From Leptolyngbyaceae cyanobacterium JSC-12 (lineage in GTDB: Bacteria; Cyanobacteriota; Cyanobacteriia; Leptolyngbyales; Leptolyngbyaceae), in NCBI GenBank assembly GCA_000309945.1, contig CM001633.1:3560199-3624198 (forward strand): 64,000 nucleotides of DNA, written 5' to 3'. Below the pieces are notes generated by a model. The model was not told the origin of the DNA and searched no databases. It was given only the letters and a program-made list of their open reading frames with translations. Below are positions 1 through 64,000 of this stretch, in pieces (position 1 is the stretch's first letter; each line of letters starts with the position of its first letter). Made by a program: the position numbers and the translations under genes.

Positions 1-2
1 CT

Positions 3-728
3 ATCCGCTTTGGCATCACCACGGCAACCGATGACCTGGAAGGAGCAGTTCTCAGGCAACAGCCTGTTCATGATTTGAGCCTGGAAACCGTTCAAGCTGC
101 CTTAAGACACTTCCACGGCGTAATTCAGCAAATACCGCCTAATTACAGCGCGATTCAAGTGGAAGGAAAACGGTTGTATGATTTGGCGCGAGCAGGCAAG
201 GAAATTATTGCCCAGCCACGTATGGTAGAAGTTCATCAAGTGAAAATCCTGGACTGGCGACCGGGAGAGTTTCCCGAATTGGAGGTGGAGATTGCCTGCG
301 GTGCTGGCACCTACATTCGTGCGATCGCCCGGGATCTGGGACAACTGTTGCAAACGGGGGGCACCCTGGCAGCCCTACGCCGCATCGAGAGTAGCAGCTT
401 TCGGTTAGAAAACAGTCTCACCCTGGAAGAACTAAGCACAGCATTGCAAACCCAGTCGTTTCAACCGATTCCGCCGGAAGTGGGCGTGGCTCATCTAGAC
501 GCGATCGCCCTTCCTGACACGTTGGCACGTCGCTGGTGCCTGGGACAGCGCATCGCCTGGGGAGAAGTGCCCACCAACCTCATGCCTACAGCACCCATTC
601 GCATTCAGCACGAAAGTGGCTTGTTTCTGGGCATTGGGCTACGAACTGGAACCGCTGAAACCGCTGTTCTATCCCCGCAAGTCGTGCTTACAGTGTTTCC
701 AGAATCAAATACAGGAAGTTCCCCTTGA
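3..728 (+). CDS. truB: tRNA pseudouridine synthase B (TruB), 3' part
   Basis: This is the C-terminal part of TruB, which converts U55 to pseudouridine in the T-loop of tRNAs. The reading frame is open from base 3; the N-terminus with the catalytic Asp lies outside the window. The first visible residues, RFGITTATDDLEGAV, match the conserved TruB segment. Further on, CGAGTYIRAIARDLG is the family's YIRxxARDLG motif. The last roughly 80 residues correspond to the variable C-terminal domain. A TTG at 75 begins the longest ORF wholly inside the window but is internal to the gene, so it is not the real start. The gene ends about 100 bp before purL on the same strand. Confidence 0.95.
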   Translation: MRFGITTATDDLEGAVLRQQPVHDLSLETVQAALRHFHGVIQQIPPNYSAIQVEGKRLYDLARAGKEIIAQPRMVEVHQVKILDWRPGEFPELEVEIACGAGTYIRAIARDLGQLLQTGGTLAALRRIESSSFRLENSLTLEELSTALQTQSFQPIPPEVGVAHLDAIALPDTLARRWCLGQRIAWGEVPTNLMPTAPIRIQHESGLFLGIGLRTGTAETAVLSPQVVLTVFPESNTGSSP

Positions 729-825
729 GGAACGCGTGATCTGCACAATAGAATAGAGCGGTCTTGAGGCGCGATCGCGCCAGCGTTACCGTCAGGATTG
801 CCCACCATCATTGCTGGAGTGCTCT

Positions 826-3174
826 ATGTCTGCCTTGTCATCTGCTCCGTTCTCACCTGAAGCGATCGCGGCAGAAGGGATTAAGCCAGAGGAATACGAA
901 GAAATTGTGCGGCGTCTGGGACGGCATCCCAACCGGGCAGAACTGGGCATGTTTGGGGTGATGTGGTCTGAACACTGCTGTTACAAAAATTCTCGTCCGT
1001 TGTTGAAGCAGTTTCCGACTGAGGGCGATCGCATCCTGGTGGGTCCAGGCGAAAATGCTGGAGTTGTGGATTTAGGTAATGGTCTGCGGTTGGCATTCAA
1101 AATCGAGTCGCACAACCACCCATCTGCCGTGGAACCGTTTCAAGGTGCCGCCACTGGAGTCGGAGGAATTCTCCGCGATATCTTTACAATGGGTGCTCGC
1201 CCGATCGCACTGCTCAACTCTTTGCGATTTGGCTCCCTGGAAAATGCCCGAACACGACGCTTGTTTCAGGGGGTGGTAGCTGGCATTGCTCACTATGGCA
1301 ACTGCGTTGGGGTGCCAACTGTGGGCGGCGAGGTATATTTTGATCCAGTCTATTCGGGCAATCCACTCGTCAATGTCATGGCGCTGGGGTTGATGGAAAC
1401 GCCAGAAATTGTGAAATCGGGAGCCAAGGGGATTGGGAACCCGGTGCTGTATGTTGGCTCTACCACTGGGCGGGATGGCATGGGCGGTGCCAGTTTTGCC
1501 AGTGCGGAACTCAGTGATGAATCGATAGACGATCGCCCCGCGGTTCAGGTCGGCGATCCGTTCCTGGAAAAATCCTTGATTGAAGCCTGCTTAGAGGCTT
1601 TCAAAACGGGGGCAGTGGTAGCCGCACAAGACATGGGGGCAGCGGGAATTACCTGTTCCACATCTGAGATGGCAGCCAAAGGCGGCGTGGGTATTGAACT
1701 GGATCTGGACAAAATTCCAGTACGCGAAACTGGCATGGTGCCTTATGAATACTTACTGTCTGAGTCGCAAGAGCGAATGCTGTTTGTTGCAGAGAAAGGA
1801 CGGGAGCAAGAACTAATCGATATTTTCGAGCACTGGGGATTGCACGCGGTGGTCGCTGGCAGTGTAATTGAGGAGCCGATCGTCCGCATTCTGTTTAAAG
1901 GCAATGTTGCGGCTGAAATTCCGGCAACGGCTCTAGCAGACAACACACCTATTTATCATCGCGACCTGCTGCCAGAAGCCCCCGACTACGCTCAAACAGC
2001 CTGGGCATGGACACCAGAGTCTCTGCCATCTTGCACAACGGATGGCATCGTCATCAACAGCACCTTCCTGACGTGGAACGATGTATTGCTGAAATTGCTG
2101 GCAACTCCGACAATCGCCTCCAAGCAGTGGGTTTATCGCCAATACGATCATCAGGTACAAAACAACACCGTGATGCTGCCTGGTAGAGCCGATGCAGCGA
2201 TCGTCCGCGTCCGCCCCATTCTCCCCCCGACCTTCCCCCCCTCACCCACCCCTGGTGTAGCTGCCACTGTTGATTGCAACCCCCGGTATGTCTACCTGCA
2301 TCCCTATGAAGGTGCCAAAGCTGCCGTGGCAGAAGCCGCACGAAATTTAAGTTGCGTTGGGGCTGAACCACTGGCAATCACAGATAACCTGAATTTTGGC
2401 AGTCCCGAAAAACCAATTGGCTACTGGCAACTGGCAGAAGCCTGCCGGGGATTGGCAGAAGCCTGCCGAGAACTTAGCACTCCTGTAACAGGCGGCAATG
2501 TCTCGCTTTATAACGAAACGCTGGATGCGGATGGCAATCCCCAACCCATTTACCCCACGCCCGTAGTAGGCATGGTGGGACTAATCCGAGATGTGAACAA
2601 CATTTGTGGACAGGGATGGCAAGACTCAGGAGATTTGATTTATTTGCTGGGCATATCGATGGATGCCGCGCCCTCTGCAGCCGTGACACTGGGAGGTTCA
2701 GAATACTTAGCTACCGTGCATGGCGTGATTGCTGGCAAACCACCCATCATCGATTTTGATTTAGAAAGACGTGTGCAACAAACATGTCGAGATGGAATTG
2801 ACCAAGGATGGGTGCGCTCGGCGCATGACTGCGCTGAAGGGGGATTGGCGATCGCCTTGGCAGAAAGCTGCATCAGTGGCAGGCGGGGAGCCACTGTGAG
2901 CCTCGCAAAGACTGCTACTCTGCGGTGGGATACGATCCTGTTTGCGGAAGGTGGCGCACGAATTATTGTTTCTGTGCCACGAGCGCATCAGGCAGAGTGG
3001 GAAACCTACTTGAATACACACCTCCAGGATGCCTGGCAATGGCTGGGAGTCGTGGGAGAGTCCAATCAGGCACTTGTGGTTCAAACCCAAGATAACCTTC
3101 CCTTAATTAACCTGACTGTTTCTGAAATGAGTGATAGCTGGCAACATGCGATCGAGCGCCATCTGGAAAGCTGA
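826..3174 (+). CDS. purL: Phosphoribosylformylglycinamidine synthase II (PurL)
   Basis: PurL makes FGAM from FGAR, ATP and glutamine-derived ammonia in purine synthesis, together with PurQ and PurS. At 782 residues it is the expected length for a small-type PurL. Conserved blocks are visible: [15 protein letters not shown] near residue 41, [20 protein letters not shown] near 90, [15 protein letters not shown] near 270 and [10 protein letters not shown] near 560. The ATG at 826 is preferred over an upstream in-frame TTG (811) because GGAG lies 6-7 bases before it. Oddity: a Pro-rich stretch, [13 protein letters not shown], interrupts the conserved region before [16 protein letters not shown]. 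It is encoded by a C-rich low-complexity tract like those found between genes in this window. Confidence 0.97.
2212..2253 (+). repeat. C-rich degenerate repeat inside purL
   Basis: This C-rich low-complexity stretch inside purL resembles the intergenic tracts at 11683 and 18676. It encodes the Pro-rich linker [12 protein letters not shown] at a junction between conserved PurL blocks and keeps the reading frame. Confidence 0.55.
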
Positions 3175-3335
3175 TGAGTTTCACTCTGAAGAATTTTCCA
3201 CGATTGTTAGGATGTAGCCATGAGTAATGGGAAGATTAAAAGACTCTTAAAGTGATTAACGTTACAATCTTTAAACCTTTGTCAGTCCGCTGATTCATTT
3301 CCTGCCGTATTCAGTAGCTCGGAGCAAAACCAAGC

Positions 3336-4874
3336 ATGATGCCCAACGATTCTGACTGGATGGGTGCTTCTCCCGTCTCAAATGATGTGCTTCCCGATTC
3401 TGCAACACTTGATTATCCCGATAAGCCCGAAGAAGCCTGTGGCGTATTTGGCGTGTTTGCTCCTGGAGAAGATGTTGCAAAACTTGCCTACTTTGGGCTG
3501 TATGCCTTACAGCATCGGGGTCAAGAATCTGCAGGCATTGCCACCTTCGCAGGAAACGAGGTGCATCTTTATAAAGAGATGGGCTTGGTATCCCAGGTAT
3601 TTAATGAGTCGATTTTGAACAACTTGCCAGGCGAATTAGCGATCGGACATACTCGCTATTCCACCACAGGGTCTAGCCGGGTGGTAAACGCACAGCCTGC
3701 TGTAGTCAAGACGAATCTGGGAGCACTGGCCCTGGCACACAATGGCAATCTGGTCAACACACCCCTCCTGCGAGAAGAACTGCTACGAAATAATCACAAC
3801 CTGATTACCACCACGGATTCTGAGCTAATTGCATTTGCGATCGCCGAAGAAATTAACAGCGGTAAACCCTGGCTAGAAGCAGCTATCAGTGCATTTAACC
3901 GTTGTCAGGGAGCGTTTAGCCTGGTAATTGGCACACCCAACGGCATGATGGGCACCCGCGATCCCAATGGAATTCGTCCTTTAGTGATTGGCACCTTGCC
4001 TAAAACGACTGTGACTGATCCCACATGCTACGTTCTGGCTTCAGAAACCTGTGGACTGGATATTATTGGAGCCGAATATTTACGAGATGTGGAACCGGGT
4101 GAACTCGTGTGGATCACGGAAGAAGGCATGGCTTCCTTCCACTGGTCTACCCAACCCCAGCCCAAACTCTGCATCTTTGAGATGATCTACTTTGCTCGCC
4201 CGGATAGCGTTATGCAAAATGAAAGCCTTTACAGCTACCGGATGCGAATTGGTCGAATTTTGGCGGAAGAATCTCCTGCTGAAGCAGATCTCGTGATTGC
4301 GGTGCCAGATTCGGGCGTTCCCGCTGCGATCGGATATTCTCAAGCCTCTGGAATCCCCTATGCAGAGGGATTGATCAAAAATCGCTACGTCGGACGAACA
4401 TTTATCCAACCAACTCAGAGTATGCGCGAGTCTGGAATTCGGATGAAATTGAACCCGCTCAAAGATGTCTTGACTGGAAAGCGTGTGGTGATTGTGGATG
4501 ATTCGATTGTGCGTGGAACTACCAGCCGTAAAATTGTCAAAGCTTTACGAGACGCAGGGGCAACAGAAGTGCATATGCGAATTTCATCCCCACCCGTAAC
4601 CCATCCTTGCTTTTACGGCATTGACACCGATAACCAGGATCAACTCATTGCTGCGACTAAATCGGTGGAAGAAATTACGGCTCAAATCGAAGTTGATTCG
4701 CTTAGCTATCTTAGTTGGCATGGCATGCTGGCTGCTACCCGACAAGATCCAACTCATTTCTGCTCTGCCTGCTTCACAGGCGATTACCCAGTTGAAGTGC
4801 CTGAACTCGTAAAGCGATCCAAGCTGATGTTTGAGAAAAGACCAGCGGTACTCGAGACGGCTCCAATCGCTTAA
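3336..4874 (+). CDS. purF: Amidophosphoribosyltransferase (PurF)
   Basis: PurF catalyses the first committed step of purine synthesis, PRPP plus glutamine to 5-phosphoribosylamine. The protein is 512 residues. A short N-terminal leader of 34 residues precedes Cys35 in EEACGVFGVFAP; this is the Ntn-type catalytic cysteine exposed by propeptide cleavage. The glutaminase region continues with ALQHRGQESAGI and GHTRYSTTGSS. The PRPP-binding loop VVIVDDSIVRGTTS is in the C-terminal half. Cysteines in HPCFYGID and HFCSACFTGDYP fit the [4Fe-4S] ligands of the Bacillus-type enzyme. The start could be 3336 or the next ATG at 3339. It lies 161 bp after purL on the same strand. Confidence 0.97.
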   Translation: MMPNDSDWMGASPVSNDVLPDSATLDYPDKPEEACGVFGVFAPGEDVAKLAYFGLYALQHRGQESAGIATFAGNEVHLYKEMGLVSQVFNESILNNLPGELAIGHTRYSTTGSSRVVNAQPAVVKTNLGALALAHNGNLVNTPLLREELLRNNHNLITTTDSELIAFAIAEEINSGKPWLEAAISAFNRCQGAFSLVIGTPNGMMGTRDPNGIRPLVIGTLPKTTVTDPTCYVLASETCGLDIIGAEYLRDVEPGELVWITEEGMASFHWSTQPQPKLCIFEMIYFARPDSVMQNESLYSYRMRIGRILAEESPAEADLVIAVPDSGVPAAIGYSQASGIPYAEGLIKNRYVGRTFIQPTQSMRESGIRMKLNPLKDVLTGKRVVIVDDSIVRGTTSRKIVKALRDAGATEVHMRISSPPVTHPCFYGIDTDNQDQLIAATKSVEEITAQIEVDSLSYLSWHGMLAATRQDPTHFCSACFTGDYPVEVPELVKRSKLMFEKRPAVLETAPIA

Positions 4875-4889
4875 AGCCCTGCTGCTAAC

Positions 4890-5072
4890 CTACTCAACAT
4901 TTGCAATCCGAAAACCCATTTGACACTCAAACTGTGCTAACTCATGTTCATCGTGTTTTCGCAAAGCACGACCACACCGTAATCGACCACCTGACCAGCG
5001 AGGCTGTCCACTCTGATCAGCCAGCAGACAGGTCGAGCATACTTGAGCAGGAGAAATTAGCTGGTTGTCCAT
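4890..5072 (-). CDS. Small Cys-containing conserved-type protein
   Basis: This ORF of about 60 residues starts MDNQLISPAQVCSTCLLAD and ends QFECQMGFRIANVE. It has four Cys residues (QVCSTCL, LRCGRA, FECQM), suggesting a small metal-binding or redox protein; its role is unknown. I believe similar short proteins occur in other cyanobacteria but cannot check. The ATG at 5072 is chosen over an upstream in-frame start at 5111 because the earlier residues look random. It is convergent with purF and ends 15 bp from it. Confidence 0.6.
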   Translation of the reverse strand: MDNQLISPAQVCSTCLLADQSGQPRWSGGRLRCGRALRKHDEHELAQFECQMGFRIANVE

Positions 5073-5405
5073 TAGGATGACTAACATCCAATACCTCCAG
5101 AATACGCTCAACTCCGTAAGACTATTTTATGTCAGGAGTTTGAGAGAGTTGGGATCATGCCACAGAGCTTAATATGCCTGCTTTTGGTTGTGAAGTATCA
5201 GGCTTAACAGTCGAGATACACAGGTTTGCTACTTCCCCCGTATCAGAAGAGACGCTATGATACTCTATCTGGACATTTTCGTTGAAATTTTCGTTTCGAC
5301 GCTGACCGCCACTAAGTTAAACCTCTGATAATGAAGTGAAGGGGCGGTTTTTGTTTGCCTTGAGGTTTTTGTTTGCCTTGAATTATTGCTAAGAGGTTTG
5401 CTTTT
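5073..5405. other. glyA upstream region
   Basis: This 333-bp intergenic stretch holds the divergent upstream regions of the small Cys protein and glyA. Next to glyA there is a possible terminator-like hairpin (5305-5352) and two tandem copies of an 18-base unit containing TTTTTGTTTGCCTTGA (about 5347-5382). No glycine riboswitch could be recognised. Confidence 0.5.
5305..5352 (+). terminator. Terminator-like hairpin in the glyA leader
   Basis: ACCGCC (5305-5310) can pair with GGCGGT (5343-5348) across a 32-base loop, followed by a short T-run. The long loop makes this weak. It could be an attenuator ahead of glyA or chance. Confidence 0.25.
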
Positions 5406-6689
5406 GTGACTCAGACTAACTTAGACTTCCTTGCTCAGACAGACCCAGCGATCGCCGAAATTATTAGCCAGGAACTACAACGACAGCGAGATCACCTGGA
5501 ACTGATTGCAAGTGAAAACTTCACATCACCTGCTGTCCTTGCTGCTCAAGGGTCTGTCCTCACTAATAAATATGCCGAAGGATTACCTGGAAAGCGCTAC
5601 TATGGCGGCTGTGAAGCGGTTGATCGAGCCGAGCAATTGGCGATCGAACGAGCCAAAGAACTGTTTGGAGCCGCTCATGCTAATGTTCAACCTCACTCTG
5701 GTGCCCAAGCCAATTTTGCTGTGTTTTTGAGCTTGCTAGAACCGGGTGACACCATTATGGGCATGGATTTGTCGCATGGTGGACATCTGACTCACGGTTC
5801 TCCAGTCAATGTTTCCGGAAAGTGGTTCAAAGTGCAGCACTATGGAGTTAGCTGTGAAACTGAGCAACTTGACTATGACATGATTCGTGATCTGGCGTTG
5901 CAGCATCGTCCCAAGTTGATTATTTGCGGCTATTCCGCCTATCCTCGCATCATCCAGTTCGACAAGTTCCGGGCGATCGCAGACGAAGTTGGAGCCTATC
6001 TCCTGGCAGACATTGCCCACATTGCTGGCCTTGTAGCCACAGGGCACCACCCTAATCCCATTCCTGATTGTGATGTCGTCACTACTACAACCCACAAAAC
6101 CCTGCGCGGTCCTCGTGGGGGCTTGATCCTGACACGCGATCCAGAACTCGGCAAAAAGCTAGACAAATCGGTATTTCCTGGTTCTCAAGGCGGGCCGTTG
6201 GAGCACGTTATCGCCGCCAAAGCAGTTGCCTTCGGAGAAGCTCTGAAACCTGCGTTCAAAGCCTATTCAGGACGTGTGATTGAAAATGCTCAGGCTTTGG
6301 CAAGTCAACTACAAGCGCGTGGCTTCAAAATTGTCTCTGGTGGCACGGATAACCACTTGATGCTGGTTGATCTGCGATCAATAGGGATGACTGGAAAAGT
6401 CGCGGATCAACTGGTGAGTGCAGTCAATATTACTGCAAACAAAAACACCATCCCTTTTGATCCCGAATCTCCCTTTGTCACCAGTGGTTTGCGACTCGGC
6501 TCTCCCGCCATGACTACTCGTGGTTTAGGAGTTAATGAGTTTACTGAAATTGGCAACATCATCGCTGATCGCCTGCTTCACCCAGATGATGAAGCGATCG
6601 CCCAAGCCTGTCGTCATCGAGTTGCGACATTGTGCAGCCAATTTCCGCTGTATTCCCATCTGCAAATTCCTGTACCTGCATTTGCATAA
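5406..6689 (+). CDS. glyA: Serine hydroxymethyltransferase (GlyA)
   Basis: GlyA interconverts serine and glycine with tetrahydrofolate, feeding one-carbon units to purine and methionine synthesis and serving photorespiratory metabolism in cyanobacteria. The protein is 427 residues, the normal bacterial length. Conserved features include [19 protein letters not shown] at the N-terminus, [13 protein letters not shown], and the PLP-lysine motif [15 protein letters not shown] near residue 228. The start is GTG at 5406; there is no better in-frame ATG. A strong terminator follows at 6727. Confidence 0.97.
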
Positions 6690-7056
6690 GACATTCTTGA
6701 CAAAAATCATCAATTTCTGAATACAAGGGATGTCTGCACATGTAGACATCCCTGATTTTTATTAACTGCTTATTAACTGCAAAAAGCTGGTAACTTCTAC
6801 AGCGACAAGCGAGAATTGCCATTTTTGCAAATAGGTCTACCGTATCAAGTCATCGAATTTTGATTAAAAATTCAAAAGGATTAGGCAAAAAGACCAATCA
6901 CAGGTCAACATTAAGGACCGTAAGCATTACAACCCGGAAGTTTAAAGAACTCCATCAGTCGAAGTAAAAAAATAGGTGATATTAACAATTCTTTGCCAAC
7001 TATTATCTGAAATGAAGTAGACTCTTCCTGTCGCTGTCCACGACTTGCGTTTTCCA
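6690..7056. other. Intergenic region between glyA and the WecA-like gene
   Basis: This 367-bp gap contains the glyA terminator and a short direct repeat of TTATTAACTGC just after it. The rest, to the next start, is AT-rich and shows no gene or RNA I can recognise. It should contain the promoter of the WecA-like gene. Confidence 0.5.
6727..6760 (+). terminator. Rho-independent terminator after glyA
   Basis: GGGATGTCT (6727-6735) and AGACATCCC (6744-6752) form a perfect 9-bp stem with an 8-base loop, followed by TGATTTTT. It lies 38 bp after the glyA stop. Confidence 0.85.
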
Positions 7057-8109
7057 ATGACTACTCATTACTGGTATCACCTAACTGCTTTTGTTGTTGC
7101 TGCGCTCGTAGTTCTCTGGGCAACTCCCCGCGTTAAAAAGTTTGGATTGAAGCGAGGATTAGTGGATCGCCCCGGAGGACGGAAGATTCATAAACGTCCC
7201 ATGGTGCGCTTGGGGGGTGTTGCCATTTTTGTAGGGACAATTGCAGCACTGTTAGTCGTTTGGTGGACTGGAGGCTTCGGTATCCAAACTCCTCAAAAAG
7301 AGTATGAACTGTGGGGCGTTGTGGTTGGTGGGCTAGCATTTTTCCTGATTGGACTGGCAGATGACATTCTCACGCTACCTGCATTGACTCGCCTCTTCGC
7401 ACAACTCTTAGTAGCCGCTGCAGTCTGGCAAGCTGGCGTTCAGATTGACTTTCTAACGGTTCCAGGTATCGGTTTAGTGCCATTGCAAGACTGGTTAAGC
7501 CTGCCGATTACAGTCATTTGGTTAGTTGGCATGGCCAATGCCATCAACATGATTGATGGGCTAGATGGGTTAGCCGCAGGCGTATCGGGAATCGCAGCAG
7601 CCGTGATGCTTGTTGTCACGCTGTTTATGCATCAACCTGCTGCCGCATTAATAGCAGCAGCACTCTCCGGGGCGTGTTTTGGGTTTCTACGCTACAATTT
7701 TAACCCTGCCCAAATTTTTATGGGAGACGGTGGCGCTTACTTCATGGGGTTTATCCTGGCTGGCGTTGGCATTATTGGATTGGTGAAGTCAGTTACTACG
7801 GTTGCTGTGTTACTTCCTTACCTGATTCTGGCAGTTCCAATTCTTGACATTTTTACGGTTGTGATTGATCGTCTGCGTCGAGGCAAATCACCATTTGCAG
7901 CGGATAAGCGCCACCTGCACCATCGGTTACTGCAGGCTGGGTTATCTCAACGATTAGCCGTATTGTTTATTTATTCTCTAACTCTGTGGGCAGGCACCTT
8001 AGCCCTGGCAATCTCCAATATGCCGAGTGGATGGGGGTATGCGATCGCGGCAACTGCGCTGTTGAGCTTTACGGGCTGGCAGGTTTGGAAGACGGCGAAA
8101 CAATCCTGA
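7057..8109 (+). CDS. Undecaprenyl-phosphate sugar-1-phosphate transferase (WecA/TagO-like)
   Basis: This is a polytopic membrane enzyme of the MraY/WecA family, which transfers a HexNAc-1-phosphate from UDP-sugar to polyprenyl phosphate and so starts glycan assembly. The protein is about 350 residues with roughly ten hydrophobic segments. Family motifs are present: GLADDILTLP (acidic pair), NAINMIDGLDGLAAG, FNPAQIFMGDGGAYFMGF, and the His-rich loop DKRHLHHRLL. The last of these is typical of WecA/TagO rather than MraY. The start ATG at 7057 is preferred to an upstream TTG at 7045. It could supply the lipid-linked primer for the glycan cluster at 20-37 kb, but that is inference. The stop is one base before the cinA start, so the two are likely co-transcribed. 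Confidence 0.88.
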   Translation: MTTHYWYHLTAFVVAALVVLWATPRVKKFGLKRGLVDRPGGRKIHKRPMVRLGGVAIFVGTIAALLVVWWTGGFGIQTPQKEYELWGVVVGGLAFFLIGLADDILTLPALTRLFAQLLVAAAVWQAGVQIDFLTVPGIGLVPLQDWLSLPITVIWLVGMANAINMIDGLDGLAAGVSGIAAAVMLVVTLFMHQPAAALIAAALSGACFGFLRYNFNPAQIFMGDGGAYFMGFILAGVGIIGLVKSVTTVAVLLPYLILAVPILDIFTVVIDRLRRGKSPFAADKRHLHHRLLQAGLSQRLAVLFIYSLTLWAGTLALAISNMPSGWGYAIAATALLSFTGWQVWKTAKQS

Positions 8110-8110
8110 T

Positions 8111-9370
8111 ATGAGTCCTGTTGCTGAAATTATTTGCGTAGGTACAGAGCTGTTGCTGGGAGATATTTTGAACAGTAACGCTCAGTTTTTAGCACGGGAA
8201 TTGGCAACTTTAGGGATTCCCCATTACTACCAATCCGTTGTTGGAGACAATCTAGAGCGAATTAACCGAGTGGTAAGAACAGCCTGCGATCGCGCCAGTC
8301 TCTTAATTTTTACCGGAGGATTAGGTCCCACTCCCGATGATCTAACCCATGAGGCATTAGCAGCATGCTTTGGGGTTCCACTGGTTGAGTATCCGGAAAT
8401 TCTGGAAGACATCACCCGAAAGTTTGCTCAGCGCGGACGGGTCATGACCCCTAATAACTGTAAGCAGGCATTACTGCCTCAAGGGTCCACCGTCTTGACA
8501 AATTCTACTGGCAGTGCGCCTGGGATTATTTGGCAGCCTCACCCAGGTCTTACTATCCTTACCTTTCCTGGCGTTCCAACAGAAATGCAGCTAATGTGGC
8601 GAGATGTTGCTGTTCCTTACCTAAAGCAAGCAGGATGGGTACAAAAAACTGTGTGTAGCCGCTTACTCCGTTTTTGGGGAATTTCAGAATCGGCTCTGGC
8701 TGAAAAGGTTGCCCCCTTTTTTAACTCGTCAAATCCCACAGTTGCTCCTTACGCCAACTTGGGCGAAGTCAAACTGAGAATTTCGGCAATGGCAGATACA
8801 GAAGCGGCTGCCCAAGCGATGATTGCACCCATCGAAGCACAACTACGAGCCATTGGTGGCTTAGATTGTTACGGCGCAGATACCGATTCATTAGCATCCG
8901 TAGTAGGGCAGTTACTCCAAGCCCGTGGAGAGACATTGGCAGTTGCCGAATCCTGCACAGGTGGTGGATTGGGAGCCATGCTGACCAGTGTTTCTGGCAG
9001 CTCCAGCTATTTTTGGGGTGGCATCATTTCCTACGACAATTCAGTGAAGGTGGGATTACTGAGGGTAACTCATGATGCCCTGGCAATGTACGGTGCTGTT
9101 AGCCATGAGGTTGCGAAACAGATGGCAGAAGGAGTGCGCGATCGCCTCAATACTACCTGGGGACTCAGTATTACTGGCGTGGCAGGTCCCACAGGTGGCA
9201 GCAGTGAAAAGCCTGTAGGCTTGGTTTACATCGGTTTAGCTGGGAAAGACACCGTGCAAAGCGTAGAATATCGCTTTGGGGCAGAACGAGGACGGGAATG
9301 GATACGTCATTTAAGTACGTGCTCGGCACTGGATCAGTTGCGTCGGCAGTTGCTGATAGTCAAACAATGA
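8111..9370 (+). CDS. cinA: CinA-family protein (nicotinamide-nucleotide amidase)
   Basis: CinA-type proteins act in NMN deamidation and ADP-ribose clearance and are historically called competence/damage-inducible. The protein has 419 residues with two domains. The N-terminal MoCF/COG1058 domain shows EIICVGTELLLGDILNSNAQ and FTGGLGPTPDDLT. The C-terminal amidase domain shows VAESCTGGGLGAML with the catalytic Ser, then SITGVAGPTGGSSEKPVG. It starts one base after the preceding stop, suggesting translational coupling with the WecA-like gene. Confidence 0.95.
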   Translation: MSPVAEIICVGTELLLGDILNSNAQFLARELATLGIPHYYQSVVGDNLERINRVVRTACDRASLLIFTGGLGPTPDDLTHEALAACFGVPLVEYPEILEDITRKFAQRGRVMTPNNCKQALLPQGSTVLTNSTGSAPGIIWQPHPGLTILTFPGVPTEMQLMWRDVAVPYLKQAGWVQKTVCSRLLRFWGISESALAEKVAPFFNSSNPTVAPYANLGEVKLRISAMADTEAAAQAMIAPIEAQLRAIGGLDCYGADTDSLASVVGQLLQARGETLAVAESCTGGGLGAMLTSVSGSSSYFWGGIISYDNSVKVGLLRVTHDALAMYGAVSHEVAKQMAEGVRDRLNTTWGLSITGVAGPTGGSSEKPVGLVYIGLAGKDTVQSVEYRFGAERGREWIRHLSTCSALDQLRRQLLIVKQ

Positions 9371-9522
9371 CCAAATCTTAAACTTCTCCTGACGATCGCT
9401 ATCCCTGATTTGATAATTTGGGTACAATTTTGATATGTCATTCAAACCCTGGTATCAGATTTAGAGTAGAAATGTATCTGCCGTGTCTGAGAGCCACGCT
9501 TTGATAAGGAGCTAATTTTTCA

Positions 9523-9657
9523 ATGGATTACCTGGAAAAGGTGCTTGAGAAACTCAAGGAATGGGCTAGAAAGCTGATTGAGGCACTGTTGGGTCCAGAA
9601 ACACAGCCCGAACCTGAGCCAATTCCAATTCCTGTAAACGATCCACAGCGTCGTTGA
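9523..9657 (+). CDS. 44-residue amphipathic micro-ORF before aroQ
   Basis: This short ORF encodes [20 protein letters not shown] followed by ALLGP and a Pro/Glu-rich tail ending [14 protein letters not shown] lies about 11 bases before the ATG. Residues 1-24 form a clear amphipathic helix with heptad-like Leu/Ile spacing; the tail alternates Glu and Pro. Its TGA stop overlaps a TTG codon of the aroQ frame (TTGA), the arrangement used for translational coupling. I do not recognise a function. The ordered composition and the ribosome-binding site argue that it is real. It may be a helix that binds a membrane or a partner protein. Confidence 0.65.
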
Positions 9658-10130
9658 TCTTGTCTGAGCTAGTAAGTGGGTCACTGTCTTTGGTCAGTAT
9701 TCTCGTACTGCACGGACCAAACCTGAATCTCCTGGGAAAGCGAGAGCCAGATGTTTATGGTTCGGTGACATTGGATGAGATCAATTCGCTGTTGGAACAA
9801 GCAGCAAGCTTCCTTCAGGTTAAGGTTTCATGTCTGCAGTCAAATCATGAAGGCGAGCTAGTAGACCAAATCCACAAGGCACTTGGCTTACACAACGGAA
9901 TCTTAATCAATGCGGGTGCCTACACTCATACCAGTGTTGCCATCCGAGATGCGATTGCGGCGGTTAACATCCCAACTGTTGAAGTGCATCTTAGTAATAT
10001 TTATCGACGTGAAGAATTTCGCCACCATTCATACATCGCCCCTGTTGCAATTGGTCAAATTAGTGGCTTTGGTGCGGAGAGTTATCGCCTAGGATTGCAA
10101 GCATTGGTTCAACATCTTCGCAAGGTTTAG
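9654..10130 (+). CDS. aroQ: Type II 3-dehydroquinate dehydratase (AroQ)
   Basis: AroQ dehydrates 3-dehydroquinate to 3-dehydroshikimate in the shikimate pathway; type II enzymes form dodecamers. Conserved motifs are [20 protein letters not shown] (containing the catalytic Tyr), [30 protein letters not shown], and [18 protein letters not shown] (containing the catalytic His). Two TTG starts are plausible. The one at 9654 overlaps the stop of the micro-ORF and gives 158 residues. The one at 9690 gives 146 residues, the usual family length. aroB, also in this pathway, is at the other end of the window and is not linked. Confidence 0.94.
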
Positions 10131-10227
10131 TTAAAGAAACCTCACGGGGCAATTTCCCATTTACTTTAGTAACTACAACCTTTTAGTATCTACCTCGTAA
10201 GCAAAAATTCTGACGTACCGAGGACTT

Positions 10228-10830
10228 ATGACATCCGTTGCAATTGTGTACTTCTCCGGCTCTGGTCACACTCACTTGATGGCTCAGGCGGTGGCAGAGG
10301 GAGCCTCAAGTGTCGGTGCTGATGTGAAATTGTTGCGAATTACAGGCGAACAAATTGTGAATGGTCGCTGGCAGGATGCAGAAATGCTGCAAATGCTGAA
10401 TCAGGCTGATGCGATTGTATTCGGCTCACCGACTTATATGGGAGGTGTGGCAGCACAATTCAAAGCCTTCTTAGATGCTGCCAGTGAAGCCTGGTTTACT
10501 CAGCAGTGGAAGGACAAGATTGCAGGCGGATTCACTCACTCTAGTTCCCTGAGTGGAGATAAGCAAGGTACGCTGCTGTATTTAGCAATTAATGCTGCGC
10601 AGCACAGTATGATCTGGGTGGGTGCGGGTGATCTCCCCAGTCAGTATCTTGGGAAACAGGATGGCGTGAATCGGCTTGGCTCGTTCTTAGGCATTATGGG
10701 ACAGAGTCCTATGGGAACAGGCGGAGAAGAACCTGTGTTGGAATCGGGCGACCGCTTAACAGCACAAAACTATGGACGACGAATTGCTGAAGCCACGCTC
10801 CGTTGGAATCATTCGCAAGTTGCAGCTTAA
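10228..10830 (+). CDS. Flavodoxin-like NAD(P)H:quinone oxidoreductase (WrbA-like)
   Basis: This is a 200-residue flavodoxin-fold protein expected to bind FMN. The phosphate-binding loop FSGSGHTHLMAQAVAEGA is at the N-terminus, and FGSPTYMGGVAAQFKAFLDA contacts the flavin in WrbA-type enzymes. A glycine-rich loop, GTGGEEPVLESGDR, lies near the C-terminus. The likely role is two-electron reduction of quinones, though the physiological substrate is not evident. It is a single gene on the + strand with about 100 bp before and after. Confidence 0.88.
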   Translation: MTSVAIVYFSGSGHTHLMAQAVAEGASSVGADVKLLRITGEQIVNGRWQDAEMLQMLNQADAIVFGSPTYMGGVAAQFKAFLDAASEAWFTQQWKDKIAGGFTHSSSLSGDKQGTLLYLAINAAQHSMIWVGAGDLPSQYLGKQDGVNRLGSFLGIMGQSPMGTGGEEPVLESGDRLTAQNYGRRIAEATLRWNHSQVAA

Positions 10831-10870
10831 TAGTAGACAAAAGGTGAGTTTACGCAGGTTTATGCAGTAT

Positions 10871-10887
10871 CGGTGTTCTTGACACCG
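10871..10887. promoter_or_regulatory. Short inverted repeat upstream of the AtzG/AtzE gene set
   Basis: CGGTGT (10871-10876) and ACACCG (10882-10887) are separated by five bases, about 53 bp before the first gene of the set. It could be an operator or a weak terminator of the flavodoxin gene; no T-run follows. Confidence 0.3.
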
Positions 10888-10939
10888 CAAAATATGATTC
10901 AATCAGGTGAAACTAACAGGGTTGAATTGTATTAAATTC

Positions 10940-11347
10940 ATGAACGTTGTTCAGCTTGCTGTAAACGGCACTCTGATGCGCGGTTTGGAATTAAATGGGA
11001 ACCTGCGTCAAGTTAATGCAACTTTTGTGCGAGAAGCGTTGACTGAACCAGTTTATCGGCTGTGGTCGATTGGTGATAGCCATCCAGCAATGCAGCGGGT
11101 TGCTGGCAATGGGGTGGCGATCGCGGTAGAGGTTTGGGCAGTTCCAGTTGAAGGCATTGCCACCTTGCTAAACCTGGAACCACCCGGATTATGCATTGGC
11201 AAGGTCAAGCTAGCCGATGGAGAAGAAGTTTTGGGGGTATTAGGTGAAGCCATCTTGTGTGAAGGGCAGAAAGAAATTACTGCCTATGGTGGCTGGAGAG
11301 CTTATATTGCTGAACAAGCTTTGGAGGGGCAAAAGGAGGTTGCATGA
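10940..11347 (+). CDS. Allophanate hydrolase C-terminal-like (gamma-glutamylcyclotransferase-fold) protein
   Basis: This protein of about 135 residues matches, by eye, the C-terminal domain of allophanate hydrolase (AtzF) standing alone. It has the signature VNGTLMRGLELN at the start, then YRLWSIGDSHPAMQRV, GVAIAVEVWAVP, LCIGKVKLADG and ITAYGGWRAYIAEQ. The ATG at 10940 fits the family N-terminus better than the GTG at 10907. Its stop overlaps the next start by four bases (ATGA), so it is co-translated with the AtzG-like gene. In AtzF the domain assists decarboxylation after amide hydrolysis. Here it is probably a partner of the downstream amidase; the substrate is unknown. Confidence 0.82.
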   Translation: MNVVQLAVNGTLMRGLELNGNLRQVNATFVREALTEPVYRLWSIGDSHPAMQRVAGNGVAIAVEVWAVPVEGIATLLNLEPPGLCIGKVKLADGEEVLGVLGEAILCEGQKEITAYGGWRAYIAEQALEGQKEVA

Positions 11348-11550
11348 CCACATCCATGTCTAATTTTGCTGAATCTAATTTTGCTGAATACGTTGATCAG
11401 GCTGCTGCCATGATCGGTTTACCTATTCCTACTGAATACCATCAAAGCGTTGTAGAGAATTTTGAACGTATCGCCGCGATCGCACAACTGGTGCTAGATT
11501 TTCCGTTACCAGAGGAAATTGAAAATGCCCCAGTTTTTGATCCTGAGTAA
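11344..11550 (+). CDS. AtzG-like (DUF4089) small subunit
   Basis: This 68-residue protein contains YVDQAAAMIGLPIPTEYHQS followed by VVENFERIAAIAQLVLDFPL and PEEIENAPVFDPE, the DUF4089/AtzG pattern. AtzG is the small subunit that stabilises the amidase AtzE, similar in concept to GatC with GatA. It overlaps the preceding gene by four bases and lies about 210 bp before the AtzE-like gene. Confidence 0.85.
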   Translation: MTTSMSNFAESNFAEYVDQAAAMIGLPIPTEYHQSVVENFERIAAIAQLVLDFPLPEEIENAPVFDPE

Positions 11551-11682
11551 ACGTCAGGAGTCAAAAGCCAAAAGGTGAGGAAGATAGAGGAGGGAGTTAG
11601 GGAAGAAATTCTTAGGGAAGAAATTCAAAGTTCAGAATGCTCCAACGCTTCAATCTGCAAGCTGTAATCCTCAAGTTGCAAT

Positions 11683-11760
11683 TCCCTCCTCACCTTCCCC
11701 AGGCTCTCCAGCTTCCTCAACCGCTACCCGCCCAATTCCCCATCCCTTACTCCCTCCTTG
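11683..11760 (+). repeat. C-rich degenerate heptad tract before atzE-like gene
   Basis: This C-rich, low-complexity run contains units such as TCCCCAT and CCCTTAC, with a period near seven. It lies between the AtzG-like and AtzE-like genes. Translating through it would give an improbable Pro/Leu/Gln N-terminus, which supports the start at 11763. Confidence 0.55.
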
Positions 11761-11762
11761 CC

Positions 11763-13169
11763 ATGCCCTCCTATCCCGATGCCACTAGCATTGCTCAAAG
11801 TATTCATAATCAAGAAGTGTCTGCTAAGTCAGTAGTTGCCGCAGCCTTAGCCTGCATTGCCGCAAAAAATCCATCTCTTAACTGCTTTACAACAGTACTG
11901 GCAGATCAGGCATTGGCAGAGGCAGAAGCATTGGATGAGGCGATCGCGCAGGGGCAAAAGCCCGGACCTCTTGCAGGTGTGCCATTTGGCGTAAAAGATT
12001 TGTTTGATATTGCGGGCGTAATCACTTTAGCAGGCTCCAAGATTAACGCAGAACGTTCCCCCGCAACCCAAGACGCAACTCTAATCACTCGCTTGAAACA
12101 AGCAGGCGCGATTCTCGTTGGTGCTCAAAATATGGATGAGTACGCCTATGGGTTTGTGACTGAAAACAGTCACTACGGTCCTAGTCGCAACCCTCATGAC
12201 CCAACTCGGATGACAGGCGGTTCTTCTGGTGGCTCGGTTGCCGCAGTTGCCTCCGGCATGGTGCCATTCTCCCTTGGTTCAGATACAAACGGCTCTATTC
12301 GTGTTCCCTCAGCATTTTGCGGCATTTTCGGACTCAAACCCACTTACGGACGCCTGTCTCGTGCTCGCACCTATCCATTTGTGGGAAGTTTAGATCACCT
12401 GGGTCCATTTGCCCGTTCCGTCCGCGATATTGCTCTGATCTTTGATCTACTGCAAGGTGCCGACCCAGACGATCCAGTATGTAGTAAACGTCCACCTCAA
12501 CCCTGTTTGCCAGAGTTAGCGAAGGGGATTGAGGGCTTACGAATTGCGATCGCCGACGATTATTTCGCCAAAAGTGCAGAACCCGAAGCGTTAGAAGCGG
12601 TTACCACCGTTGCCCAGGCGCTAAGTGCAACTCAGCATGTCACTATTCCAGAAGCACATCGGGCACGAGCAGCAGCGTTTGTCATTACCGCATCCGAGGG
12701 CAGTAACCTGCATCTGCAGGATTTACGACAGCGGCCCCAGGATTTTGATTTTGCCACACGCGATCGCTTTCTGGCAGGGGCATTGATTCCAGCAGGTTGG
12801 TATCTGCAGGCGCAAAAGTTTCGTTCCTGGTATCGAGATCGCGTGCGGGAACTGTTTACTCAAGTGGATATTATCCTGGCACCCACCACGCCTTGTGTTG
12901 CACCCTTGATCGGGCAAAAAACACTCGTACTGGATGGGGTAGAAGTGCTGCTCCGTCCGAATATTGGCTTATTTACTCAACCGCTCTCGTTCATTGGGCT
13001 GCCGATCATCAATGTCCCAGTGCAGCGTCTGGGAAAACTACCGCTGGGTGTGCAGGTGATTGCAGCGCCTTACAATGAGGCGCTGGTGTTAAGAGTAGCG
13101 GCGTATTTGGAGACAACAGGGATTGTATCAGCTCCAGTGCCCTTAAACTCAGGCAAAAGCTCGGCGTAA
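11763..13169 (+). CDS. AtzE-family amidase
   Basis: This is a 468-residue amidase-signature enzyme close to AtzE, which hydrolyses 1-carboxybiuret in cyanuric-acid degradation. The Ser-cisSer-Lys triad is present: Lys in GVPFGVKDLFDIAG, cis-Ser in TGGSSGGSVAAVASG and the nucleophile in GSDTNGSIRVPSAFCG. The start ATG at 11763 begins MPSYPDATSIAQSIHN, as in the family. The longer ORF from 11637 would translate the C-rich repeat. With the AtzG-like and AtzF-C-like genes it forms a three-gene set that may act on a biuret-like or other amide nitrogen compound. No AtzD, AtzH or urea carboxylase gene is seen nearby. It overlaps the convergent permease gene by 21 bp. Confidence 0.85.
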   Translation: MPSYPDATSIAQSIHNQEVSAKSVVAAALACIAAKNPSLNCFTTVLADQALAEAEALDEAIAQGQKPGPLAGVPFGVKDLFDIAGVITLAGSKINAERSPATQDATLITRLKQAGAILVGAQNMDEYAYGFVTENSHYGPSRNPHDPTRMTGGSSGGSVAAVASGMVPFSLGSDTNGSIRVPSAFCGIFGLKPTYGRLSRARTYPFVGSLDHLGPFARSVRDIALIFDLLQGADPDDPVCSKRPPQPCLPELAKGIEGLRIAIADDYFAKSAEPEALEAVTTVAQALSATQHVTIPEAHRARAAAFVITASEGSNLHLQDLRQRPQDFDFATRDRFLAGALIPAGWYLQAQKFRSWYRDRVRELFTQVDIILAPTTPCVAPLIGQKTLVLDGVEVLLRPNIGLFTQPLSFIGLPIINVPVQRLGKLPLGVQVIAAPYNEALVLRVAAYLETTGIVSAPVPLNSGKSSA

Positions 13170-14027
13170 CCGGGGTTGGATGCTGAGAAGGGCGATCGCA
13201 CAAAATCCAACCAATACCAACAAGGCTACTCCCAGCGTGACTTCGCCGAAGGGAGCCTGCATCACAACGCTGCTAAACGACCAGTCATTGTGCAGGTAAA
13301 CGTAACGAATCGGCTCGATCGCATAGCTAAGTGGATTCAAGCTAGCAACCCATTGCAGCCAAGCTGGCATAAAGGCTAGCGGAACCAGCGCAGTGCTGGC
13401 AAACAGCAAGGGAAGATTGGTCACGAAAATGACCGCAATTAACTCAATGTGTCCAGGCAGGGAAAACGCCAATCCCAAGCTAAGAGCAGTGACCCCTAAT
13501 ACCAGCAACAAGACAATAAACGTTACCAGCGCCAGCCCGGATGCATTCGGTAATCCAGCCCCCAGAAAGGCACTCATTACGATGATCGCCACGGTTTGAA
13601 TCAAACTTAGGGTGGTAATGAAAATGGCTGATGCCATCACAATCGAATAACGGGAGACCAGAGGCGCGACCAGCAGGCGATTCAAAAAGCCAAATTCGCG
13701 ATCAAACATGACGGGTAATCCGGCATTCAAGGCACCACCGAACGCCGTAAATACGATGATCCCAGCACCAATAAATCGACCGTAGTTAATACCGCTGCCA
13801 AACAGCCCTTCGGGTGCATTTTGAAACAAGGCTCCAAACAAAATCAACCACATCAAGGGTTGAATAATGCCAGCCACTAGGGTAGACGGGCGACGCTGAA
13901 GCTGAATAAACAATCGCCGAGTTAGGGCGGCTGTTTCCTGCAAGAAATCTGCGATCGCGCTGGAAGAAACAGCCGTTTGCCCGACTAATTTCTTGTCTAG
14001 TTGAGATGGGGTAATGGTTGTACTCAT
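13149..14027 (-). CDS. ABC-2 type exporter permease (DrrB-like)
   Basis: This is a 292-residue integral membrane protein with about six hydrophobic segments, of the ABC-2/daunorubicin-resistance permease family. The N-terminal part has the family pattern RRLFIQLQRRPSTLVAGIIQ, then PLMWLILFGALFQNAP. The conserved SLNPLSYAIEPIRYV is near the C-terminus. Its ATPase partner is the gene at 14661-15680 on the same strand, separated by a small unknown gene. The pair would export a lipophilic substrate. The 3' end overlaps the AtzE-like gene on the other strand. Confidence 0.9.
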   Translation of the reverse strand: MSTTITPSQLDKKLVGQTAVSSSAIADFLQETAALTRRLFIQLQRRPSTLVAGIIQPLMWLILFGALFQNAPEGLFGSGINYGRFIGAGIIVFTAFGGALNAGLPVMFDREFGFLNRLLVAPLVSRYSIVMASAIFITTLSLIQTVAIIVMSAFLGAGLPNASGLALVTFIVLLLVLGVTALSLGLAFSLPGHIELIAVIFVTNLPLLFASTALVPLAFMPAWLQWVASLNPLSYAIEPIRYVYLHNDWSFSSVVMQAPFGEVTLGVALLVLVGFCAIALLSIQPRLRRAFA

Positions 14028-14116
14028 AGGAAATCAATGATTTGAGGAAAATAGCTCAAGGAGTGTTGTTTTCTATCGCGGAACTTATTTCAGGTAAGTC
14101 CTTACTAACTAAGGGG

Positions 14117-14404
14117 TCATCTAGTAACTTTTGCTGGCGAAACCATCTGCGAACCAAGAGTTGAAAATTCGTCAAATACTTTGAAGAAAGTAGTTAATGC
14201 ACTGTTTTCATCTTCAGAGAAAAGCAAAGTGATCTTGTTCCAGTATTGGTCGGATGAAATTCCATACTTTGATTTAAGCCAGGTCTGAAACTCTGAAAAC
14301 TCGTTTTCCCCATCAGTTTGAGGCTGTTCTAATTCGCGGCGGGCAAAAATATAACCTGCTAAAAAGGAGCGCAAGTTACTGATTGAGGGTTTTCCAAGAT
14401 GCAT
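14117..14404 (-). CDS. Unknown 95-residue protein between DrrB- and DrrA-like genes
   Basis: This soluble, acidic 95-residue protein has the ordered composition of a real gene: NLRSFLAGYIFARRELEQP, then EFQTWLKSKYGISSDQYWNK, LLFSEDENSALTTFFKVFDEF. It is predicted mostly helical and lacks a signal peptide. I do not recognise a characterised family. I think related short proteins occur in cyanobacteria but cannot check. A GGAG lies about 11 bases upstream of the ATG, and a 12-base direct repeat of CCGTATATTTGA sits just before the gene. Its place between an ABC ATPase gene and its permease gene is unusual. It could be a late insertion in that operon. Confidence 0.7.
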   Translation of the reverse strand: MHLGKPSISNLRSFLAGYIFARRELEQPQTDGENEFSEFQTWLKSKYGISSDQYWNKITLLFSEDENSALTTFFKVFDEFSTLGSQMVSPAKVTR

Positions 14405-14551
14405 GGATGGTCTTCTCCGTATATTTGATCCGTATATTTGAGATAGGTTGATAAAAGCTACTCATAACCCCTCTCATCAAAAGTCAATTTCTACGATCTG
14501 AAAATCTACGAATGTTTCTCTCGATCAGAAATCAGTTAATTGCTTCACAGC

Positions 14552-14589
14552 ACGGTCTACACACTCAAAAACGGTCCACACACTCAAAA
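14552..14589. repeat. Tandem 19-bp repeat
   Basis: Two adjacent 19-base copies, ACGGTCTACACACTCAAAA and ACGGTCCACACACTCAAAA, differ at one base. They lie between the ATPase gene and the small unknown gene. Confidence 0.8.
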
Positions 14590-14660
14590 AGTTCAAGTTG
14601 ACTAGCAATATCCTTAATTTGCTGTCGGAGTTCAAAGTCATCAGGTATCTACAAATCACC

Positions 14661-15680
14661 TCACCGCATTTGCTTTTTGCGTTCAGCTTTTTCGTCGCGG
14701 GTGGCAGAGGCGGCAAGGTCGGCATCGAGCAGTGTGCGTCCGGTAGCGGCAAGGTAAACATCATCCAAACTGGGACGAGATTGGGCAATGCCGAAGGTGG
14801 GGAGTCCCGCATCTTGGAGGGCGCGTTGTACAACTGAGAGCGCATCGCTTTGAGTTGAAACAACTAGGTTGAGGGAATTGCCTTGAGCGGAATTGATAAT
14901 GACTTCTTGCACCACAGGCACGGATTCTAAAAGGGATTTGACTCGTTCAGCTTCGTCGTTGGGTGTGAATTCGCGGATGCGAAGCGTGATACGATCGCCC
15001 CCGACTTTATCTTTCAACTGGGAAGGGGTTCCAGAGGCAATGATTCGCCCCTGATCGATAATCGCGACCTGATCTGCCAGCATATCGATTTCTTCCAGGT
15101 AGTGACTGGTAAGTAGCACAGTGGTTCCGGCTTCACGAATTTGGCGCAGAAAATTCCAAACCGTGTAGCGGCTTTCAATATCTAAGCCGACCGTGGGTTC
15201 ATCCAGCACTAGCACTTGTGGTTGGTGTAACAAACCAGCCGCTAGATCAAGCCGTTTTTTCAAGCCACCAGAATAGGTACCAATTTTTTGATCGCTGTAG
15301 TCTTGCAGCCCAAGCTGATCCAGAACGATTTCAATACGTTCTTTTGCCAGCGATCGCGGCAGATGGTAAAGCGAAGCCTGTAACTCCAGCAATTCTCGTC
15401 CAGTCAGCACTTTATCCAGAGCAATTTCTTGCGCTACATATCCCAGATATTGCCGCGCCAATTTGGGATTTTCCGTGACCGAAATGCCGCATACTTCGAT
15501 GCGTCCAGCATCTGGCTCTGCCAGCGTGCAAAGGCAGCGAATGGTTGTAGTTTTGCCCGCCCCATTAGGACCCAGCAAGCCAAAGATTTCACCCGGCTCA
15601 ATTTGCAGCGAAACATCTTTGACCGCTTCGATAGAGCCGTAACGTTTTTGCAACTTTTCAACTAGCACCGCAGGAGCCAT
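14661..15680 (-). CDS. ABC exporter ATP-binding protein (DrrA-like)
   Basis: This is the ATPase subunit of a DrrAB-type exporter, about 339 residues. Walker A is LLGPNGAGKTTTIRCL, the signature is TYSGGLKKRLDLAAGL, and Walker B is VLVLDEPTVGLD, followed by the H-loop LLTSHYLEEID. The C-terminal DUF4162-like domain of about 90 residues ends in SLDDVYLAATGRTL, as in DrrA. The ATG at 15680 is used; an upstream in-frame start at 15701 adds seven unlikely residues. It drives the permease at 13149-14027. Confidence 0.93.
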   Translation of the reverse strand: MAPAVLVEKLQKRYGSIEAVKDVSLQIEPGEIFGLLGPNGAGKTTTIRCLCTLAEPDAGRIEVCGISVTENPKLARQYLGYVAQEIALDKVLTGRELLELQASLYHLPRSLAKERIEIVLDQLGLQDYSDQKIGTYSGGLKKRLDLAAGLLHQPQVLVLDEPTVGLDIESRYTVWNFLRQIREAGTTVLLTSHYLEEIDMLADQVAIIDQGRIIASGTPSQLKDKVGGDRITLRIREFTPNDEAERVKSLLESVPVVQEVIINSAQGNSLNLVVSTQSDALSVVQRALQDAGLPTFGIAQSRPSLDDVYLAATGRTLLDADLAASATRDEKAERKKQMR

Positions 15681-15880
15681 ACTTCCCCCGATTCGATACA
15701 AATCTCAATCTCATTCTACTGGGCAGCACGGAGAGTGGACGGCTCCGGAGCAAGATTGGCTGGGAAGAGTGCTGATTTATTTCTTTTTAATAATGGATGA
15801 TATCAGAAATGCAAGATTGTTAGTTTGGAGTCATCTACACCACTTCCTAAAAGTTATCGCTAATCCTAAGAATCGCCGCT

Positions 15881-16435
15881 ATGCAATTGAATCAAGTGTT
15901 TTTGTCTGTGATCGCTGCAACGGTTGCTTCCTTTAGTATGGCGCTGCCCTTGTTTGCCCGTCCTGCAACCCTCATCGCTCAAGAACCTAACAGCCGCATC
16001 AATGTTCGATCGGCTCCCACTACCGCTTCCTCATCACCTCACTACGGGATTGCAGGCGATCGCGTTGAGGTAATGAGTTGCGTGATTGGTAGCGACCAGT
16101 ATAGCTGGAACTATGTCAAGTTCTCATCCGGTGCAAAAGGCTGGGTACGGGGCGATTTCGTTCGCTACAACGAAGGCATGGCAAAGTATGGCATTTTGCT
16201 AGGTCGAGACAGTCGCTCGCCGTCTGCTTCCTCTCGGCAACGCATTAATGTGCGATCGGCTCCTTCCATTAATGCCCCATCGCCTCACTTTGGGTTGGAA
16301 GGCGACATTGTGCAGCGCCTGACCCAAAAGACTAGCAACGATGGGTACGTTTGGCAATTCGTGCGGTTCCCCTCTGGTGCCGAAGGCTGGGTGCGGGGCG
16401 ATCTAATCCAGTTTATGGAAGAAGTTGGTTGTTAG
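15881..16435 (+). CDS. Secreted protein with two SH3b domains
   Basis: This 184-residue protein has an N-terminal signal peptide (hydrophobic residues about 7-24, then ALPLFARPATLIAQ) and two bacterial SH3 domains, each starting with INVRSAP. Both repeats share the pattern SSPHYGIAGD/APSPHFGLEGD ... VKFSSGAKGWVRGDF/VRFPSGAEGWVRGDL. Such domains usually bind cell-wall peptides. There is no enzymatic domain. It is monocistronic with about 200 bp upstream. Confidence 0.85.
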   Translation: MQLNQVFLSVIAATVASFSMALPLFARPATLIAQEPNSRINVRSAPTTASSSPHYGIAGDRVEVMSCVIGSDQYSWNYVKFSSGAKGWVRGDFVRYNEGMAKYGILLGRDSRSPSASSRQRINVRSAPSINAPSPHFGLEGDIVQRLTQKTSNDGYVWQFVRFPSGAEGWVRGDLIQFMEEVGC

Positions 16436-16564
16436 AGAACCACTTGGATGAGGCGGGAAACTCCCCAAAAAAAGCCGTAGAAGCTGGGCTAGCTGCGATT
16501 TGGACGAGTTGGGATGATCAAATTATCAGACCTCGAATGAGATGACATCTCTCATCCCAACCAA

Positions 16565-17149
16565 ATGGAAACGTTTATTAGTCTTGTGATTGGCATTGGT
16601 TTAAGTGCAGCCGCTGGGTTTCGGTTATTAGTGCCATTTCTTGCCTTAAGTGTTGCGGCAGTGTTTGGTCATTTTCCCATTTCGCCAGAGATGGAGTGGC
16701 TCAATTCGTTCCCTGCGCTGGAAGCACTGGCAGTGGGCTTGCTGCTAGAAATTCTGGCATTTTACATCCCCTGGTTTGATCATTTGCTGGATGCAATTAC
16801 ATTCCCCGCCTCTATCCTTGCTGGAATTCTGATTACGGCTTCCTTTACCAGCCATCTTGATCCATTTCTGCAATGGAGTTTGGCGATCGTTGCGGGGGGT
16901 GGAGCCGCAGCCGCAGCCAAAACCCTAGCAGGTAGTACACGGGTCACCTCAACCCTGACAACGGGCGGGTTCGGCAATTTCATTGTGGCGACTCTGGAAG
17001 TTCTGGGTGCGATCGCCCTTTCAACTCTGGCACTGGTGCTGCCAAAATTGGCGATCGTGCTTGTACCGATGCTGATTGGAGTACTCGCCTGGCAAGGTTA
17101 CCGGATTTGGAAAAGTAAGCAATCACCCACCTTGTCAAAATCCTTCTGA
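16565..17149 (+). CDS. DUF4126 membrane protein
   Basis: This 194-residue polytopic protein has about five hydrophobic segments. It starts ETFISLVIGIGLSAAAGFRL and continues LVPFLALSVAAVFG, the DUF4126 pattern. It also has FYIPWFDHLLDAITFPAS and the glycine/alanine-rich AGGGAAAAAKTLAGSTR. Function is unknown for the family. A duplicated run, TCAAAATCCTTCTGACT, covers the 3' end and the bases just after the stop. Confidence 0.8.
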   Translation: METFISLVIGIGLSAAAGFRLLVPFLALSVAAVFGHFPISPEMEWLNSFPALEALAVGLLLEILAFYIPWFDHLLDAITFPASILAGILITASFTSHLDPFLQWSLAIVAGGGAAAAAKTLAGSTRVTSTLTTGGFGNFIVATLEVLGAIALSTLALVLPKLAIVLVPMLIGVLAWQGYRIWKSKQSPTLSKSF

Positions 17150-17193
17150 CTCAGTCAAAATCCTTCTGACTCCAGGTTTCTGATTTCTGCCTC

Positions 17194-18558
17194 CTACCTC
17201 ACCCAAACAGTTTTGATATTGACAAATTCGTGAATGCCCTGGATGCCGAGTTCGCGACCAAAGCCTGATCGCTTGATGCCACCAAAGGGTAAGCGGGGGT
17301 CAGATTTAACCATGCCATTAATGAAGACGCATCCCGCCTCAATTTCGTTAATAAACCGTTCCTGTTCAGCCGGATCGATTGTCCAGGCGCTAGAGCCAAG
17401 TCCAAAAGGGGTGCTATTCGCTAAACGAATCGCTGCATCAATATCACCGACCCGGAACAACAGCGCCACCGGACCAAAAAATTCTTCTCTAGCTAATTTG
17501 CTCTCATTGGGAATATCGGTAATGATGGTGGGCGGGTAGTAGTTGCCAGGGCGCTCCAACTGTGCGCCGCCGATCAGGATTTTGGCTCCTTCCTGGGCGA
17601 TCGCCTCCACCTGCTGCACAATATCCTGTAAAATTGCAGGCGTCGCCAGGGGACCAATATCCGTATCAGGCATCATCGGGTCGCCTACTTTCAGATCTTT
17701 GTATTTTGCCAAAAGCCTGGTTTCAAATTCATCAGCGATCGCATCTGCCACAATAAATCGTTTCGCTGCAATGCAAGATTGCCCATTGTTGATCATCCTA
17801 GCCGTCACCGCTGTAGAAACCGCTATCTCCAGATCTGCACTGGGCATTACAATAAATGGATCGCTGCCCCCCAACTCCAGTACCACTTTTTTAATCTGCT
17901 TACCAGCCGCTGCTGCCAGGCTAGCTCCGGCTGGCTCACTACCAGTCAACGTTGCCGCCTTAATGCGGAAATCTTCCATTAATGGTGCCACTTTGCTCGC
18001 ACCAATCAGTAGCGTTTGAAACGCACCCTGTGGAAAACCCGCTCTCAGCAAAATTTCTTCAATCGCCAGTGCCGATTGGGGCACATTGGAGGCGTGTTTT
18101 AGTAACCCCACATTGCCAGCCATCAACGCTGGTGCCGCAAAGCGAAACACTTGCCAGAAGGGAAAATTCCATGGCATTACTGCCAGTATCACGCCCAATG
18201 GTTGATAGCGTACAAAACTCTTGCTGGCATCGGTTTGTCCCGGAACGTCCTTCAGGAATTCAGCCGCATGGTCAGCATAGAAATGACAGACCAGCGCACA
18301 CTTCTCCACTTCCGCTATCGCTGCCTTCAAGGGCTTCCCCATTTCCAGGGTCATCAGTTTACCGAATGTTTCCTTTTCAGCATCTAGGATAGCTGCGGCA
18401 GCTTTTAACCAGTGCGATCGTTGCTCAAAACTTGTCTCTCGATACTGCTCAAACGTCTCCTGCGCCAGCGCCACCTTCTCCGCCAGTTCCGCATCCGTCA
18501 ACGCTTCAAATGTCCTCACCACTTCACCAGTCGCCGGGTTAATTGTAGCGATACCCAT
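17194..18558 (-). CDS. gabD: NAD(P)-dependent succinate-semialdehyde dehydrogenase-like (GabD)
   Basis: This is a 454-residue aldehyde dehydrogenase similar to the YneI/GabD group; it would oxidise succinic semialdehyde to succinate. In cyanobacteria such an enzyme can close the TCA cycle with 2-oxoglutarate decarboxylase. The general-base Glu is in VVLELGGSDPFIV and the catalytic Cys is in NNGQSCIAAKRFIV. The cofactor segment LAVMPWNFPFWQVFRF and the C-terminal PFGGIKRSGFGRELG are also present. Substrate specificity is inferred from overall similarity only. Transcribed opposite to its neighbours DUF4126 and glcD. Confidence 0.88.
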   Translation of the reverse strand: MGIATINPATGEVVRTFEALTDAELAEKVALAQETFEQYRETSFEQRSHWLKAAAAILDAEKETFGKLMTLEMGKPLKAAIAEVEKCALVCHFYADHAAEFLKDVPGQTDASKSFVRYQPLGVILAVMPWNFPFWQVFRFAAPALMAGNVGLLKHASNVPQSALAIEEILLRAGFPQGAFQTLLIGASKVAPLMEDFRIKAATLTGSEPAGASLAAAAGKQIKKVVLELGGSDPFIVMPSADLEIAVSTAVTARMINNGQSCIAAKRFIVADAIADEFETRLLAKYKDLKVGDPMMPDTDIGPLATPAILQDIVQQVEAIAQEGAKILIGGAQLERPGNYYPPTIITDIPNESKLAREEFFGPVALLFRVGDIDAAIRLANSTPFGLGSSAWTIDPAEQERFINEIEAGCVFINGMVKSDPRLPFGGIKRSGFGRELGIQGIHEFVNIKTVWVR

Positions 18559-18675
18559 ACCGACCCTCCCTGTGTCACAAGCTTCTTCAATGTCCCCTTA
18601 GTTCTCCCATTCTATTCACCTGTTCCAAAACACCTTCCAAATAACAAACATTTCCTTACGATCTCAAACGCACAA

Positions 18676-18745
18676 GCTCCCCCTCATCCCCCTTACCCTC
18701 CCCATCCCCGACTCCCTACTCCCATTCCCGACTCCCCTACCTCCA
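18676..18745 (+). repeat. C-rich degenerate heptad tract
   Basis: Units such as TCCCCGA CTCCCTA CTCCCAT follow one another with a period of seven in the gap between gabD and glcD. The tract resembles the STRR-type heptanucleotide repeats known from cyanobacteria. Confidence 0.65.
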
Positions 18746-18783
18746 CACGATAAAATGATTCCAGAGAGTAAACGGTACCTCCC

Positions 18784-20259
18784 ATGCTGGCTCCAGAACG
18801 AGAGACAACGCGCGACTGGCAACCATTGATTCAGCAGTTTGAGGCAGTCGTCGGCAACACTAATGTGGTTCGTCGCAAAGAAGAGTTATTGGTCTACGAG
18901 TGTGATGGTTTGACCAGCTATCGCAACCGTCCTGCCGTGGTTGTCTTACCGCTTACTACCGAAGAGGTGGCAGGTGTTATCAAAATTTGCGCTCAAGCCC
19001 AGGTGCCCTTTGTGGCGCGTGGCTCCGGAACAGGCTTATCCGGCGGGGCGCTGCCTGTGGATGATAGCGTTCTCATCGTTACTAGCCGGATGAAACAGAT
19101 TCTCGACATTGACCTGGAAAATCAGCGAGTTGTTGTACAACCCGGTGTAATCAATAACTGGGTAACACAAGCAGTGAGCGGCGCTGGCTTTTTTTATGCA
19201 CCTGATCCTTCCAGCCAAATCATTTGCTCCATCGGCGGCAATGTGGCAGAAAATTCTGGCGGAGTGCATTGCTTGAAATATGGCGTAACCACTAACCACG
19301 TGCTAGGACTAAAACTTGTCTTACCGGATGGATCAACTGTGGATGTGGGTGGTACTGTTCCTGAAATGCCAGGATATGATTTGACCGGATTGTTTGTAGG
19401 GTCTGAAGGTACGTTGGGCATTGCTACCGAAATTACTTTACGCCTGGTGAAAGTTCCCGAGGCGATTCAGGTACTGCTGGCAGACTTCACCAGTGTGGAA
19501 GCAGCGGGTGCAACTGTGTCGGATATCATCAGTGCTGGCATCATTCCTGGCGGCATGGAAATGATGGATAACATGAGCATCAACGCCGTTGAGGACGTGG
19601 TGGCAACAAATTGCTATCCCCGAGATGCGGCTGCCATTTTGCTGGTAGAAGTAGATGGACTGGAAGTGGAAGCCGAGGAGAATACGAAGCGGATCAAGGC
19701 AATTTGCTATCAGAATGGAGCACGCAACGTTCGGGTGGCAACAGATCCTGATGAACGTTTAACCCTCTGGAAAGGAAGAAAAGCAGCGTTTGCTGCGATG
19801 GGGAGAATAGCTCCTGACTATTATGTGCAAGATGGAGTAATTCCCCGCACCAAGCTGGAATATGTCCTGCAAGAAATTGAACAATTGGGGCGAAAATTTG
19901 GTTATCAGGTTGCTAATGTCTTTCATGCTGGCGATGGGAATTTGCATCCCTTAATTCTTTACGACAATGCGGTTTCTGGTGCATTAGAAACTGTAGAAGA
20001 ATTGGGTGGAGAGATTTTGAAACTCTGTGTAAAAGCTGGTGGCAGCATCTCAGGTGAGCATGGAATTGGAGCTGATAAACGTTGCTATATGCCAGAAATG
20101 TTCACTCCTGCAGATTTGGAGACCATGCAGTGGGTACGGCAAGCATTTGATCCCCAAAACATTGCAAACCCTGGCAAATTATTCCCATCCCCACGCACCT
20201 GTGGTGAAGCAGCGAAGGCGAGTTCATCGCCTCCCTTTAAAGGGATAGAACGATTCTAG
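18784..20259 (+). CDS. glcD: Glycolate oxidase/dehydrogenase FAD subunit (GlcD)
   Basis: This 491-residue FAD-linked oxidase (PCMH/VAO fold) would oxidise glycolate (or D-lactate) to glyoxylate, the entry to cyanobacterial photorespiration. The FAD-binding motif VPFVARGSGTGLSGGALPV is near residue 80, followed by APDPSSQIICSIGGNVAENS and SEGTLGIATEITLRL. The C-terminal cap includes FHAGDGNLHPLILYD and GGSISGEHGIGADK. No glcE or glcF is adjacent, as is common in cyanobacteria. A C-rich repeat precedes the start. Confidence 0.93.
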   Translation: MLAPERETTRDWQPLIQQFEAVVGNTNVVRRKEELLVYECDGLTSYRNRPAVVVLPLTTEEVAGVIKICAQAQVPFVARGSGTGLSGGALPVDDSVLIVTSRMKQILDIDLENQRVVVQPGVINNWVTQAVSGAGFFYAPDPSSQIICSIGGNVAENSGGVHCLKYGVTTNHVLGLKLVLPDGSTVDVGGTVPEMPGYDLTGLFVGSEGTLGIATEITLRLVKVPEAIQVLLADFTSVEAAGATVSDIISAGIIPGGMEMMDNMSINAVEDVVATNCYPRDAAAILLVEVDGLEVEAEENTKRIKAICYQNGARNVRVATDPDERLTLWKGRKAAFAAMGRIAPDYYVQDGVIPRTKLEYVLQEIEQLGRKFGYQVANVFHAGDGNLHPLILYDNAVSGALETVEELGGEILKLCVKAGGSISGEHGIGADKRCYMPEMFTPADLETMQWVRQAFDPQNIANPGKLFPSPRTCGEAAKASSSPPFKGIERF

Positions 20260-20314
20260 TTGCTTTCTTTTGATGGCTACAATATGAGACCAAGACATGA
20301 ACTTTCTCAAAGGT

Positions 20315-21274
20315 TTAATCCTTTATTTTAGTTAGCAGGGAAACATCTTTTAAGTCGTGATGGAGTCCATAGTTATTAATAGCAAACTGAATCTGAAGCA
20401 TTAATCTGTCTTGTTTTAGAGGTCGAGTTGCTTTGTGATAACAAAATGTATCTTCAGCAAATCCAAAGCCCTTAGAACCGTAGATGGCAACTATGCTATC
20501 TGCTCCGTAATAAGCAGTAATATTCTCATCACTGCGACGTTTAACTGGCAAGATGACATGGGAAAGATTTTTGTTTGAATGACTTCCTAAAACGCAAACA
20601 TGGGGTCCACTGTTGATATCAACATCAGTTAGATAAAAGAAGAATCTAAGGCAGGCATAATCATCTAAATCATAGTGAAAAAACGTTATCGTTTTGCTGG
20701 AATCATAGTTTTTTTCATCATCAACAATAAAGTTCCACCAGAGACGGCTACCAGTGAAAATGGGCTCAGCATTGAGATACGTTGCTGCGATTTCGAGTAG
20801 TGTCGGGTCACGAGCTAAAGTCTGGATAGCTGGATGTAAACTTGTATTAAAGTATTGAGCTGTAAAGAATGTTCTAATCTGGCTTATTTCATCCTTCTCA
20901 GAGTATAAAAAGCCATTGTGAGGCTCGAAGTCGCCATAACAAGGTGTGGATTGGGCGAACTCTAAGATTTCTTCTAAAACTCCATCTGGCAATCTAATGC
21001 CAATAGATAATCCTGTTTGTTTTAATTCTTTTACTACCTCAGCTACATTAACATTTTGAAAAATAGAGGATTCAGGACAGGATTTATATTGCTGTAGATT
21101 TATCTGCTTAGCTAACTTTTTAGCGAGTACGCGGATGATGCTAAACCTACCAGCCACAGACATTAAGAGCCAGCTTATATTTCGACTTCCCTTGTAAAGA
21201 TAGGCTACTAATCTCAGAAAGATTTCAATATAAAACCCTCTAAAGAAAAGCTTACTTTCCGTATCTATAGACAT
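20315..21274 (-). CDS. Phytanoyl-CoA dioxygenase (PhyH)-like protein
   Basis: This 319-residue protein looks like a member of the Fe(II)/2-oxoglutarate-dependent PhyH family. The HxD metal ligands fit TFFHYDLDDY near residue 195. The distal His fits DTFCYHKATRPLKQDRL near 280, whose Arg residues could hold 2-oxoglutarate. An N-terminal extension of about 70 residues is hydrophobic in part. Substrate unknown. It is the 3'-most gene of a minus-strand glycan cluster, so it could hydroxylate a sugar, lipid or peptide component made there. Base composition is more AT-rich than neighbouring housekeeping genes, hinting at transfer. Confidence 0.72.
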   Translation of the reverse strand: MSIDTESKLFFRGFYIEIFLRLVAYLYKGSRNISWLLMSVAGRFSIIRVLAKKLAKQINLQQYKSCPESSIFQNVNVAEVVKELKQTGLSIGIRLPDGVLEEILEFAQSTPCYGDFEPHNGFLYSEKDEISQIRTFFTAQYFNTSLHPAIQTLARDPTLLEIAATYLNAEPIFTGSRLWWNFIVDDEKNYDSSKTITFFHYDLDDYACLRFFFYLTDVDINSGPHVCVLGSHSNKNLSHVILPVKRRSDENITAYYGADSIVAIYGSKGFGFAEDTFCYHKATRPLKQDRLMLQIQFAINNYGLHHDLKDVSLLTKIKD

Positions 21275-21427
21275 TGCTTAGATTGCCTATTTTAAGGATC
21301 TAATAGTCTGCAAGAGTTAAGAGAATCTTTTGCTCTATCCTAGTTAGCACTCAGTTCTTTCAATTAAGGGTTAGTTATCTGTTTTCAGGACACTCTTGCA
21401 CAGAGAGTTGATGTGCCACAAAACTAG

Positions 21428-23257
21428 TCACAAAGATTTGGCATTTTGCTTTCCTAAAACAATTTCTTGATAACTACCACATTTTACAATTCGCCCTTTT
21501 TCCATCGCATAAATGCGATCGCAATGCTCAACTGTTGTTAAACGATGCGCGATAATAATCATCGTTTTTGTGCCACTCAACTGCTTAATTGCTTCACTGA
21601 TGAGATTTTCTGTCTCATTATCCAGTGCAGATGTTGCTTCGTCTAAAACCAGGATTTCACGTTCGTGATAGAGCGCCCGCGCGATACCGATTCTCTGCCG
21701 CTGACCTCCGGACAAGCGAACTCCGTGCTCTCCAACCATTGTTTGAAGCCCTTCTGGCAACTGTTGCACTAACTCCGCAAGTTGAGCTAACTTTATTGCC
21801 GTTTCCACTTTCTGCCGATCAATCAGGTGATCGGGGACTCCGAAAGCAATATTCCTTTCAATGGTGTCATCAATTAGGAAGATTGACTGGGGAATATAAC
21901 CGATCAGTTTTTGCCATGAACGCAGAGCACCATACACAGAAAGTCCATCAACCTGGATGTCCCCTGATTGTGGAATTAATAAGCCCAAAATCACATCAAC
22001 TAGCGTTGTTTTACCTGCGCCTGATTTACCAATTAAAGCGATAGATTCACCTTTTCGGATCGTCAATGAAACATCCGTTAGGGCGTTGAAAGGAGCTTCA
22101 GGATAACGATAGTTGAGCCGCTCAATTGTGAGCTTTTTAGTGAATGGAATAATGCCTGCATCTAAATCACCCTGATTTAAAGATTCTTTCCCGAAAGAAC
22201 CACGTACTCTGCCACGAGCAAGTTGCATGTAGCGAACAGACTCAGGTTTCTCTAGTTCCTTCAAGTCAAAGTAGATCTTCTCGAGAGTAGGTTTAAAGTT
22301 CCTCAAAACTCCCATATTTGACATTAATTGACTAGCTGAAGGCAGTAAGCGAATTGAAGCGATCGCAAATATACCCAGAACTGAAACTAAATTCTGCGAT
22401 CGTTGCTCAAAAATCAAAGAAACCGAAACAAGCCCTACCACAAATGTGATCAAGAGCGACTCAATCACAATCCGTGGGAGGATTTGAAAGATATGAAAAA
22501 GCGTTGCAACTCTAGCAAAGTTGTTAACCTGAGTCCCTAACTGGGCTTCAAAATAACTCTCACATCCGATGACCCGTGTTTCCTTTAATCCCCCCAAAGC
22601 GTGGTTAACAATCCGCAGCATTTCAGTATTAGCCTCAACCCCTTCTTTCCCCCAACGAACAATGCGATGCCTAAGAAGGTGAAATGGTATAAACGTAATC
22701 ACTAGAAGCCCTAAAATACTGACAGTAGCAATCAGATCTGTTTTTGCCAGCAACAATAATAGAACAAACAAAACAAAGGCATTTGCAATCGAATTAAGGA
22801 GAGGAATTGCTACGGAATAACTGAAGTTTTGAGATTCATTAATAATACTTTGAACAAGGTGGGCAGAGTTTGTTCTCAAATGAAATGTGTAAGGAAGAGC
22901 TAGATAGGTTCTGAGAAGTCTCAGCCGCAATTTAACCTGCTGAGTAAAGCAAAATCTGAAAACATATCGCTGAATTTGATAGTAAAGAAATGACTTAAAG
23001 TAAAAAATAATAATAATTACTAAACCTAACAAACCAATGAATTGATTGGTGTTATTCAAGTTTAATGACGAATAAACTCTAGACAAAAAGCTGTTTTGAT
23101 AAATTAGCTCTGGATTCACTGCTAGACCAATAAATGGACCTACTAATCCTATTCCTAAAGCATCTAGCATAGAAATGGCAAGAAATGCTATTAGGAGCAA
23201 TAAAAGCTCGATCTTTCTAGCAGAAATAACATATAAAAATTTCGATAAATAATTCAT
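21428..23257 (-). CDS. ABC exporter, fused permease-ATPase (MsbA/PglK-like)
   Basis: This 609-residue half-transporter has six predicted N-terminal membrane segments (residues about 15-330) and a C-terminal nucleotide-binding domain. The ATPase has Walker A LIGKSGAGKTTLVDVILG, signature RLSGGQRQRIGIARALYH, and Walker B ILVLDEATSALD. It would act as a homodimer. Placed among glycosyltransferases and capsule-export genes, a role in flipping a lipid-linked glycan (as PglK does) is plausible. Peptide or lipid export cannot be excluded. The segment linking the two domains, residues about 340-375, has no recognised motif. Confidence 0.88.
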   Translation of the reverse strand: MNYLSKFLYVISARKIELLLLLIAFLAISMLDALGIGLVGPFIGLAVNPELIYQNSFLSRVYSSLNLNNTNQFIGLLGLVIIIIFYFKSFLYYQIQRYVFRFCFTQQVKLRLRLLRTYLALPYTFHLRTNSAHLVQSIINESQNFSYSVAIPLLNSIANAFVLFVLLLLLAKTDLIATVSILGLLVITFIPFHLLRHRIVRWGKEGVEANTEMLRIVNHALGGLKETRVIGCESYFEAQLGTQVNNFARVATLFHIFQILPRIVIESLLITFVVGLVSVSLIFEQRSQNLVSVLGIFAIASIRLLPSASQLMSNMGVLRNFKPTLEKIYFDLKELEKPESVRYMQLARGRVRGSFGKESLNQGDLDAGIIPFTKKLTIERLNYRYPEAPFNALTDVSLTIRKGESIALIGKSGAGKTTLVDVILGLLIPQSGDIQVDGLSVYGALRSWQKLIGYIPQSIFLIDDTIERNIAFGVPDHLIDRQKVETAIKLAQLAELVQQLPEGLQTMVGEHGVRLSGGQRQRIGIARALYHEREILVLDEATSALDNETENLISEAIKQLSGTKTMIIIAHRLTTVEHCDRIYAMEKGRIVKCGSYQEIVLGKQNAKSL

Positions 23258-23396
23258 TAACTGATGCTCCTACTAAGTTCACTAGAAAGAGTAACACCCT
23301 TAACAAAAATATTCAAACAGGCTTGAAGTGATTACATCAGAACTTAACCTCTGTGGAGAATCTTGAAAAATTAACTTTCCGAATATAGGTTTCAAC

Positions 23397-24632
23397 TTAC
23401 TCTCTCAGAACTTGTTCGTACAAGGATAAATAGCGACGCGCCTGAACTTCAGAGGCAAATTCTTGCAAACTTTTCTTCCTTGCATGATGCCGAAGTTGAT
23501 GATTACGCTCTCGATCTTCTAATATCCAGGCAATTCCTTTGGCTAAATCATCAACTTCAAAGGGTGTTGCCAGATAACCATTCTGTTGATGATCAACAAT
23601 ATCTCGCAACCCTGCTGCGTTGAAAGCTGCAACTGGTGTGCCACATGCAAGAGATTCAGAAGCAGTTTGCCCAAAAGCTTCTTGAACTGAAGGAACAACC
23701 ATCACATCGGCAGCTGAGTAGATTAAGGCAAGTGAAATATCATCGTGAACCCGTCCTAAGTAGTGAGATCTAAATCCTAAATCAATCGGTTCATCTGGCT
23801 GGGAAGATCCAAAAACAATCAACTCCAACTGTTCTTTCCAACCACTTTTACTCAACTGTTGCAGAGCAGGGAGTAATAAGTGAAAGCCTTTTCTTGAGTC
23901 TGACGTAGCATTAATTGCACCAAAAAGAACTAGTTGCTTGTCTAGTGGAAGTCCTAATAATTCACGAGCTACGTGTTGATTGATTGGCTTGTACTTTTCA
24001 GTATCCAGTCCTAAGGGAATTTGTTCTACTCGGCGATCGCGAAACAGAGAACTAGAGCGGGCACACTCAGCCATCCAGGATGATGTTGCAACGAGAGTTA
24101 AATTAAGATTTCGCCAGGATTTAGCTTTTCGTTGCCATACCCATCGAGATAAATCCCATGACCTATGGCTATCCAACTGGGGACAATTGCCGCAAGATTC
24201 CTTGTACTTCTCACAGTCCCTTGTATAGTCGCATCCCCCTGTAAAGGGCCACATATCGTGTAACGTCCAAACCAGAGGTTTGCCAAATTTAGCGAGCGTC
24301 TCAATTTTAAGAAAGCCATTGCAAATCCAGTGAAGGTGAATGATATCAGGATTAGCTTGAGTTGCTTTAGCAGCAAGAACATCTGGAAACCACTGCGCTG
24401 AAAACATTGTACTGTTACAGTTTGGGTAAAACCGCAACGGTATACCTGATATAGGAGGTGCCAACTTGGTTAAAATACTTTTGTCAGCAATGACGGTTGA
24501 GTCTACACTAAATTTAGCTCGTACCAACATTTGAGATTTGCAACCAACAGCTTGCAGCCCTTTATGTAGCCGATAAGCAGCCCGTGCTCCTCCGTTATCA
24601 ATATCTGATGTGCTCAGGTGTAGGACGTTCAT
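23397..24632 (-). CDS. Glycosyltransferase family 4 (GT-B)
   Basis: This is a retaining GT-B glycosyltransferase of about 411 residues. The N-terminal loop STSDIDNGGARAAYRLHKGL binds the acceptor. LHDMWPFTGGCDYTRDCEKY contains Cys residues typical of this subgroup. The C-terminal E-x7-E donor motif is PSVQEAFGQTASESLACGTP. A GTG three codons upstream is an alternative start. It lies 20 bp after the epimerase gene, probably in one operon. It would add a sugar to the exported glycan; donor and acceptor are unknown. Confidence 0.88.
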   Translation of the reverse strand: MNVLHLSTSDIDNGGARAAYRLHKGLQAVGCKSQMLVRAKFSVDSTVIADKSILTKLAPPISGIPLRFYPNCNSTMFSAQWFPDVLAAKATQANPDIIHLHWICNGFLKIETLAKFGKPLVWTLHDMWPFTGGCDYTRDCEKYKESCGNCPQLDSHRSWDLSRWVWQRKAKSWRNLNLTLVATSSWMAECARSSSLFRDRRVEQIPLGLDTEKYKPINQHVARELLGLPLDKQLVLFGAINATSDSRKGFHLLLPALQQLSKSGWKEQLELIVFGSSQPDEPIDLGFRSHYLGRVHDDISLALIYSAADVMVVPSVQEAFGQTASESLACGTPVAAFNAAGLRDIVDHQQNGYLATPFEVDDLAKGIAWILEDRERNHQLRHHARKKSLQEFASEVQARRYLSLYEQVLRE

Positions 24633-24652
24633 TCTTTTCACAACTTGAGGAT

Positions 24653-25780
24653 CTAGGTTCGTTTTGCCATCAGCAAGCCTTTCTGCTCCATCTCCTTAAG
24701 GGATGCCTGTAAGGTATCTTGCTCTAATGGCTTCTGCCCCAAATACCACTCTAGATATTGAGCAAGTCCATCTTTGAGGGAAGTTGGTACCCAGCCTCCA
24801 AGCAAAGATTGGTAACGAGTCATGTCTGCAACAGCGTGTCGAATGTCTCCAACTCTAAAACGCCCTGAAATTCTAAAGTCCGCTTCTTTCCCAATCACCT
24901 CTGCAATGGTTTCAATGACTTCAAGCAGCGTTACTCCTTTGCCTGTGCCAATGTTGATAACTGAAGAAAGTGAATCCTCGTAAGTTGCACAGCGGACAAC
25001 TGCTTCAGCCACATCTCCAACAAAGACAAAATCTCGCGTCATCAATCCATCTTCAAACACCTCAAGTTGGTTACCTTGAACGATCGCGTTGGTAAAGATA
25101 CCAATAATTCCGGTGTAAGGATTGCCTAATTCTTGTTTAGGTCCATATACGTTCTGAAACCGCAACGTCACCAAGTCGATCTTCTGGCTTTCGCAGTAGT
25201 TTTGCAATAACTGCTCTTGCCATAGCTTGGTTAAGCCATAAACTGATGTTGGCTTAGTCAGATGATCTTCCTGCATCGGCAAGGCTTTTAAGGGTTCTCC
25301 GCGATCGCTACATATTTCCCAAATTCCTTGTTGCAAATCTTCCAGACGGCGTCCTTTTGGATAATAAACGGCTGCGCCATCGGTGTAAGCGCCATCTCCG
25401 TAAACAGCACGGCTAGACGACAAAACAATGCGACGAGGTTTATGTTCCAGTGATGAGATCAGTTCTAGAAGTTTTGCAGTTCCGTTGGCATTGTGTTGAA
25501 CATACTTACTAATTTCGTACATGGACTGCCCAGTACCTGTCTGAGCCGCCAAATGGATGACAACATCAGTCCCTTCAACCACTGCTTTGTAATGTTCAAT
25601 TTCCTGAACATCCGCCTTAATGCACTTGGCACGGGTCTTGATCTCAGGAGCGAAGTCGAGAGAGGCACGATGAACCTGTTCGTCGAGAGAATCGATTACT
25701 ACGACTTCAGCATTTGAAGGTAACTTTTCAATCAGCCACTTTCCGATAAAGCCTGCTCCGCCAGTAATGAGAATTTTCAT
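24653..25780 (-). CDS. NAD-dependent epimerase/dehydratase (extended SDR)
   Basis: This extended short-chain dehydrogenase has about 375 residues. The Rossmann motif ITGGAGFIGKWLIEK is at the N-terminus, and the catalytic YxxxK is in TSVYGLTKLWQEQLL. LRFQNVYGPKQELGNPYTG follows the UDP-glucose/galacturonate-4-epimerase pattern. The likely product is an NDP-sugar used by the neighbouring glycosyltransferases. The ATG at 25780 is preferred to a TTG three codons earlier. Confidence 0.88.
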   Translation of the reverse strand: MKILITGGAGFIGKWLIEKLPSNAEVVVIDSLDEQVHRASLDFAPEIKTRAKCIKADVQEIEHYKAVVEGTDVVIHLAAQTGTGQSMYEISKYVQHNANGTAKLLELISSLEHKPRRIVLSSSRAVYGDGAYTDGAAVYYPKGRRLEDLQQGIWEICSDRGEPLKALPMQEDHLTKPTSVYGLTKLWQEQLLQNYCESQKIDLVTLRFQNVYGPKQELGNPYTGIIGIFTNAIVQGNQLEVFEDGLMTRDFVFVGDVAEAVVRCATYEDSLSSVINIGTGKGVTLLEVIETIAEVIGKEADFRISGRFRVGDIRHAVADMTRYQSLLGGWVPTSLKDGLAQYLEWYLGQKPLEQDTLQASLKEMEQKGLLMAKRT

Positions 25781-25815
25781 GAGTTTCAATTCCCGCTAGT
25801 TGAAATCTTAATTGA

Positions 25816-26691
25816 TTAGTAGTTTTTGACTGCAAAGCGACTCATCCCTAGCTCATCAAGTTGGTTATGCTTGATTCTGAGGAAGACTTTTCTGAGGAAG
25901 TAATAAGGAAAGAAGACAGAGATTTTAACCTGTTCAAGGAGAAATGGAACAGCTTTCTCTTGATCGGCTGGAGCCTCAGCTTTAATCGAAAAATTATCGA
26001 GAATCTTTCCAGTTGGTACTCTAAACCCCCTCCGGTACACATTCATATAATTTGAACCATGTACTACTTCTATCCAGGCAGGTTTGCACAGAATTTTTCT
26101 TGCAGAATTGCAGACCTCATAAAGCTCTTTATGAGGTCTGCAAAGACAAGTATTGAATGAATCAGGGTTGTATTTCTCAACCAGGCTAATAAAGTGATTG
26201 GCAACTTCAAAATCAAAATAAAGTTTCCCATTACAAAGCTGATACCCAAACATAAAGTTAATAGTTTCACCATCCTGATGATGGAAGTTATCCTGAATCA
26301 TCTGGACGTAATCCTTATGAATAGCATCATCATTATCAAGCCAGGTTGTGATCAAGTATTCACAGTCTGCTGGGATATAATTGCGAACAACCGCTCTGAC
26401 TTCATCAGGAAACTGACCATAGGGTAATGGGCAATCTAAATAGACAGGCACAAAGTTATTCCACTTTGCTGAGTAATCTGCAATCTTTTGCTTAAAAAGG
26501 TCAGGCGTATCGACGTCGAAAAATACAAGCCACTTGAAATTTTGATTAGATTGATGACAAACTGATGGAAAGCAGAATTGATCAAACAGTTTGAACCTTC
26601 TCTCTAACCAGGTTGGATCACATCCTGGCTTTAGTTCTGGAAAGCTTCTGACGTTAAACTTGGTGAGAAAGAAGTGATTAAACTGTCCCAT
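25816..26691 (-). CDS. Putative rhamnosyltransferase-like glycosyltransferase (PF11316 type)
   Basis: This 291-residue GT-A-like protein starts GQFNHFFLTKFNVRSFPELK and contains WLERRFKLFDQFCFPSVCHQ, the pattern of the putative rhamnosyl-transferase family. A DxD-like metal site is in TTWLDNDDAIHKDYVQMI. No membrane segment is obvious. The gene is AT-rich. The sugar transferred is inferred from the family name only. It sits 35 bp upstream of the epimerase gene on the same strand. Confidence 0.75.
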   Translation of the reverse strand: MGQFNHFFLTKFNVRSFPELKPGCDPTWLERRFKLFDQFCFPSVCHQSNQNFKWLVFFDVDTPDLFKQKIADYSAKWNNFVPVYLDCPLPYGQFPDEVRAVVRNYIPADCEYLITTWLDNDDAIHKDYVQMIQDNFHHQDGETINFMFGYQLCNGKLYFDFEVANHFISLVEKYNPDSFNTCLCRPHKELYEVCNSARKILCKPAWIEVVHGSNYMNVYRRGFRVPTGKILDNFSIKAEAPADQEKAVPFLLEQVKISVFFPYYFLRKVFLRIKHNQLDELGMSRFAVKNY

Positions 26692-26982
26692 ATTTCACCG
26701 CCTAATAGACTTTTTCCGTTATAAAAAACAACCGCTATCTCAAATCAAATCAGAACGAACTATTACCTTATCTGTTTGTTATTACTTACAGTCAAAAAAT
26801 ATCACATTTACTTAATACTGTCGATTCTTCGGTTTAAGATCGCGAGAATCTTGACATCTCCTTCACGATTGAGAAAGTTTTGAAAAATCAGAGATCTAAC
26901 AAACATTTGACTGTTGAGCATTTAACCCTTTCACATAACTGGGGTATCAACAGTTTAAATGAACCAATTTACAAAAAGGAAC

Positions 26983-28080
26983 TTAACCAACAACGTTTAA
27001 TAGCTTGAATTGTTGACTATCTGCCAACCATTTAATTGAACGATCGCAACCTTCATAGAAAGAGATAATAGGTTCGTATCCCAAAAGCTTTTCAGCTTTA
27101 GTAAACGGTAGTTTGTACTGTGATTGTTGTAACTCTGCCATCATTTGAGTGATGACTGGTTGTGGTTTAGCGATCGCAGTCGATGATGACTGTGAATCAT
27201 TCCTTCGTTTAGGAATCAACATTTTTACTGTTTGTTTGAAATCATCAGGGATGCTTGCCAGTATCCGCTGCACTAACTCTGAATTCCGAACTGGCTCTAT
27301 CACTCGTTGCTTCCAACTTTGAGTAAATTCAGGAGCCGTGAGTTGAGGAATTTGCCTTGGATCAATCCCAAATGCTTCAGCAAAGGGACGGTAAAAATCA
27401 AACCAGGTAACCAATTCGCGATCACCCACAAAAAAAGCTTCCCCATTAATATTGGAGGCTGTCAATGCAAGCCGCATCGCGTGAATTAGGTTGTCAATAT
27501 AGACTGAGTTACAAATACCCCGCCCTTCGTTGATAAAGTAGGCGGTGCCTTGAGCAAGTTGCTTTGCCAGATCCATAACCCAGCGAGAGCGCGGTCCAAA
27601 TACAATTCCCGGTCTAAAAACTACAACCTCCACAGCCCCCCTCTCCCGAAGGCGCATTAATCGACGTTCAGCGTCAATTTTGGCTGGATGCGTAGCGTAG
27701 GGCTGCTTCTCAACCAGAGGACTGGCTTCAGTCGTTCCGGGGGCTGGAGCCGGACGATGAACAATCATGGAACTGAGATATAAAATGCGGCGTACTCCAG
27801 CCTTCTGGGCAGCTTTATAGGTTGGAGTGACGCTCCCTCGAATTAACCCAGGACTCCCAAGAATAGAGTGAATAATCACATCACATCCCTGGAATGCGGC
27901 TTCTAAAGATGATTGGTCGAAAGCTCCAGCCACTCGACAATCTAAGCCTTTAGCAGCAAATGGTTCCAGGCTGGTAGCAGAGCGACCAATGGGACAAACA
28001 TCAATGCCTTCTGTGTGGAAGATCTCAACTGCCCGATTTCCCACAAATCCGCTCGCACCGACAATACCAATTCTCACCAT
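26983..28080 (-). CDS. NAD-dependent epimerase/dehydratase, atypical active site
   Basis: This is an extended-SDR protein of 365 residues. The cofactor motif GIVGASGFVGNRAVEIF is clear, as are LYLSSMIVHRPAP and VVFRPGIVFGPRSRWVM. The usual catalytic YxxxK is not seen. The region has QPYATHPAKIDAERRL, where the Tyr is six residues before the Lys instead of four and Thr occupies the expected place. The enzyme may use another residue or be a non-catalytic relative. It lies 64 bp after the GMC oxidoreductase gene. Confidence 0.83.
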   Translation of the reverse strand: MVRIGIVGASGFVGNRAVEIFHTEGIDVCPIGRSATSLEPFAAKGLDCRVAGAFDQSSLEAAFQGCDVIIHSILGSPGLIRGSVTPTYKAAQKAGVRRILYLSSMIVHRPAPAPGTTEASPLVEKQPYATHPAKIDAERRLMRLRERGAVEVVVFRPGIVFGPRSRWVMDLAKQLAQGTAYFINEGRGICNSVYIDNLIHAMRLALTASNINGEAFFVGDRELVTWFDFYRPFAEAFGIDPRQIPQLTAPEFTQSWKQRVIEPVRNSELVQRILASIPDDFKQTVKMLIPKRRNDSQSSSTAIAKPQPVITQMMAELQQSQYKLPFTKAEKLLGYEPIISFYEGCDRSIKWLADSQQFKLLNVVG

Positions 28081-28144
28081 TTGCTTGTAATTCCTTTGAC
28101 GTGAACATTAAAGCTTTCAGAGGCGATGAACAACTAGGTAGACC

Positions 28145-29782
28145 TCAATTCATCAAGGTTTTGATGTGGTCTGCCAATCTAAGTGATAGAGCGATGAGCG
28201 TTAGAGTTGGATTAGCGTAACCTGATGTTGGAAAGACGGAGCAGCCAGCGATAAACAAATTTGAAATGCCATGAACTTTGCAATTGGCATCTACTACGCC
28301 CTGTTTTGGGTCATTGTGCATCCGTGTGGCACCAATATGGTGGTGCATAGCAGGTTTTTCAAACTTCAGGTCTGCTTTGGTTCGAGCAAACTGCAACTCA
28401 CCGAATCCAGCATTGGCAAATTCTTCTGCCCAAATCTCCTGAACTCGGACGGCATGCTCAACATCAATTGGGTTTAAGCGCCAGTGCAGCTCAGTTTTGG
28501 GTTGACCCAGGCGATCGCGCTCAGAACTCAGCACCACACGGTTGTTGGGATCGGGGGCTTGTTCAATTTGATAAAAGATTTCAAATTCTGAAAAGCGCCG
28601 TTTCTCAAACGGAAGGTATGACCAATCGCCTCGGCGCAGGGCAGGAATTTGCCTCACAACTGACCAAAAGCCTGCTGCTGCAATGTAATCAATTCCTCGC
28701 AGGGCGACACCCAAATGCTTGAAAATATCTTGGGATGGCTTGCCGTTGCGAATGGCGGACATCAGCAATCGTAGCGCCAGAGTTGCTTCGCGTTGATGAG
28801 TAAGGGGTCTGGGAAAAAGTTGTGCCCCATTATTCATCAACCGTTCACTTCGCATAACCGCGTCTGTTAGCTTGACTCGTGCCATTATTGGCACCCCTTT
28901 CGTTGGGTAAATGTCGTACAGAGCAGTCTGGTCAAAAATCTTGCGGTTAAAGGGGATGAGTCTGGCACTGAGAATGGGACGATCCATAAAATAGCGACCC
29001 ACCACGTCATACTGATTTCCCAGCCCAGCTGGCTGCTGCTGGTTAGAAGCTAACAGCAGACGAGCATTTTCCAGTCCACCTGTGGCAAGAATCACCACTT
29101 TTGCCGTTACCCAAAACTCCCGATTCTGCAAACACGCAACCCGCAAACGGGTAACTGTTCCATTTGCTTGATCCGTTTCAATGTTGATGACGTTGGCGTA
29201 GAGAACCGTGGTGATGTTCGAAGCTTGTTTGAGTTCTTCTCGATATTCATGGGTAAAGGGAGTGCGGGGCGCATATTGGCTAATGCTGGTTGTTACGCGA
29301 TTACCCTTAAATGGAAGCCGAACTGCCCGTTGATCTTCCCAGTCTTCGGCATTGTAGGCATAGGGTCCGATTTTGCAGACTGTTTGTGCTCGCTGATAGA
29401 ACGGCTCTAGATGAGTTTTGGTAAAGGGCCAACCGCTATACGGTAACCAGTCTCGCTGTTCAAAGTCAATTTCATCTAGTGGTAAGCAGCGGAAACCGTA
29501 TTCTTTGTATCCATTCTGCCCTTCCCAATAGTGCGATGTTCCTCCAAACTGGCGTAAACGAGTTTGGCTTACCTCTGGATAAGGGTCACCTACCACAATT
29601 CCATCTGCCAGGGACTGAGTATCTGCGTCAAATTCCAGTCCACCACTTTCTAACAAACACACCTGAAAATGTTGATTCGCAAACTCTCGTGCTAACGTGA
29701 TTCCAGCAGGTCCTGCACCAACAATACAAACGTGTGTCTCAAGCACTTCGTCGAGTGGTAGCGATCGCGCATCAATCATCAT
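28145..29782 (-). CDS. GMC-family FAD oxidoreductase
   Basis: This is a 545-residue flavoprotein oxidoreductase. The FAD-binding motif VCIVGAGPAGITLAREFAN is at residues about 17-35. The C-terminal segment has MHHHIGATRMHNDPKQG (a candidate catalytic His) and LFIAGCSVFPTSGYANPTLT, which closes the flavin site. Relatives oxidise alcohols such as sugars or cholesterol. Being encoded upstream of an epimerase gene in a glycan cluster suggests sugar or lipid-alcohol oxidation. No signal peptide is visible, so it acts in the cytoplasm. Confidence 0.9.
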   Translation of the reverse strand: MMIDARSLPLDEVLETHVCIVGAGPAGITLAREFANQHFQVCLLESGGLEFDADTQSLADGIVVGDPYPEVSQTRLRQFGGTSHYWEGQNGYKEYGFRCLPLDEIDFEQRDWLPYSGWPFTKTHLEPFYQRAQTVCKIGPYAYNAEDWEDQRAVRLPFKGNRVTTSISQYAPRTPFTHEYREELKQASNITTVLYANVINIETDQANGTVTRLRVACLQNREFWVTAKVVILATGGLENARLLLASNQQQPAGLGNQYDVVGRYFMDRPILSARLIPFNRKIFDQTALYDIYPTKGVPIMARVKLTDAVMRSERLMNNGAQLFPRPLTHQREATLALRLLMSAIRNGKPSQDIFKHLGVALRGIDYIAAAGFWSVVRQIPALRRGDWSYLPFEKRRFSEFEIFYQIEQAPDPNNRVVLSSERDRLGQPKTELHWRLNPIDVEHAVRVQEIWAEEFANAGFGELQFARTKADLKFEKPAMHHHIGATRMHNDPKQGVVDANCKVHGISNLFIAGCSVFPTSGYANPTLTLIALSLRLADHIKTLMN

Positions 29783-30192
29783 TGGTCATCTTTATTAGGA
29801 ATTCAACAGCTTACAACCTACATCTACAGAGGATGCGTCTCCCAACTTTTTAATAGCAGCTATTCAAGTTTGAGAATCTCTTCCAAAAACCTCACATTCC
29901 AGCAGGACTCTGGACATAGCAATTAACGCTAGCTATTCACACCAATCTATTCACATCAACAGACACGACTGCCAACTTCTAAAGAGGAACCACAGTTAAT
30001 TAATTGTGTAGTTTTACTTAGCTCGTTCTACCGCGTTTCTGGAAAGGGCTGATAGTGCTTCTGCCTAATCTTTATAGAATCTTTAAGGAGAAAACCAGCA
30101 ATCTCAGTAATTTCGTTACAAATATAAAAATTATCCAAGTTGATGTTTACATCACAGTTTTTATAGCGATAGGACAAGGAGCTGCTGATGCT
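29783..30192. other. Intergenic region upstream of the GMC oxidoreductase gene
   Basis: This AT-rich 410-bp gap lies between the GMC gene and the 3' end of the YdcF gene. It probably holds the promoter of the downstream minus-strand genes. I see no RNA gene or repeat. Confidence 0.5.
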
Positions 30193-30915
30193 TCATGGTT
30201 TGGTAGCAGGAAACACACGACAATTCCAATCCACAAATTTCTGCTTGATTTCTGCTGGTGGGTTACTTAAGTCCGCTGCGTTGCGTAGCTTAAATCGCCC
30301 TGTAACTGCGTAATGCAGCAAACCTAGATATTCTCTTAACAACACCCATGCTTGATTCCCAGATGACCATTCAGCAGGTAAAGCAACGGGATGAGGAATT
30401 ACAGTAAACCCTGATCCACGAAATACCAACAGCGATCGCAGCATATGAGGTAGGTCAGTAACTAAAAGAATCATCCGAACCTGCTGAGGATATAAAACGG
30501 CAGAAGAGAAAATTGCATTTTCTTCAGTTGTTTGTGAGCAACTTTCCCCACTTAATGCGGTTTTAGGAATCTCAGTCATTTCTAGTTGTTCAACAATGAA
30601 GTTGGCATCGGTCATCCCACTGACGAAAACTTGAGGAGATCGGCGATCACGCCACAGTTTCTCCACGGCATCAATCCGGCTTTGGCGCAAGTCCTCACCT
30701 CGCCCCAACACCACAATGGCTTGAGCCGTTGCACCTGAATCAGGCGGTAATGCAGCAACCATTCCCTGCGTTGCAAGATAGACGCCGAGCGGCGAGGTAA
30801 TTACTAAACAAGCCAATACAATCAGCGTGATTGGCAGGAGAAAGCGTTTCCGCCAACGCTTAGAACTGATCAACCAAAGAATTCCCAGCAGTGCCAGAAC
30901 AATGAATGCTTCCAT
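30193..30915 (-). CDS. YdcF/ElyC-family (DUF218) membrane protein
   Basis: This 240-residue protein has two hydrophobic N-terminal segments (about 2-17 and 25-47) and a DUF218 domain. The domain shows AIVVLGRGEDLRQSRIDAVE and then PQVFVSGMTDANFIVEQLEM. ElyC and SanA relatives affect peptidoglycan precursor or envelope barrier function. It sits beside a protein kinase gene and upstream of the glycan genes, consistent with an envelope role, but the exact job is unknown. Confidence 0.85.
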   Translation of the reverse strand: MEAFIVLALLGILWLISSKRWRKRFLLPITLIVLACLVITSPLGVYLATQGMVAALPPDSGATAQAIVVLGRGEDLRQSRIDAVEKLWRDRRSPQVFVSGMTDANFIVEQLEMTEIPKTALSGESCSQTTEENAIFSSAVLYPQQVRMILLVTDLPHMLRSLLVFRGSGFTVIPHPVALPAEWSSGNQAWVLLREYLGLLHYAVTGRFKLRNAADLSNPPAEIKQKFVDWNCRVFPATKP

Positions 30916-30949
30916 GTTGAGAGGTTGTCAACTAAACGTTTGCACAGCT

Positions 30950-32698
30950 TTATGGCTTAATGAAATAGCGATCAGGCTTACGTTGGGCAGTGTTATTCGA
31001 TTGTTTAAGAATGAGATGCAAAAGCAGTGCAAGGAGTGTAAAACTGCTAACAGACACCAGAATCAGCACAAACGACTTGGAGAAACTTGTGGCAAGCGCC
31101 ATTCCCAGACTCATTCCCAGCATGGCAGTCACCAGTGAAATAGCGATCGCCATTCCTTTCGGCAATTCCTTGTAAACCAGTTTTTCCACCACCGCCCCAA
31201 TTGCTGTGCCTAAAATAGCCCCCCCCAGCAAACCTCCTAGTGCCCCAGAAATGGCACTGCTGCCAGCATCAGGGAGTCCATCCATCAACGTTGTAAAGAA
31301 AATTCCAATCCCCAAAACAATGGCAGTCAACGTGCTGGCAATTGAACCTGTACTTGCTCCTGATGATTGCAAAAACCAGGCAGCAAGTTGCAACCCCATC
31401 GCAGTCCCTACCACGGCACCAAACTCTGCAGTGGCAGTAGAATCTGCGATCGTTCCCATAATCAGCACCATCCAGGTGGCTAGCCAGCTAATTCCTAATG
31501 ACAAAATGCATAAAAGCGACAGCAACCCATAGGGCAGCAAACCTGATTGAGCCGGAGTTGGGAGGGTCTGGATCTGGAGCGTTAATGGATACGTTTTTGC
31601 CAGAGTGTTGGTATGTAACAGTAACGTCCGAATGTAGATCTTCCCTGTCATCAAGCGGCGAGTGTCAACCGTAACCACACACTGGACTTCATTACCAGAA
31701 AATACATCTGGGCTAACCGAAATCCATTGATATAAATCAAGTGGAGGATCGTGGCGATGGGGAGCAATTTCCCACTTCCCTTCCAAGGTTGTATCGGGCG
31801 TTGGATTGGTAATTGTGATAGATTGACTCAAAAAGCCACCTGGTTTTCGAGCCTTCAGCACTAAAGTTGATTGACTAAATTGAGCTTCTGGTGGGCGAAG
31901 CGGAGTAGTGGGAAGGGCAGCGATCGCAGCTAAAGCGTTAGGATAACGATCTTTCAACCGAGGCTCCACCATTTTCTCAAGCCAGTTCACCCAATGTTGA
32001 TTCAACTTCGGAACAAGGTGTCTAAAGCTGACTCGATAGCTAATATCAACTAAGTCTCCAATATTGTCTGATTTAGTACCTGTAAGTAAACAAATCAGCG
32101 ACATTCCCAATCCATACAAATCCGAAGCTTCAGTCAACTGACGGTTGAAAAGCTGCTCTGGCGGCATGAAGCCAAGGGTTCCCTTGACCACACTGCTAAC
32201 TCCCACTTCACCTTCCCCAACTCGGGCAAAGCCAAAATCCACCAAATACACATTGCCTGCCTTATCCACCAGGATATTTTCGGGCTTGATATCCCGGTGA
32301 ATGACTGGAGGAATACGATTTTGCAAATAAACCAACACCTCCAAGGCTGCAACTGCAATCTGGCGAATTTCGTTCGGGTGATAGCTACGAGAGGCAGCTA
32401 ATGATTCAGCATTTTTATACTCCTGAACCATGCAAAACCCATCAGGCGTTTGGAAAGAGTCTAGATAACGAGGAATTCCAGGATGATCGAGTTCTTTCAG
32501 TAACTGAATCTCGCGATCGTAAGTGTCATAGCTCAACCATGTTGAACCAGACTTGGCAAACTGGAATTGCTTAATCACAACAGGCTGATTAACTCTCGTA
32601 TCAATCGCAAGATAGGTGACTCGACCTCCAGCACGGTTATGCCCAAGCTCCCGTTCTACCCGATAATGCTGTTCAGAAAAGTCTGGAAAATCACTCAT
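30950..32698 (-). CDS. Ser/Thr protein kinase with beta-domain and Gly-rich membrane region
   Basis: This 582-residue protein has an N-terminal Hanks-type kinase (about 15-275). GHNRAGGRVTYLAID is a variant Gly loop, the Lys is in VVIKQFQF, the catalytic loop is VIHRDIKPENILVD and VDFGFARVG replaces the usual DFG context while keeping DFG. A beta-rich module of about 110 residues follows (from ARKPGGFLSQSITITN). Then come several membrane segments, one with a glycine-zipper-like SGALGGLLGGAILGTAIGAV. The ATG at 32698 is used rather than a TTG four codons earlier. It lies next to the BY-kinase gene, so it may regulate glycan export. Confidence 0.9.
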   Translation of the reverse strand: MSDFPDFSEQHYRVERELGHNRAGGRVTYLAIDTRVNQPVVIKQFQFAKSGSTWLSYDTYDREIQLLKELDHPGIPRYLDSFQTPDGFCMVQEYKNAESLAASRSYHPNEIRQIAVAALEVLVYLQNRIPPVIHRDIKPENILVDKAGNVYLVDFGFARVGEGEVGVSSVVKGTLGFMPPEQLFNRQLTEASDLYGLGMSLICLLTGTKSDNIGDLVDISYRVSFRHLVPKLNQHWVNWLEKMVEPRLKDRYPNALAAIAALPTTPLRPPEAQFSQSTLVLKARKPGGFLSQSITITNPTPDTTLEGKWEIAPHRHDPPLDLYQWISVSPDVFSGNEVQCVVTVDTRRLMTGKIYIRTLLLHTNTLAKTYPLTLQIQTLPTPAQSGLLPYGLLSLLCILSLGISWLATWMVLIMGTIADSTATAEFGAVVGTAMGLQLAAWFLQSSGASTGSIASTLTAIVLGIGIFFTTLMDGLPDAGSSAISGALGGLLGGAILGTAIGAVVEKLVYKELPKGMAIAISLVTAMLGMSLGMALATSFSKSFVLILVSVSSFTLLALLLHLILKQSNNTAQRKPDRYFIKP

Positions 32699-32984
32699 AA
32701 CAGTCGCCAATTAACCTGAAAGAAACAGAGCAGGCAACAATCTTTCCCGTAAAGAGTCTACGTGAAAACCAGGCAAATGCGAAAGATATTTTGCTAAAGA
32801 ATTCAAAATTATCCTGGTTCGCTCCTCTGGTTAATTTATCCAGTTATAAAACTGCAGGAAATAAGCAGCCAAATACAGCATTACCAGGTAGCACATCAAC
32901 AAAATCTAATCATCATACTCAGAAATTAAAGTGACCTATCACCCAACCACCAACTATCAAGATCGCCGCATAGTCAAGACTTAA

Positions 32985-35273
32985 TTAGTTATGTTTTGAA
33001 AGGTCAATGGCTGGAGGAACTATATCATCTTCAAGTAAAGCGGTACTCTCTTTTTCAGAAGCATTGTAGTAGCGATAATATGAGTCATACAAATTCGCTT
33101 TATAGTCTTTCGCTCCATTTGCAACTGCGCCCAGAATAGAAACGTTAAACTGCTTTAACCCTTCCAATATTTGAGTCAAGGCAGCACTCTTAACCTTGCC
33201 AAGCCCAACTACTAAAATGATTCCGTCCGTTTTTGCCGCAAATAACTTCGCGTCAGCCAATCCTAATAATGGAGGCGTGTCATAAATCACCAGGTCATAA
33301 GCTTCTTTAAATTGTTCCATCAATCTCTGCATCTTCTGAGAAGATAGCAGCTTTGTTGGATCTGGAGGAATTTGTCCAGCCGTCATGACAAACAGGTTCT
33401 CCTCAATCGGAGATTGTTGAACAACTTGTTCAAAATCCAAATCGAGTGAAATCAGGTTACTCAAACCATAGCTATTCATCAACCCCAAGCGATTATGAAG
33501 TTGCGGCAGACGCAAATCAGTATCCACCAGCAAAACCCGTTGCCCCAAAGCAGCAGCCGTTTGTGCCAAATAAACAGACGTCGTAGATTTCCCTTCCCCT
33601 GCCGTACAAGAACTAATCACGATAGAGCGAACTTGAGTATCAGAACTCAGCAACCGAATATTGGCGTATAAGGAACGAAATGCCTCTAAAAATGGTGAGG
33701 TTGTGTAATGAGATTTTGCAGCATTATTGTTCAGTCCAATTTTCTGACTGACCTGTTGCACAAACCCTAAAACGTCAGCAACAGAGGAAAATCTACCAGC
33801 CGCCGCATCAATTTTTTCAAGCTCAGTCAATTCAGGGTTATAAGGAATGACCCCTAAAATTGGCAGTTTGCTGACATCTTTAACTTCTTCAGGCGAATGC
33901 AGAATGTTACTGATCTTATCCAGCAACAACGCAACACCAACCCCTAACAACACTCCTAAAATTACTCCCAGCATTGCAGAACGTTTGGTGTTAGCACTCG
34001 ACGGAATAGGGTCTGTGGGGGGCGTTAGAATCTGCCAGGGAGCCTTGCGCTGTCCAGCATCAATTCGGAGTGCCTCTCGTTTTGCTAAAAATTGATTCAA
34101 ATTATCTGTTGCAATCTTTAATTCTCGCTGAATATCCGCATAGCGCCGAGATACGACTGACAACTGTTTAATCTGTTGGTTGAGATCGTTCTCGGCCTGA
34201 GTCAAAATTCTATTCCGAGCCTCCAATTCTCGAATTCTACTAGCGACTTCCGTTTGTACTTGCCGCCCTTCCCGACCTAAAAGTGCCAAAAGATTTTGCT
34301 GTTGGTCTTTCAAAACCTGAATATCCGCAGTTCCATCTCGAAATACACTTGACTCTTTTGCAATTTGGCTTCTAATGTCTAACAGTTGAGTCAATAATGC
34401 CTGATAGCGAGTGTTCTCACGAGTTGCTGAAGCTGAGACCGACTCACTTGGCAATTCGGCTATTTGCCTGGATAAATCCACATACAGTGCCTGAGCTTCA
34501 TTCAGTCTGATTTGGGTATCCAATCGTTGTTGACCAATTGCACCTTTTTGATCAGACAAAACCTTACTAGTTGATTCAGGATCAATCAAGTTAAATTGCT
34601 GACGGAACGTTTGCAGTTCGTCCTGAAGAGCTTCAACGCGGTTACGTAACTGAGGAAGTTGTGTATCAACAAACTCTATTCCTTGCTTCACATCTGCCAG
34701 ACGCTCTTCCAGGCTGTAATCAATGTAAGCTTGGGCTGTTAGTTTCAAAATCGCTGCAACTTTCCCAGGGTCTTTATCTTGAAACGAGACATTCAGGATT
34801 TCCGTTGCCGTCCCCGGTGTGACCTTTAATCCAGCAGCAAGCATACCATAGTTCACGTCAGGGTACTTAGCCTGGAGTTCTTTTGCAATTGGAGATAGAA
34901 TTTTGGGACTTTTCAAAAGTTGTAGTTTGGTAGCATCCACTCCCTTCTCGGGTTGCTGCTGCTCTTTGCTACTTAGCGTTTGAGGAACAGAGGAAATCAC
35001 CTCGGTTTCAACAGTAACTGGTTTAGTAAGGATGTCGAAAGCTCCCTGATAGATAGGAGTGCTAGTCATTGCCTTCAGGACGGCAGCCGAGGTGACAACC
35101 GTTGTAACTCCCAAAATCACGGGAATTCTGCGACGCAGCGTGGAGAAGACCTGCCCCAGGTTTAACCCGCCCTCATCCCCTCCGCTGGATGAAACCATGG
35201 GTGCATTGGGTAGCCATTGAAAGCGTCTACCATCTTTAACTAACTCGGGTTGTGGATATTGCTGACCCTGCAT
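32985..35273 (-). CDS. Polysaccharide co-polymerase/tyrosine autokinase (Wzc-like)
   Basis: This 762-residue protein controls chain length and export of exopolysaccharide from the inner membrane. Wzz-type N-terminal and periplasmic parts lie between two membrane helices (about 52-70 and 430-455), with long coiled coils around residues 190-420. The cytoplasmic BY-kinase has Walker A CTAGEGKSTTSVYLAQT near 555, Walker A' VLLVDTDLRLPQ near 581, and Walker B LVIYDTPPLLG near 661. The C-terminal Tyr cluster is NLYDSYYRYYN near 731. It is transcribed after the Wza-like gene, 125 bp downstream of it. Confidence 0.95.
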   Translation of the reverse strand: MQGQQYPQPELVKDGRRFQWLPNAPMVSSSGGDEGGLNLGQVFSTLRRRIPVILGVTTVVTSAAVLKAMTSTPIYQGAFDILTKPVTVETEVISSVPQTLSSKEQQQPEKGVDATKLQLLKSPKILSPIAKELQAKYPDVNYGMLAAGLKVTPGTATEILNVSFQDKDPGKVAAILKLTAQAYIDYSLEERLADVKQGIEFVDTQLPQLRNRVEALQDELQTFRQQFNLIDPESTSKVLSDQKGAIGQQRLDTQIRLNEAQALYVDLSRQIAELPSESVSASATRENTRYQALLTQLLDIRSQIAKESSVFRDGTADIQVLKDQQQNLLALLGREGRQVQTEVASRIRELEARNRILTQAENDLNQQIKQLSVVSRRYADIQRELKIATDNLNQFLAKREALRIDAGQRKAPWQILTPPTDPIPSSANTKRSAMLGVILGVLLGVGVALLLDKISNILHSPEEVKDVSKLPILGVIPYNPELTELEKIDAAAGRFSSVADVLGFVQQVSQKIGLNNNAAKSHYTTSPFLEAFRSLYANIRLLSSDTQVRSIVISSCTAGEGKSTTSVYLAQTAAALGQRVLLVDTDLRLPQLHNRLGLMNSYGLSNLISLDLDFEQVVQQSPIEENLFVMTAGQIPPDPTKLLSSQKMQRLMEQFKEAYDLVIYDTPPLLGLADAKLFAAKTDGIILVVGLGKVKSAALTQILEGLKQFNVSILGAVANGAKDYKANLYDSYYRYYNASEKESTALLEDDIVPPAIDLSKHN

Positions 35274-35398
35274 GATGGTCTTTTGTGCTGAGTTGGACTG
35301 TTAAGCGAACCTGACATCAGTGAAGGAAGCTGCGATGCGTCCCTATTTTAATCATGAATCATGAAATTGGAATTGACTCATTTTCAAGGGACAAACGA

Positions 35399-36871
35399 TT
35401 ACCTCCGAAAGATAGAGTAGATGCTAAGAATTGAGAGAAAACTATTGATTGGGGTGATAACTGCGTTGAGATTATCTGATACGGTTGCTAAGGCGGAGCG
35501 ATTCACAATCACAATATCGTCGTTGCGGAGAGCGGGATTTCCCTCTTCATCCACACCTCTGTCTAGGTCAAGCCGCACTGAGCGCCGGGTTACAGTTCCA
35601 TCTGAGTTGAGACGAACTAACTCAACTGATCGTTTAAATGCTCGAACGTTAAATCCTCCCGCCGCAAGTATAGCCTGATTCAATGGCGTATTGGGAGGAA
35701 CTCGCAATACGCCGGGTTGTTTTACCTCTCCAACAATATTGACTCGAATAGTATCGGGAGAGAAGCTTGCAGCAGCGATTTGCATTGCTTCGGCAGTTGG
35801 GATTTCTTTTGCCATTGGAATAACAACAGTATCCCGGTCTTGCAAAATCAAGTCCTGGTTCAAATCGCCAGTTTGTAGCAGTTTCCAGAGATCAATATTG
35901 ATCACCTGCTCAGCACCACTGCGAGTCATGCGCCGTACTTGAATTCTGCGGATATCAGCCTGAGGTTTAATGCCTCCAGCGACCTGAATTGCTCGCGTAA
36001 TGGTAGGAGGGCGATCGCCCCCGCCCGCAGTTTGCCCTGTTTCCCCAGCCGCCCCAGTTCTGGCTGTTGCAGACACAGTGTAAGGTCCAGGTCGGTAAAC
36101 TTCCCCAACCACTGCAATATTCAGAGGTTGGCTTCTATCCGCAGCAAAGCTGGCAGAAGCTAATTGAACCGATTCCCCCAAATTTGTGGTTCTAACCGTT
36201 GGAATCATAATCGTATCCCCGCTGCGGAGGGAGACATCACGCCGCTGGTCACCATTTTGCAGGAATTCCCACAGATCCACCCGAATAATCTGCTCAGTTC
36301 CATCTCGCTGAGGGCGGCGCACTTCGACATTGCGTAAATCAGCAACCTGGGTAATTCCTCCAGCTAACTGCAATGCTCTGGTTACTGTGGGTAACTGCGA
36401 ACCCGCTTCCGCTGTGGGGATGGTGTAAGAACCGGGACGATTGACCTCGCCTGATACAGCGACTTTCACAGGGCGGGGAGCAAGCAGAGTAAGCGTAACA
36501 ATCGGATATTTAAGAAACTTAGAATATTGACTGGAAATGGCATCTGCAGCTTCTCTAAGCGTCATCCCTTCTACCAGGACATTACCAATCTCCGGCAGGT
36601 TTAAGGTGCCATCCACCAACACCTGATTGTCTCCGCTGTATCGTGCCACTCTAAAGACATCGACCCGAATGCGATCGCCCGCTCCCAACGTGTATGCATC
36701 GCCAGCTTGTGTAGGTGGAGACGGATTTGTTGCAGCGGTATTCAAGCTTTTGCCAGAGGCTTGAGCCAACCCTGGCAGAAAGCCATAGGTTGTTAAAAAC
36801 ACCATCAGCGCCAAGCCTGCCATTGGTCTCGCTAAACGCTTTTCATATCCTTCAGTCACTTTGCATACCAT
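35399..36871 (-). CDS. Polysaccharide export protein with SLBB domains (Wza-like)
   Basis: This 490-residue secreted protein has a signal peptide (about 15-38). The Poly_export domain shows YTLGAGDRIRVDVFRVARYS. Three SLBB-type repeats each contain the pattern V-G-E-V-x-R/Q-P-G: VAVSGEVNRPGSYTIP, IAVVGEVYRPGPYTVS and VNIVGEVKQPGVLRVP. No lipobox Cys is obvious after the signal peptide, so anchoring may differ from E. coli Wza. It probably works with the downstream Wzc-like protein as the export channel and begins the minus-strand glycan cluster. Confidence 0.92.
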   Translation of the reverse strand: MVCKVTEGYEKRLARPMAGLALMVFLTTYGFLPGLAQASGKSLNTAATNPSPPTQAGDAYTLGAGDRIRVDVFRVARYSGDNQVLVDGTLNLPEIGNVLVEGMTLREAADAISSQYSKFLKYPIVTLTLLAPRPVKVAVSGEVNRPGSYTIPTAEAGSQLPTVTRALQLAGGITQVADLRNVEVRRPQRDGTEQIIRVDLWEFLQNGDQRRDVSLRSGDTIMIPTVRTTNLGESVQLASASFAADRSQPLNIAVVGEVYRPGPYTVSATARTGAAGETGQTAGGGDRPPTITRAIQVAGGIKPQADIRRIQVRRMTRSGAEQVINIDLWKLLQTGDLNQDLILQDRDTVVIPMAKEIPTAEAMQIAAASFSPDTIRVNIVGEVKQPGVLRVPPNTPLNQAILAAGGFNVRAFKRSVELVRLNSDGTVTRRSVRLDLDRGVDEEGNPALRNDDIVIVNRSALATVSDNLNAVITPINSFLSILSIYSIFRR

Positions 36872-37112
36872 AAGCTCAAGCTTTTTGAAGGTAGTTCCAT
36901 ATTATGGATATTTCTAGACAATCATGGTTCCACAAAACGGCAAATTCACTGATTCTTCATACGGAAAACCCCAAACTCCACGGTTGTGAATCAATCAATC
37001 GATGTCAAAGCTTTGGGATTTTTGTGCAGTGCGCCTAAATCTAAATAAAACTGTAGCCTTCGTTTGCAGGATAAATCACCCAAAACTGTTCTAACTTTAG
37101 GAAGTCGGGAGT

Positions 37113-37262
37113 GGGAGCATGTCAGTTTTGCAAGTCTCTGCATTTGCCCTCATCCCCCAACCCCTGCTCCCAAGTTTGGGAGCAGGGGAGTCGAAGCTTC
37201 AAGTCCCTCTCCCAAGCTTGGGAGAGGAATTTAGGGTGAGGGCGCAAAGGTGACATGCTCCC
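37113..37262. mobile_element. MITE-like nested palindrome, 150 bp
   Basis: The ends are a 12-bp terminal inverted repeat, GGGAGCATGTCA (37113-37124) and TGACATGCTCCC (37251-37262), extended imperfectly by TTTGC inside. A second inverted pair, GCCCTCA (37146-37152) and TGAGGGC (37237-37243), is nested within. Two hairpins sit in the middle: a 13-bp-arm palindrome at 37161-37188 (CCCCTGCTCCCAA arm) and a perfect 22-bp palindrome at 37206-37227. It has no coding capacity. No clear target-site duplication is seen, so mobility is inferred from structure only. Confidence 0.65.
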
Positions 37263-37279
37263 TCGAGAGTTGCTATAAT
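37250..37279 (+). promoter_or_regulatory. Possible cbiG promoter using the MITE end
   Basis: GTGACA (37250-37255) and TATAAT (37274-37279) are spaced by 18 bases, ahead of the cbiG start at 37308. The -35-like part lies in the right end of the MITE-like element. Confidence 0.4.
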
Positions 37280-37307
37280 CTGGCACTGTTCATATCCGCC
37301 AAGTCCT

Positions 37308-38426
37308 TTGTTGCAACACTTCCAGCCGATCGCTGCGATCGCCACGACTCTGATTGGTGCACATCATCTTCTACCCTTTATCCAGTCCCAATCGATAACG
37401 CTTTGGGTACCTCCATTGGTAACCAGTATTGCAGGTGCACAAACCTATTCAGGCTCGCTGAAAGAGCATATACAGACGTTGTGGGCATCTCATCGAAGTT
37501 TGGTATTTTGTTTAGCAACAGATGCCGTTGTGCGCTTAATTGCTCCTCTCTTGCCCGATAAGGCAACTGATCCAGCCGTAGTAGTTGTGGATGAAACAGG
37601 ACAATTTGTCATTCCGGTGTGTGGCGGGCATCAGAGGAGAGCCGATCAGCTGGCTCGCTTGATTGCGGTTTCGATTGAGGCAACTCCCGTGTTAAGGGGG
37701 GTAGCCAACCGAGCACAGCTACCTGGCATCGATGTGCTGGGAATTCCCTTTGGTTGGGTGAAGGGGGAAGGGAACTGGACAGGCGTGAGTGCGGCGATCT
37801 CCCGTGGAGAATTGGTGCAAGTGTCTCAGGAAGCAGGGTCAGATTTGTGGTGGAAGGGACTGCCACTGGAGCATCCATTCAGGATAGGGGAATCCCACGG
37901 AGCACAAGTCTGGATCGGACCAACTCGACAAACACCAGATGACAAAGTCCCAATGGTGCAATGGCATCCCCGTGTGCTCTGGGTAGGGGTTGGCTGTGAG
38001 CGAGGCGCCCCCAAAGTTGTAATTGAGCAGGCAGTACAGACAGTGTTTCGAGACTATCGTCTGGCAGAAGCTGCGATCGCGGGGATTGCTACCCTGGATC
38101 TCAAAGCAGATGAAGCGGGACTACTGGCATTCTGTCAGGAACGGCACCTGCCATTGCGCTGTTTCTCAGCCGCTGATTTGCGATCAGTCACTGTCCCCAA
38201 TCCTTCCCAAATAGTGGAAGCAAAAGTTGGAACGCCCAGTGTGGCAGAAGCCGCCGCCATTCTAGCCAGCCAATCCCCATCTCCCATCCCCCTCGCCCAC
38301 TCCCCACTCCTCAATGCCCCAATCTCTCCATTACGGGTACCTAAACAAATCTTCCGCCTACCTGATCAACCTGGTGCTGTCACGATCGCAGTTGCTCAAG
38401 CCGCACAAGAGTACACAGGGCATTAG
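37308..38426 (+). CDS. cbiG: Cobalamin biosynthesis CbiG domain (5' part of broken cbiG-cobJ fusion)
   Basis: This 372-residue product covers the CbiG domains, which open the lactone ring of cobalt-precorrin-5A in B12 synthesis. Seen are FCLATDAVVRLIAPLLPDKA, VVVVDETGQFVIPVCGGHQRR and, in the C-terminal CobE-like part, VLWVGVGCERGAPKVVIEQA. The start is a TTG; no better codon is apparent. The ORF stops at TAG (38424-38426), and the very next codons in the same frame read GNLWLVGTGPGQLNPM, the start of CobJ. This gene was therefore very likely a single CbiG-CobJ fusion, as I recall in other cyanobacteria. A C-rich repeat encodes the linker SPSPIPLAHSPLLNAP at about residues 325-340. Confidence 0.85.
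   Translation: MLQHFQPIAAIATTLIGAHHLLPFIQSQSITLWVPPLVTSIAGAQTYSGSLKEHIQTLWASHRSLVFCLATDAVVRLIAPLLPDKATDPAVVVVDETGQFVIPVCGGHQRRADQLARLIAVSIEATPVLRGVANRAQLPGIDVLGIPFGWVKGEGNWTGVSAAISRGELVQVSQEAGSDLWWKGLPLEHPFRIGESHGAQVWIGPTRQTPDDKVPMVQWHPRVLWVGVGCERGAPKVVIEQAVQTVFRDYRLAEAAIAGIATLDLKADEAGLLAFCQERHLPLRCFSAADLRSVTVPNPSQIVEAKVGTPSVAEAAAILASQSPSPIPLAHSPLLNAPISPLRVPKQIFRLPDQPGAVTIAVAQAAQEYTGH
38273..38330 (+). repeat. C-rich heptad repeat inside cbiG
   Basis: Successive units TCCCCAT CTCCCAT CCCCCTC GCCCACT CCCCACT keep a period of seven through the coding region. They are translated as a Pro/Ser-rich linker between the CbiG and CobJ parts. Confidence 0.7.
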
Positions 38427-38826
38427 GGAAACTTATGGTTGGTGGGAACAGGACCTGGACAGCTAAACCCGATGACAGCAGCGGTCAAGGCAGCGATCGT
38501 GCAGGCAGATGTAGTCATCGGCTATTCTCTCTACATTGAGTTGATTGCAGTCTTGCTACGTCCAGGACAGATTATGGAAACCCCGCCGATCCCGCAAGAG
38601 CAACAACAGGCAGAACGGGCGATCGCCCTGGCTGACTGGGGCTTATCAGTTACGGTTGTGTCATCCGGCGATTGCGGTATTTACGGCGCTTGCCGAGTTT
38701 GTCCACTATCCTATTGATAGGCTCACAACGGTTTTAATCGGCAACCAGAGTACCCGCATCTATGCTGATTGGATGATTACGCCTTGTGGATACCTGGGGT
38801 TCGATCGCCCTCAACCTTTAGATTAG
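38427..38826 (+). pseudogene. cobJ: cobJ (precorrin-3B C17-methyltransferase) remnant
   Basis: The first part, in frame with cbiG after its amber stop, reads LWLVGTGPGQLNPM through VVSSGDCGIYG, the N-terminal third of CobJ. After GIYG the frame runs into an early stop (38716-38718). In the +1-shifted frame the CobJ C-terminus appears instead: LAEFVHYPIDRLTTVLIGN, STRIYADWMITPCGYLGFDRP. About 110-120 residues between these parts are missing, judged against the family's roughly 250 residues. The junction lies in TTTACGGCGCTTGCC. The gene therefore carries a nonsense codon, an internal deletion and a frameshift. Start TTG 38439 would give only a 92-residue fragment. Confidence 0.88.
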
Positions 38827-38831
38827 CAACG

Positions 38832-39380
38832 ATGACTTTAAACCACTCTCCCAAACTAAATGGTTCGCTTCTACGGCAATGGCTGATGGCGCTAGTAGGG
38901 GCGATCGCTCTCCTACTTATCACACTCCCAGTTCAAGCAGTTCCCACTGGAGCCAAATTTTCCCAGCAATATGCCCCACCCCCTTCTTACAGCAATGCCG
39001 AACTAGCTGATCAAGACTTTTCCGGGCAGATTCTGCGCGTAGCAGAGTTCTCCAATGCCAATCTTAATCGGGTGAACTTTACCAACGCCGACCTTAGAGG
39101 AGCCGTGATGAGTGCCTCTACGATGGTAGATACCTCGTTGCATGGTGCTGACTTAACTCAAGCCATGCTGGATCAGGTCAAGATGATCCGAACAGATCTC
39201 AGCGATGCCATCCTGGCAAACACTATTTTGCTTAGAACCACCTTTGAAAACATCAACCTGGAAGGTGCAGATTTCACTGATGCCATTTTGGACGGTGCCC
39301 AGGTTAAAGCATTGTGCCAGTTTGCCAGCGGAGCGAATTCCAAAACTGGAGTTTCTACTCGCGATTCGTTGGGATGCTAA
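38832..39380 (+). CDS. Exported pentapeptide-repeat protein (likely thylakoid lumen)
   Basis: This 182-residue protein has a signal peptide (hydrophobic LMALVGAIALLLITLPVQA, cleavage after VQA). It is followed by pentapeptide repeats: AELADQDFSGQ, AEFSNANLNRVNFTNADLRG, ADLTQAMLDQVKMIRTDLSD, ANLEGAD-type units such as INLEGADFTDAILDGA. The C-terminal tail has two Cys, LCQFASG and DSLGC, that could form a disulfide. Proteins of this kind occur in the lumen of cyanobacteria and chloroplasts, function unclear. The ATG at 38832 is six bases after the cobJ remnant. Confidence 0.85.
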   Translation: MTLNHSPKLNGSLLRQWLMALVGAIALLLITLPVQAVPTGAKFSQQYAPPPSYSNAELADQDFSGQILRVAEFSNANLNRVNFTNADLRGAVMSASTMVDTSLHGADLTQAMLDQVKMIRTDLSDAILANTILLRTTFENINLEGADFTDAILDGAQVKALCQFASGANSKTGVSTRDSLGC

Positions 39381-39499
39381 ACCACCTCCAGCTAGAGACC
39401 CAGAGTTTCCTCTAAGAGAAACTACAGTTCCAGACTTGAAAGCGACTTAAATCAGCGTGCCAGCAAGCCGTCATAATCAGACTCATAGTCAGAAATCCA

Positions 39500-40702
39500 A
39501 TGTTTAACTCGCCCGCAAATCCTCAACCCAACACACCACTTGCACCTCTAGCAACTCAACGCCGAGTCGTTGGAGTGATTGGAGGAGGTCAGCTTGCTTG
39601 GATGATGGCAGAGGCAGCGAAATCTTTAAAGATTGATTTGGTTGTACAAACGCCAAGCGATCGCGATCCGGCAGTAGCAATTGCCACTCAAACGATTCTG
39701 GCTCCTGTTGCCGATGCTCAGGCAACCGCCCGACTTGCTTCCCAATGTGATGTTATTACCTTTGAAAATGAATTTGTTGATCTGGAAGCCCTGCATCAAC
39801 TTGCTGACCAGGGTGTTTGTTTTCGTCCTAGTTTAGATGCATTAGACCCACTACTAGATAAGTTTCACCAGCGATCGTTTCTCAAGCAGCTTGGTCTCCC
39901 AACTCCGTCGTTTACCGCGGTAACTACCGATGACCTGAAAGCAACAACTCTCCATACGTTTCCGCTGGTGCTCAAAACTCGGCGACATGGGTATGACGGG
40001 CAAGGAACATTCATTGTGCAAAATACAGCAGAACTGGACGCCATTTTGCCGGGCTTGAACACGGTTCCGCTACTGCTAGAAGAATTTGTGCCATTTGAGC
40101 GAGAGTTGGCAGTAATGGCAGCCCGATCGCTGGCAGGGGAGGTGGTGATTTATCCAGTGGTAGAAACCGCACAGAAACAGCAAGTGTGTCGCTGGGTCAT
40201 CGCACCGGCAGAAGTTTCGGACTTGGTAGTAGACCAAGTGAAGGCTATCGCCGAAGCAATCCTCACTAACTTGCAAGTGGTCGGGATTTTTGGCATTGAA
40301 CTATTCCTGACGACGGAGGGCACTGTGTTAGTCAACGAGATTGCTCCCCGCACACACAATTCTGGACACTTTACTCTGGATGCTTGCAAAACTTCGCAGT
40401 TTGAACAGCAACTTCGAGCAGTTTGCGGCTTGCCACTGGGTAGCCCAGCCATGCTTGCAGATGGCGCAGTGATGGTGAATTTGCTAGGTTATGAAGACTC
40501 TCATAGCGACTATGCCGAAAAGCGTCAGCAATTAGCGGCTCTAAATAATGCCCATGTGTATTGGTATGGCAAAGCAGAATCTCATCCTGGACGAAAGTTG
40601 GGACACGTTACCATATTGCTAAACTATCAGCCAGGTGAAACTATCCGGCAACAAGCGATCGCACAACTTCAAACGATTGAATCGATCTGGTATTCCTCTT
40701 GA
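39500..40702 (+). CDS. purK: 5-(carboxyamino)imidazole ribonucleotide synthase (PurK)
   Basis: PurK carboxylates AIR to N5-CAIR using ATP and bicarbonate in purine synthesis. The protein is 400 residues, an ATP-grasp enzyme. Motifs include VVGVIGGGQLAWMMAEAAK, FENEFVDLEAL, KTRRHGYDGQGTFIV, LLLEEFVPFERELAVMAARS and the C-terminal VNEIAPRTHNSGHFTLDAC. A 25-residue N-terminal extension, NSPANPQPNTPLAPLATQRR, precedes the fold. It is not linked to purL or purF, which are 35 kb away in this window. Confidence 0.96.
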   Translation: MFNSPANPQPNTPLAPLATQRRVVGVIGGGQLAWMMAEAAKSLKIDLVVQTPSDRDPAVAIATQTILAPVADAQATARLASQCDVITFENEFVDLEALHQLADQGVCFRPSLDALDPLLDKFHQRSFLKQLGLPTPSFTAVTTDDLKATTLHTFPLVLKTRRHGYDGQGTFIVQNTAELDAILPGLNTVPLLLEEFVPFERELAVMAARSLAGEVVIYPVVETAQKQQVCRWVIAPAEVSDLVVDQVKAIAEAILTNLQVVGIFGIELFLTTEGTVLVNEIAPRTHNSGHFTLDACKTSQFEQQLRAVCGLPLGSPAMLADGAVMVNLLGYEDSHSDYAEKRQQLAALNNAHVYWYGKAESHPGRKLGHVTILLNYQPGETIRQQAIAQLQTIESIWYSS

Positions 40703-41112
40703 CAGACTAAGGAATTATAGGTTTAGTCAAAATGCTACAGACAAGTCGAATTCCTGAAACCTAAGTCTGAATAGGCGTTCTGACCCACCTTTGCCATATT
40801 TCATACAGCTACGGCTATAAATCTCTATCGAACGTTAGATCTTCCTAACATTTTAGTTCGGTTATCTTCCCCTATCGGTCGTACTTTCTCCGAAAAAGCT
40901 TGCCCTAAGATTGAAGTATGGTAATATCAAAACCTGGAATCTCAACCACAACAGTTGCAATCAACCGCATTAAGCGAAACGTAGAGAGCAAAATGTAGAT
41001 TTCATTGCAACGAGACAGCATCTAAAGTTCGTGAATTGTAGTTTGGAACTGTTTTCAAGAACTTTTAGAGATGTGTTAGGAAGTCCTCACGTAAATTTTT
41101 GAAAATTCATTC
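40703..41112. other. Intergenic region before the DUF4327 gene
   Basis: This 410-bp, AT-rich stretch must contain the promoter of the DUF4327 gene. I see no hairpin, small ORF with a ribosome-binding site, or known cyanobacterial small RNA motif in it. Confidence 0.5.
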
Positions 41113-41352
41113 ATGGTCACAATAAGCAATATGACCCAGCAGGTTACTCACCCGATGGTTAAGCTGCAACGGCAAGTTCAAAAACTTGTCGATTCAAAAC
41201 TGCTTAAACCAACTGATAGTATTTGGAAAATTGCTTTGCTCTACGGAGACGATTGGGCATTTTGGAAGCAAGAATTGTTGGCTTACGATTTCACAATGCA
41301 AGACCCAGTGAGCGAATTGTTGCTGGTAGAAAGCTGGGACGATGAAGAATGA
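41113..41352 (+). CDS. DUF4327 family protein
   Basis: This small protein of 73-79 residues matches the cyanobacterial DUF4327 pattern: VTHPMVKLQRQVQKLVDSKL, SIWKIALLYGDDWAFWKQEL and the C-terminal ELLLVESWDDEE. Function is unknown. The start may be 41113 or the in-frame ATG at 41131 (MTQQ). It converges on the kinase gene, with 4 bp between the stops. Confidence 0.85.
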   Translation: MVTISNMTQQVTHPMVKLQRQVQKLVDSKLLKPTDSIWKIALLYGDDWAFWKQELLAYDFTMQDPVSELLLVESWDDEE

Positions 41353-41356
41353 TGAT

Positions 41357-42652
41357 TCATCCCAGGCAGTTTTTTAAGGCATGGATCAATTCTTTTGCAG
41401 TTTGATAACGGTTTGCTGGATCAAGTTCTGTAGTACGCCAGATTACAAGCTGTAACCTGCGAGAAAGCCCTTCGATCTTGTCTAATCCTAATCGATTGGA
41501 TGAGTGTTCTTGTCGCTGTAACCGCAGGGGACTCATTCCAGTTAGCAGGAAAATTAAACTTGGACCAATTGAGTACAAGTCAGACTGTATCACTGGACGC
41601 CCTTGCACTTGCTCAGGTGCGCTGTAACCTTCTGCACCAATACGAGTACCAGGAGCAAGTCCGGCTGCTTTCACAGCACCAAAATCCAGGACAACAATAC
41701 GCTTATCTACATTACGAACCAGCAGATTGCCAGGTTTAATGTCTCGATGAATGATTGGGGTAGGGCGGTTGTGCAAGTACTCTAGCACTTCACAGGTTTG
41801 AATCATCCAGGTGATCGCCTGCTCCATTGGCACAGGTCCCTGCTGACGTACCTGCTTTTCTAGATCACGACCGTGAATTAGCTCCATCACCAGATACTTT
41901 TTGTCATTTTCTATAAAAAAGTCGTAATACTGGGGAATACCAGGATGGTTGAGTGTCTTTAATGTCCTTGCTTCCCGCTCAAACAGTTCTTGAGCTTTGG
42001 GAATACGGGCGATATCGGTATTCATTTCTTTTAAGACCTGCAATTTGCCTGGTGGTACTCCAGACGAATCAGCCCTTTCTGTCGGGTTCCATACGAGATA
42101 AGTCGTACCCATCCCGCCGCGTCCTAAAACCCGCAAAATTTGGTACTCACGGACTGTTTTCTCTACCCGAATCGGTTGCCCACAGTGGATGCAAAACAAA
42201 TTATCGGGTGGATTTCCCATATGGGTACAGCAGGTAGGAGCGATAGATTGAATTGGATCTAGAGGCGTTGAAGAGGCTGCAACATGTTGAGTGGGAGTGG
42301 AAATTGCAAGCGGCGATCGCCTATTCAACTGAAATCGCAAAATAGGTCCATCCTGAGCTAGTTGAATCAAGGTATCGTCTTCTAAGAGACTTTGGGCGAT
42401 CGCTTCCCCATTAACGAATGTGCCATTAGCACTGTGATTAATTAACTGCCAGGCTTGAACAGGGTCCTGACTTCCTGCCCGTCTAGGTAACTCCACCCTC
42501 CGCAATTCCGCATGAAACCGCGAAACAATAGGATTGTTGAGAATGACATGATTTTCTGGAGCACGTCCAAGCCGAATTGGGGTTTGTTGCTCAAAGCGCC
42601 AGTGCCGCAGCGGTTTTGATTCTTGAGGATGCAGAAGGGTGAGCGTAACCAT
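41357..42652 (-). CDS. FHA-zinc-ribbon Ser/Thr protein kinase
   Basis: This protein of about 431 residues has three parts. An N-terminal FHA domain (about 5-100) shows IRLGRAPENHVILNNPIVSR. A zinc-ribbon follows (TCCTHMGNPPDNLFCIHCGQ). The C-terminal Hanks-type kinase has the Gly loop LGRGGMGTTYLVW, catalytic loop IIHRDIKPGNLLVRN near residue 302 and VVLDFGAVKAAG. All key kinase residues are present. ORF extensions to 42682 or 42697 exist, but MVTLTLLHP matches the start I remember for this family. It lies 65 bp after the PP2C phosphatase gene on the same strand; the two form a kinase-phosphatase pair. Confidence 0.92.
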   Translation of the reverse strand: MVTLTLLHPQESKPLRHWRFEQQTPIRLGRAPENHVILNNPIVSRFHAELRRVELPRRAGSQDPVQAWQLINHSANGTFVNGEAIAQSLLEDDTLIQLAQDGPILRFQLNRRSPLAISTPTQHVAASSTPLDPIQSIAPTCCTHMGNPPDNLFCIHCGQPIRVEKTVREYQILRVLGRGGMGTTYLVWNPTERADSSGVPPGKLQVLKEMNTDIARIPKAQELFEREARTLKTLNHPGIPQYYDFFIENDKKYLVMELIHGRDLEKQVRQQGPVPMEQAITWMIQTCEVLEYLHNRPTPIIHRDIKPGNLLVRNVDKRIVVLDFGAVKAAGLAPGTRIGAEGYSAPEQVQGRPVIQSDLYSIGPSLIFLLTGMSPLRLQRQEHSSNRLGLDKIEGLSRRLQLVIWRTTELDPANRYQTAKELIHALKNCLG

Positions 42653-42717
42653 TGGAGGCAACAGCCAGGTGGATGAGGGCATGCATCCATTAAACACGGG
42701 TTTAAGCCATTGCGGAT

Positions 42718-44736
42718 TTATCGGAGATGTTCCAGGCTGGGACGCACTTTAGCACGAATGGCGATCGCGGTCACGTTATCATGCCCATTGTATTGATTCG
42801 CTAGCTCAATCAGCTCACTCACACCCTTATCAAGATTGGTTTGCGAGCTAAGTAGTGGTTGAACATGGCTTTCCCAATGCTTTTCCAAGAGATCATTATC
42901 TGATAAGCCATCGGAGCAAAGCAGCAGCAACATATCCTCGCTCAGTTCAAAAAACTGAATATCAGGTTTGACAAAGTGTTCATCCCTTGGTCCAAGTGCC
43001 TGAGTGAGCTGGTAAGCATCGGGGCGAGAATACGCGGCTTGGGGATCAATCCCTCGCTGAATTTCCCGTTGCCCTACTTCGTGGTCTGTCGTGACTTGTT
43101 CTAATCCACGTTTGCGAGTGAAGCGATAAAGACGGCTATCTCCGACGTGGGCAACTGCCACATCCGTGTCATAAATCAGCACAACTACGAGAGTCGTCCC
43201 CATGCGTCCACTGCCCGATCGCGCATGCTGCTGATTGACATCGAAAATCGCTTTATTAGCGTGCAACACGGCTTCTGTTATCGTAGCAGCGTCGGGCATT
43301 TCATCGTTGCCAGTTCCAGGAAAGGGATTTTGCTGCCACTTTTCTTTGAAGTAATTGCGAATAGTATCTACTGCCAATGCACTGGCAACTTCCCCGCCAG
43401 CATGTCCTCCCATACCATCACACAAGATATACAGATTGCGAGCATGGAGCGTTTTGCCAGACGGGCTTTCTAGCTTAACGACCTGAGTTTCGATACCAAA
43501 ATAGTCTTCGTTATGTTCCCGCTGCCGTCCAACATCAGTTCGCCCTACTTCTTCTAGATTGAATAGTTGCATTGGCAGAACGATGGTGGGCATATCATCA
43601 CTGTCAAGCTGGGTATCGTCCTCTTCTTCGTCCGTGGACATTTCCAGGCGGGTTGGAGCATTCGCAGTGCTCATGTCAGCCGTTCCTAAAGAACAGGGCG
43701 ATTGCTGAAAGCCGAAGTGATCATCTACGGAAGATTCTGAAGCAGTAGAGGTAGTGGGCTGCGGTTGCAGGGTTTGGGCGATCGCTTCAATCCGCGCCTG
43801 GACTGCTTCCACAGTGGCTAATTTTTGGTCTTCCACATCTACCAGCAATTGAGAAAAGACTTCAACACACGTCTTTTGCGACTCAGCAAACATCATCCGC
43901 CACATCCGCCCCAGTTCTTGCAGCGGCAGGGCATCGTCCGTTGGGTTCCAGTACAACCGTTGAAGACACAAAACCTGGTCTTCCAAATTGATTCGAAGAT
44001 TATTCAACACTAATAAACTTTGCTGGCATCTCCAGGGTTCCATGGCATCCCAAAGTTCCACCATTTGATATAACCAATGCAAGATTTGCAATGTTGGCGG
44101 CACGGCTTCATCGTCTTGCCATATATCCACTAAAGTTGGGTAACATGAACGGTCTTCTAGCAAAAGCACCGTTTGCTGTTCTGACTGCCAGGCATTATGG
44201 ATTGCTGGCAAAGCGTGATAAAGCTGACTATTAAGAGCAATATAGGGCTGGGCGATCGCAGGTAGTGAAAGCGCTTCCATCGAGTCGGTCCAGGGATTCG
44301 TATCCACAAAATCTTCATTGAGGAGATTTTGGGAGAAATCGTTGGGGGCATCATCAAGATTCTTCAACACCAACGCTTCTAGCACAGAAAGCTGGAATGG
44401 CTGACAATCCAGGACAAGACCCTGTTGCTCTCCAAGTTCATTTGGAGGGGAGAAAGGTTCGAGAATTTGATAGCGTTGCTGCAAATCCAGGTAACCACTA
44501 AAGCCAATGGACGCTTGCGGCATTGACGGCAGGGGTTCGAGAGCACTTGGATTAGGAGCAATAATCGCCCACCAAACAACACCCGCTTCAGCACCACACT
44601 CACCGCAGTTCATCTGATCAAACGGCACCAGTTCACCACACTCGGCACATGTGTTCTGTGTCAAGGAAGTGCCACATCGTTGACAGAATTTATTATCTGT
44701 AGGATTTTCAAACTGACATTGGGGACAGATCAGCAT
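42718..44736 (-). CDS. PP2C phosphatase with zinc ribbons and pseudokinase-like middle
   Basis: This 672-residue protein starts with two zinc-ribbon motifs (CPQCQFENPTDNKFCQRCG and CAECGELVPFDQMNCGECG, residues 3-50). The middle (about 75-330) resembles a kinase fold with lost catalytic motifs. After VLLLEDRSCYPTLVDIW comes a helical part, ILHWLYQMVELWDAMEPWR, then QQSLLVLNNLRIN where HRD is expected. A Ser/Thr/Asp-rich linker leads to an active-looking PP2C domain (about 400-665) with DGMGGHAGGEVAS, GRMGTTLVVV, VAHVGDSRLYRF and LLCSDGLSDN. The pseudokinase reading is inference. The ATG at 44736 is used; the longer ORF start at 44823 is unlikely. Confidence 0.9.
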   Translation of the reverse strand: MLICPQCQFENPTDNKFCQRCGTSLTQNTCAECGELVPFDQMNCGECGAEAGVVWWAIIAPNPSALEPLPSMPQASIGFSGYLDLQQRYQILEPFSPPNELGEQQGLVLDCQPFQLSVLEALVLKNLDDAPNDFSQNLLNEDFVDTNPWTDSMEALSLPAIAQPYIALNSQLYHALPAIHNAWQSEQQTVLLLEDRSCYPTLVDIWQDDEAVPPTLQILHWLYQMVELWDAMEPWRCQQSLLVLNNLRINLEDQVLCLQRLYWNPTDDALPLQELGRMWRMMFAESQKTCVEVFSQLLVDVEDQKLATVEAVQARIEAIAQTLQPQPTTSTASESSVDDHFGFQQSPCSLGTADMSTANAPTRLEMSTDEEEDDTQLDSDDMPTIVLPMQLFNLEEVGRTDVGRQREHNEDYFGIETQVVKLESPSGKTLHARNLYILCDGMGGHAGGEVASALAVDTIRNYFKEKWQQNPFPGTGNDEMPDAATITEAVLHANKAIFDVNQQHARSGSGRMGTTLVVVLIYDTDVAVAHVGDSRLYRFTRKRGLEQVTTDHEVGQREIQRGIDPQAAYSRPDAYQLTQALGPRDEHFVKPDIQFFELSEDMLLLLCSDGLSDNDLLEKHWESHVQPLLSSQTNLDKGVSELIELANQYNGHDNVTAIAIRAKVRPSLEHLR

Positions 44737-45315
44737 AGGTGCTTTCCTTAATTCCCAGACGGTCAGACCCATCCACACCCAGCTTAAAGAATAGTGGATG
44801 GTGCGAGGAGACGATTGGTACACCTGTTGAATTGACTATAAAAGAGTTCGCAACAGGAGAGAATGTTTTGCGGTTCAACTTTTTGACCTGCTTTACTTTT
44901 TGTTGTGAGTGATAAATTATGCAAAAGATGATCGCACAATCTATACGAGGTTTGTGCAGCCTTCTCCACATAAGGACTCAGCCCTGAGTTCTTAACTTGT
45001 CAAATGCTCACCTGATTGCCTACCGAAAAGTCTCAAAACACAGAGTTTAGCTTATTTAAGCAGGATTCGCTAAGTAAATCGTCTGTCTACAGGTTATTTG
45101 AAGTTTTGTAGATTGCATTGTTTTTCACGAAAGAAGTAGTTTGACATGTACTTAACGGGTTACATTTGGCGGTCGTATTCTTCATTAAACGCTCAGTATC
45201 CTCAAGATTTCAGGATTTTTTTTGGAAGAATTCTAAAATACACCTCTAATGATCGCAACATTCTCCTTTGATAACCCCTTAATAAATAAGGATACCTACG
45301 AGTCACGGTTTCTTA
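44737..45315. other. Intergenic region upstream of the PP2C gene
   Basis: This 579-bp gap between the 3' end of the pseudouridine synthase gene and the PP2C start is AT-rich. Short ORFs in it lack ribosome-binding sites and protein-like composition. It should carry the promoter of the PP2C-kinase pair. No RNA gene is recognised. Confidence 0.5.
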
Positions 45316-45963
45316 TCACTTTAGTTTTAATTGCTTTTCTAACACATTCAGTTCTTCTGGTATCAAATTTCGCCACTGCCCCGGTTCTAACCCAGTTAAG
45401 CAAAGGTTAGCAATCCTCACTCGTACTAACCGTAGGGTAGGAAAGCCGACAGCCGCAGTCATCCGGCGAACTTGGCGATTGCGCCCTTCCGTAAGGGTTA
45501 TTTCCAGCCATGCTGTGGGAATATGCTTACGGAATCGAATTGGTGGGTCACGCGGCGGCAGTAATGGTTCATTTTCTAACAGTACGACTTCTGCTGGGCG
45601 AGTTCGATAGGTTTGAATCTCTACACCCTGGCGAAGTTGCTGAATCGCCATTTCATCAGGAATGCGCTCTACTTGCACCCAGTAGGTGCGGGGGTGCTGA
45701 AATTTGGGATTAATTAATCGATGGTGCAGTTCGCCATGATTAGTCAGTAGCAATAACCCTTCACTATCATGATCCAACCGTCCCACTGGGTAAATATCTG
45801 GCAGAGAGATATAGTCTTTTAAGGTAGGACGAGCAGACGTTTGAGTAGAGTCATCTGTTGAGCGATCGCTTGTGAATTGGCAAAGAACGTTATAGGGCTT
45901 ATAGAACAACAGATACCGATAAGAAGAACGCTTGACAAAACGCTGCCTGCGGCGATGACTCAT
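45316..45963 (-). CDS. rluE: RsuA/RluE-type pseudouridine synthase
   Basis: This rRNA pseudouridine synthase has about 215 residues. The catalytic motif is [20 protein letters not shown] (catalytic Asp in RLDHDSEG). [14 protein letters not shown] near the start and [20 protein letters not shown] near the end define the RsuA/RluE family. No S4 domain precedes it, which fits RluE (E. coli 23S U2457) best; the target here is inferred. The start ATG at 45963 is used in preference to the ORF start at 45987. It follows the four-gene surface operon by 48 bp and may be read through from it. Confidence 0.9.
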
Positions 45964-46011
45964 CCTGACCCAACCTGTACAGCTCAATGTGAACGAATTC
46001 CTCCTTCCAGA

Positions 46012-47889
46012 TTAGTTAACTCTGACGCGGAATCGCACAAAACCAACATTATCGCTAGGCAAGTTAGAAACATTCCCCAAATTAAAAATAATCGCCCCAT
46101 TCGGATTTCTCTGGTCTAGGCAAGAATTGTTGTCAGGCAATGGAGCAAGCGGAGTAAACACCGTGCCCCCTGATACAGCTTCCCGATTTCCCAGACGAAT
46201 AACATTTGTCGCTGGAATTAAAGTTGTACCAGGCGGGATGAGGTCACAAATGTTGACATCAATAACTGGGGCTAAACCACTGGAGAGAAAATATACTGTA
46301 TATTCCACTTCGTCGCCAGTCTGCAGTGGTGCGGTGTTGCTGGCATTGATCAGCCCAATTGGAGCACCCGGTGGATTAAGTTGTACCCATCCAGGCGCAT
46401 TATCATTTATGGTTGTCGGATCATCAACAAACGCAGCAAAGTTATTTCCTGCCAAAGAAACTCCGCCGCGCGTGATGTTGGTAATTCGCTTCACTAAAAG
46501 AAAGGCTCCCTGCCCGGTTGGAGGGAATGGTTCAGGAGGTACTGTTACAGTAGTAAGGTCGTTGTTGTTAGAGGGATTGCCATCACCATCCGGATCAGGG
46601 TTAGCTCCATTGTTAGACTGATCCTGGACACTATCGCCTGTGCTGGTCGTTCCCGTTCCCACTGCAGTGTTCGTATAAGTCTGTGGAAGACTAGGGGGAA
46701 GAATGGTGACGCTAAAGCTCACACTGCCAGTGGCTCCGGCTCCCAGAGTATTCACACCACTCTGCAATAATTGGGTATCTGTGGTGCCATTAAATCCAGG
46801 GTTGACTGTAAATGTTTGGCTCTGGGGTTGGCTAACTGAGACGATCGTAGCATTGGCAAACGTGGTCGCCAAGTTTTCGGTTAGCTGGACATTGCTCAAC
46901 AAATAGGGGTCAGGAATCCCAACAACAGGTGCTAAGTTGGTAGCTGAAACTGTGTAAGGGATGGTAAAAGTTCCGTCTGCATTACGAACCGGGGTACCAG
47001 CTTGTTTCGCTACGCCTAAATTAGGTAAACATTCTCGTAGGCTGATAGCCGTTACTCCAAAGTCGTCTCCAACAATATTCTGGGTTTCATCCACAATCCG
47101 TAATTGTAAGCTTGTTTGTCCAGGACTTGTGGTGAACTGAAATTGCACTGGAACCCACGCCTGGCGAACGTTTGGAATGTTGGGGAATCCAGGAAGGGGG
47201 CTGCCATCTCCTACCACGATCGCATCCGCAGTTTGAACCCCATTAGCCTGAAGACGAATCTGTGGGTCTAAGCCCGGAGCACCAGGCAGCAGCAAGTTAA
47301 AGAAAAGAGCCTCGAAGTTGTAAACTGTGTTGGGAGAAACATTCACCGTTTGACTCCACAAGACAGGTGGTGGAGTACCAGGCGGGGCAGGGGGAATCGT
47401 TGTGGGTTGCCCAGCAGTGTTTAGGCTAGGATTCGAGTACAGGTAAGTTGGAATAGCATCTGGATCCAATCCAACTCGGGTTGCCTCTTCAACAGTTACA
47501 CCTCGCCCACTGACAATTCCCGGTAGAGCATTAGGAATTTGACCACTGTTAAAGCGCTCATCCTGGATGGAAATACCGCCACCACCAAATAAGTTGGCAC
47601 CATCCGCAACATCGGATGGATAGACTGCATCGCCTCGATAAGGTAAGTCACTAAAAAAATCAACAACGGTAGGGACGGGAGCGGGAGGCGTTTGCACACC
47701 CAACCCCGTCCCTGCATTGATGGTAAAGTTACCATTGCGGATTCGGTTCGTCCGGCTTTCTCGGGTTCCAATCGGGCATCCAGTGTTGCCACCAGCGATT
47801 TGGGCACGAGTGGGGAACAAAAAAGGTGGGGAATTAAACAATGCTCCTGCGGAAACCAGACATGTCAAGATTTTCAGGGGGCGATTCAT
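46012..47889 (-). CDS. Exported DUF11-repeat surface protein
   Basis: This 625-residue protein has a signal peptide (residues 1-29, ending PTRAQ). Residues about 30-280 form a beta-rich module with a TVNVSPNTVYNFEALFFN segment. After it come two DUF11-like domains. The first begins LGVAKQAGTPVRNADGTFTI. The second contains PLQTGDEVEYTVYFLSSGLA and ends GFVRFRVRVN. Two acidic, Asn/Asp/Gly-rich linkers lie between. DUF11 proteins are usually extracellular stalk or surface components. It lies 144 bp after the OmpA-like gene, as the last gene of the set. Confidence 0.82.
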   Translation of the reverse strand: MNRPLKILTCLVSAGALFNSPPFLFPTRAQIAGGNTGCPIGTRESRTNRIRNGNFTINAGTGLGVQTPPAPVPTVVDFFSDLPYRGDAVYPSDVADGANLFGGGGISIQDERFNSGQIPNALPGIVSGRGVTVEEATRVGLDPDAIPTYLYSNPSLNTAGQPTTIPPAPPGTPPPVLWSQTVNVSPNTVYNFEALFFNLLLPGAPGLDPQIRLQANGVQTADAIVVGDGSPLPGFPNIPNVRQAWVPVQFQFTTSPGQTSLQLRIVDETQNIVGDDFGVTAISLRECLPNLGVAKQAGTPVRNADGTFTIPYTVSATNLAPVVGIPDPYLLSNVQLTENLATTFANATIVSVSQPQSQTFTVNPGFNGTTDTQLLQSGVNTLGAGATGSVSFSVTILPPSLPQTYTNTAVGTGTTSTGDSVQDQSNNGANPDPDGDGNPSNNNDLTTVTVPPEPFPPTGQGAFLLVKRITNITRGGVSLAGNNFAAFVDDPTTINDNAPGWVQLNPPGAPIGLINASNTAPLQTGDEVEYTVYFLSSGLAPVIDVNICDLIPPGTTLIPATNVIRLGNREAVSGGTVFTPLAPLPDNNSCLDQRNPNGAIIFNLGNVSNLPSDNVGFVRFRVRVN

Positions 47890-48033
47890 CAGGAGTTCTC
47901 ACTTGGCAAGGGGCAAACAGGTCATCGTAGATGCTCATGAAAATTGATGGAATGATTGAACACTAAATGATCGAACATTAATGGAGTTGCGCCTGTGGGA
48001 AGGCGCGATCGCTCCTTTTGGGACAGTCAGCGA

Positions 48034-50145
48034 TTAAGGTTCAATTTGCAGGTCGGTTTCCTGCACAATCACTTCAATATCGCGGGCATCTTTGTAGTCA
48101 ATTTCCACCCGGCGATCGCGGGCATAGTCCAGTTTTGAGCGACCCTGAGTTGCCCGTTGACGTTCACCAAAACTGCGGATTGTCATGCGTTCGTTAGCAA
48201 TGCCTTTACGCAGCAAGTAATTGCGAGCATTCCGTGCCCGTCGTGCCCCCAGATCCAGGTTATAGGTATCACTGGCACGGGGGTCTGTGTGCCCCTGTAA
48301 CTCAATGACGATCGTGGGATTTTCTAGCAAAGCAGCCGCTACTTTGTCTAATACTCTGGCACTGGCAGGGCTGATGAAGTCCTTATCTAGAGCAAAGTGG
48401 ATATTCTTGGGAACCTTCAAGATAATTGGTTGAGGGGCTGGGGGCGGTTCAACAGGGGGTGGCGCAACGGTGACACACTGCGGTGTAGAGGAAGGTGGCT
48501 GGCTGCCAGGAAGGTCTGTAGGAGTACCATCGGCAGCGCGGATGCGCACATTGGGAGCCTGTTCGGAGGTGCCGTAGAGGGGATGCACTGCGATCGCACT
48601 GATCTGGTCACCAACTTTCAAGTCATTCCGGGTCGTACTGAATTCGCCGTTTTCTTTGGTTTCCAGGGTGGCGATCGGCTGGATTAGAGACCCATAGCCA
48701 TTGTCATTGCCACTGACTCGGTACAACTCAACTTGAGAACCTGGATCAGCCTGCCCCAAAATCTCCACTGAAGCAGCCTGTTCAGCAGATCTGCCAGTTT
48801 GCCCCAGCGCCACAAACTCTCGTGTCACAAATTGCGGCGGATTAATCGCAGCATTCCCCGTTTCCAAGCGACGGAAAAAACTGTTGCGGAGTGGATTAGG
48901 ACCATCCCCTTTCTGATAATCAAACACATCCGTATTTTGCTGAGTCACCAGGTCAATGCTGAGTCCTTCCAACCCGACAAAACGGTTAGAAAGGATAGTA
49001 GAACGCTGACTTTCGGGATAAGCCGTCACCACCACGCCAGGACCTGCCTGGTAGCTAATCTGGTTGCCACGCACCGTGTGATTATTGCCCATCAGATAAA
49101 TAGCAGCCCGACGAAAGCGCCTGCCATTATAGGTCACCTGGTTATCACGAATTTCAACCGACCCGGAGGGCTTAAACAGGTAAACACCGCTACCATCATT
49201 GCCACAAATCAGGTTACCTATGATTTGGGATTGGTTAATTTTGCCTTCCAATCGAATCGCATCGGGCATGCCTGCCAGACCATTGCTGGTAATCACGTTT
49301 TCCGTAACTTCCATCTTTTCGGCATTGACGGCAGTGATAATCGCACTCCCCTCGTGGTCGGCAATCCAGTTACGGCGGATGATTGTATTTTCACCATTGA
49401 AGACCGACACCCCAAACGCCGAGCGGTTTCCGGCAGTTCTGGCTGAACCATCTGCTGATGGTGGAATCCCGATCCAATTATTTTCAATGATGGTTCGTTG
49501 AGCTGGGATATCGTCAGCGTAGAAAGGGGAAAAGTTTGCAGGCGTAGGTTGCTTACGAATATCAGGGGGCGGAAAGCGATGAGCAATGAAAATATCTGCT
49601 GGTGGTGTACTGGCAGTATTTTGGTGGTTAGAGGTGAACCCATAGAGGCTCAATCCACGAATCGTGACGTTGTTGGCTTCGACAGTCAAGCCGCGAAACA
49701 CCTCTTTGCCCTCGGCGGGGGTAAGGGCGACCACCGGAATTGGCATTGGCAGTTCATTAATGGCAGAGCGATCGCTCCGATAACCTGGTTGCGTCGTACC
49801 ATCGACTGCCATGCCTTGCACAGCTAGAGGGGGCAGAACGTCTACCAACCGAATGGTTGTTTGATCAGCAGGCAAGTTAAACTCAATGGAAAATCGGCTG
49901 GCAGGGCTAAGTTGGGCCTTCTCCGCATCCGACAGTTTTTCAATTGGAAGTACCCCATTGACAATGGAAATCGCTTCCCGCAAGGTTAAGACGGCATCAG
50001 ATTGAATGATGTCCTGGTTGCTATTAACAACAAGACGAAGCGGTTCCGATGGAGGAATTACAACAGGCAGCGGATCGGCGTAGACGCCAGGAGCGATGCC
50101 CAACAGCATCAGGGAAGTAGTGAACAACAATGGTTTTTGGTTCAT
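48034..50145 (-). CDS. Parallel beta-helix protein with C-terminal OmpA domain
   Basis: This 703-residue exported protein has a signal peptide (cleavage after VYA, residue about 23). Residues about 150-420 look like a right-handed beta-helix, with repeating units such as NVTIRGLSLYGF, RTIIENNWIG, NTIIRRNWIADHEG and SVEIRDNQVTYNG. A carboxypeptidase-like beta module follows. Residues about 575-690 are an OmpA-like peptidoglycan-binding domain (VIELQGHTDPRASDTYNLDL, RSKLDYARDRRVEIDY). The start overlaps the preceding gene's stop by four bases (ATGA), showing coupling. It may anchor the surface assembly to peptidoglycan. Confidence 0.85.
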   Translation of the reverse strand: MNQKPLLFTTSLMLLGIAPGVYADPLPVVIPPSEPLRLVVNSNQDIIQSDAVLTLREAISIVNGVLPIEKLSDAEKAQLSPASRFSIEFNLPADQTTIRLVDVLPPLAVQGMAVDGTTQPGYRSDRSAINELPMPIPVVALTPAEGKEVFRGLTVEANNVTIRGLSLYGFTSNHQNTASTPPADIFIAHRFPPPDIRKQPTPANFSPFYADDIPAQRTIIENNWIGIPPSADGSARTAGNRSAFGVSVFNGENTIIRRNWIADHEGSAIITAVNAEKMEVTENVITSNGLAGMPDAIRLEGKINQSQIIGNLICGNDGSGVYLFKPSGSVEIRDNQVTYNGRRFRRAAIYLMGNNHTVRGNQISYQAGPGVVVTAYPESQRSTILSNRFVGLEGLSIDLVTQQNTDVFDYQKGDGPNPLRNSFFRRLETGNAAINPPQFVTREFVALGQTGRSAEQAASVEILGQADPGSQVELYRVSGNDNGYGSLIQPIATLETKENGEFSTTRNDLKVGDQISAIAVHPLYGTSEQAPNVRIRAADGTPTDLPGSQPPSSTPQCVTVAPPPVEPPPAPQPIILKVPKNIHFALDKDFISPASARVLDKVAAALLENPTIVIELQGHTDPRASDTYNLDLGARRARNARNYLLRKGIANERMTIRSFGERQRATQGRSKLDYARDRRVEIDYKDARDIEVIVQETDLQIEP

Positions 50146-53100
50146 TGCGCGGTGCCTTCTAGTTCTGGCTGAGCTGGCACGGAGGATTGTGCAGATGTGG
50201 GAGGAGTGGGTGCGGTACCACTGGGCTGAGTTGCCAGGGGTTTCACCAGCGATTCTTGTTGCTGAGGTGGGGCCACTTTGCGATCAGGGAGGCTAATGCC
50301 AAAGCCACTCAAAAGCTGATCAAGCTTCAACGTCAGGGTGACGTAAACCCCATCTTTGGTGCGGTTCAGGTCGCGATCATTGGCGCTACCAAAGTTGTAG
50401 CCAAGCGCCACCCGCAAATTGGGATTAAGGTAATAACCCAATTCCGCAGCCAAACCAACTTCGTCGAAATTGACGATAGACTGGCTGATCCAGCGTACTT
50501 CAGCCGCTGCATCCCAGCGGAAGCCAAAGCGGTAGGCAGCACGAAACTGCCCCAATGTGATAGCGTTTGTGCCCAGTAAATCTCTTGCCAGGTAAGACCT
50601 GGTGCTACGAAGCGCAAATTTACCATAGAATTCCCAGCGCCAGTTCGGGGCATAAATCGCTTCCAGGGCAAACAGGTGCACATTTGACCCCGTGCCACTA
50701 CCAATCAAGATGGTGTCAGGCGTTGTAGAGGGGTTCTGGCGATATTCATAGCGCAGCAGGGCGTTGAACTTATCATCGGCTGGGTTACGGTAAGCTAAAC
50801 CGACTTTGAGGTTGATAGTGTCTGCCAGTCCAGAGTCGGACAGAAGTTGATTGGCAAAGTTGGCTTGCTGGAAACGCCCTAACACTGTTAAAGAGGGAGA
50901 AAGCTTACCAGCTGCGGAAGCAGAAATCACCATCGTATCGTTACTGCCATCCCCATCCCGATACTCAAACCGTCCACTGGCTTTAAAGTTGGGGTTGTCG
51001 GTGTAGTCTAACCCAATAACGTAGCTGTTGTAGGAAGAGAGTCCAAGCGCTGATGCACTTTGCCCAGGTGCCAAAGGCTGGCGAAACTGCTGTCCAGCCG
51101 CTGTATAAGCGAAAAGATCGGTCGCAACTCGCTCATAACCCAAGTTAAGCCGCAAGCCTGGAGCCAGCAGTACTCGGTGATTTAAGCCTAATGCAGATTG
51201 GCTCGACCAGCCATTTACTCCATTGAGGATGGAGTAGCGGCTAGTGAAAGTCGTGTCATCAGACAGGCGCTTGTCGGAAATGATATCCAGGCTAGTGAAA
51301 GAATTGGCGTTAATTTCGCTGGTACGTTCAACAAATTGCTGGGCGAGGCGAACGGTGACATCAGGAGAAGCAATCCAGTCCAGCCCAACAGTAGTACGGT
51401 TGGGATAAAGGGGGTCAGAGTCACCCAAGTTACGCTCGTCCTGCACTCGGAAAATCAGATCTTTGAGGATCGGAAAATTCAGGCGTGAAATCAGTTGGTT
51501 GCTGTCTTCTTCCAACCGATTGGGCAGAACGCGATCCTGGCGAGAGCGCCGCACCCAATCAAGTCCTAGCTCTACCGGACCAACTTTTTGACTGATGCCT
51601 GCCTTGAAGGTGGTTTGGCTATTATCCACGCGACTCCCCGGAATTGGTTCGCGGGTGGGGTTAAACAGGTCGCCGAAGCCAGTGGTTGCCAGGGCCGGAA
51701 GCCCCCGTGCGGCTGGCGCGATGCCAAAATTAATTTCTCGATCAAACTGAACCCGTGCTTGAGTGGTAGAACCCAGACGAGCACTGAGTTCGGCTCCGTA
51801 CCGGGTTTGTCCAGGTGTGAAGCTGGTTGTGGCGTTGTTGGTAAAGCCTGTTTCCACAGAGCGGTAGTAGGCTCGTCCAAACATTCCTGGCGTAATTGAG
51901 CCAAATAGCTCGAAACGATAGGCATAGCCACCAATATCCCCCCGAAAAACAGAGTCAAAGTCAGAGCGGGCAACTTCTGCAACAAACTGAGCATCTTTAC
52001 CCAGGTTGACCATAACATCACCGCCGTAGACCTCTAGGCGCTGATCACCCTGGTCTTCTCGCAGATAGGTAAAGCCTGCCCAGATTTCTCGTCCCAGTTC
52101 GCGGGAGAAATTGTATTGTGCCCGTCCGGCGTAGAGTCTACCGCCATCTTCCAGACTGTCATACTGGTATGTAGCCACAATTTGCCGTCTAAGAGTGCGC
52201 CCAAACGGATCAAATTCCAATGCGTTAATGTTGCGCCGGAAGAGGACTGCACCGCGATCGTAGTCAATTTCGTAGTCAATGCCGCGATATAACGGTTTAC
52301 GCTCAATCACTGTACCAGGGCGTAGTAGCTCTTCTGTTTCCAGGAAGAGGTTTTCGCTGCCTGCGATGACTAAGCGACGGGACAGGAAATAATAACCACT
52401 GGTACCGTTGGGCGCGATCGCATCTCGCTGAAACCCACTGATGTTATTGGCATACGCCATCGTGATCTGCAAATCACCCAGGTTGTAATTTGCCTTAAAA
52501 CCATGCAGTTGGCGAGTCGTAGCAGTATAAAACTGGGAAGCACGGGCGAACTCCTGAGTAGTGTAATCTCCCCACATTGCATAGTCCGATCCAGCACCAA
52601 CGACAGGTGAGGTTCGCTCAATCTTGAAATAGACGCTATCAATGGATGGGGTCAGATAATCTACCGTAGAGCTATCACCATAGGTAGGGTAAACTTGGTC
52701 GCAAAACTGAGGATCACGGAATAAACGGGTTGCCCCAGAACAATCTTCGTTCAGGGCACGCTGATTGTTGAAGGCTCCAGTAAATAACCACTCCCCAATC
52801 CGTCCACTAGCAAAAGCCGCCGTGCTAAAGTCCACCCGATACCCCTGATCCAATAAACTTGGACGCAGGAAATTTTCAAAGCTGTTGTAGTAATCAAGCC
52901 CAGCTTGCCCAAATCGCAAATTTACCTGACCTGACAAAATAAACGGACGCAGGTTAGTAATGAACTCAGCCTGAGTGTAGGTTTCGAGCGTTTTGTCGTA
53001 GGGATTTTGGGTAACGAAGGATGGTTGATTACTAGGTGGATAGGGCAGATTGGTGGGCTTTTCTACCGGAGTAATGGATGGAAACGGAGCATTGGTTGGC

Positions 53101-54020
53101 TTTTTCAGTTCATCTGGGGTTACTAGCTCGTGACGATCAACCGCAGCCCGAATCCGTACCATCTGTGGCTCAAGACTGGATTGTAATTGCGCCCTGAACT
53201 TCCCATTTTTCGCCAACACCTGGAAACCAGGGCGGTCTTTATTGTAGTCTGCACCAACAAATTTGCCCGCGCTGGCAGTCAGGGTTACTACGGCATCTTT
53301 CGCAATTGGTTGACCCACTTCATCCAAAATCTGTCCTTCAACTGTCAGTGCCGATCGCCCATCCGCAGGAACCCGGCTTTCCTGAAACGGGAGAAACTCG
53401 ATCTTGGCAGCAGTTTCCTTCACAGTAACCGTCACACTGACAGGAGCACTCCCCTCTGCCTGCACCGTTAGCGTATTCACTCCAGACTTTAGCGGGATCT
53501 GATACCAGACCTGAGTGGTCTGGTTGGTTGCAGCATCAGCTTGTTTTTGCGTAGAAGTGGTGGAACTGAGGGGCTGCTCGTTTACTAAAACCTGCACATT
53601 GGTTCCCGTCACATACCGCACCACCAAATCAGTGGATTTTTGCGAGGTCACTACCTCTTTCGGCGTCAGGATCTGAATTGTCGTTGCTGGTTCAGCCTGA
53701 CTCACTTGAGTCGTCTCGGGAGAGGCAGTTGGTGATGGTGATGTATCTTGTCCAGAAGCTAGCTCCAGTTGGGTCACCAACTTGGGCGAAGTCTGACTAG
53801 AAACCGTAGAGTTAACATCATCACTGAGAAAGTTTAATTCTTGATTTCTGGCAGTTGCTGATGAACTCAGTTCACTCGTGCGCTCTGAGAAAGTGCTATT
53901 GGACTGAGAGCGTTCGGTGGTTGCGGGAAACCCGTCATCAGCATAGACAACTGTCACTACTCCGACAGATCCCAAAAGGGTAGTAAGGAAGCTCAGATGA
54001 GCAATTGAAGATTTCCACAT
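50142..54020 (-). CDS. Very large outer-membrane beta-barrel protein with Ig-like N-terminus
   Basis: This 1292-residue protein has a signal peptide (to about residue 28) and a Ser/Thr-rich linker. An Ig-like module (VLVNEQPLSSTTS ... SGVNTLTVQAEG) comes next. It is followed by an invasin-like bacterial Ig domain (VPADGRSALTVEGQILDEVG). From about residue 350 to 1250 it is built of amphipathic beta-strands with aromatic girdles, for example RVALGYNFGSANDRDLNRT. That suggests a large barrel, or two. The barrel is followed by a Pro/Gln-rich tail, so the usual C-terminal aromatic residue is absent. No TonB box or plug is recognised. The start lies 2 bp after the stop of the preceding gene. Confidence 0.78.
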   Translation of the reverse strand: MWKSSIAHLSFLTTLLGSVGVVTVVYADDGFPATTERSQSNSTFSERTSELSSSATARNQELNFLSDDVNSTVSSQTSPKLVTQLELASGQDTSPSPTASPETTQVSQAEPATTIQILTPKEVVTSQKSTDLVVRYVTGTNVQVLVNEQPLSSTTSTQKQADAATNQTTQVWYQIPLKSGVNTLTVQAEGSAPVSVTVTVKETAAKIEFLPFQESRVPADGRSALTVEGQILDEVGQPIAKDAVVTLTASAGKFVGADYNKDRPGFQVLAKNGKFRAQLQSSLEPQMVRIRAAVDRHELVTPDELKKPTNAPFPSITPVEKPTNLPYPPSNQPSFVTQNPYDKTLETYTQAEFITNLRPFILSGQVNLRFGQAGLDYYNSFENFLRPSLLDQGYRVDFSTAAFASGRIGEWLFTGAFNNQRALNEDCSGATRLFRDPQFCDQVYPTYGDSSTVDYLTPSIDSVYFKIERTSPVVGAGSDYAMWGDYTTQEFARASQFYTATTRQLHGFKANYNLGDLQITMAYANNISGFQRDAIAPNGTSGYYFLSRRLVIAGSENLFLETEELLRPGTVIERKPLYRGIDYEIDYDRGAVLFRRNINALEFDPFGRTLRRQIVATYQYDSLEDGGRLYAGRAQYNFSRELGREIWAGFTYLREDQGDQRLEVYGGDVMVNLGKDAQFVAEVARSDFDSVFRGDIGGYAYRFELFGSITPGMFGRAYYRSVETGFTNNATTSFTPGQTRYGAELSARLGSTTQARVQFDREINFGIAPAARGLPALATTGFGDLFNPTREPIPGSRVDNSQTTFKAGISQKVGPVELGLDWVRRSRQDRVLPNRLEEDSNQLISRLNFPILKDLIFRVQDERNLGDSDPLYPNRTTVGLDWIASPDVTVRLAQQFVERTSEINANSFTSLDIISDKRLSDDTTFTSRYSILNGVNGWSSQSALGLNHRVLLAPGLRLNLGYERVATDLFAYTAAGQQFRQPLAPGQSASALGLSSYNSYVIGLDYTDNPNFKASGRFEYRDGDGSNDTMVISASAAGKLSPSLTVLGRFQQANFANQLLSDSGLADTINLKVGLAYRNPADDKFNALLRYEYRQNPSTTPDTILIGSGTGSNVHLFALEAIYAPNWRWEFYGKFALRSTRSYLARDLLGTNAITLGQFRAAYRFGFRWDAAAEVRWISQSIVNFDEVGLAAELGYYLNPNLRVALGYNFGSANDRDLNRTKDGVYVTLTLKLDQLLSGFGISLPDRKVAPPQQQESLVKPLATQPSGTAPTPPTSAQSSVPAQPELEGTAQ

Positions 54021-54022
54021 AG

Positions 54023-54988
54023 CTATTGCTGACCCTCCCTAAAGCTCGGTGTCACGGCAAAGTTCATTCGAGCCAATCCTCCTGGAGCCAGCTTCACCAG
54101 ACGGGATGGTGAATTCGCTTCGATCCGGTAAAGGTTAGGAGCAAGCGTATAGCCTGGCAAACTGGTCAAGTCCAGGGTTCCAGTCCTATTTCCAGCGATC
54201 GCGAAGGGTAATGAAAACAGCCCATTCGCATCAGTTGTCACTCGATTACCGTCGTCCATAAAGATCACAGCATTCGGCACACCCGGTTCACCCGGTTGTT
54301 GCTCACCGTCGTAGTTCTTATCCACAAACACTCGCCCGATAATCGTGCCGCAGTCTGACAGAATCCCAGGACGAATTCTCAACAAATGTGTCGCATTGTT
54401 ACTCACAACTTCACCACCTGCTGGATTTCTGGCACGAGCAACTGCCAGGTTACGTCCAGAGCCACGAACTGCATCGGGAGTTAGCAGTGCTCCGTAGGCA
54501 ATGGTTAAAGTCTGCTGGGGTGCCAAACTGGGATAAGTAAAGGTGACAACCTGACCGTTCACCGTTACTCCAGAAAGATTAACAGGAGTGCTGGGTCCAC
54601 CTGCCGTGCTGAGTGAGGCGCGGGCGGAGTTGTTGACGTAGCGCAAACCCAAAGGCAATGTGTCAGTCACCACTAAATTTGTCAACGTGCTGCTTCCGGA
54701 ATTCTTGATCAACAGACGGTAAATAGTGGTGTCACCTGGCTCTGCAGCACCGCGATCGCCCACCTTAATGATTTCCAGCCGTTCAGCAACTAGTGGAACA
54801 GTCACAGTGTTCGAGCGCACCGTCTGGAATGGTCCACCGGGCGTTCCTCGAAAGTTAGCTGTGGCAGTGTTGGGAATAATCGTTTGGGCAATCGCAGAAA
54901 GCCCATGGAAACTCAAGCCACCTACTGCCAGCGCAAACGATATGCGCCTTAGATGCTTGAGTCCCAACAGTGTTGTTGGAGAACTCAT
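54023..54988 (-). CDS. Exported DUF11 plus SdrD_B-like domain protein
   Basis: This 321-residue protein has a signal peptide (residues 1-34, ending GLSAIAQ). A DUF11 domain runs about 60-205 (AEPGDTTIYRLLIKNSGSST, LVVTDTLPLGLRYVNNSARA). An SdrD_B/carboxypeptidase-like domain follows from about 214, beginning GTIIGRVFVDKNYDGEQQPG; DKNYDG resembles a calcium-binding loop. It is the first gene of the four-gene minus-strand set, 2 bp before the large barrel gene. A role as the external part of that assembly is inferred. Confidence 0.85.
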   Translation of the reverse strand: MSSPTTLLGLKHLRRISFALAVGGLSFHGLSAIAQTIIPNTATANFRGTPGGPFQTVRSNTVTVPLVAERLEIIKVGDRGAAEPGDTTIYRLLIKNSGSSTLTNLVVTDTLPLGLRYVNNSARASLSTAGGPSTPVNLSGVTVNGQVVTFTYPSLAPQQTLTIAYGALLTPDAVRGSGRNLAVARARNPAGGEVVSNNATHLLRIRPGILSDCGTIIGRVFVDKNYDGEQQPGEPGVPNAVIFMDDGNRVTTDANGLFSLPFAIAGNRTGTLDLTSLPGYTLAPNLYRIEANSPSRLVKLAPGGLARMNFAVTPSFREGQQ

Positions 54989-55315
54989 CCAAAAGCTCAG
55001 AAAGTATTCAAAGGTCTACAGTGTGGAGCTCACTTTTGGAGACGAGACCAGCAACTAGGTTTTCTGGCTAGTACTCTAAGCAACAAGCGAATAAGCGAAT
55101 AAACAAAAATCACGGACAAATCAATCAAACAGTCGATCAAAGAACCCGTGAGATTACGGGCATGATCAAAACTGTAGCAAGCAGTAAGCAAGAATCCTAC
55201 AGGCGATATTCTACTACCACCAGATAACAGGGATGCACCAGATAGAGGTTACCGTACCTTCTCCACTGACACAGAGTCAAGCCTTGAAGAAAATTCAACA
55301 GAGTTTCTGAGGGCT
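54989..55315. other. Promoter region of the surface-protein operon
   Basis: This 327-bp gap lies upstream of the four-gene operon and downstream of trpA. A short direct repeat, AAGCGAAT, occurs twice in tandem at about 55085-55100. No terminator hairpin for trpA is clear. Confidence 0.5.
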
Positions 55316-56116
55316 TTAGTTGAGGGCGATCGCACTCTTCAGACTCCGACAAAAATCAGTAATTTCGCGGAGTCCTTTATCTGGAGTATCCTCTGCTAAA
55401 CGCTTCACAAACGCACTGCCAACAATTGCTGCATCGGCTCCCCATGCCATTACCTGACGAGCATGTTCTGGCTGAGAGATACCAAATCCTACGCCAATTG
55501 GCTTATCTGTCACTCCCCGTAGTTCAACTAGCAGATCTCTTACGCGGGATTCCAACTGAGTTCGCATTCCAGTGACTCCGGTCGTACTGACCAGGTAAAT
55601 GAAACCTTGGGAGTGTTCCGCGATCGCAGCAATCCGCTCACGAGGGGTCGTAGGAGCAACCAATAAAATCACTTCAACCCCATACTTCTGCGCAGGTTGA
55701 AGCAAAATTTCAGCTTCCTCAAGTGGTAAATCAGGCACAACTAAGCCCTTGACGCCAGCCACCGCGATTGCTTGCAAAAATGGCTCAATCCCCCGATTTA
55801 AAATGGGGTTGTAATAAGTAAACAGAATAATCGGCGATCGCAACCCTGGGCTAACTCGTTGCACCATCTCCAACACCGCCTCAAGCCGCGTCCCTCGCTG
55901 CAGCGCCCGAGTAGCCGCCGCCTGGATTACAGGTCCGTCGGCTAATGGGTCCGAGTAAGGAACTCCCAGTTCAATTAAATCGGCACCATTCTCATCCAAA
56001 ACCTTCAGCGCCTGTTCAGTCGTTGCCAAATCTGGATCACCCGCCGTGATAAATGGAATCAAGGCACAACGAGCATGGCTCCGCAAATGCTCAAAGCATT
56101 GGGAAACAGAAGTCAT
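55316..56116 (-). CDS. trpA: Tryptophan synthase alpha subunit (TrpA)
   Basis: TrpA cleaves indole-3-glycerol phosphate to indole, which passes to TrpB. The protein is 266 residues. Conserved features are [20 protein letters not shown], the catalytic Glu and Asp in [19 protein letters not shown], and the phosphate-binding segments [15 protein letters not shown] and [12 protein letters not shown]. It follows the ndhL-DUF3007 pair on the same strand by 28 bp, an arrangement I believe is common in cyanobacteria. Confidence 0.96.
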
Positions 56117-56144
56117 GGTTTTCTATGTAATTCCTAAAATCTCA

Positions 56145-56465
56145 TCATTGCGTTGACTTAGAAACGGCATTTTCTGCTTCAACTTCTGCTTGAAGTGCCG
56201 CCAGTTCCTCTGGAGTTAGCTCTTCAAGTCGTTTCTGCAATATAGCCTCTTCATAGTCACGACGTTGCTGATGATACGTCATTGAGCCTGTCACTGCTCG
56301 AAAAACGTAAGTCAACAGCCACCCAACTAACCCACCAACCAATAGAGCCTGCGCCCAAATGCCAGCATGAATGCTGTCTAAACCAGCCACCTGAAGTAAT
56401 ACAAAGGCAATCCCACCTGCTGCGAGAACACCGACACCAATACCAATGACATCAATTCGACGCAT
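56145..56465 (-). CDS. DUF3007 membrane protein
   Basis: This 106-residue protein has two hydrophobic segments (about 5-25 and 38-57) and a charged C-terminal helix, RRDYEEAILQKRLEELTPEE. It matches the cyanobacterial/plastid DUF3007 family. Function unknown. Its start directly abuts the ndhL stop, which suggests joint translation with NdhL and perhaps a role around the NDH-1 complex; this is inference. Confidence 0.85.
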   Translation of the reverse strand: MRRIDVIGIGVGVLAAGGIAFVLLQVAGLDSIHAGIWAQALLVGGLVGWLLTYVFRAVTGSMTYHQQRRDYEEAILQKRLEELTPEELAALQAEVEAENAVSKSTQ

Positions 56466-56678
56466 TTACCCAGCAATCTCACGACGTTTAGGGCGAAAAT
56501 TCAGAAATGGGGATAGAAACAACATTCCTGGAAAAAAGAAAAATACCAGAAAGTACATAAAGCCTCGCTCAAAAGAGCTTGCAACGTACCAGCGCTGATT
56601 CAAATAAAAATACAAAACTGCTGGTATCACCACCAAAAATGCTCCTGCCAGAAGCAAATAAAGAAAAGCGATCGCCAT
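56466..56678 (-). CDS. ndhL: NAD(P)H-quinone oxidoreductase subunit L (NdhL)
   Basis: NdhL is a small membrane subunit specific to the cyanobacterial/chloroplast NDH-1 complex, needed for cyclic electron flow and CO2 uptake. The protein is 70 residues with two membrane helices. It contains [20 protein letters not shown] and ends [13 protein letters not shown], both typical of NdhL. It is the first gene of the ndhL-DUF3007-trpA run. Confidence 0.92.
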
Positions 56679-56739
56679 AACTATTTCAGAAATTATTTCA
56701 GGATTTTAGCTTGCTTCAAAGCGTCCCATTGCGAAAATG

Positions 56740-56802
56740 GGATAGCAATTATTTTATCCCCTGCTGGCTTCCGACTCACATTCCTGAGGATAGCAATTAT
56801 TT
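56740..56802. repeat. Duplicated 15-mer upstream of tRNA-Leu
   Basis: GGATAGCAATTATTT occurs at 56740-56754 and again at 56788-56802. The first copy also lies in a small hairpin, GGGATA with TATCCC. Confidence 0.7.
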
Positions 56803-56885
56803 CCACCCTCCATAAAGTTGCATAAATCCCCTAATTGATGATGGAATGGTACGATGTAATTTCGAGCAAATATCAACCTGTTCAT

Positions 56886-57280
56886 GGGGGCATGGCGGAA
56901 TGGTAGACGCTACGGACTTAGAAAACTGAGCCTCAATGGAGAAATCCGTTGAGTGAACGCTCTCAAATTCAGGGAAACCTAAGTCGGGAAACATCCGATA
57001 GGGCAATCCTGAGCCAAGCCAGAAAAATGAAGCGTGCGGATTAAAAATTTTTGAACAACGATGTCAAAGGTGTTTAGTCCCCAGTTTCAAAAGTCTGGAA
57101 GGTGCAGAGACTCGACGGGAGCTACCCAACCGCCAGATAGCCGAAACCGCAGTGTTTGGCGCGGGTAAAGGGAGAGTCCAATTCTCAAAGCCCAGCTAGC
57201 AAAGGGCAGCAGTGAAAACTGTAGGAGAATGAAAATCCGTTGACCGCAAGGTCGTGAGGGTTCAAGTCCCTCTGCCCCCA
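56886..57280 (+). tRNA. trnL-UAA: tRNA-Leu(UAA), split by a group I intron
   Basis: Exon 1 is 56886-56919 and exon 2 is 57232-57280. The acceptor stem pairs GGGGGCA (56886-56892) with TGCCCCC (57273-57279), followed by the discriminator A; CCA is not encoded. The anticodon stem pairs ACGGA with TCCGT, giving the loop CTT|AAAA with the intron between U34 and A35 of the UAA anticodon. The long variable arm GACCGCAAGGTC is typical of Leu tRNA, and the T-loop GGTTCAAGTCC is normal. The joined length is 83 bases. Confidence 0.96.
56920..57231 (+). ncRNA. Group I intron in tRNA-Leu(UAA)
   Basis: This 312-base self-splicing intron interrupts the anticodon loop. The core sequence GCAGAGACTCGACGGGAGCT and the 3' part GAGTCCAATTCTCAAAGCC closely resemble the Anabaena tRNA-Leu intron (subgroup IC3) as I remember it. 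The intron ends in G (57231), the expected terminal guanosine. No homing endonuclease ORF is present. Exons and intron form a complete, probably functional unit. Confidence 0.93.
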
Positions 57281-57594
57281 TTTTTTCAAATTCTTTGCAT
57301 AAGATATTAAGTTTCATCTGTTTAGCCTGTGTCCTTTTCAGCCAGTGAATTTTTTCAGCAAAATAAGATTGTATTGAGTCTGAGCAGTTAGTACCGCGCG
57401 ATCTTCCAACAGCAACTTAGAAGATTCATTGAGATAGGAGGCTGTATCCTGAGGCAAGCTTTGTCATGAAATTGTTAGTACAATCTGACAAAATTCAGGT
57501 TTTAGTAGGAAATCAGTGTAAAACTAGGGTCTACCTAGATGGGTGAGACAGGTACGAGGAGCGTTGCGTATGATAGCTGATAGACCCTGAGTTT
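57281..57594. other. Intergenic region after tRNA-Leu
   Basis: This 314-bp gap follows the tRNA. A T-run directly after the tRNA (TTTTTT at 57281) may help end transcription. No other feature is recognised. Confidence 0.4.
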
Positions 57595-57798
57595 GTGCTG
57601 TTTGGTAATGCTTTTGCTGAATTGCAAGAGCAAGTGTTGACCAGCGTCAATCTAAAGGCTGGTACTTCCACTGAATCCACTGTTACAATTATTTTGAGCG
57701 ATTTCGGTATTTATGATCCAAATCACCCAACTTTCCTCAGCACAATCACCGTAGATATTCCTGCTATATCACTGCTTATGCTAGCCAATACCTCATGA
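57595..57798 (+). CDS. Doubtful short ORF, possible gene fragment
   Basis: This open frame of about 67 residues starts at GTG (or extends a few codons upstream without a start). It contains FGNAFAELQEQVLTSVNLKA and LSDFGIYDPNHPTFLSTITV. The composition is protein-like, but there is no ribosome-binding site and no family I recognise. It could be a decayed fragment. Confidence 0.25.
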   Translation: MLFGNAFAELQEQVLTSVNLKAGTSTESTVTIILSDFGIYDPNHPTFLSTITVDIPAISLLMLANTS

Positions 57799-57958
57799 TA
57801 GAGAAGCTAGCTCTTGGATTAGTAGCAGAGTGTAACCTTAAAAATCCCTGGTTAGGGCAAACCAATTCTGGTTGGGACAAATCAATTTTTGTATTCCTTC
57901 AAAAAGTTCGGTGGCTACGGGTAGGTTATTGGCAGGATATTCTTGTATTCCGGTGTAT

Positions 57959-59368
57959 ATGATGATCGGGGAGCCTATTCAAAATTCTCAGCAGAATGAA
58001 AGTTCCTACAGGTTTTCCAGACAGGGACGAAACATTCAGCAAGCGCAAGAGTGTATCTATGGATTTTTGCTAGAGATTGTGCGGAAGTGGCCGCCGGAGG
58101 AAGTACTGCTGGAGTTCAAGCGGTTATTTATCTACCATGTTGACTCCATTAGTTCCAGTGCAATACACGCTATTTATGAGATTGTTTTTTCTAATAATCA
58201 AGAAGAGTTTAGAAATACACTCAAGCGGTGTTGCTATATCTTGATTAATAACTGGGATGCTAGCAGAAACTACAAACCAATTCGTGAACTAGTTCATCTC
58301 TTTTCTGATCCAACATTCAATCGATATACGGCTTCTCCTACTCTAAAGCGGTTAAGGGTTTGGATTAATGATTTTGTTAATAGCAAAGATTTTGAAGAGC
58401 TAAAGCTCTTTACTTCAAGATATGAGGACCAACTAAGGGGTCCCTGGGTTTCTCGCTACACGTCATATCTGTTGGTGCCTCAATATGCAAATTTAAAGAA
58501 TCCTTTGGAACAACGCGAAGCTGCTAGAACTCTTTCAAAGCAACTGAAAGATCGATTTAAGTTTGATTTGGCAATGTACGTGGCGCGATCGCAAACTCGG
58601 TCAGCCGATCACCGTCCTCCTAAAAACCCTACAGCCCTTGGCGATGAAGCTTTAAGGCTAATCAAAATGATTGTGGCGCGTCGCGGGCAATTTAGCTATG
58701 TTAATTTAGCTAATATCTTTTTGAATCAGGTTGAACATGTAACATTCAAGGAATTTAAGCAAAGTCTGCAGACTTATTTAGTATTTTCCGTAGAGAACCA
58801 AAGTTTTGCTGAAATGTTGCAGGCAAAGCTGAGTGAAAAGTTGGAGCATCTCTACGATGAATATGACAATAATACTGTCACTAATGCTTTAATTTTAAGA
58901 ACATGTAACCGTATAATCGACACTTTAACGACTGAGAATCAAACCGATCCGTCTCCTCTTTTCATCCAACTCCTGAGCCAGGGCAATCCTATTACTCTGG
59001 TCATCGTTCTATTAAAAGTAGTTTTAATTTGTCGGCATACTCGCACTCACCTGGAAACTCGAATTGCTGAACTAATCAAGCACTATCAAGACTACCCTGA
59101 AGATGAATGTGATTGGGTGATTAACTTTCTAGAAATTTTTAATGTAACCTTTGCGATTTACGCGGAAAATGTACGCTACAACTTGGTACAAATGGATGAT
59201 GTTGTGGATCAACCTGAGAAGCAAAAAGTTTTCGATCCAGACACTTACCGAATTTTTTCTCAATTACGCTGCGAGGAGAAATTGGAATTATTTCCTGGCT
59301 TAGTTACTCCAGAGAATCTCAGCGAAGAGCTGGTTGAAGACGGATTCTTGGTGAATGAGAATGGCTAA
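57959..59368 (+). CDS. Unknown helical protein, about 469 residues
   Basis: This protein is predicted almost entirely helical and soluble, with no signal peptide and no motif of a known enzyme. Distinct segments are IYGFLLEIVRKWPPEEVLLE, RLFIYHVDSISS, GPWVSRYTSYLLVPQY and LKDRFKFDLAMYVARSQ. The acidic C-terminus includes FDPDTYRIFSQLRCEEKLEL. The ATG at 57959 (or 57962) is chosen because the 29 residues added by the ORF start at 57872 look unlike the rest. I do not recognise the family. The gene stands alone between the tRNA and a convergent membrane-protein gene, and is AT-rich compared with housekeeping genes here. Confidence 0.78.
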   Translation: MMIGEPIQNSQQNESSYRFSRQGRNIQQAQECIYGFLLEIVRKWPPEEVLLEFKRLFIYHVDSISSSAIHAIYEIVFSNNQEEFRNTLKRCCYILINNWDASRNYKPIRELVHLFSDPTFNRYTASPTLKRLRVWINDFVNSKDFEELKLFTSRYEDQLRGPWVSRYTSYLLVPQYANLKNPLEQREAARTLSKQLKDRFKFDLAMYVARSQTRSADHRPPKNPTALGDEALRLIKMIVARRGQFSYVNLANIFLNQVEHVTFKEFKQSLQTYLVFSVENQSFAEMLQAKLSEKLEHLYDEYDNNTVTNALILRTCNRIIDTLTTENQTDPSPLFIQLLSQGNPITLVIVLLKVVLICRHTRTHLETRIAELIKHYQDYPEDECDWVINFLEIFNVTFAIYAENVRYNLVQMDDVVDQPEKQKVFDPDTYRIFSQLRCEEKLELFPGLVTPENLSEELVEDGFLVNENG

Positions 59369-59432
59369 GTTGACACGTTTCAATAGCCAGATGATAGATC
59401 TTTAACCTAACATAGGATTAGCTCGAGATTAG

Positions 59433-60380
59433 CTATCGCTGAAGTTTAGTCAGATACTGGTCAAGCCAAGCGAGTCCTGCTCCAAGCGCTTCCGAGACAA
59501 CACTCACCAATCGATAAACCGCCACCACGCCCAACAGCCCCCCCGGCGAAAACAGGTGCCCTAATAACGCGATCGCCGTTGCTTCAAAAATTCCCAACCC
59601 GCCTGGTGCTCCAGGAACGACCAGTCCCAAAAGCCATGCCAAACTGAAGGCACTCAATAGGACTGGCACCTGAACCAAGTCAAATGATTGGATTGCCAAA
59701 AAAGTCAGCAAGAAGCCTGCTCCTCTAAGTAGCAGAAACACCAGATTGCCTATCAAAGCTTGAAATGGATAATGATTTAACTCAGAAGGCAGCACAGACT
59801 GGGATAGCTCAGTTGCCTTTTGTTTGACTTTAGCCAGTCGTTGCAACAAAGGATTCAGCATAATCGGGTGAATTGCCAGTAGAGTAGCCCCTAAAACAAT
59901 CCACTGCAGCCCCACTGCAACCAACCCATAGCGTGCAGCGATCGCTTGTCCGCTCAAAAGTGCTATCAGCAGCGCTGCTGCTGCCATTAACAAAGGTTCT
60001 AAGAGAACGCTCACCGTTGCAGCCTCCAGCGTTGCCCCTGCTTTAGTCGCAGCGGCAATGCGCCCATAGTAATGCCAGATATTTCCTGGCAGATACTTAG
60101 CAAGATTGGTTTGCAGATAGGCCTGAGTCAGCCATCCTCCTTGCACTGATTGCTGAAAATCTTGGCGCAACATGCGGCTCCAAACCCACCCAGCAGAAGT
60201 ATGCGCCAATAACGTAATCCCGAGCGCGATCGCCAGACACGCCCATCCTGCAGCATCAATCCGAATTGCGGCTACACTTTCCCAGTGATTGTGTAAGACC
60301 TTTGCCAGAAAAAACAGAACTGCGCCCAAAATCACCCAGCGCAGCAACGGTTTCAGGCGCACCAAAACAGATCTCATCAA
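59433..60380 (-). CDS. UPF0104 / lysylphosphatidylglycerol-synthase TM-region-like protein
   Basis: This 315-residue integral membrane protein has about seven to eight hydrophobic segments. YLQTNLAKYLPGNIWHYYGR and WLLGLVVPGAPGGLGIFEAT are characteristic of the UPF0104/AglD-like family (the flippase part of MprF). It lacks the MprF synthase domain. A role in lipid or glycolipid transfer is possible but unproven. It is divergent from the radical SAM gene, with 130 bp between starts. Confidence 0.85.
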   Translation of the reverse strand: MMRSVLVRLKPLLRWVILGAVLFFLAKVLHNHWESVAAIRIDAAGWACLAIALGITLLAHTSAGWVWSRMLRQDFQQSVQGGWLTQAYLQTNLAKYLPGNIWHYYGRIAAATKAGATLEAATVSVLLEPLLMAAAALLIALLSGQAIAARYGLVAVGLQWIVLGATLLAIHPIMLNPLLQRLAKVKQKATELSQSVLPSELNHYPFQALIGNLVFLLLRGAGFLLTFLAIQSFDLVQVPVLLSAFSLAWLLGLVVPGAPGGLGIFEATAIALLGHLFSPGGLLGVVAVYRLVSVVSEALGAGLAWLDQYLTKLQR

Positions 60381-60510
60381 GCAGCATCTCGCATACAGAA
60401 ACTCCCCTTAGCCAACCACACTTGTAGCAGCAAAAGCAAAAATATCGTGGATCAAATCAGCTTTTCTGAGAAAACAACGCTATGCTTACAGCATTTCGAG
60501 GGCAAGATTC

Positions 60511-62094
60511 ATGCGTGTATTACTGCTCTACCCCCTATTTCCAAAAAGCTTTTGGTCATTTGAAAAGACGCTTGAGTTAGTCAATCGCAAAGCCCTACTT
60601 CCTCCTCTAGGACTGGTAACTGTAGCGGCAATTTTACCCCAGGAATGGGAATTTAAGTTGGTTGACCGCAACGTGCGTCAAATTAGCGAGGCAGAATGGG
60701 CATGGGCAGATTTGGTAATTCTTTCCGCAATGATTGTGCAGAAGGACGATTTTCTGCACTTAATTTGGGAAGCAAAACAACGCGGGAAACGAGTAGCAGT
60801 TGGAGGACCGTATGCCACCTCTGTGCCCTACGAGGCGAAAACTGCAGGAGCCGATTATTTAATCTTAGATGAGGGCGAAATTACTCTGCCCCTTTTTGTT
60901 GCAGCCATTGAGCGCGGAGAAACACAGGGCATTTTTCGCGCCAATGGTGACAAACCCGATATTACAACAACACCCATCCCACGCTTCGATTTGCTGGAAC
61001 TTGATGCCTACGATAATATGTCTGTCCAATTTTCACGGGGTTGTCCCTTCCAATGTGAATTCTGTGACATTATCGTGCTGTACGGTCGCAAGCCTCGCAC
61101 CAAAACACCTCAACAACTTCTGGCAGAGTTGCAGCGGCTTTACGAACTGGGCTGGCGCAGATTGATCTTCATGGTGGATGACAATTTCATTGGCAATAAG
61201 CGCAACGTCAAGCTTTTACTCAAAGAGTTGAAGGGTTGGATGGCAGAACGAGACTATCCGTTTTATTTCAATACGGAAGCATCGGTTGATCTCGCTAACG
61301 ACCCAGAGTTGATGGAACTGATGGTGGAATGTAACTTTAATGCTGTTTTTCTAGGCATTGAAACTCCGGACGAGGACAGCTTAACGCTAACGCACAAGTA
61401 TCAAAACACACGAGATTCGTTGTCTCAGGCAGTTGATACTATCACGCGAGCAGGTTTACGAGTGATGGCTGGATTCATTATTGGATTTGATGGAGAAAAA
61501 AAGGGGGCGGGCGATCGCATTGTTCGGTTTGTCGAGCAAACAGCCATTCCCACAGCATTTTTCAGTATGTTGCAGGTACTCCCTGATACGGATCTCTGGC
61601 ACCGGTTAGAGAAAGAAGGTCGCCTACGCAACAAGCTCAACGGCATCATCCAAACCTCTATCATCAACTTTGTTCCCACTCGCCCAGTTGAAGAAATTGC
61701 CCGTGAATTTATTGCAGCTTTCTGGGAACTGTACGATCCACTACGATATCTGGAGCGCACCTACCGCCATTTCCTTAAGTTAGGAGCACCCAAGCACTCT
61801 ACTAAGTTGCGTCAAGTCAGTTGGACAAGTATTCGAGCACTTGCCATTATCTGCTGGAGACAGGGCGTTGTTCGCAAAACCCGTTGGAAGTTCTGGCTAA
61901 ATCTGTTTGGCATTCTGCGGCATAATCCCCGTGTTTGGCAACATTACCTATCCATTTGCGCAATTAGCGAACATTTTCTGGAGTATCGAGAAATTGTGCG
62001 TCAACAAATTGAGAGTCAACTGGCAGAATATTTAGCAAATGAAGCACAACTACAAGCTGAGCAAGCAAAGCAGATTCGAGCGATCGCGTCTTGA
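60511..62094 (+). CDS. B12-binding radical SAM protein with DUF4070
   Basis: This 527-residue enzyme has an N-terminal cobalamin-binding domain (residues about 1-145, starting VLLLYPLFPKSFWSF). A radical SAM core follows with the cluster motif SRGCPFQCEFCDIIV (CxxxCxxC) near residue 177, and a C-terminal DUF4070 region. The overall pattern resembles the HpnP hopanoid methylase group. Many related cyanobacterial proteins have unknown substrates, so a specific function is not claimed. It should need cobalamin and SAM. This matters because the cbiG-cobJ gene in this window is broken. Confidence 0.9.
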   Translation: MRVLLLYPLFPKSFWSFEKTLELVNRKALLPPLGLVTVAAILPQEWEFKLVDRNVRQISEAEWAWADLVILSAMIVQKDDFLHLIWEAKQRGKRVAVGGPYATSVPYEAKTAGADYLILDEGEITLPLFVAAIERGETQGIFRANGDKPDITTTPIPRFDLLELDAYDNMSVQFSRGCPFQCEFCDIIVLYGRKPRTKTPQQLLAELQRLYELGWRRLIFMVDDNFIGNKRNVKLLLKELKGWMAERDYPFYFNTEASVDLANDPELMELMVECNFNAVFLGIETPDEDSLTLTHKYQNTRDSLSQAVDTITRAGLRVMAGFIIGFDGEKKGAGDRIVRFVEQTAIPTAFFSMLQVLPDTDLWHRLEKEGRLRNKLNGIIQTSIINFVPTRPVEEIAREFIAAFWELYDPLRYLERTYRHFLKLGAPKHSTKLRQVSWTSIRALAIICWRQGVVRKTRWKFWLNLFGILRHNPRVWQHYLSICAISEHFLEYREIVRQQIESQLAEYLANEAQLQAEQAKQIRAIAS

Positions 62095-62181
62095 TGTAGT
62101 TTGATCATGTTATTGGATTTTGTAAAATCTGATTGTAGTTCCTGACAAAATCGTAGGATCTCTCTGCACATCCGTTTTGAG

Positions 62182-62610
62182 TTGGGCTTGGAGACGACTG
62201 TTGTGGGCATTAGTCGAATTGAGCAACCAGAAAAGAACCACTTTGGCTACTATGTTCGTTTAACCTGGCGCGGACAGCAGTATGCTAAGTTTTTTTCAGA
62301 CAAAAAACATGGCGGCAAACGCAAAGCCTTACGAGCAGCAGAAGCATACTTTGACGAATTAGATGCCAAAATGCCGCTCGACTCTCAAATAGGGCGGATG
62401 AGTGTCCGTAATACCAGTGGTATCGTGGGTGTGAGCCGAACCGTGTCTACTAGCCGAGGGCACCGCTATGCCTATTGGCAAGCCCGATGGGGAAGTGGTG
62501 CAGAGCGCAAAAGTGCCAAGTTCTCAGTACAAAAGTACGGCGAAGAAGGAGCGAAGCAGCTTGCGATTCAGGCACGCCGAACATGGGAGAAAGAGGCGAT
62601 GAATAATTAG
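62182..62610 (+). CDS. Tandem AP2-like DNA-binding protein
   Basis: This basic protein of about 142 residues has two AP2/ERF-like units. Unit 1 is VVGISRIEQPEKNHFGYYVR ... YAKFFSDKKHGGKRKALRAA. Unit 2 is SGIVGVSRTVSTSRGH ... YAYWQARWG ... AKFSVQKYGEEGAKQLAIQA. Both show the AP2 order G-x-S-R, an aromatic beta-strand, FS-D/V-x-K, then an Ala-rich helix. In bacteria AP2 domains usually accompany HNH homing endonucleases; no nuclease motif is present here. The start is uncertain: TTG 62182, TTG 62188 or GTG 62203. Confidence 0.75.
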   Translation: MGLETTVVGISRIEQPEKNHFGYYVRLTWRGQQYAKFFSDKKHGGKRKALRAAEAYFDELDAKMPLDSQIGRMSVRNTSGIVGVSRTVSTSRGHRYAYWQARWGSGAERKSAKFSVQKYGEEGAKQLAIQARRTWEKEAMNN

Positions 62611-62681
62611 CTGACACCAAGCATTTTTGTTGCAGGGAAACTTAGCCCATTGAGGCAGGAATCAGGTACCTGAAATTCCTC

Positions 62682-62717
62682 AAAAAAATTGCAGAAACGC
62701 CTGATTAGCGTTTCTGC
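62682..62717 (-). terminator. Rho-independent terminator of petL
   Basis: GCAGAAACGC (62691-62700) and GCGTTTCTGC (62708-62717) form a perfect 10-bp stem with a 7-base loop. On the minus strand it is followed by AATTTTTTT. It lies about 64 bp beyond the petL stop and may also block read-through from the + strand AP2-like gene. Confidence 0.85.
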
Positions 62718-62780
62718 ATGAAAAACTAGTGAGCAGATAAAAATATCCGATGTATAGAGAGCAGATAACAGTTGTAGAGC

Positions 62781-62876
62781 TTAAATCAGCTTTATGGCTT
62801 TGAACCCAAAGTACAGCCCCATTGCTGTAGCAAAAGCACCACCCAAAATGACAATGTAAGCAATTACTCCACCCAT
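62781..62876 (-). CDS. petL: Cytochrome b6-f complex subunit PetL-like
   Basis: This 31-residue single-helix membrane protein reads MGGVIAYIVILGGAFATAMG and ends YFGFKAIKLI. The length, single hydrophobic helix and final KxIKLI match PetL, a peripheral subunit that stabilises the cytochrome b6-f complex. AAAAAGGAG lies about nine bases before the ATG, and a terminator follows, so it is a complete single-gene unit. The PetL identity is by memory of the family pattern; another one-helix protein is possible. Confidence 0.72.
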   Translation of the reverse strand: MGGVIAYIVILGGAFATAMGLYFGFKAIKLI

Positions 62877-62974
62877 CAGTTCAATCTCCTTTTTCCAACT
62901 AACAAAACTATACAGAAGAATTGATTCACTTAGTACAGTAGAATCAGCCAACAGACGCTTTCTTTATCCAGCTT

Positions 62975-64000
62975 ATGCAGTCCGTCATATCGGTTCAGCT
63001 CCCCCAAAAGTCTTACGATGTGGAGATCGCGCCCGATAACCTCAACAAACTTGGGGAGCGACTTCAGTCTCTCAAAGTGGGGCATAAGGTACTGGTGGTC
63101 TCTAATCCCACTATCTTTCGGCATTTTGGGGAAGCTGCGATCGCATCGTTGGAAAATACCGGATTCGACGTGGCACACTGTATTTTGCCCGCAGGTGAAC
63201 GCTATAAAACCCCTTCCACTCTGCAAAAAATTTATGATGCAGCGTTAGAGCATCGCATTGAGCGATCGTCTACCTTTGTCGCATTGGGTGGTGGTGTTAT
63301 TGGTGATATAACCGGGTTTGCAGCGGCAACTTGGCTGCGGGGTGTGAATGTGGTTCAGGTGCCCACCTCCCTACTGGCAATGGTGGATGCAGCGATCGGC
63401 GGGAAAACAGGTGTTAATCACCCTAAAGGGAAGAACCTAATCGGCGCATTTCATCAACCCCGCCTGGTATTAATTGATCCGCTCGTGCTTAAAACGCTAC
63501 CACCGCGAGAATTCCGCGCTGGGATTGCCGAAGTTATTAAATATGGTGTGATCTGGGATGCAGACCTGTTTTCCCAGTTGGAACAAGCTCCCCGACTAGA
63601 TCGCTTCACTGCCCTCAGCGAAACACTGGTGCACACAATTCTAGTGCGATCATGCCAGGCAAAGGCGCATGTGGTCAGTCAAGATGAAAAAGAAGCTGGA
63701 TTGCGTGCGATTTTGAACTACGGCCACACAATTGGACACGCGATCGAAAGTTTAACCGGATATCGGCTGGTGAATCATGGCGAGGCAGTGGCGATTGGCA
63801 TGGTGGCGGCTGGACAGATCGCAGTGGCACTAAATCTCTGGGAGGGAGAGAGTTGCAATCGCCAGATTGCCCTGATCCAAAAAGCCGGATTACCAACTCA
63901 AGTACCTACCCAAGCCGCGATCGAGGATATTTTGATTGCGCTTCAAAGCGATAAGAAAGTAGAAGCTGGAAAAGTACGGTTTGTCTTACCAACCCAAGTT
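62975..64000 (+). CDS. aroB: 3-dehydroquinate synthase (AroB), 3' end beyond window
   Basis: AroB makes 3-dehydroquinate from DAHP using NAD and a divalent metal, the second shikimate step. The 342 codons in view run from [18 protein letters not shown] to the right edge without a stop. Motifs seen include the NAD-binding [40 protein letters not shown] and the metal ligands Glu in [10 protein letters not shown] and His in [16 protein letters not shown] and [12 protein letters not shown]. It is divergent from petL by 98 bp. Confidence 0.96.

Follow-up and report, generated by a model that had tools for sequence, protein, structure and literature searches.

A half-finished un-fusion of a cbiG-cobJ gene in a cyanobacterium that holds a second, CobG-type B12 module

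Does a cbiG-cobJ fusion gene that is open in its first half and broken in its second mean that a cyanobacterium is losing B12 synthesis, or is the gene being taken apart for another reason? We addressed this question at a locus of Leptolyngbyaceae cyanobacterium JSC-12 (G000), within a window of 64,000 nucleotides, by which we mean the whole stretch of DNA that was analysed; the genome is a single contig of 5.53 Mb, rated 100% complete. We read the locus as a real and recent un-fusion of a B12 gene that is only half complete, and a second module of the CobG type in the same genome accounts for it. Among open-licence PMC papers, we found no report of the fission of a CbiG-CobJ fusion.

The broken gene and the intact CobJ elsewhere

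On the forward strand of the window, cbiG forms an open frame of 372 aa (37308..38426) carrying the N, mid and C domains, with TTG as the first in-frame start and TAG at 38424-38426 as its end. Past the coding part (37308-38423) and this TAG, the same frame reads on as GNLWLVGTGPGQ, the CobJ start, just as a sequence-only reading of the locus had described. The 5' CobJ remnant, of the type defined below as A, stays in the cbiG frame for ~86 codons (38427..38684, forward strand) and matches positions 1-85 of the 239 in the model TIGR01466 (1.3e-20), and the 3' remnant, in another frame, runs up to the old stop (38686..38826, forward strand) and matches positions 201-238 (2.4e-7). No whole CobJ domain is recognised here, the piece in one frame reaching 73.9 bits and that in the other 30.6 bits, where the cut-off is 246.35. 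The CbiG protein passes the Pfam cut-offs (CbiG_N 100, CbiG_mid 34 and CbiG_C 119 bits) and lies below the NCBIfam equivalog cut-offs (best 146.4 versus 326); its predicted activity is that of a cobalt-precorrin-5A hydrolase. Downstream, on the same strand, follow a gene that by eye resembles pentapeptide-repeat genes (38832..39380), a conserved neighbour with 84% identity in G002, and a second conserved neighbour that we take to be purK (39500..40702). Comparison of three loci with the Rfam families gave no match.

The lesions were defined against L011, an intact fusion of the same genus on a contig of the MAG Leptolyngbyaceae cyanobacterium C42_A2020_001. The alignment contains a single gap of 365 bp (121 codons and 2 bases) at ~38685/38686, with alignable flanks (junction 38680..38692, forward strand), and this gap accounts for the missing CobJ residues. 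A length of 365 bp is no whole number of codons, so the deletion by itself explains the change of frame as well, and the lesions number two instead of three: of the stop, deletion and frameshift originally proposed, the former two stand and the last is no lesion of its own. The motif GDCGIYG, previously taken for an out-of-frame lesion, was ruled out, since L011 reads alike and the C hardly varies among 15 intact type A CobJ sequences, for which GDCG is normal. A microhomology deletion at the junction may have occurred and would be compatible with the sequence; L011 is too diverged to show which bases stood there before the deletion. The relic further differs at 5 of the 46 positions that are invariant in 24 intact type A CobJ sequences (Q>P, T>P, R>Q, M>R and R>C; Fisher p = 3e-5), compared to 0-2 differences when each intact sequence was left out in turn; together with the stop and the deletion, this excess bears out the description of a decaying cbiG-cobJ fusion. 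Pairwise dN/dS against L011 was 0.095 for the relic and 0.10 for CbiG with saturated synonymous sites, and, being alike in both, it was dropped as a means of dating the decay or of showing selection on CbiG; that it is still low places the decay as recent relative to the split from L011.

Upstream of cbiG, at 37145-37250 of the window, lies a strong branched palindrome with an RNA fold of -63.6 kcal/mol (z -5.74), whose core occurs once within the window. The corresponding region of G002 is shorter and aligns poorly at the palindrome, and a related palindrome pattern gave no match in 151 loci, a weak test in that the pattern requires more bases than are present in the window copy. The element looks like a small dispersed repeat.

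The same reading had predicted that B12 synthesis should fail and had named an intact cobJ elsewhere as the finding that would make this copy redundant. The genome-wide search did find one: a full CobJ at G000:C1:3310489-3311232, ~290 kb from the window locus and distantly related to the window CobJ, matches positions 1-238 of the 239 in TIGR01466 at 314 bits (cut-off 246.35) with no internal stop. It forms the C-terminal part of a 505-aa CbiG_N-CobJ protein and is predicted to carry out C17 methylation with ring contraction. This protein closes a cassette in the order cobL, cobG, cobH, cobI, a gene that is presumably Uma2-like, and CbiG_N-CobJ. CobG itself (G000:C1:3305564-3306781) scores 328.6 bits against a cut-off of 234.8, which is loose in that nitrite-reductase-like genes also reach ~240, and the genome thus passes the CobG test for the aerobic pathway. 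With an intact CobJ in a cob cluster and CbiD also present, the predicted failure is not supported, and these genes do not lead us to predict a loss of B12 in this genome. Nor is the broken locus simply redundant, because its CbiG half holds the only CbiG_C in the genome.

Two side observations concern the cassette region: the Uma2-like gene (L010 8562-9299, G000:C1 ~3308561) has a homologue in the cassette stretch of 9 of 28 genomes with this kind of cassette (type B below), and downstream of the cassette cobJ (L010 12370-13711), two adjacent ORFs resemble transposase pieces by eye.

To see what is kept of CbiG, G000 was compared at the positions invariant in 21 intact fusions. It departs from them at 4 of 17 in the N part (G72D, S103P, G111R and T130R), at none of 12 in mid and at 1 of 33 in C, the last being a gap at the joint with CobJ. 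When the 21 fusions were left out in turn, 13 of 370 N positions differed, giving a binomial p of 0.0025 for the N excess. The Pfam CbiG_N stretch ends one residue before T130; leaving out T130R gives an N count of 3/16 (p = 0.020), and N does not then differ significantly from the remainder of the gene (p = 0.10). Mid and C look conserved, without excess change, and for CbiG_N, which also occurs in the type B protein, the small counts only hint at drift. The ATG of the G002 gene is not conserved in the window cbiG; it was not counted as a lesion, since the intact fusions G015 and G020 also have no ATG near the conserved N-terminus.

Two module types and one chromosomal place

Type A was defined as a CbiG-CobJ fusion with no CobG match starting within the first 6 model positions, and such genomes show only nitrite/sulfite-reductase-like matches to the CobG model, starting at 12 or later; type B combines a CobG match from the first 6 model positions with CbiG_N-CobJ, usually alongside a separate CbiG_C gene. 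Among 58 relatives, G000 included, 25 were type A, 28 type B and 5 unclassed (G003, G011, G031, G034 and G043, with CobJ missing or partial). CobG is weaker in some type B genomes, lying in three pieces in G012 and under the cut-off in G016 and G025; G001 was classed A from a fusion broken off at a contig end, and G052, also A, is absent from the CobJ tree. CbiG_C was found in 24/25 type A genomes (not in G001, owing to the contig end) and 23/28 type B genomes, and CbiD in 55/58. A type A CobJ profile built from 9 sequences gave 254-513 bits on A rows and 215-243 bits on B rows. In a CobJ tree of 55 rows, one starred branch (99) splits A from B; the window relic groups with G001 and G002 (starred, 97), and the intact G000 copy falls inside B, nearest to G024. 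The genes cobG, cobH and cobI lie with the type B CobJ within one stretch in 22 of the 28 type B genomes. Among solved structures, type A CobJ is nearest to 2zvb, whose source organism we take to use the oxygen-independent route, and type B CobJ to 3nut, presumably from an organism of the oxygen-dependent route.

In a wider draw from the phylum, 181 of 386 genomes matched the type A CobJ profile at 1e-15; by score, 68 were classed B and 55 A, a further 57 were classed A as members of family f2 (with fused frames seen in the listed rows inspected, not genome by genome), and G196 scored too low to class. CobG, from model position 5 or earlier, was present in 64 of the 68 type B genomes (not in G103, G145, G278 and G282) and in 0/112 type A genomes among the matches listed (to ~2e-68; one second match of G351 is unlisted), and CbiG_C was present in 60/68 type B genomes. 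With 4/68 type B genomes lacking CobG and 8/68 lacking CbiG_C, type B does not strictly entail either. Of the 181 genomes, G000 alone showed two CobJ pieces, of both types, at 1e-15, a threshold at which shorter relics would be missed, and no genome with both CobJ types intact occurs among the relatives or in the phylum draw. G061, a candidate for a second double-module genome, was ruled out, its second match being another methylase. The two module states are nearly exclusive. Apart from this, several members of family f28 (e.g. G074, G084, G100 and G115) have two CbiG_C matches, the second of which may be part of a type B protein or a duplicate, and G196 (genus g78) has a CobJ match of only 1e-30 and no CbiG_C, its genus mates G192, G230 and G313 carrying full type A fusions; a loss of B12 synthesis in G196 is possible on this gene content.

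The neighbours of the locus connect the two types. In 8 of 26 type A loci (G002, G004, G013, G015, G017, G020, G026 and L012), the CbiG gene has the pentapeptide-repeat-like gene and purK as neighbours, and, besides G000, these two adjoin a stand-alone CbiG_C gene, with CobJ gone, in 10 of 22 type B genomes (G006, G008, G010, G014, G019, G022, G023, G028, G030 and G033). These shared neighbours indicate that in the ten type B genomes the stand-alone gene occupies the place of the fusion in others. In the remaining type A loci and in 12 of the 22 type B genomes, the two neighbours were not both found within the stretch examined, often 3 to 6 kb, and neither lies within 3.5 kb downstream of the fusion in same-genus G001. 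From the end of CbiG_C to the pentapeptide gene, the distance is 762-940 bp in seven type A loci and 1560 bp in L012, 412 bp in G000, -19 to 137 bp in the ten type B genomes (nearer copy in G006, G010 and G022), and 1800 bp in G024. The stand-alone genes cover mid and C of the fusion in 7 genomes and mainly C in 15. In the CbiG_C tree they are scattered among fusions, and starred branches force at least 3 changes, whereas an AU test omitting six rows (G012, G054, G035, G045, G001 and G040) did not reject a single origin (p = 0.149 with G000, 0.277 without). Independent origins of the stand-alone genes are therefore unproven, the starred branches favouring several changes and the AU test not rejecting one. 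For G000 itself, the relic shows the direction, from fusion to fission; in the other genomes the same direction is presumed.

A probable module replacement, its rivals and the origin of the cassette

Both modules, the lesions, the location shared with some relatives and the conservation of mid and C are apparent in the genomes compared, and on these grounds we consider it probable that an older ring-contraction module is giving way to one of the CobG type, that this genome shows the change halfway, and that CbiG is on its way to becoming a CobE-like protein. The genome would first have used a type A CbiG-CobJ fusion and would also have come to hold the type B cassette of cobL, cobG, cobH, cobI and CbiG_N-CobJ. 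With C17 methylation and ring contraction covered by the type B CobJ, the old CobJ half would have been freed from constraint, a stop codon would have severed it from CbiG and the 365-bp deletion would have taken out its middle. We propose that the CbiG half was retained for its C domain, of which the genome has no second copy, and that its N domain, duplicated in the type B protein, may have begun to drift. In the predicted end state, CobJ would have disappeared and a mid+C or C-only (CobE-like) gene would stand alone, as other type B cyanobacteria show at the same chromosomal spot. Within this scheme we infer the enzyme activities, the flux through the type B cassette, the sequence of events and the part played by the CbiG that remains.

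The whole cbiG-cobJ gene might instead be a dying pseudogene, with CbiG open only because the decay is recent. The changes at invariant CbiG_N positions, the missing ATG where G002 has one, the similar dN/dS of relic and CbiG at saturated synonymous sites, and the eight of 68 type B genomes that do without CbiG_C would all suit such a course, but changes in mid (0/12) and C (1/33) are not elevated, the only CbiG_C of the genome sits in the window, and this domain is kept in 60/68 type B genomes, which leaves general decay an unlikely account. It is very improbable that the fusion is in truth intact and appears broken through an error of assembly or sequencing: the sequence is known from the assembly alone, but the genome is a single contig rated 100% complete, the 365-bp gap is clean with alignable flanks, and the excess of changes at invariant positions extends independently across the relic.

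Within the preferred reading, in which one module replaces another, a separate matter is how the two came together. Rather than the type B cassette arriving by transfer, both modules may have been present in the family ancestor, each lineage later losing one, and we regard this as a serious possibility, nearly as probable as its opposite. In the type A genome G026, a type B CobJ survives as a broken C-terminal fragment (L071 ~5934-6227, G026:C1:5951927-5952211), 81% identical to the G000 type B CobJ over 86 residues, and no other cassette genes were found in the surrounding 12 kb; the case mirrors the window locus, the same redundancy having been resolved the other way. This decayed piece favours ancestral coexistence, as does the identity between G000 and G019, which is similar for type B CobJ (87.5%) and nirA (86.3%). 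Between G000 and G024, however, CobJ (89.5%) exceeds nirA (76.9%) and cbiD (62.4%), which suggests some transfer, and taken together the identities of CobJ, nirA and cbiD favour neither account over the other. Against coexistence, no surveyed genome has both CobJ intact, and the cassette was not found in G002 or in G001 (84% complete). Beside lysS, the cassette site in G000, G002 has no cassette genes in 18 kb, and as the neighbour order also differs there is no clean empty site.

The decay of one of two overlapping genes is ordinary. Module replacement is usually visible only as end points, and here a middle stage is seen, with relatives seemingly at later stages at the same spot; the locus offers an unusual view of a double gene coming apart as one form of a pathway is exchanged for another. 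It suggests a source of CobE-like proteins and leads to a prediction of the CbiG domains on which a CobG-type pathway continues to depend. It deserves to be pursued for the stages seen at one place, for modules that nearly exclude each other and for the connection with CobE.

Comparison with known systems

We know of no clear role for CobE-like proteins. The C-only protein of G032 has CobE (2w6k) as its best PDB match (5e-8), the mid+C protein of G019 matches 3by5 first and then CobE, and the window protein first matches the CbiG homologue 3eeq. Taking CobE as a stand-alone CbiG_C without N and mid, the window gene, with all three domains, falls outside, and by profile coverage the C-only genes of 15/28 type B relatives fall within; the C-only form is a sequence relative of CobE.

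The chemistry of the two routes differs around this step. In the available text of PMC7242693, the precorrin-4 made by CobG and CobJ bears an acetyl group, which is removed at the CobF step; on the other route, CbiG opens the delta-lactone formed by CbiH and sets acetaldehyde free, after which CbiD methylates C1. The CbiG step is described as cobalt-dependent in the accessible part of PMC8305020. CobF did not exceed the TIGR02434 cut-off in any of the 58 relatives, nor in any of 14 control genomes, a search without positive control, and G000 thus fails the CobF test of the aerobic pathway under the same model. With CobG, CbiD and CbiG_C present and CobF undetected, neither textbook route fits fully. 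Tentatively, as an idea we hold somewhat less likely than its contrary, type B genomes may use a hybrid B12 route, with ring contraction by CobG/CobJ, two-carbon removal by CbiG/CobE and methylation by CbiD, without CobF; CobE-like proteins would then have arisen by stepwise trimming of CbiG within the old fusion, and this genome would represent an early stage. In a review table of PMC5282855, E. coli produces hydrogenobyrinic acid with cobG in the absence of cobE and, in another entry, with cobZ plus cobE, so that, as far as this table goes, CobE is not strictly needed where CobF is present, which tempers the idea of an obligatory CbiG_C.

Among known systems, the window gene is closest to the type A cyanobacterial CbiG-CobJ fusion (e.g. 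L011/G002), associated with CbiH-type ring contraction: domains and their order are the same, the neighbours are those of G002, and the gene is a broken orthologue that differs by the stop between the halves and the 365-bp deletion in CobJ. CobE (2w6k) is resembled by the C-only protein of G032, which likewise stands alone and matches it best, unlike the window gene, which still has N and mid and is nearest to 3eeq. The type B cassette shares the order cobG-cobH-cobI-cobJ with the cobGHIJ operon of the aerobic pathway in Pseudomonas denitrificans, as given in the available text of PMC8123684. Its CobJ is nearest to 3nut among solved structures; in contrast to that operon, it carries a CbiG_N domain, and the 58 relatives have no CobF over the cut-off (in a search without positive control) and CbiD in 55.
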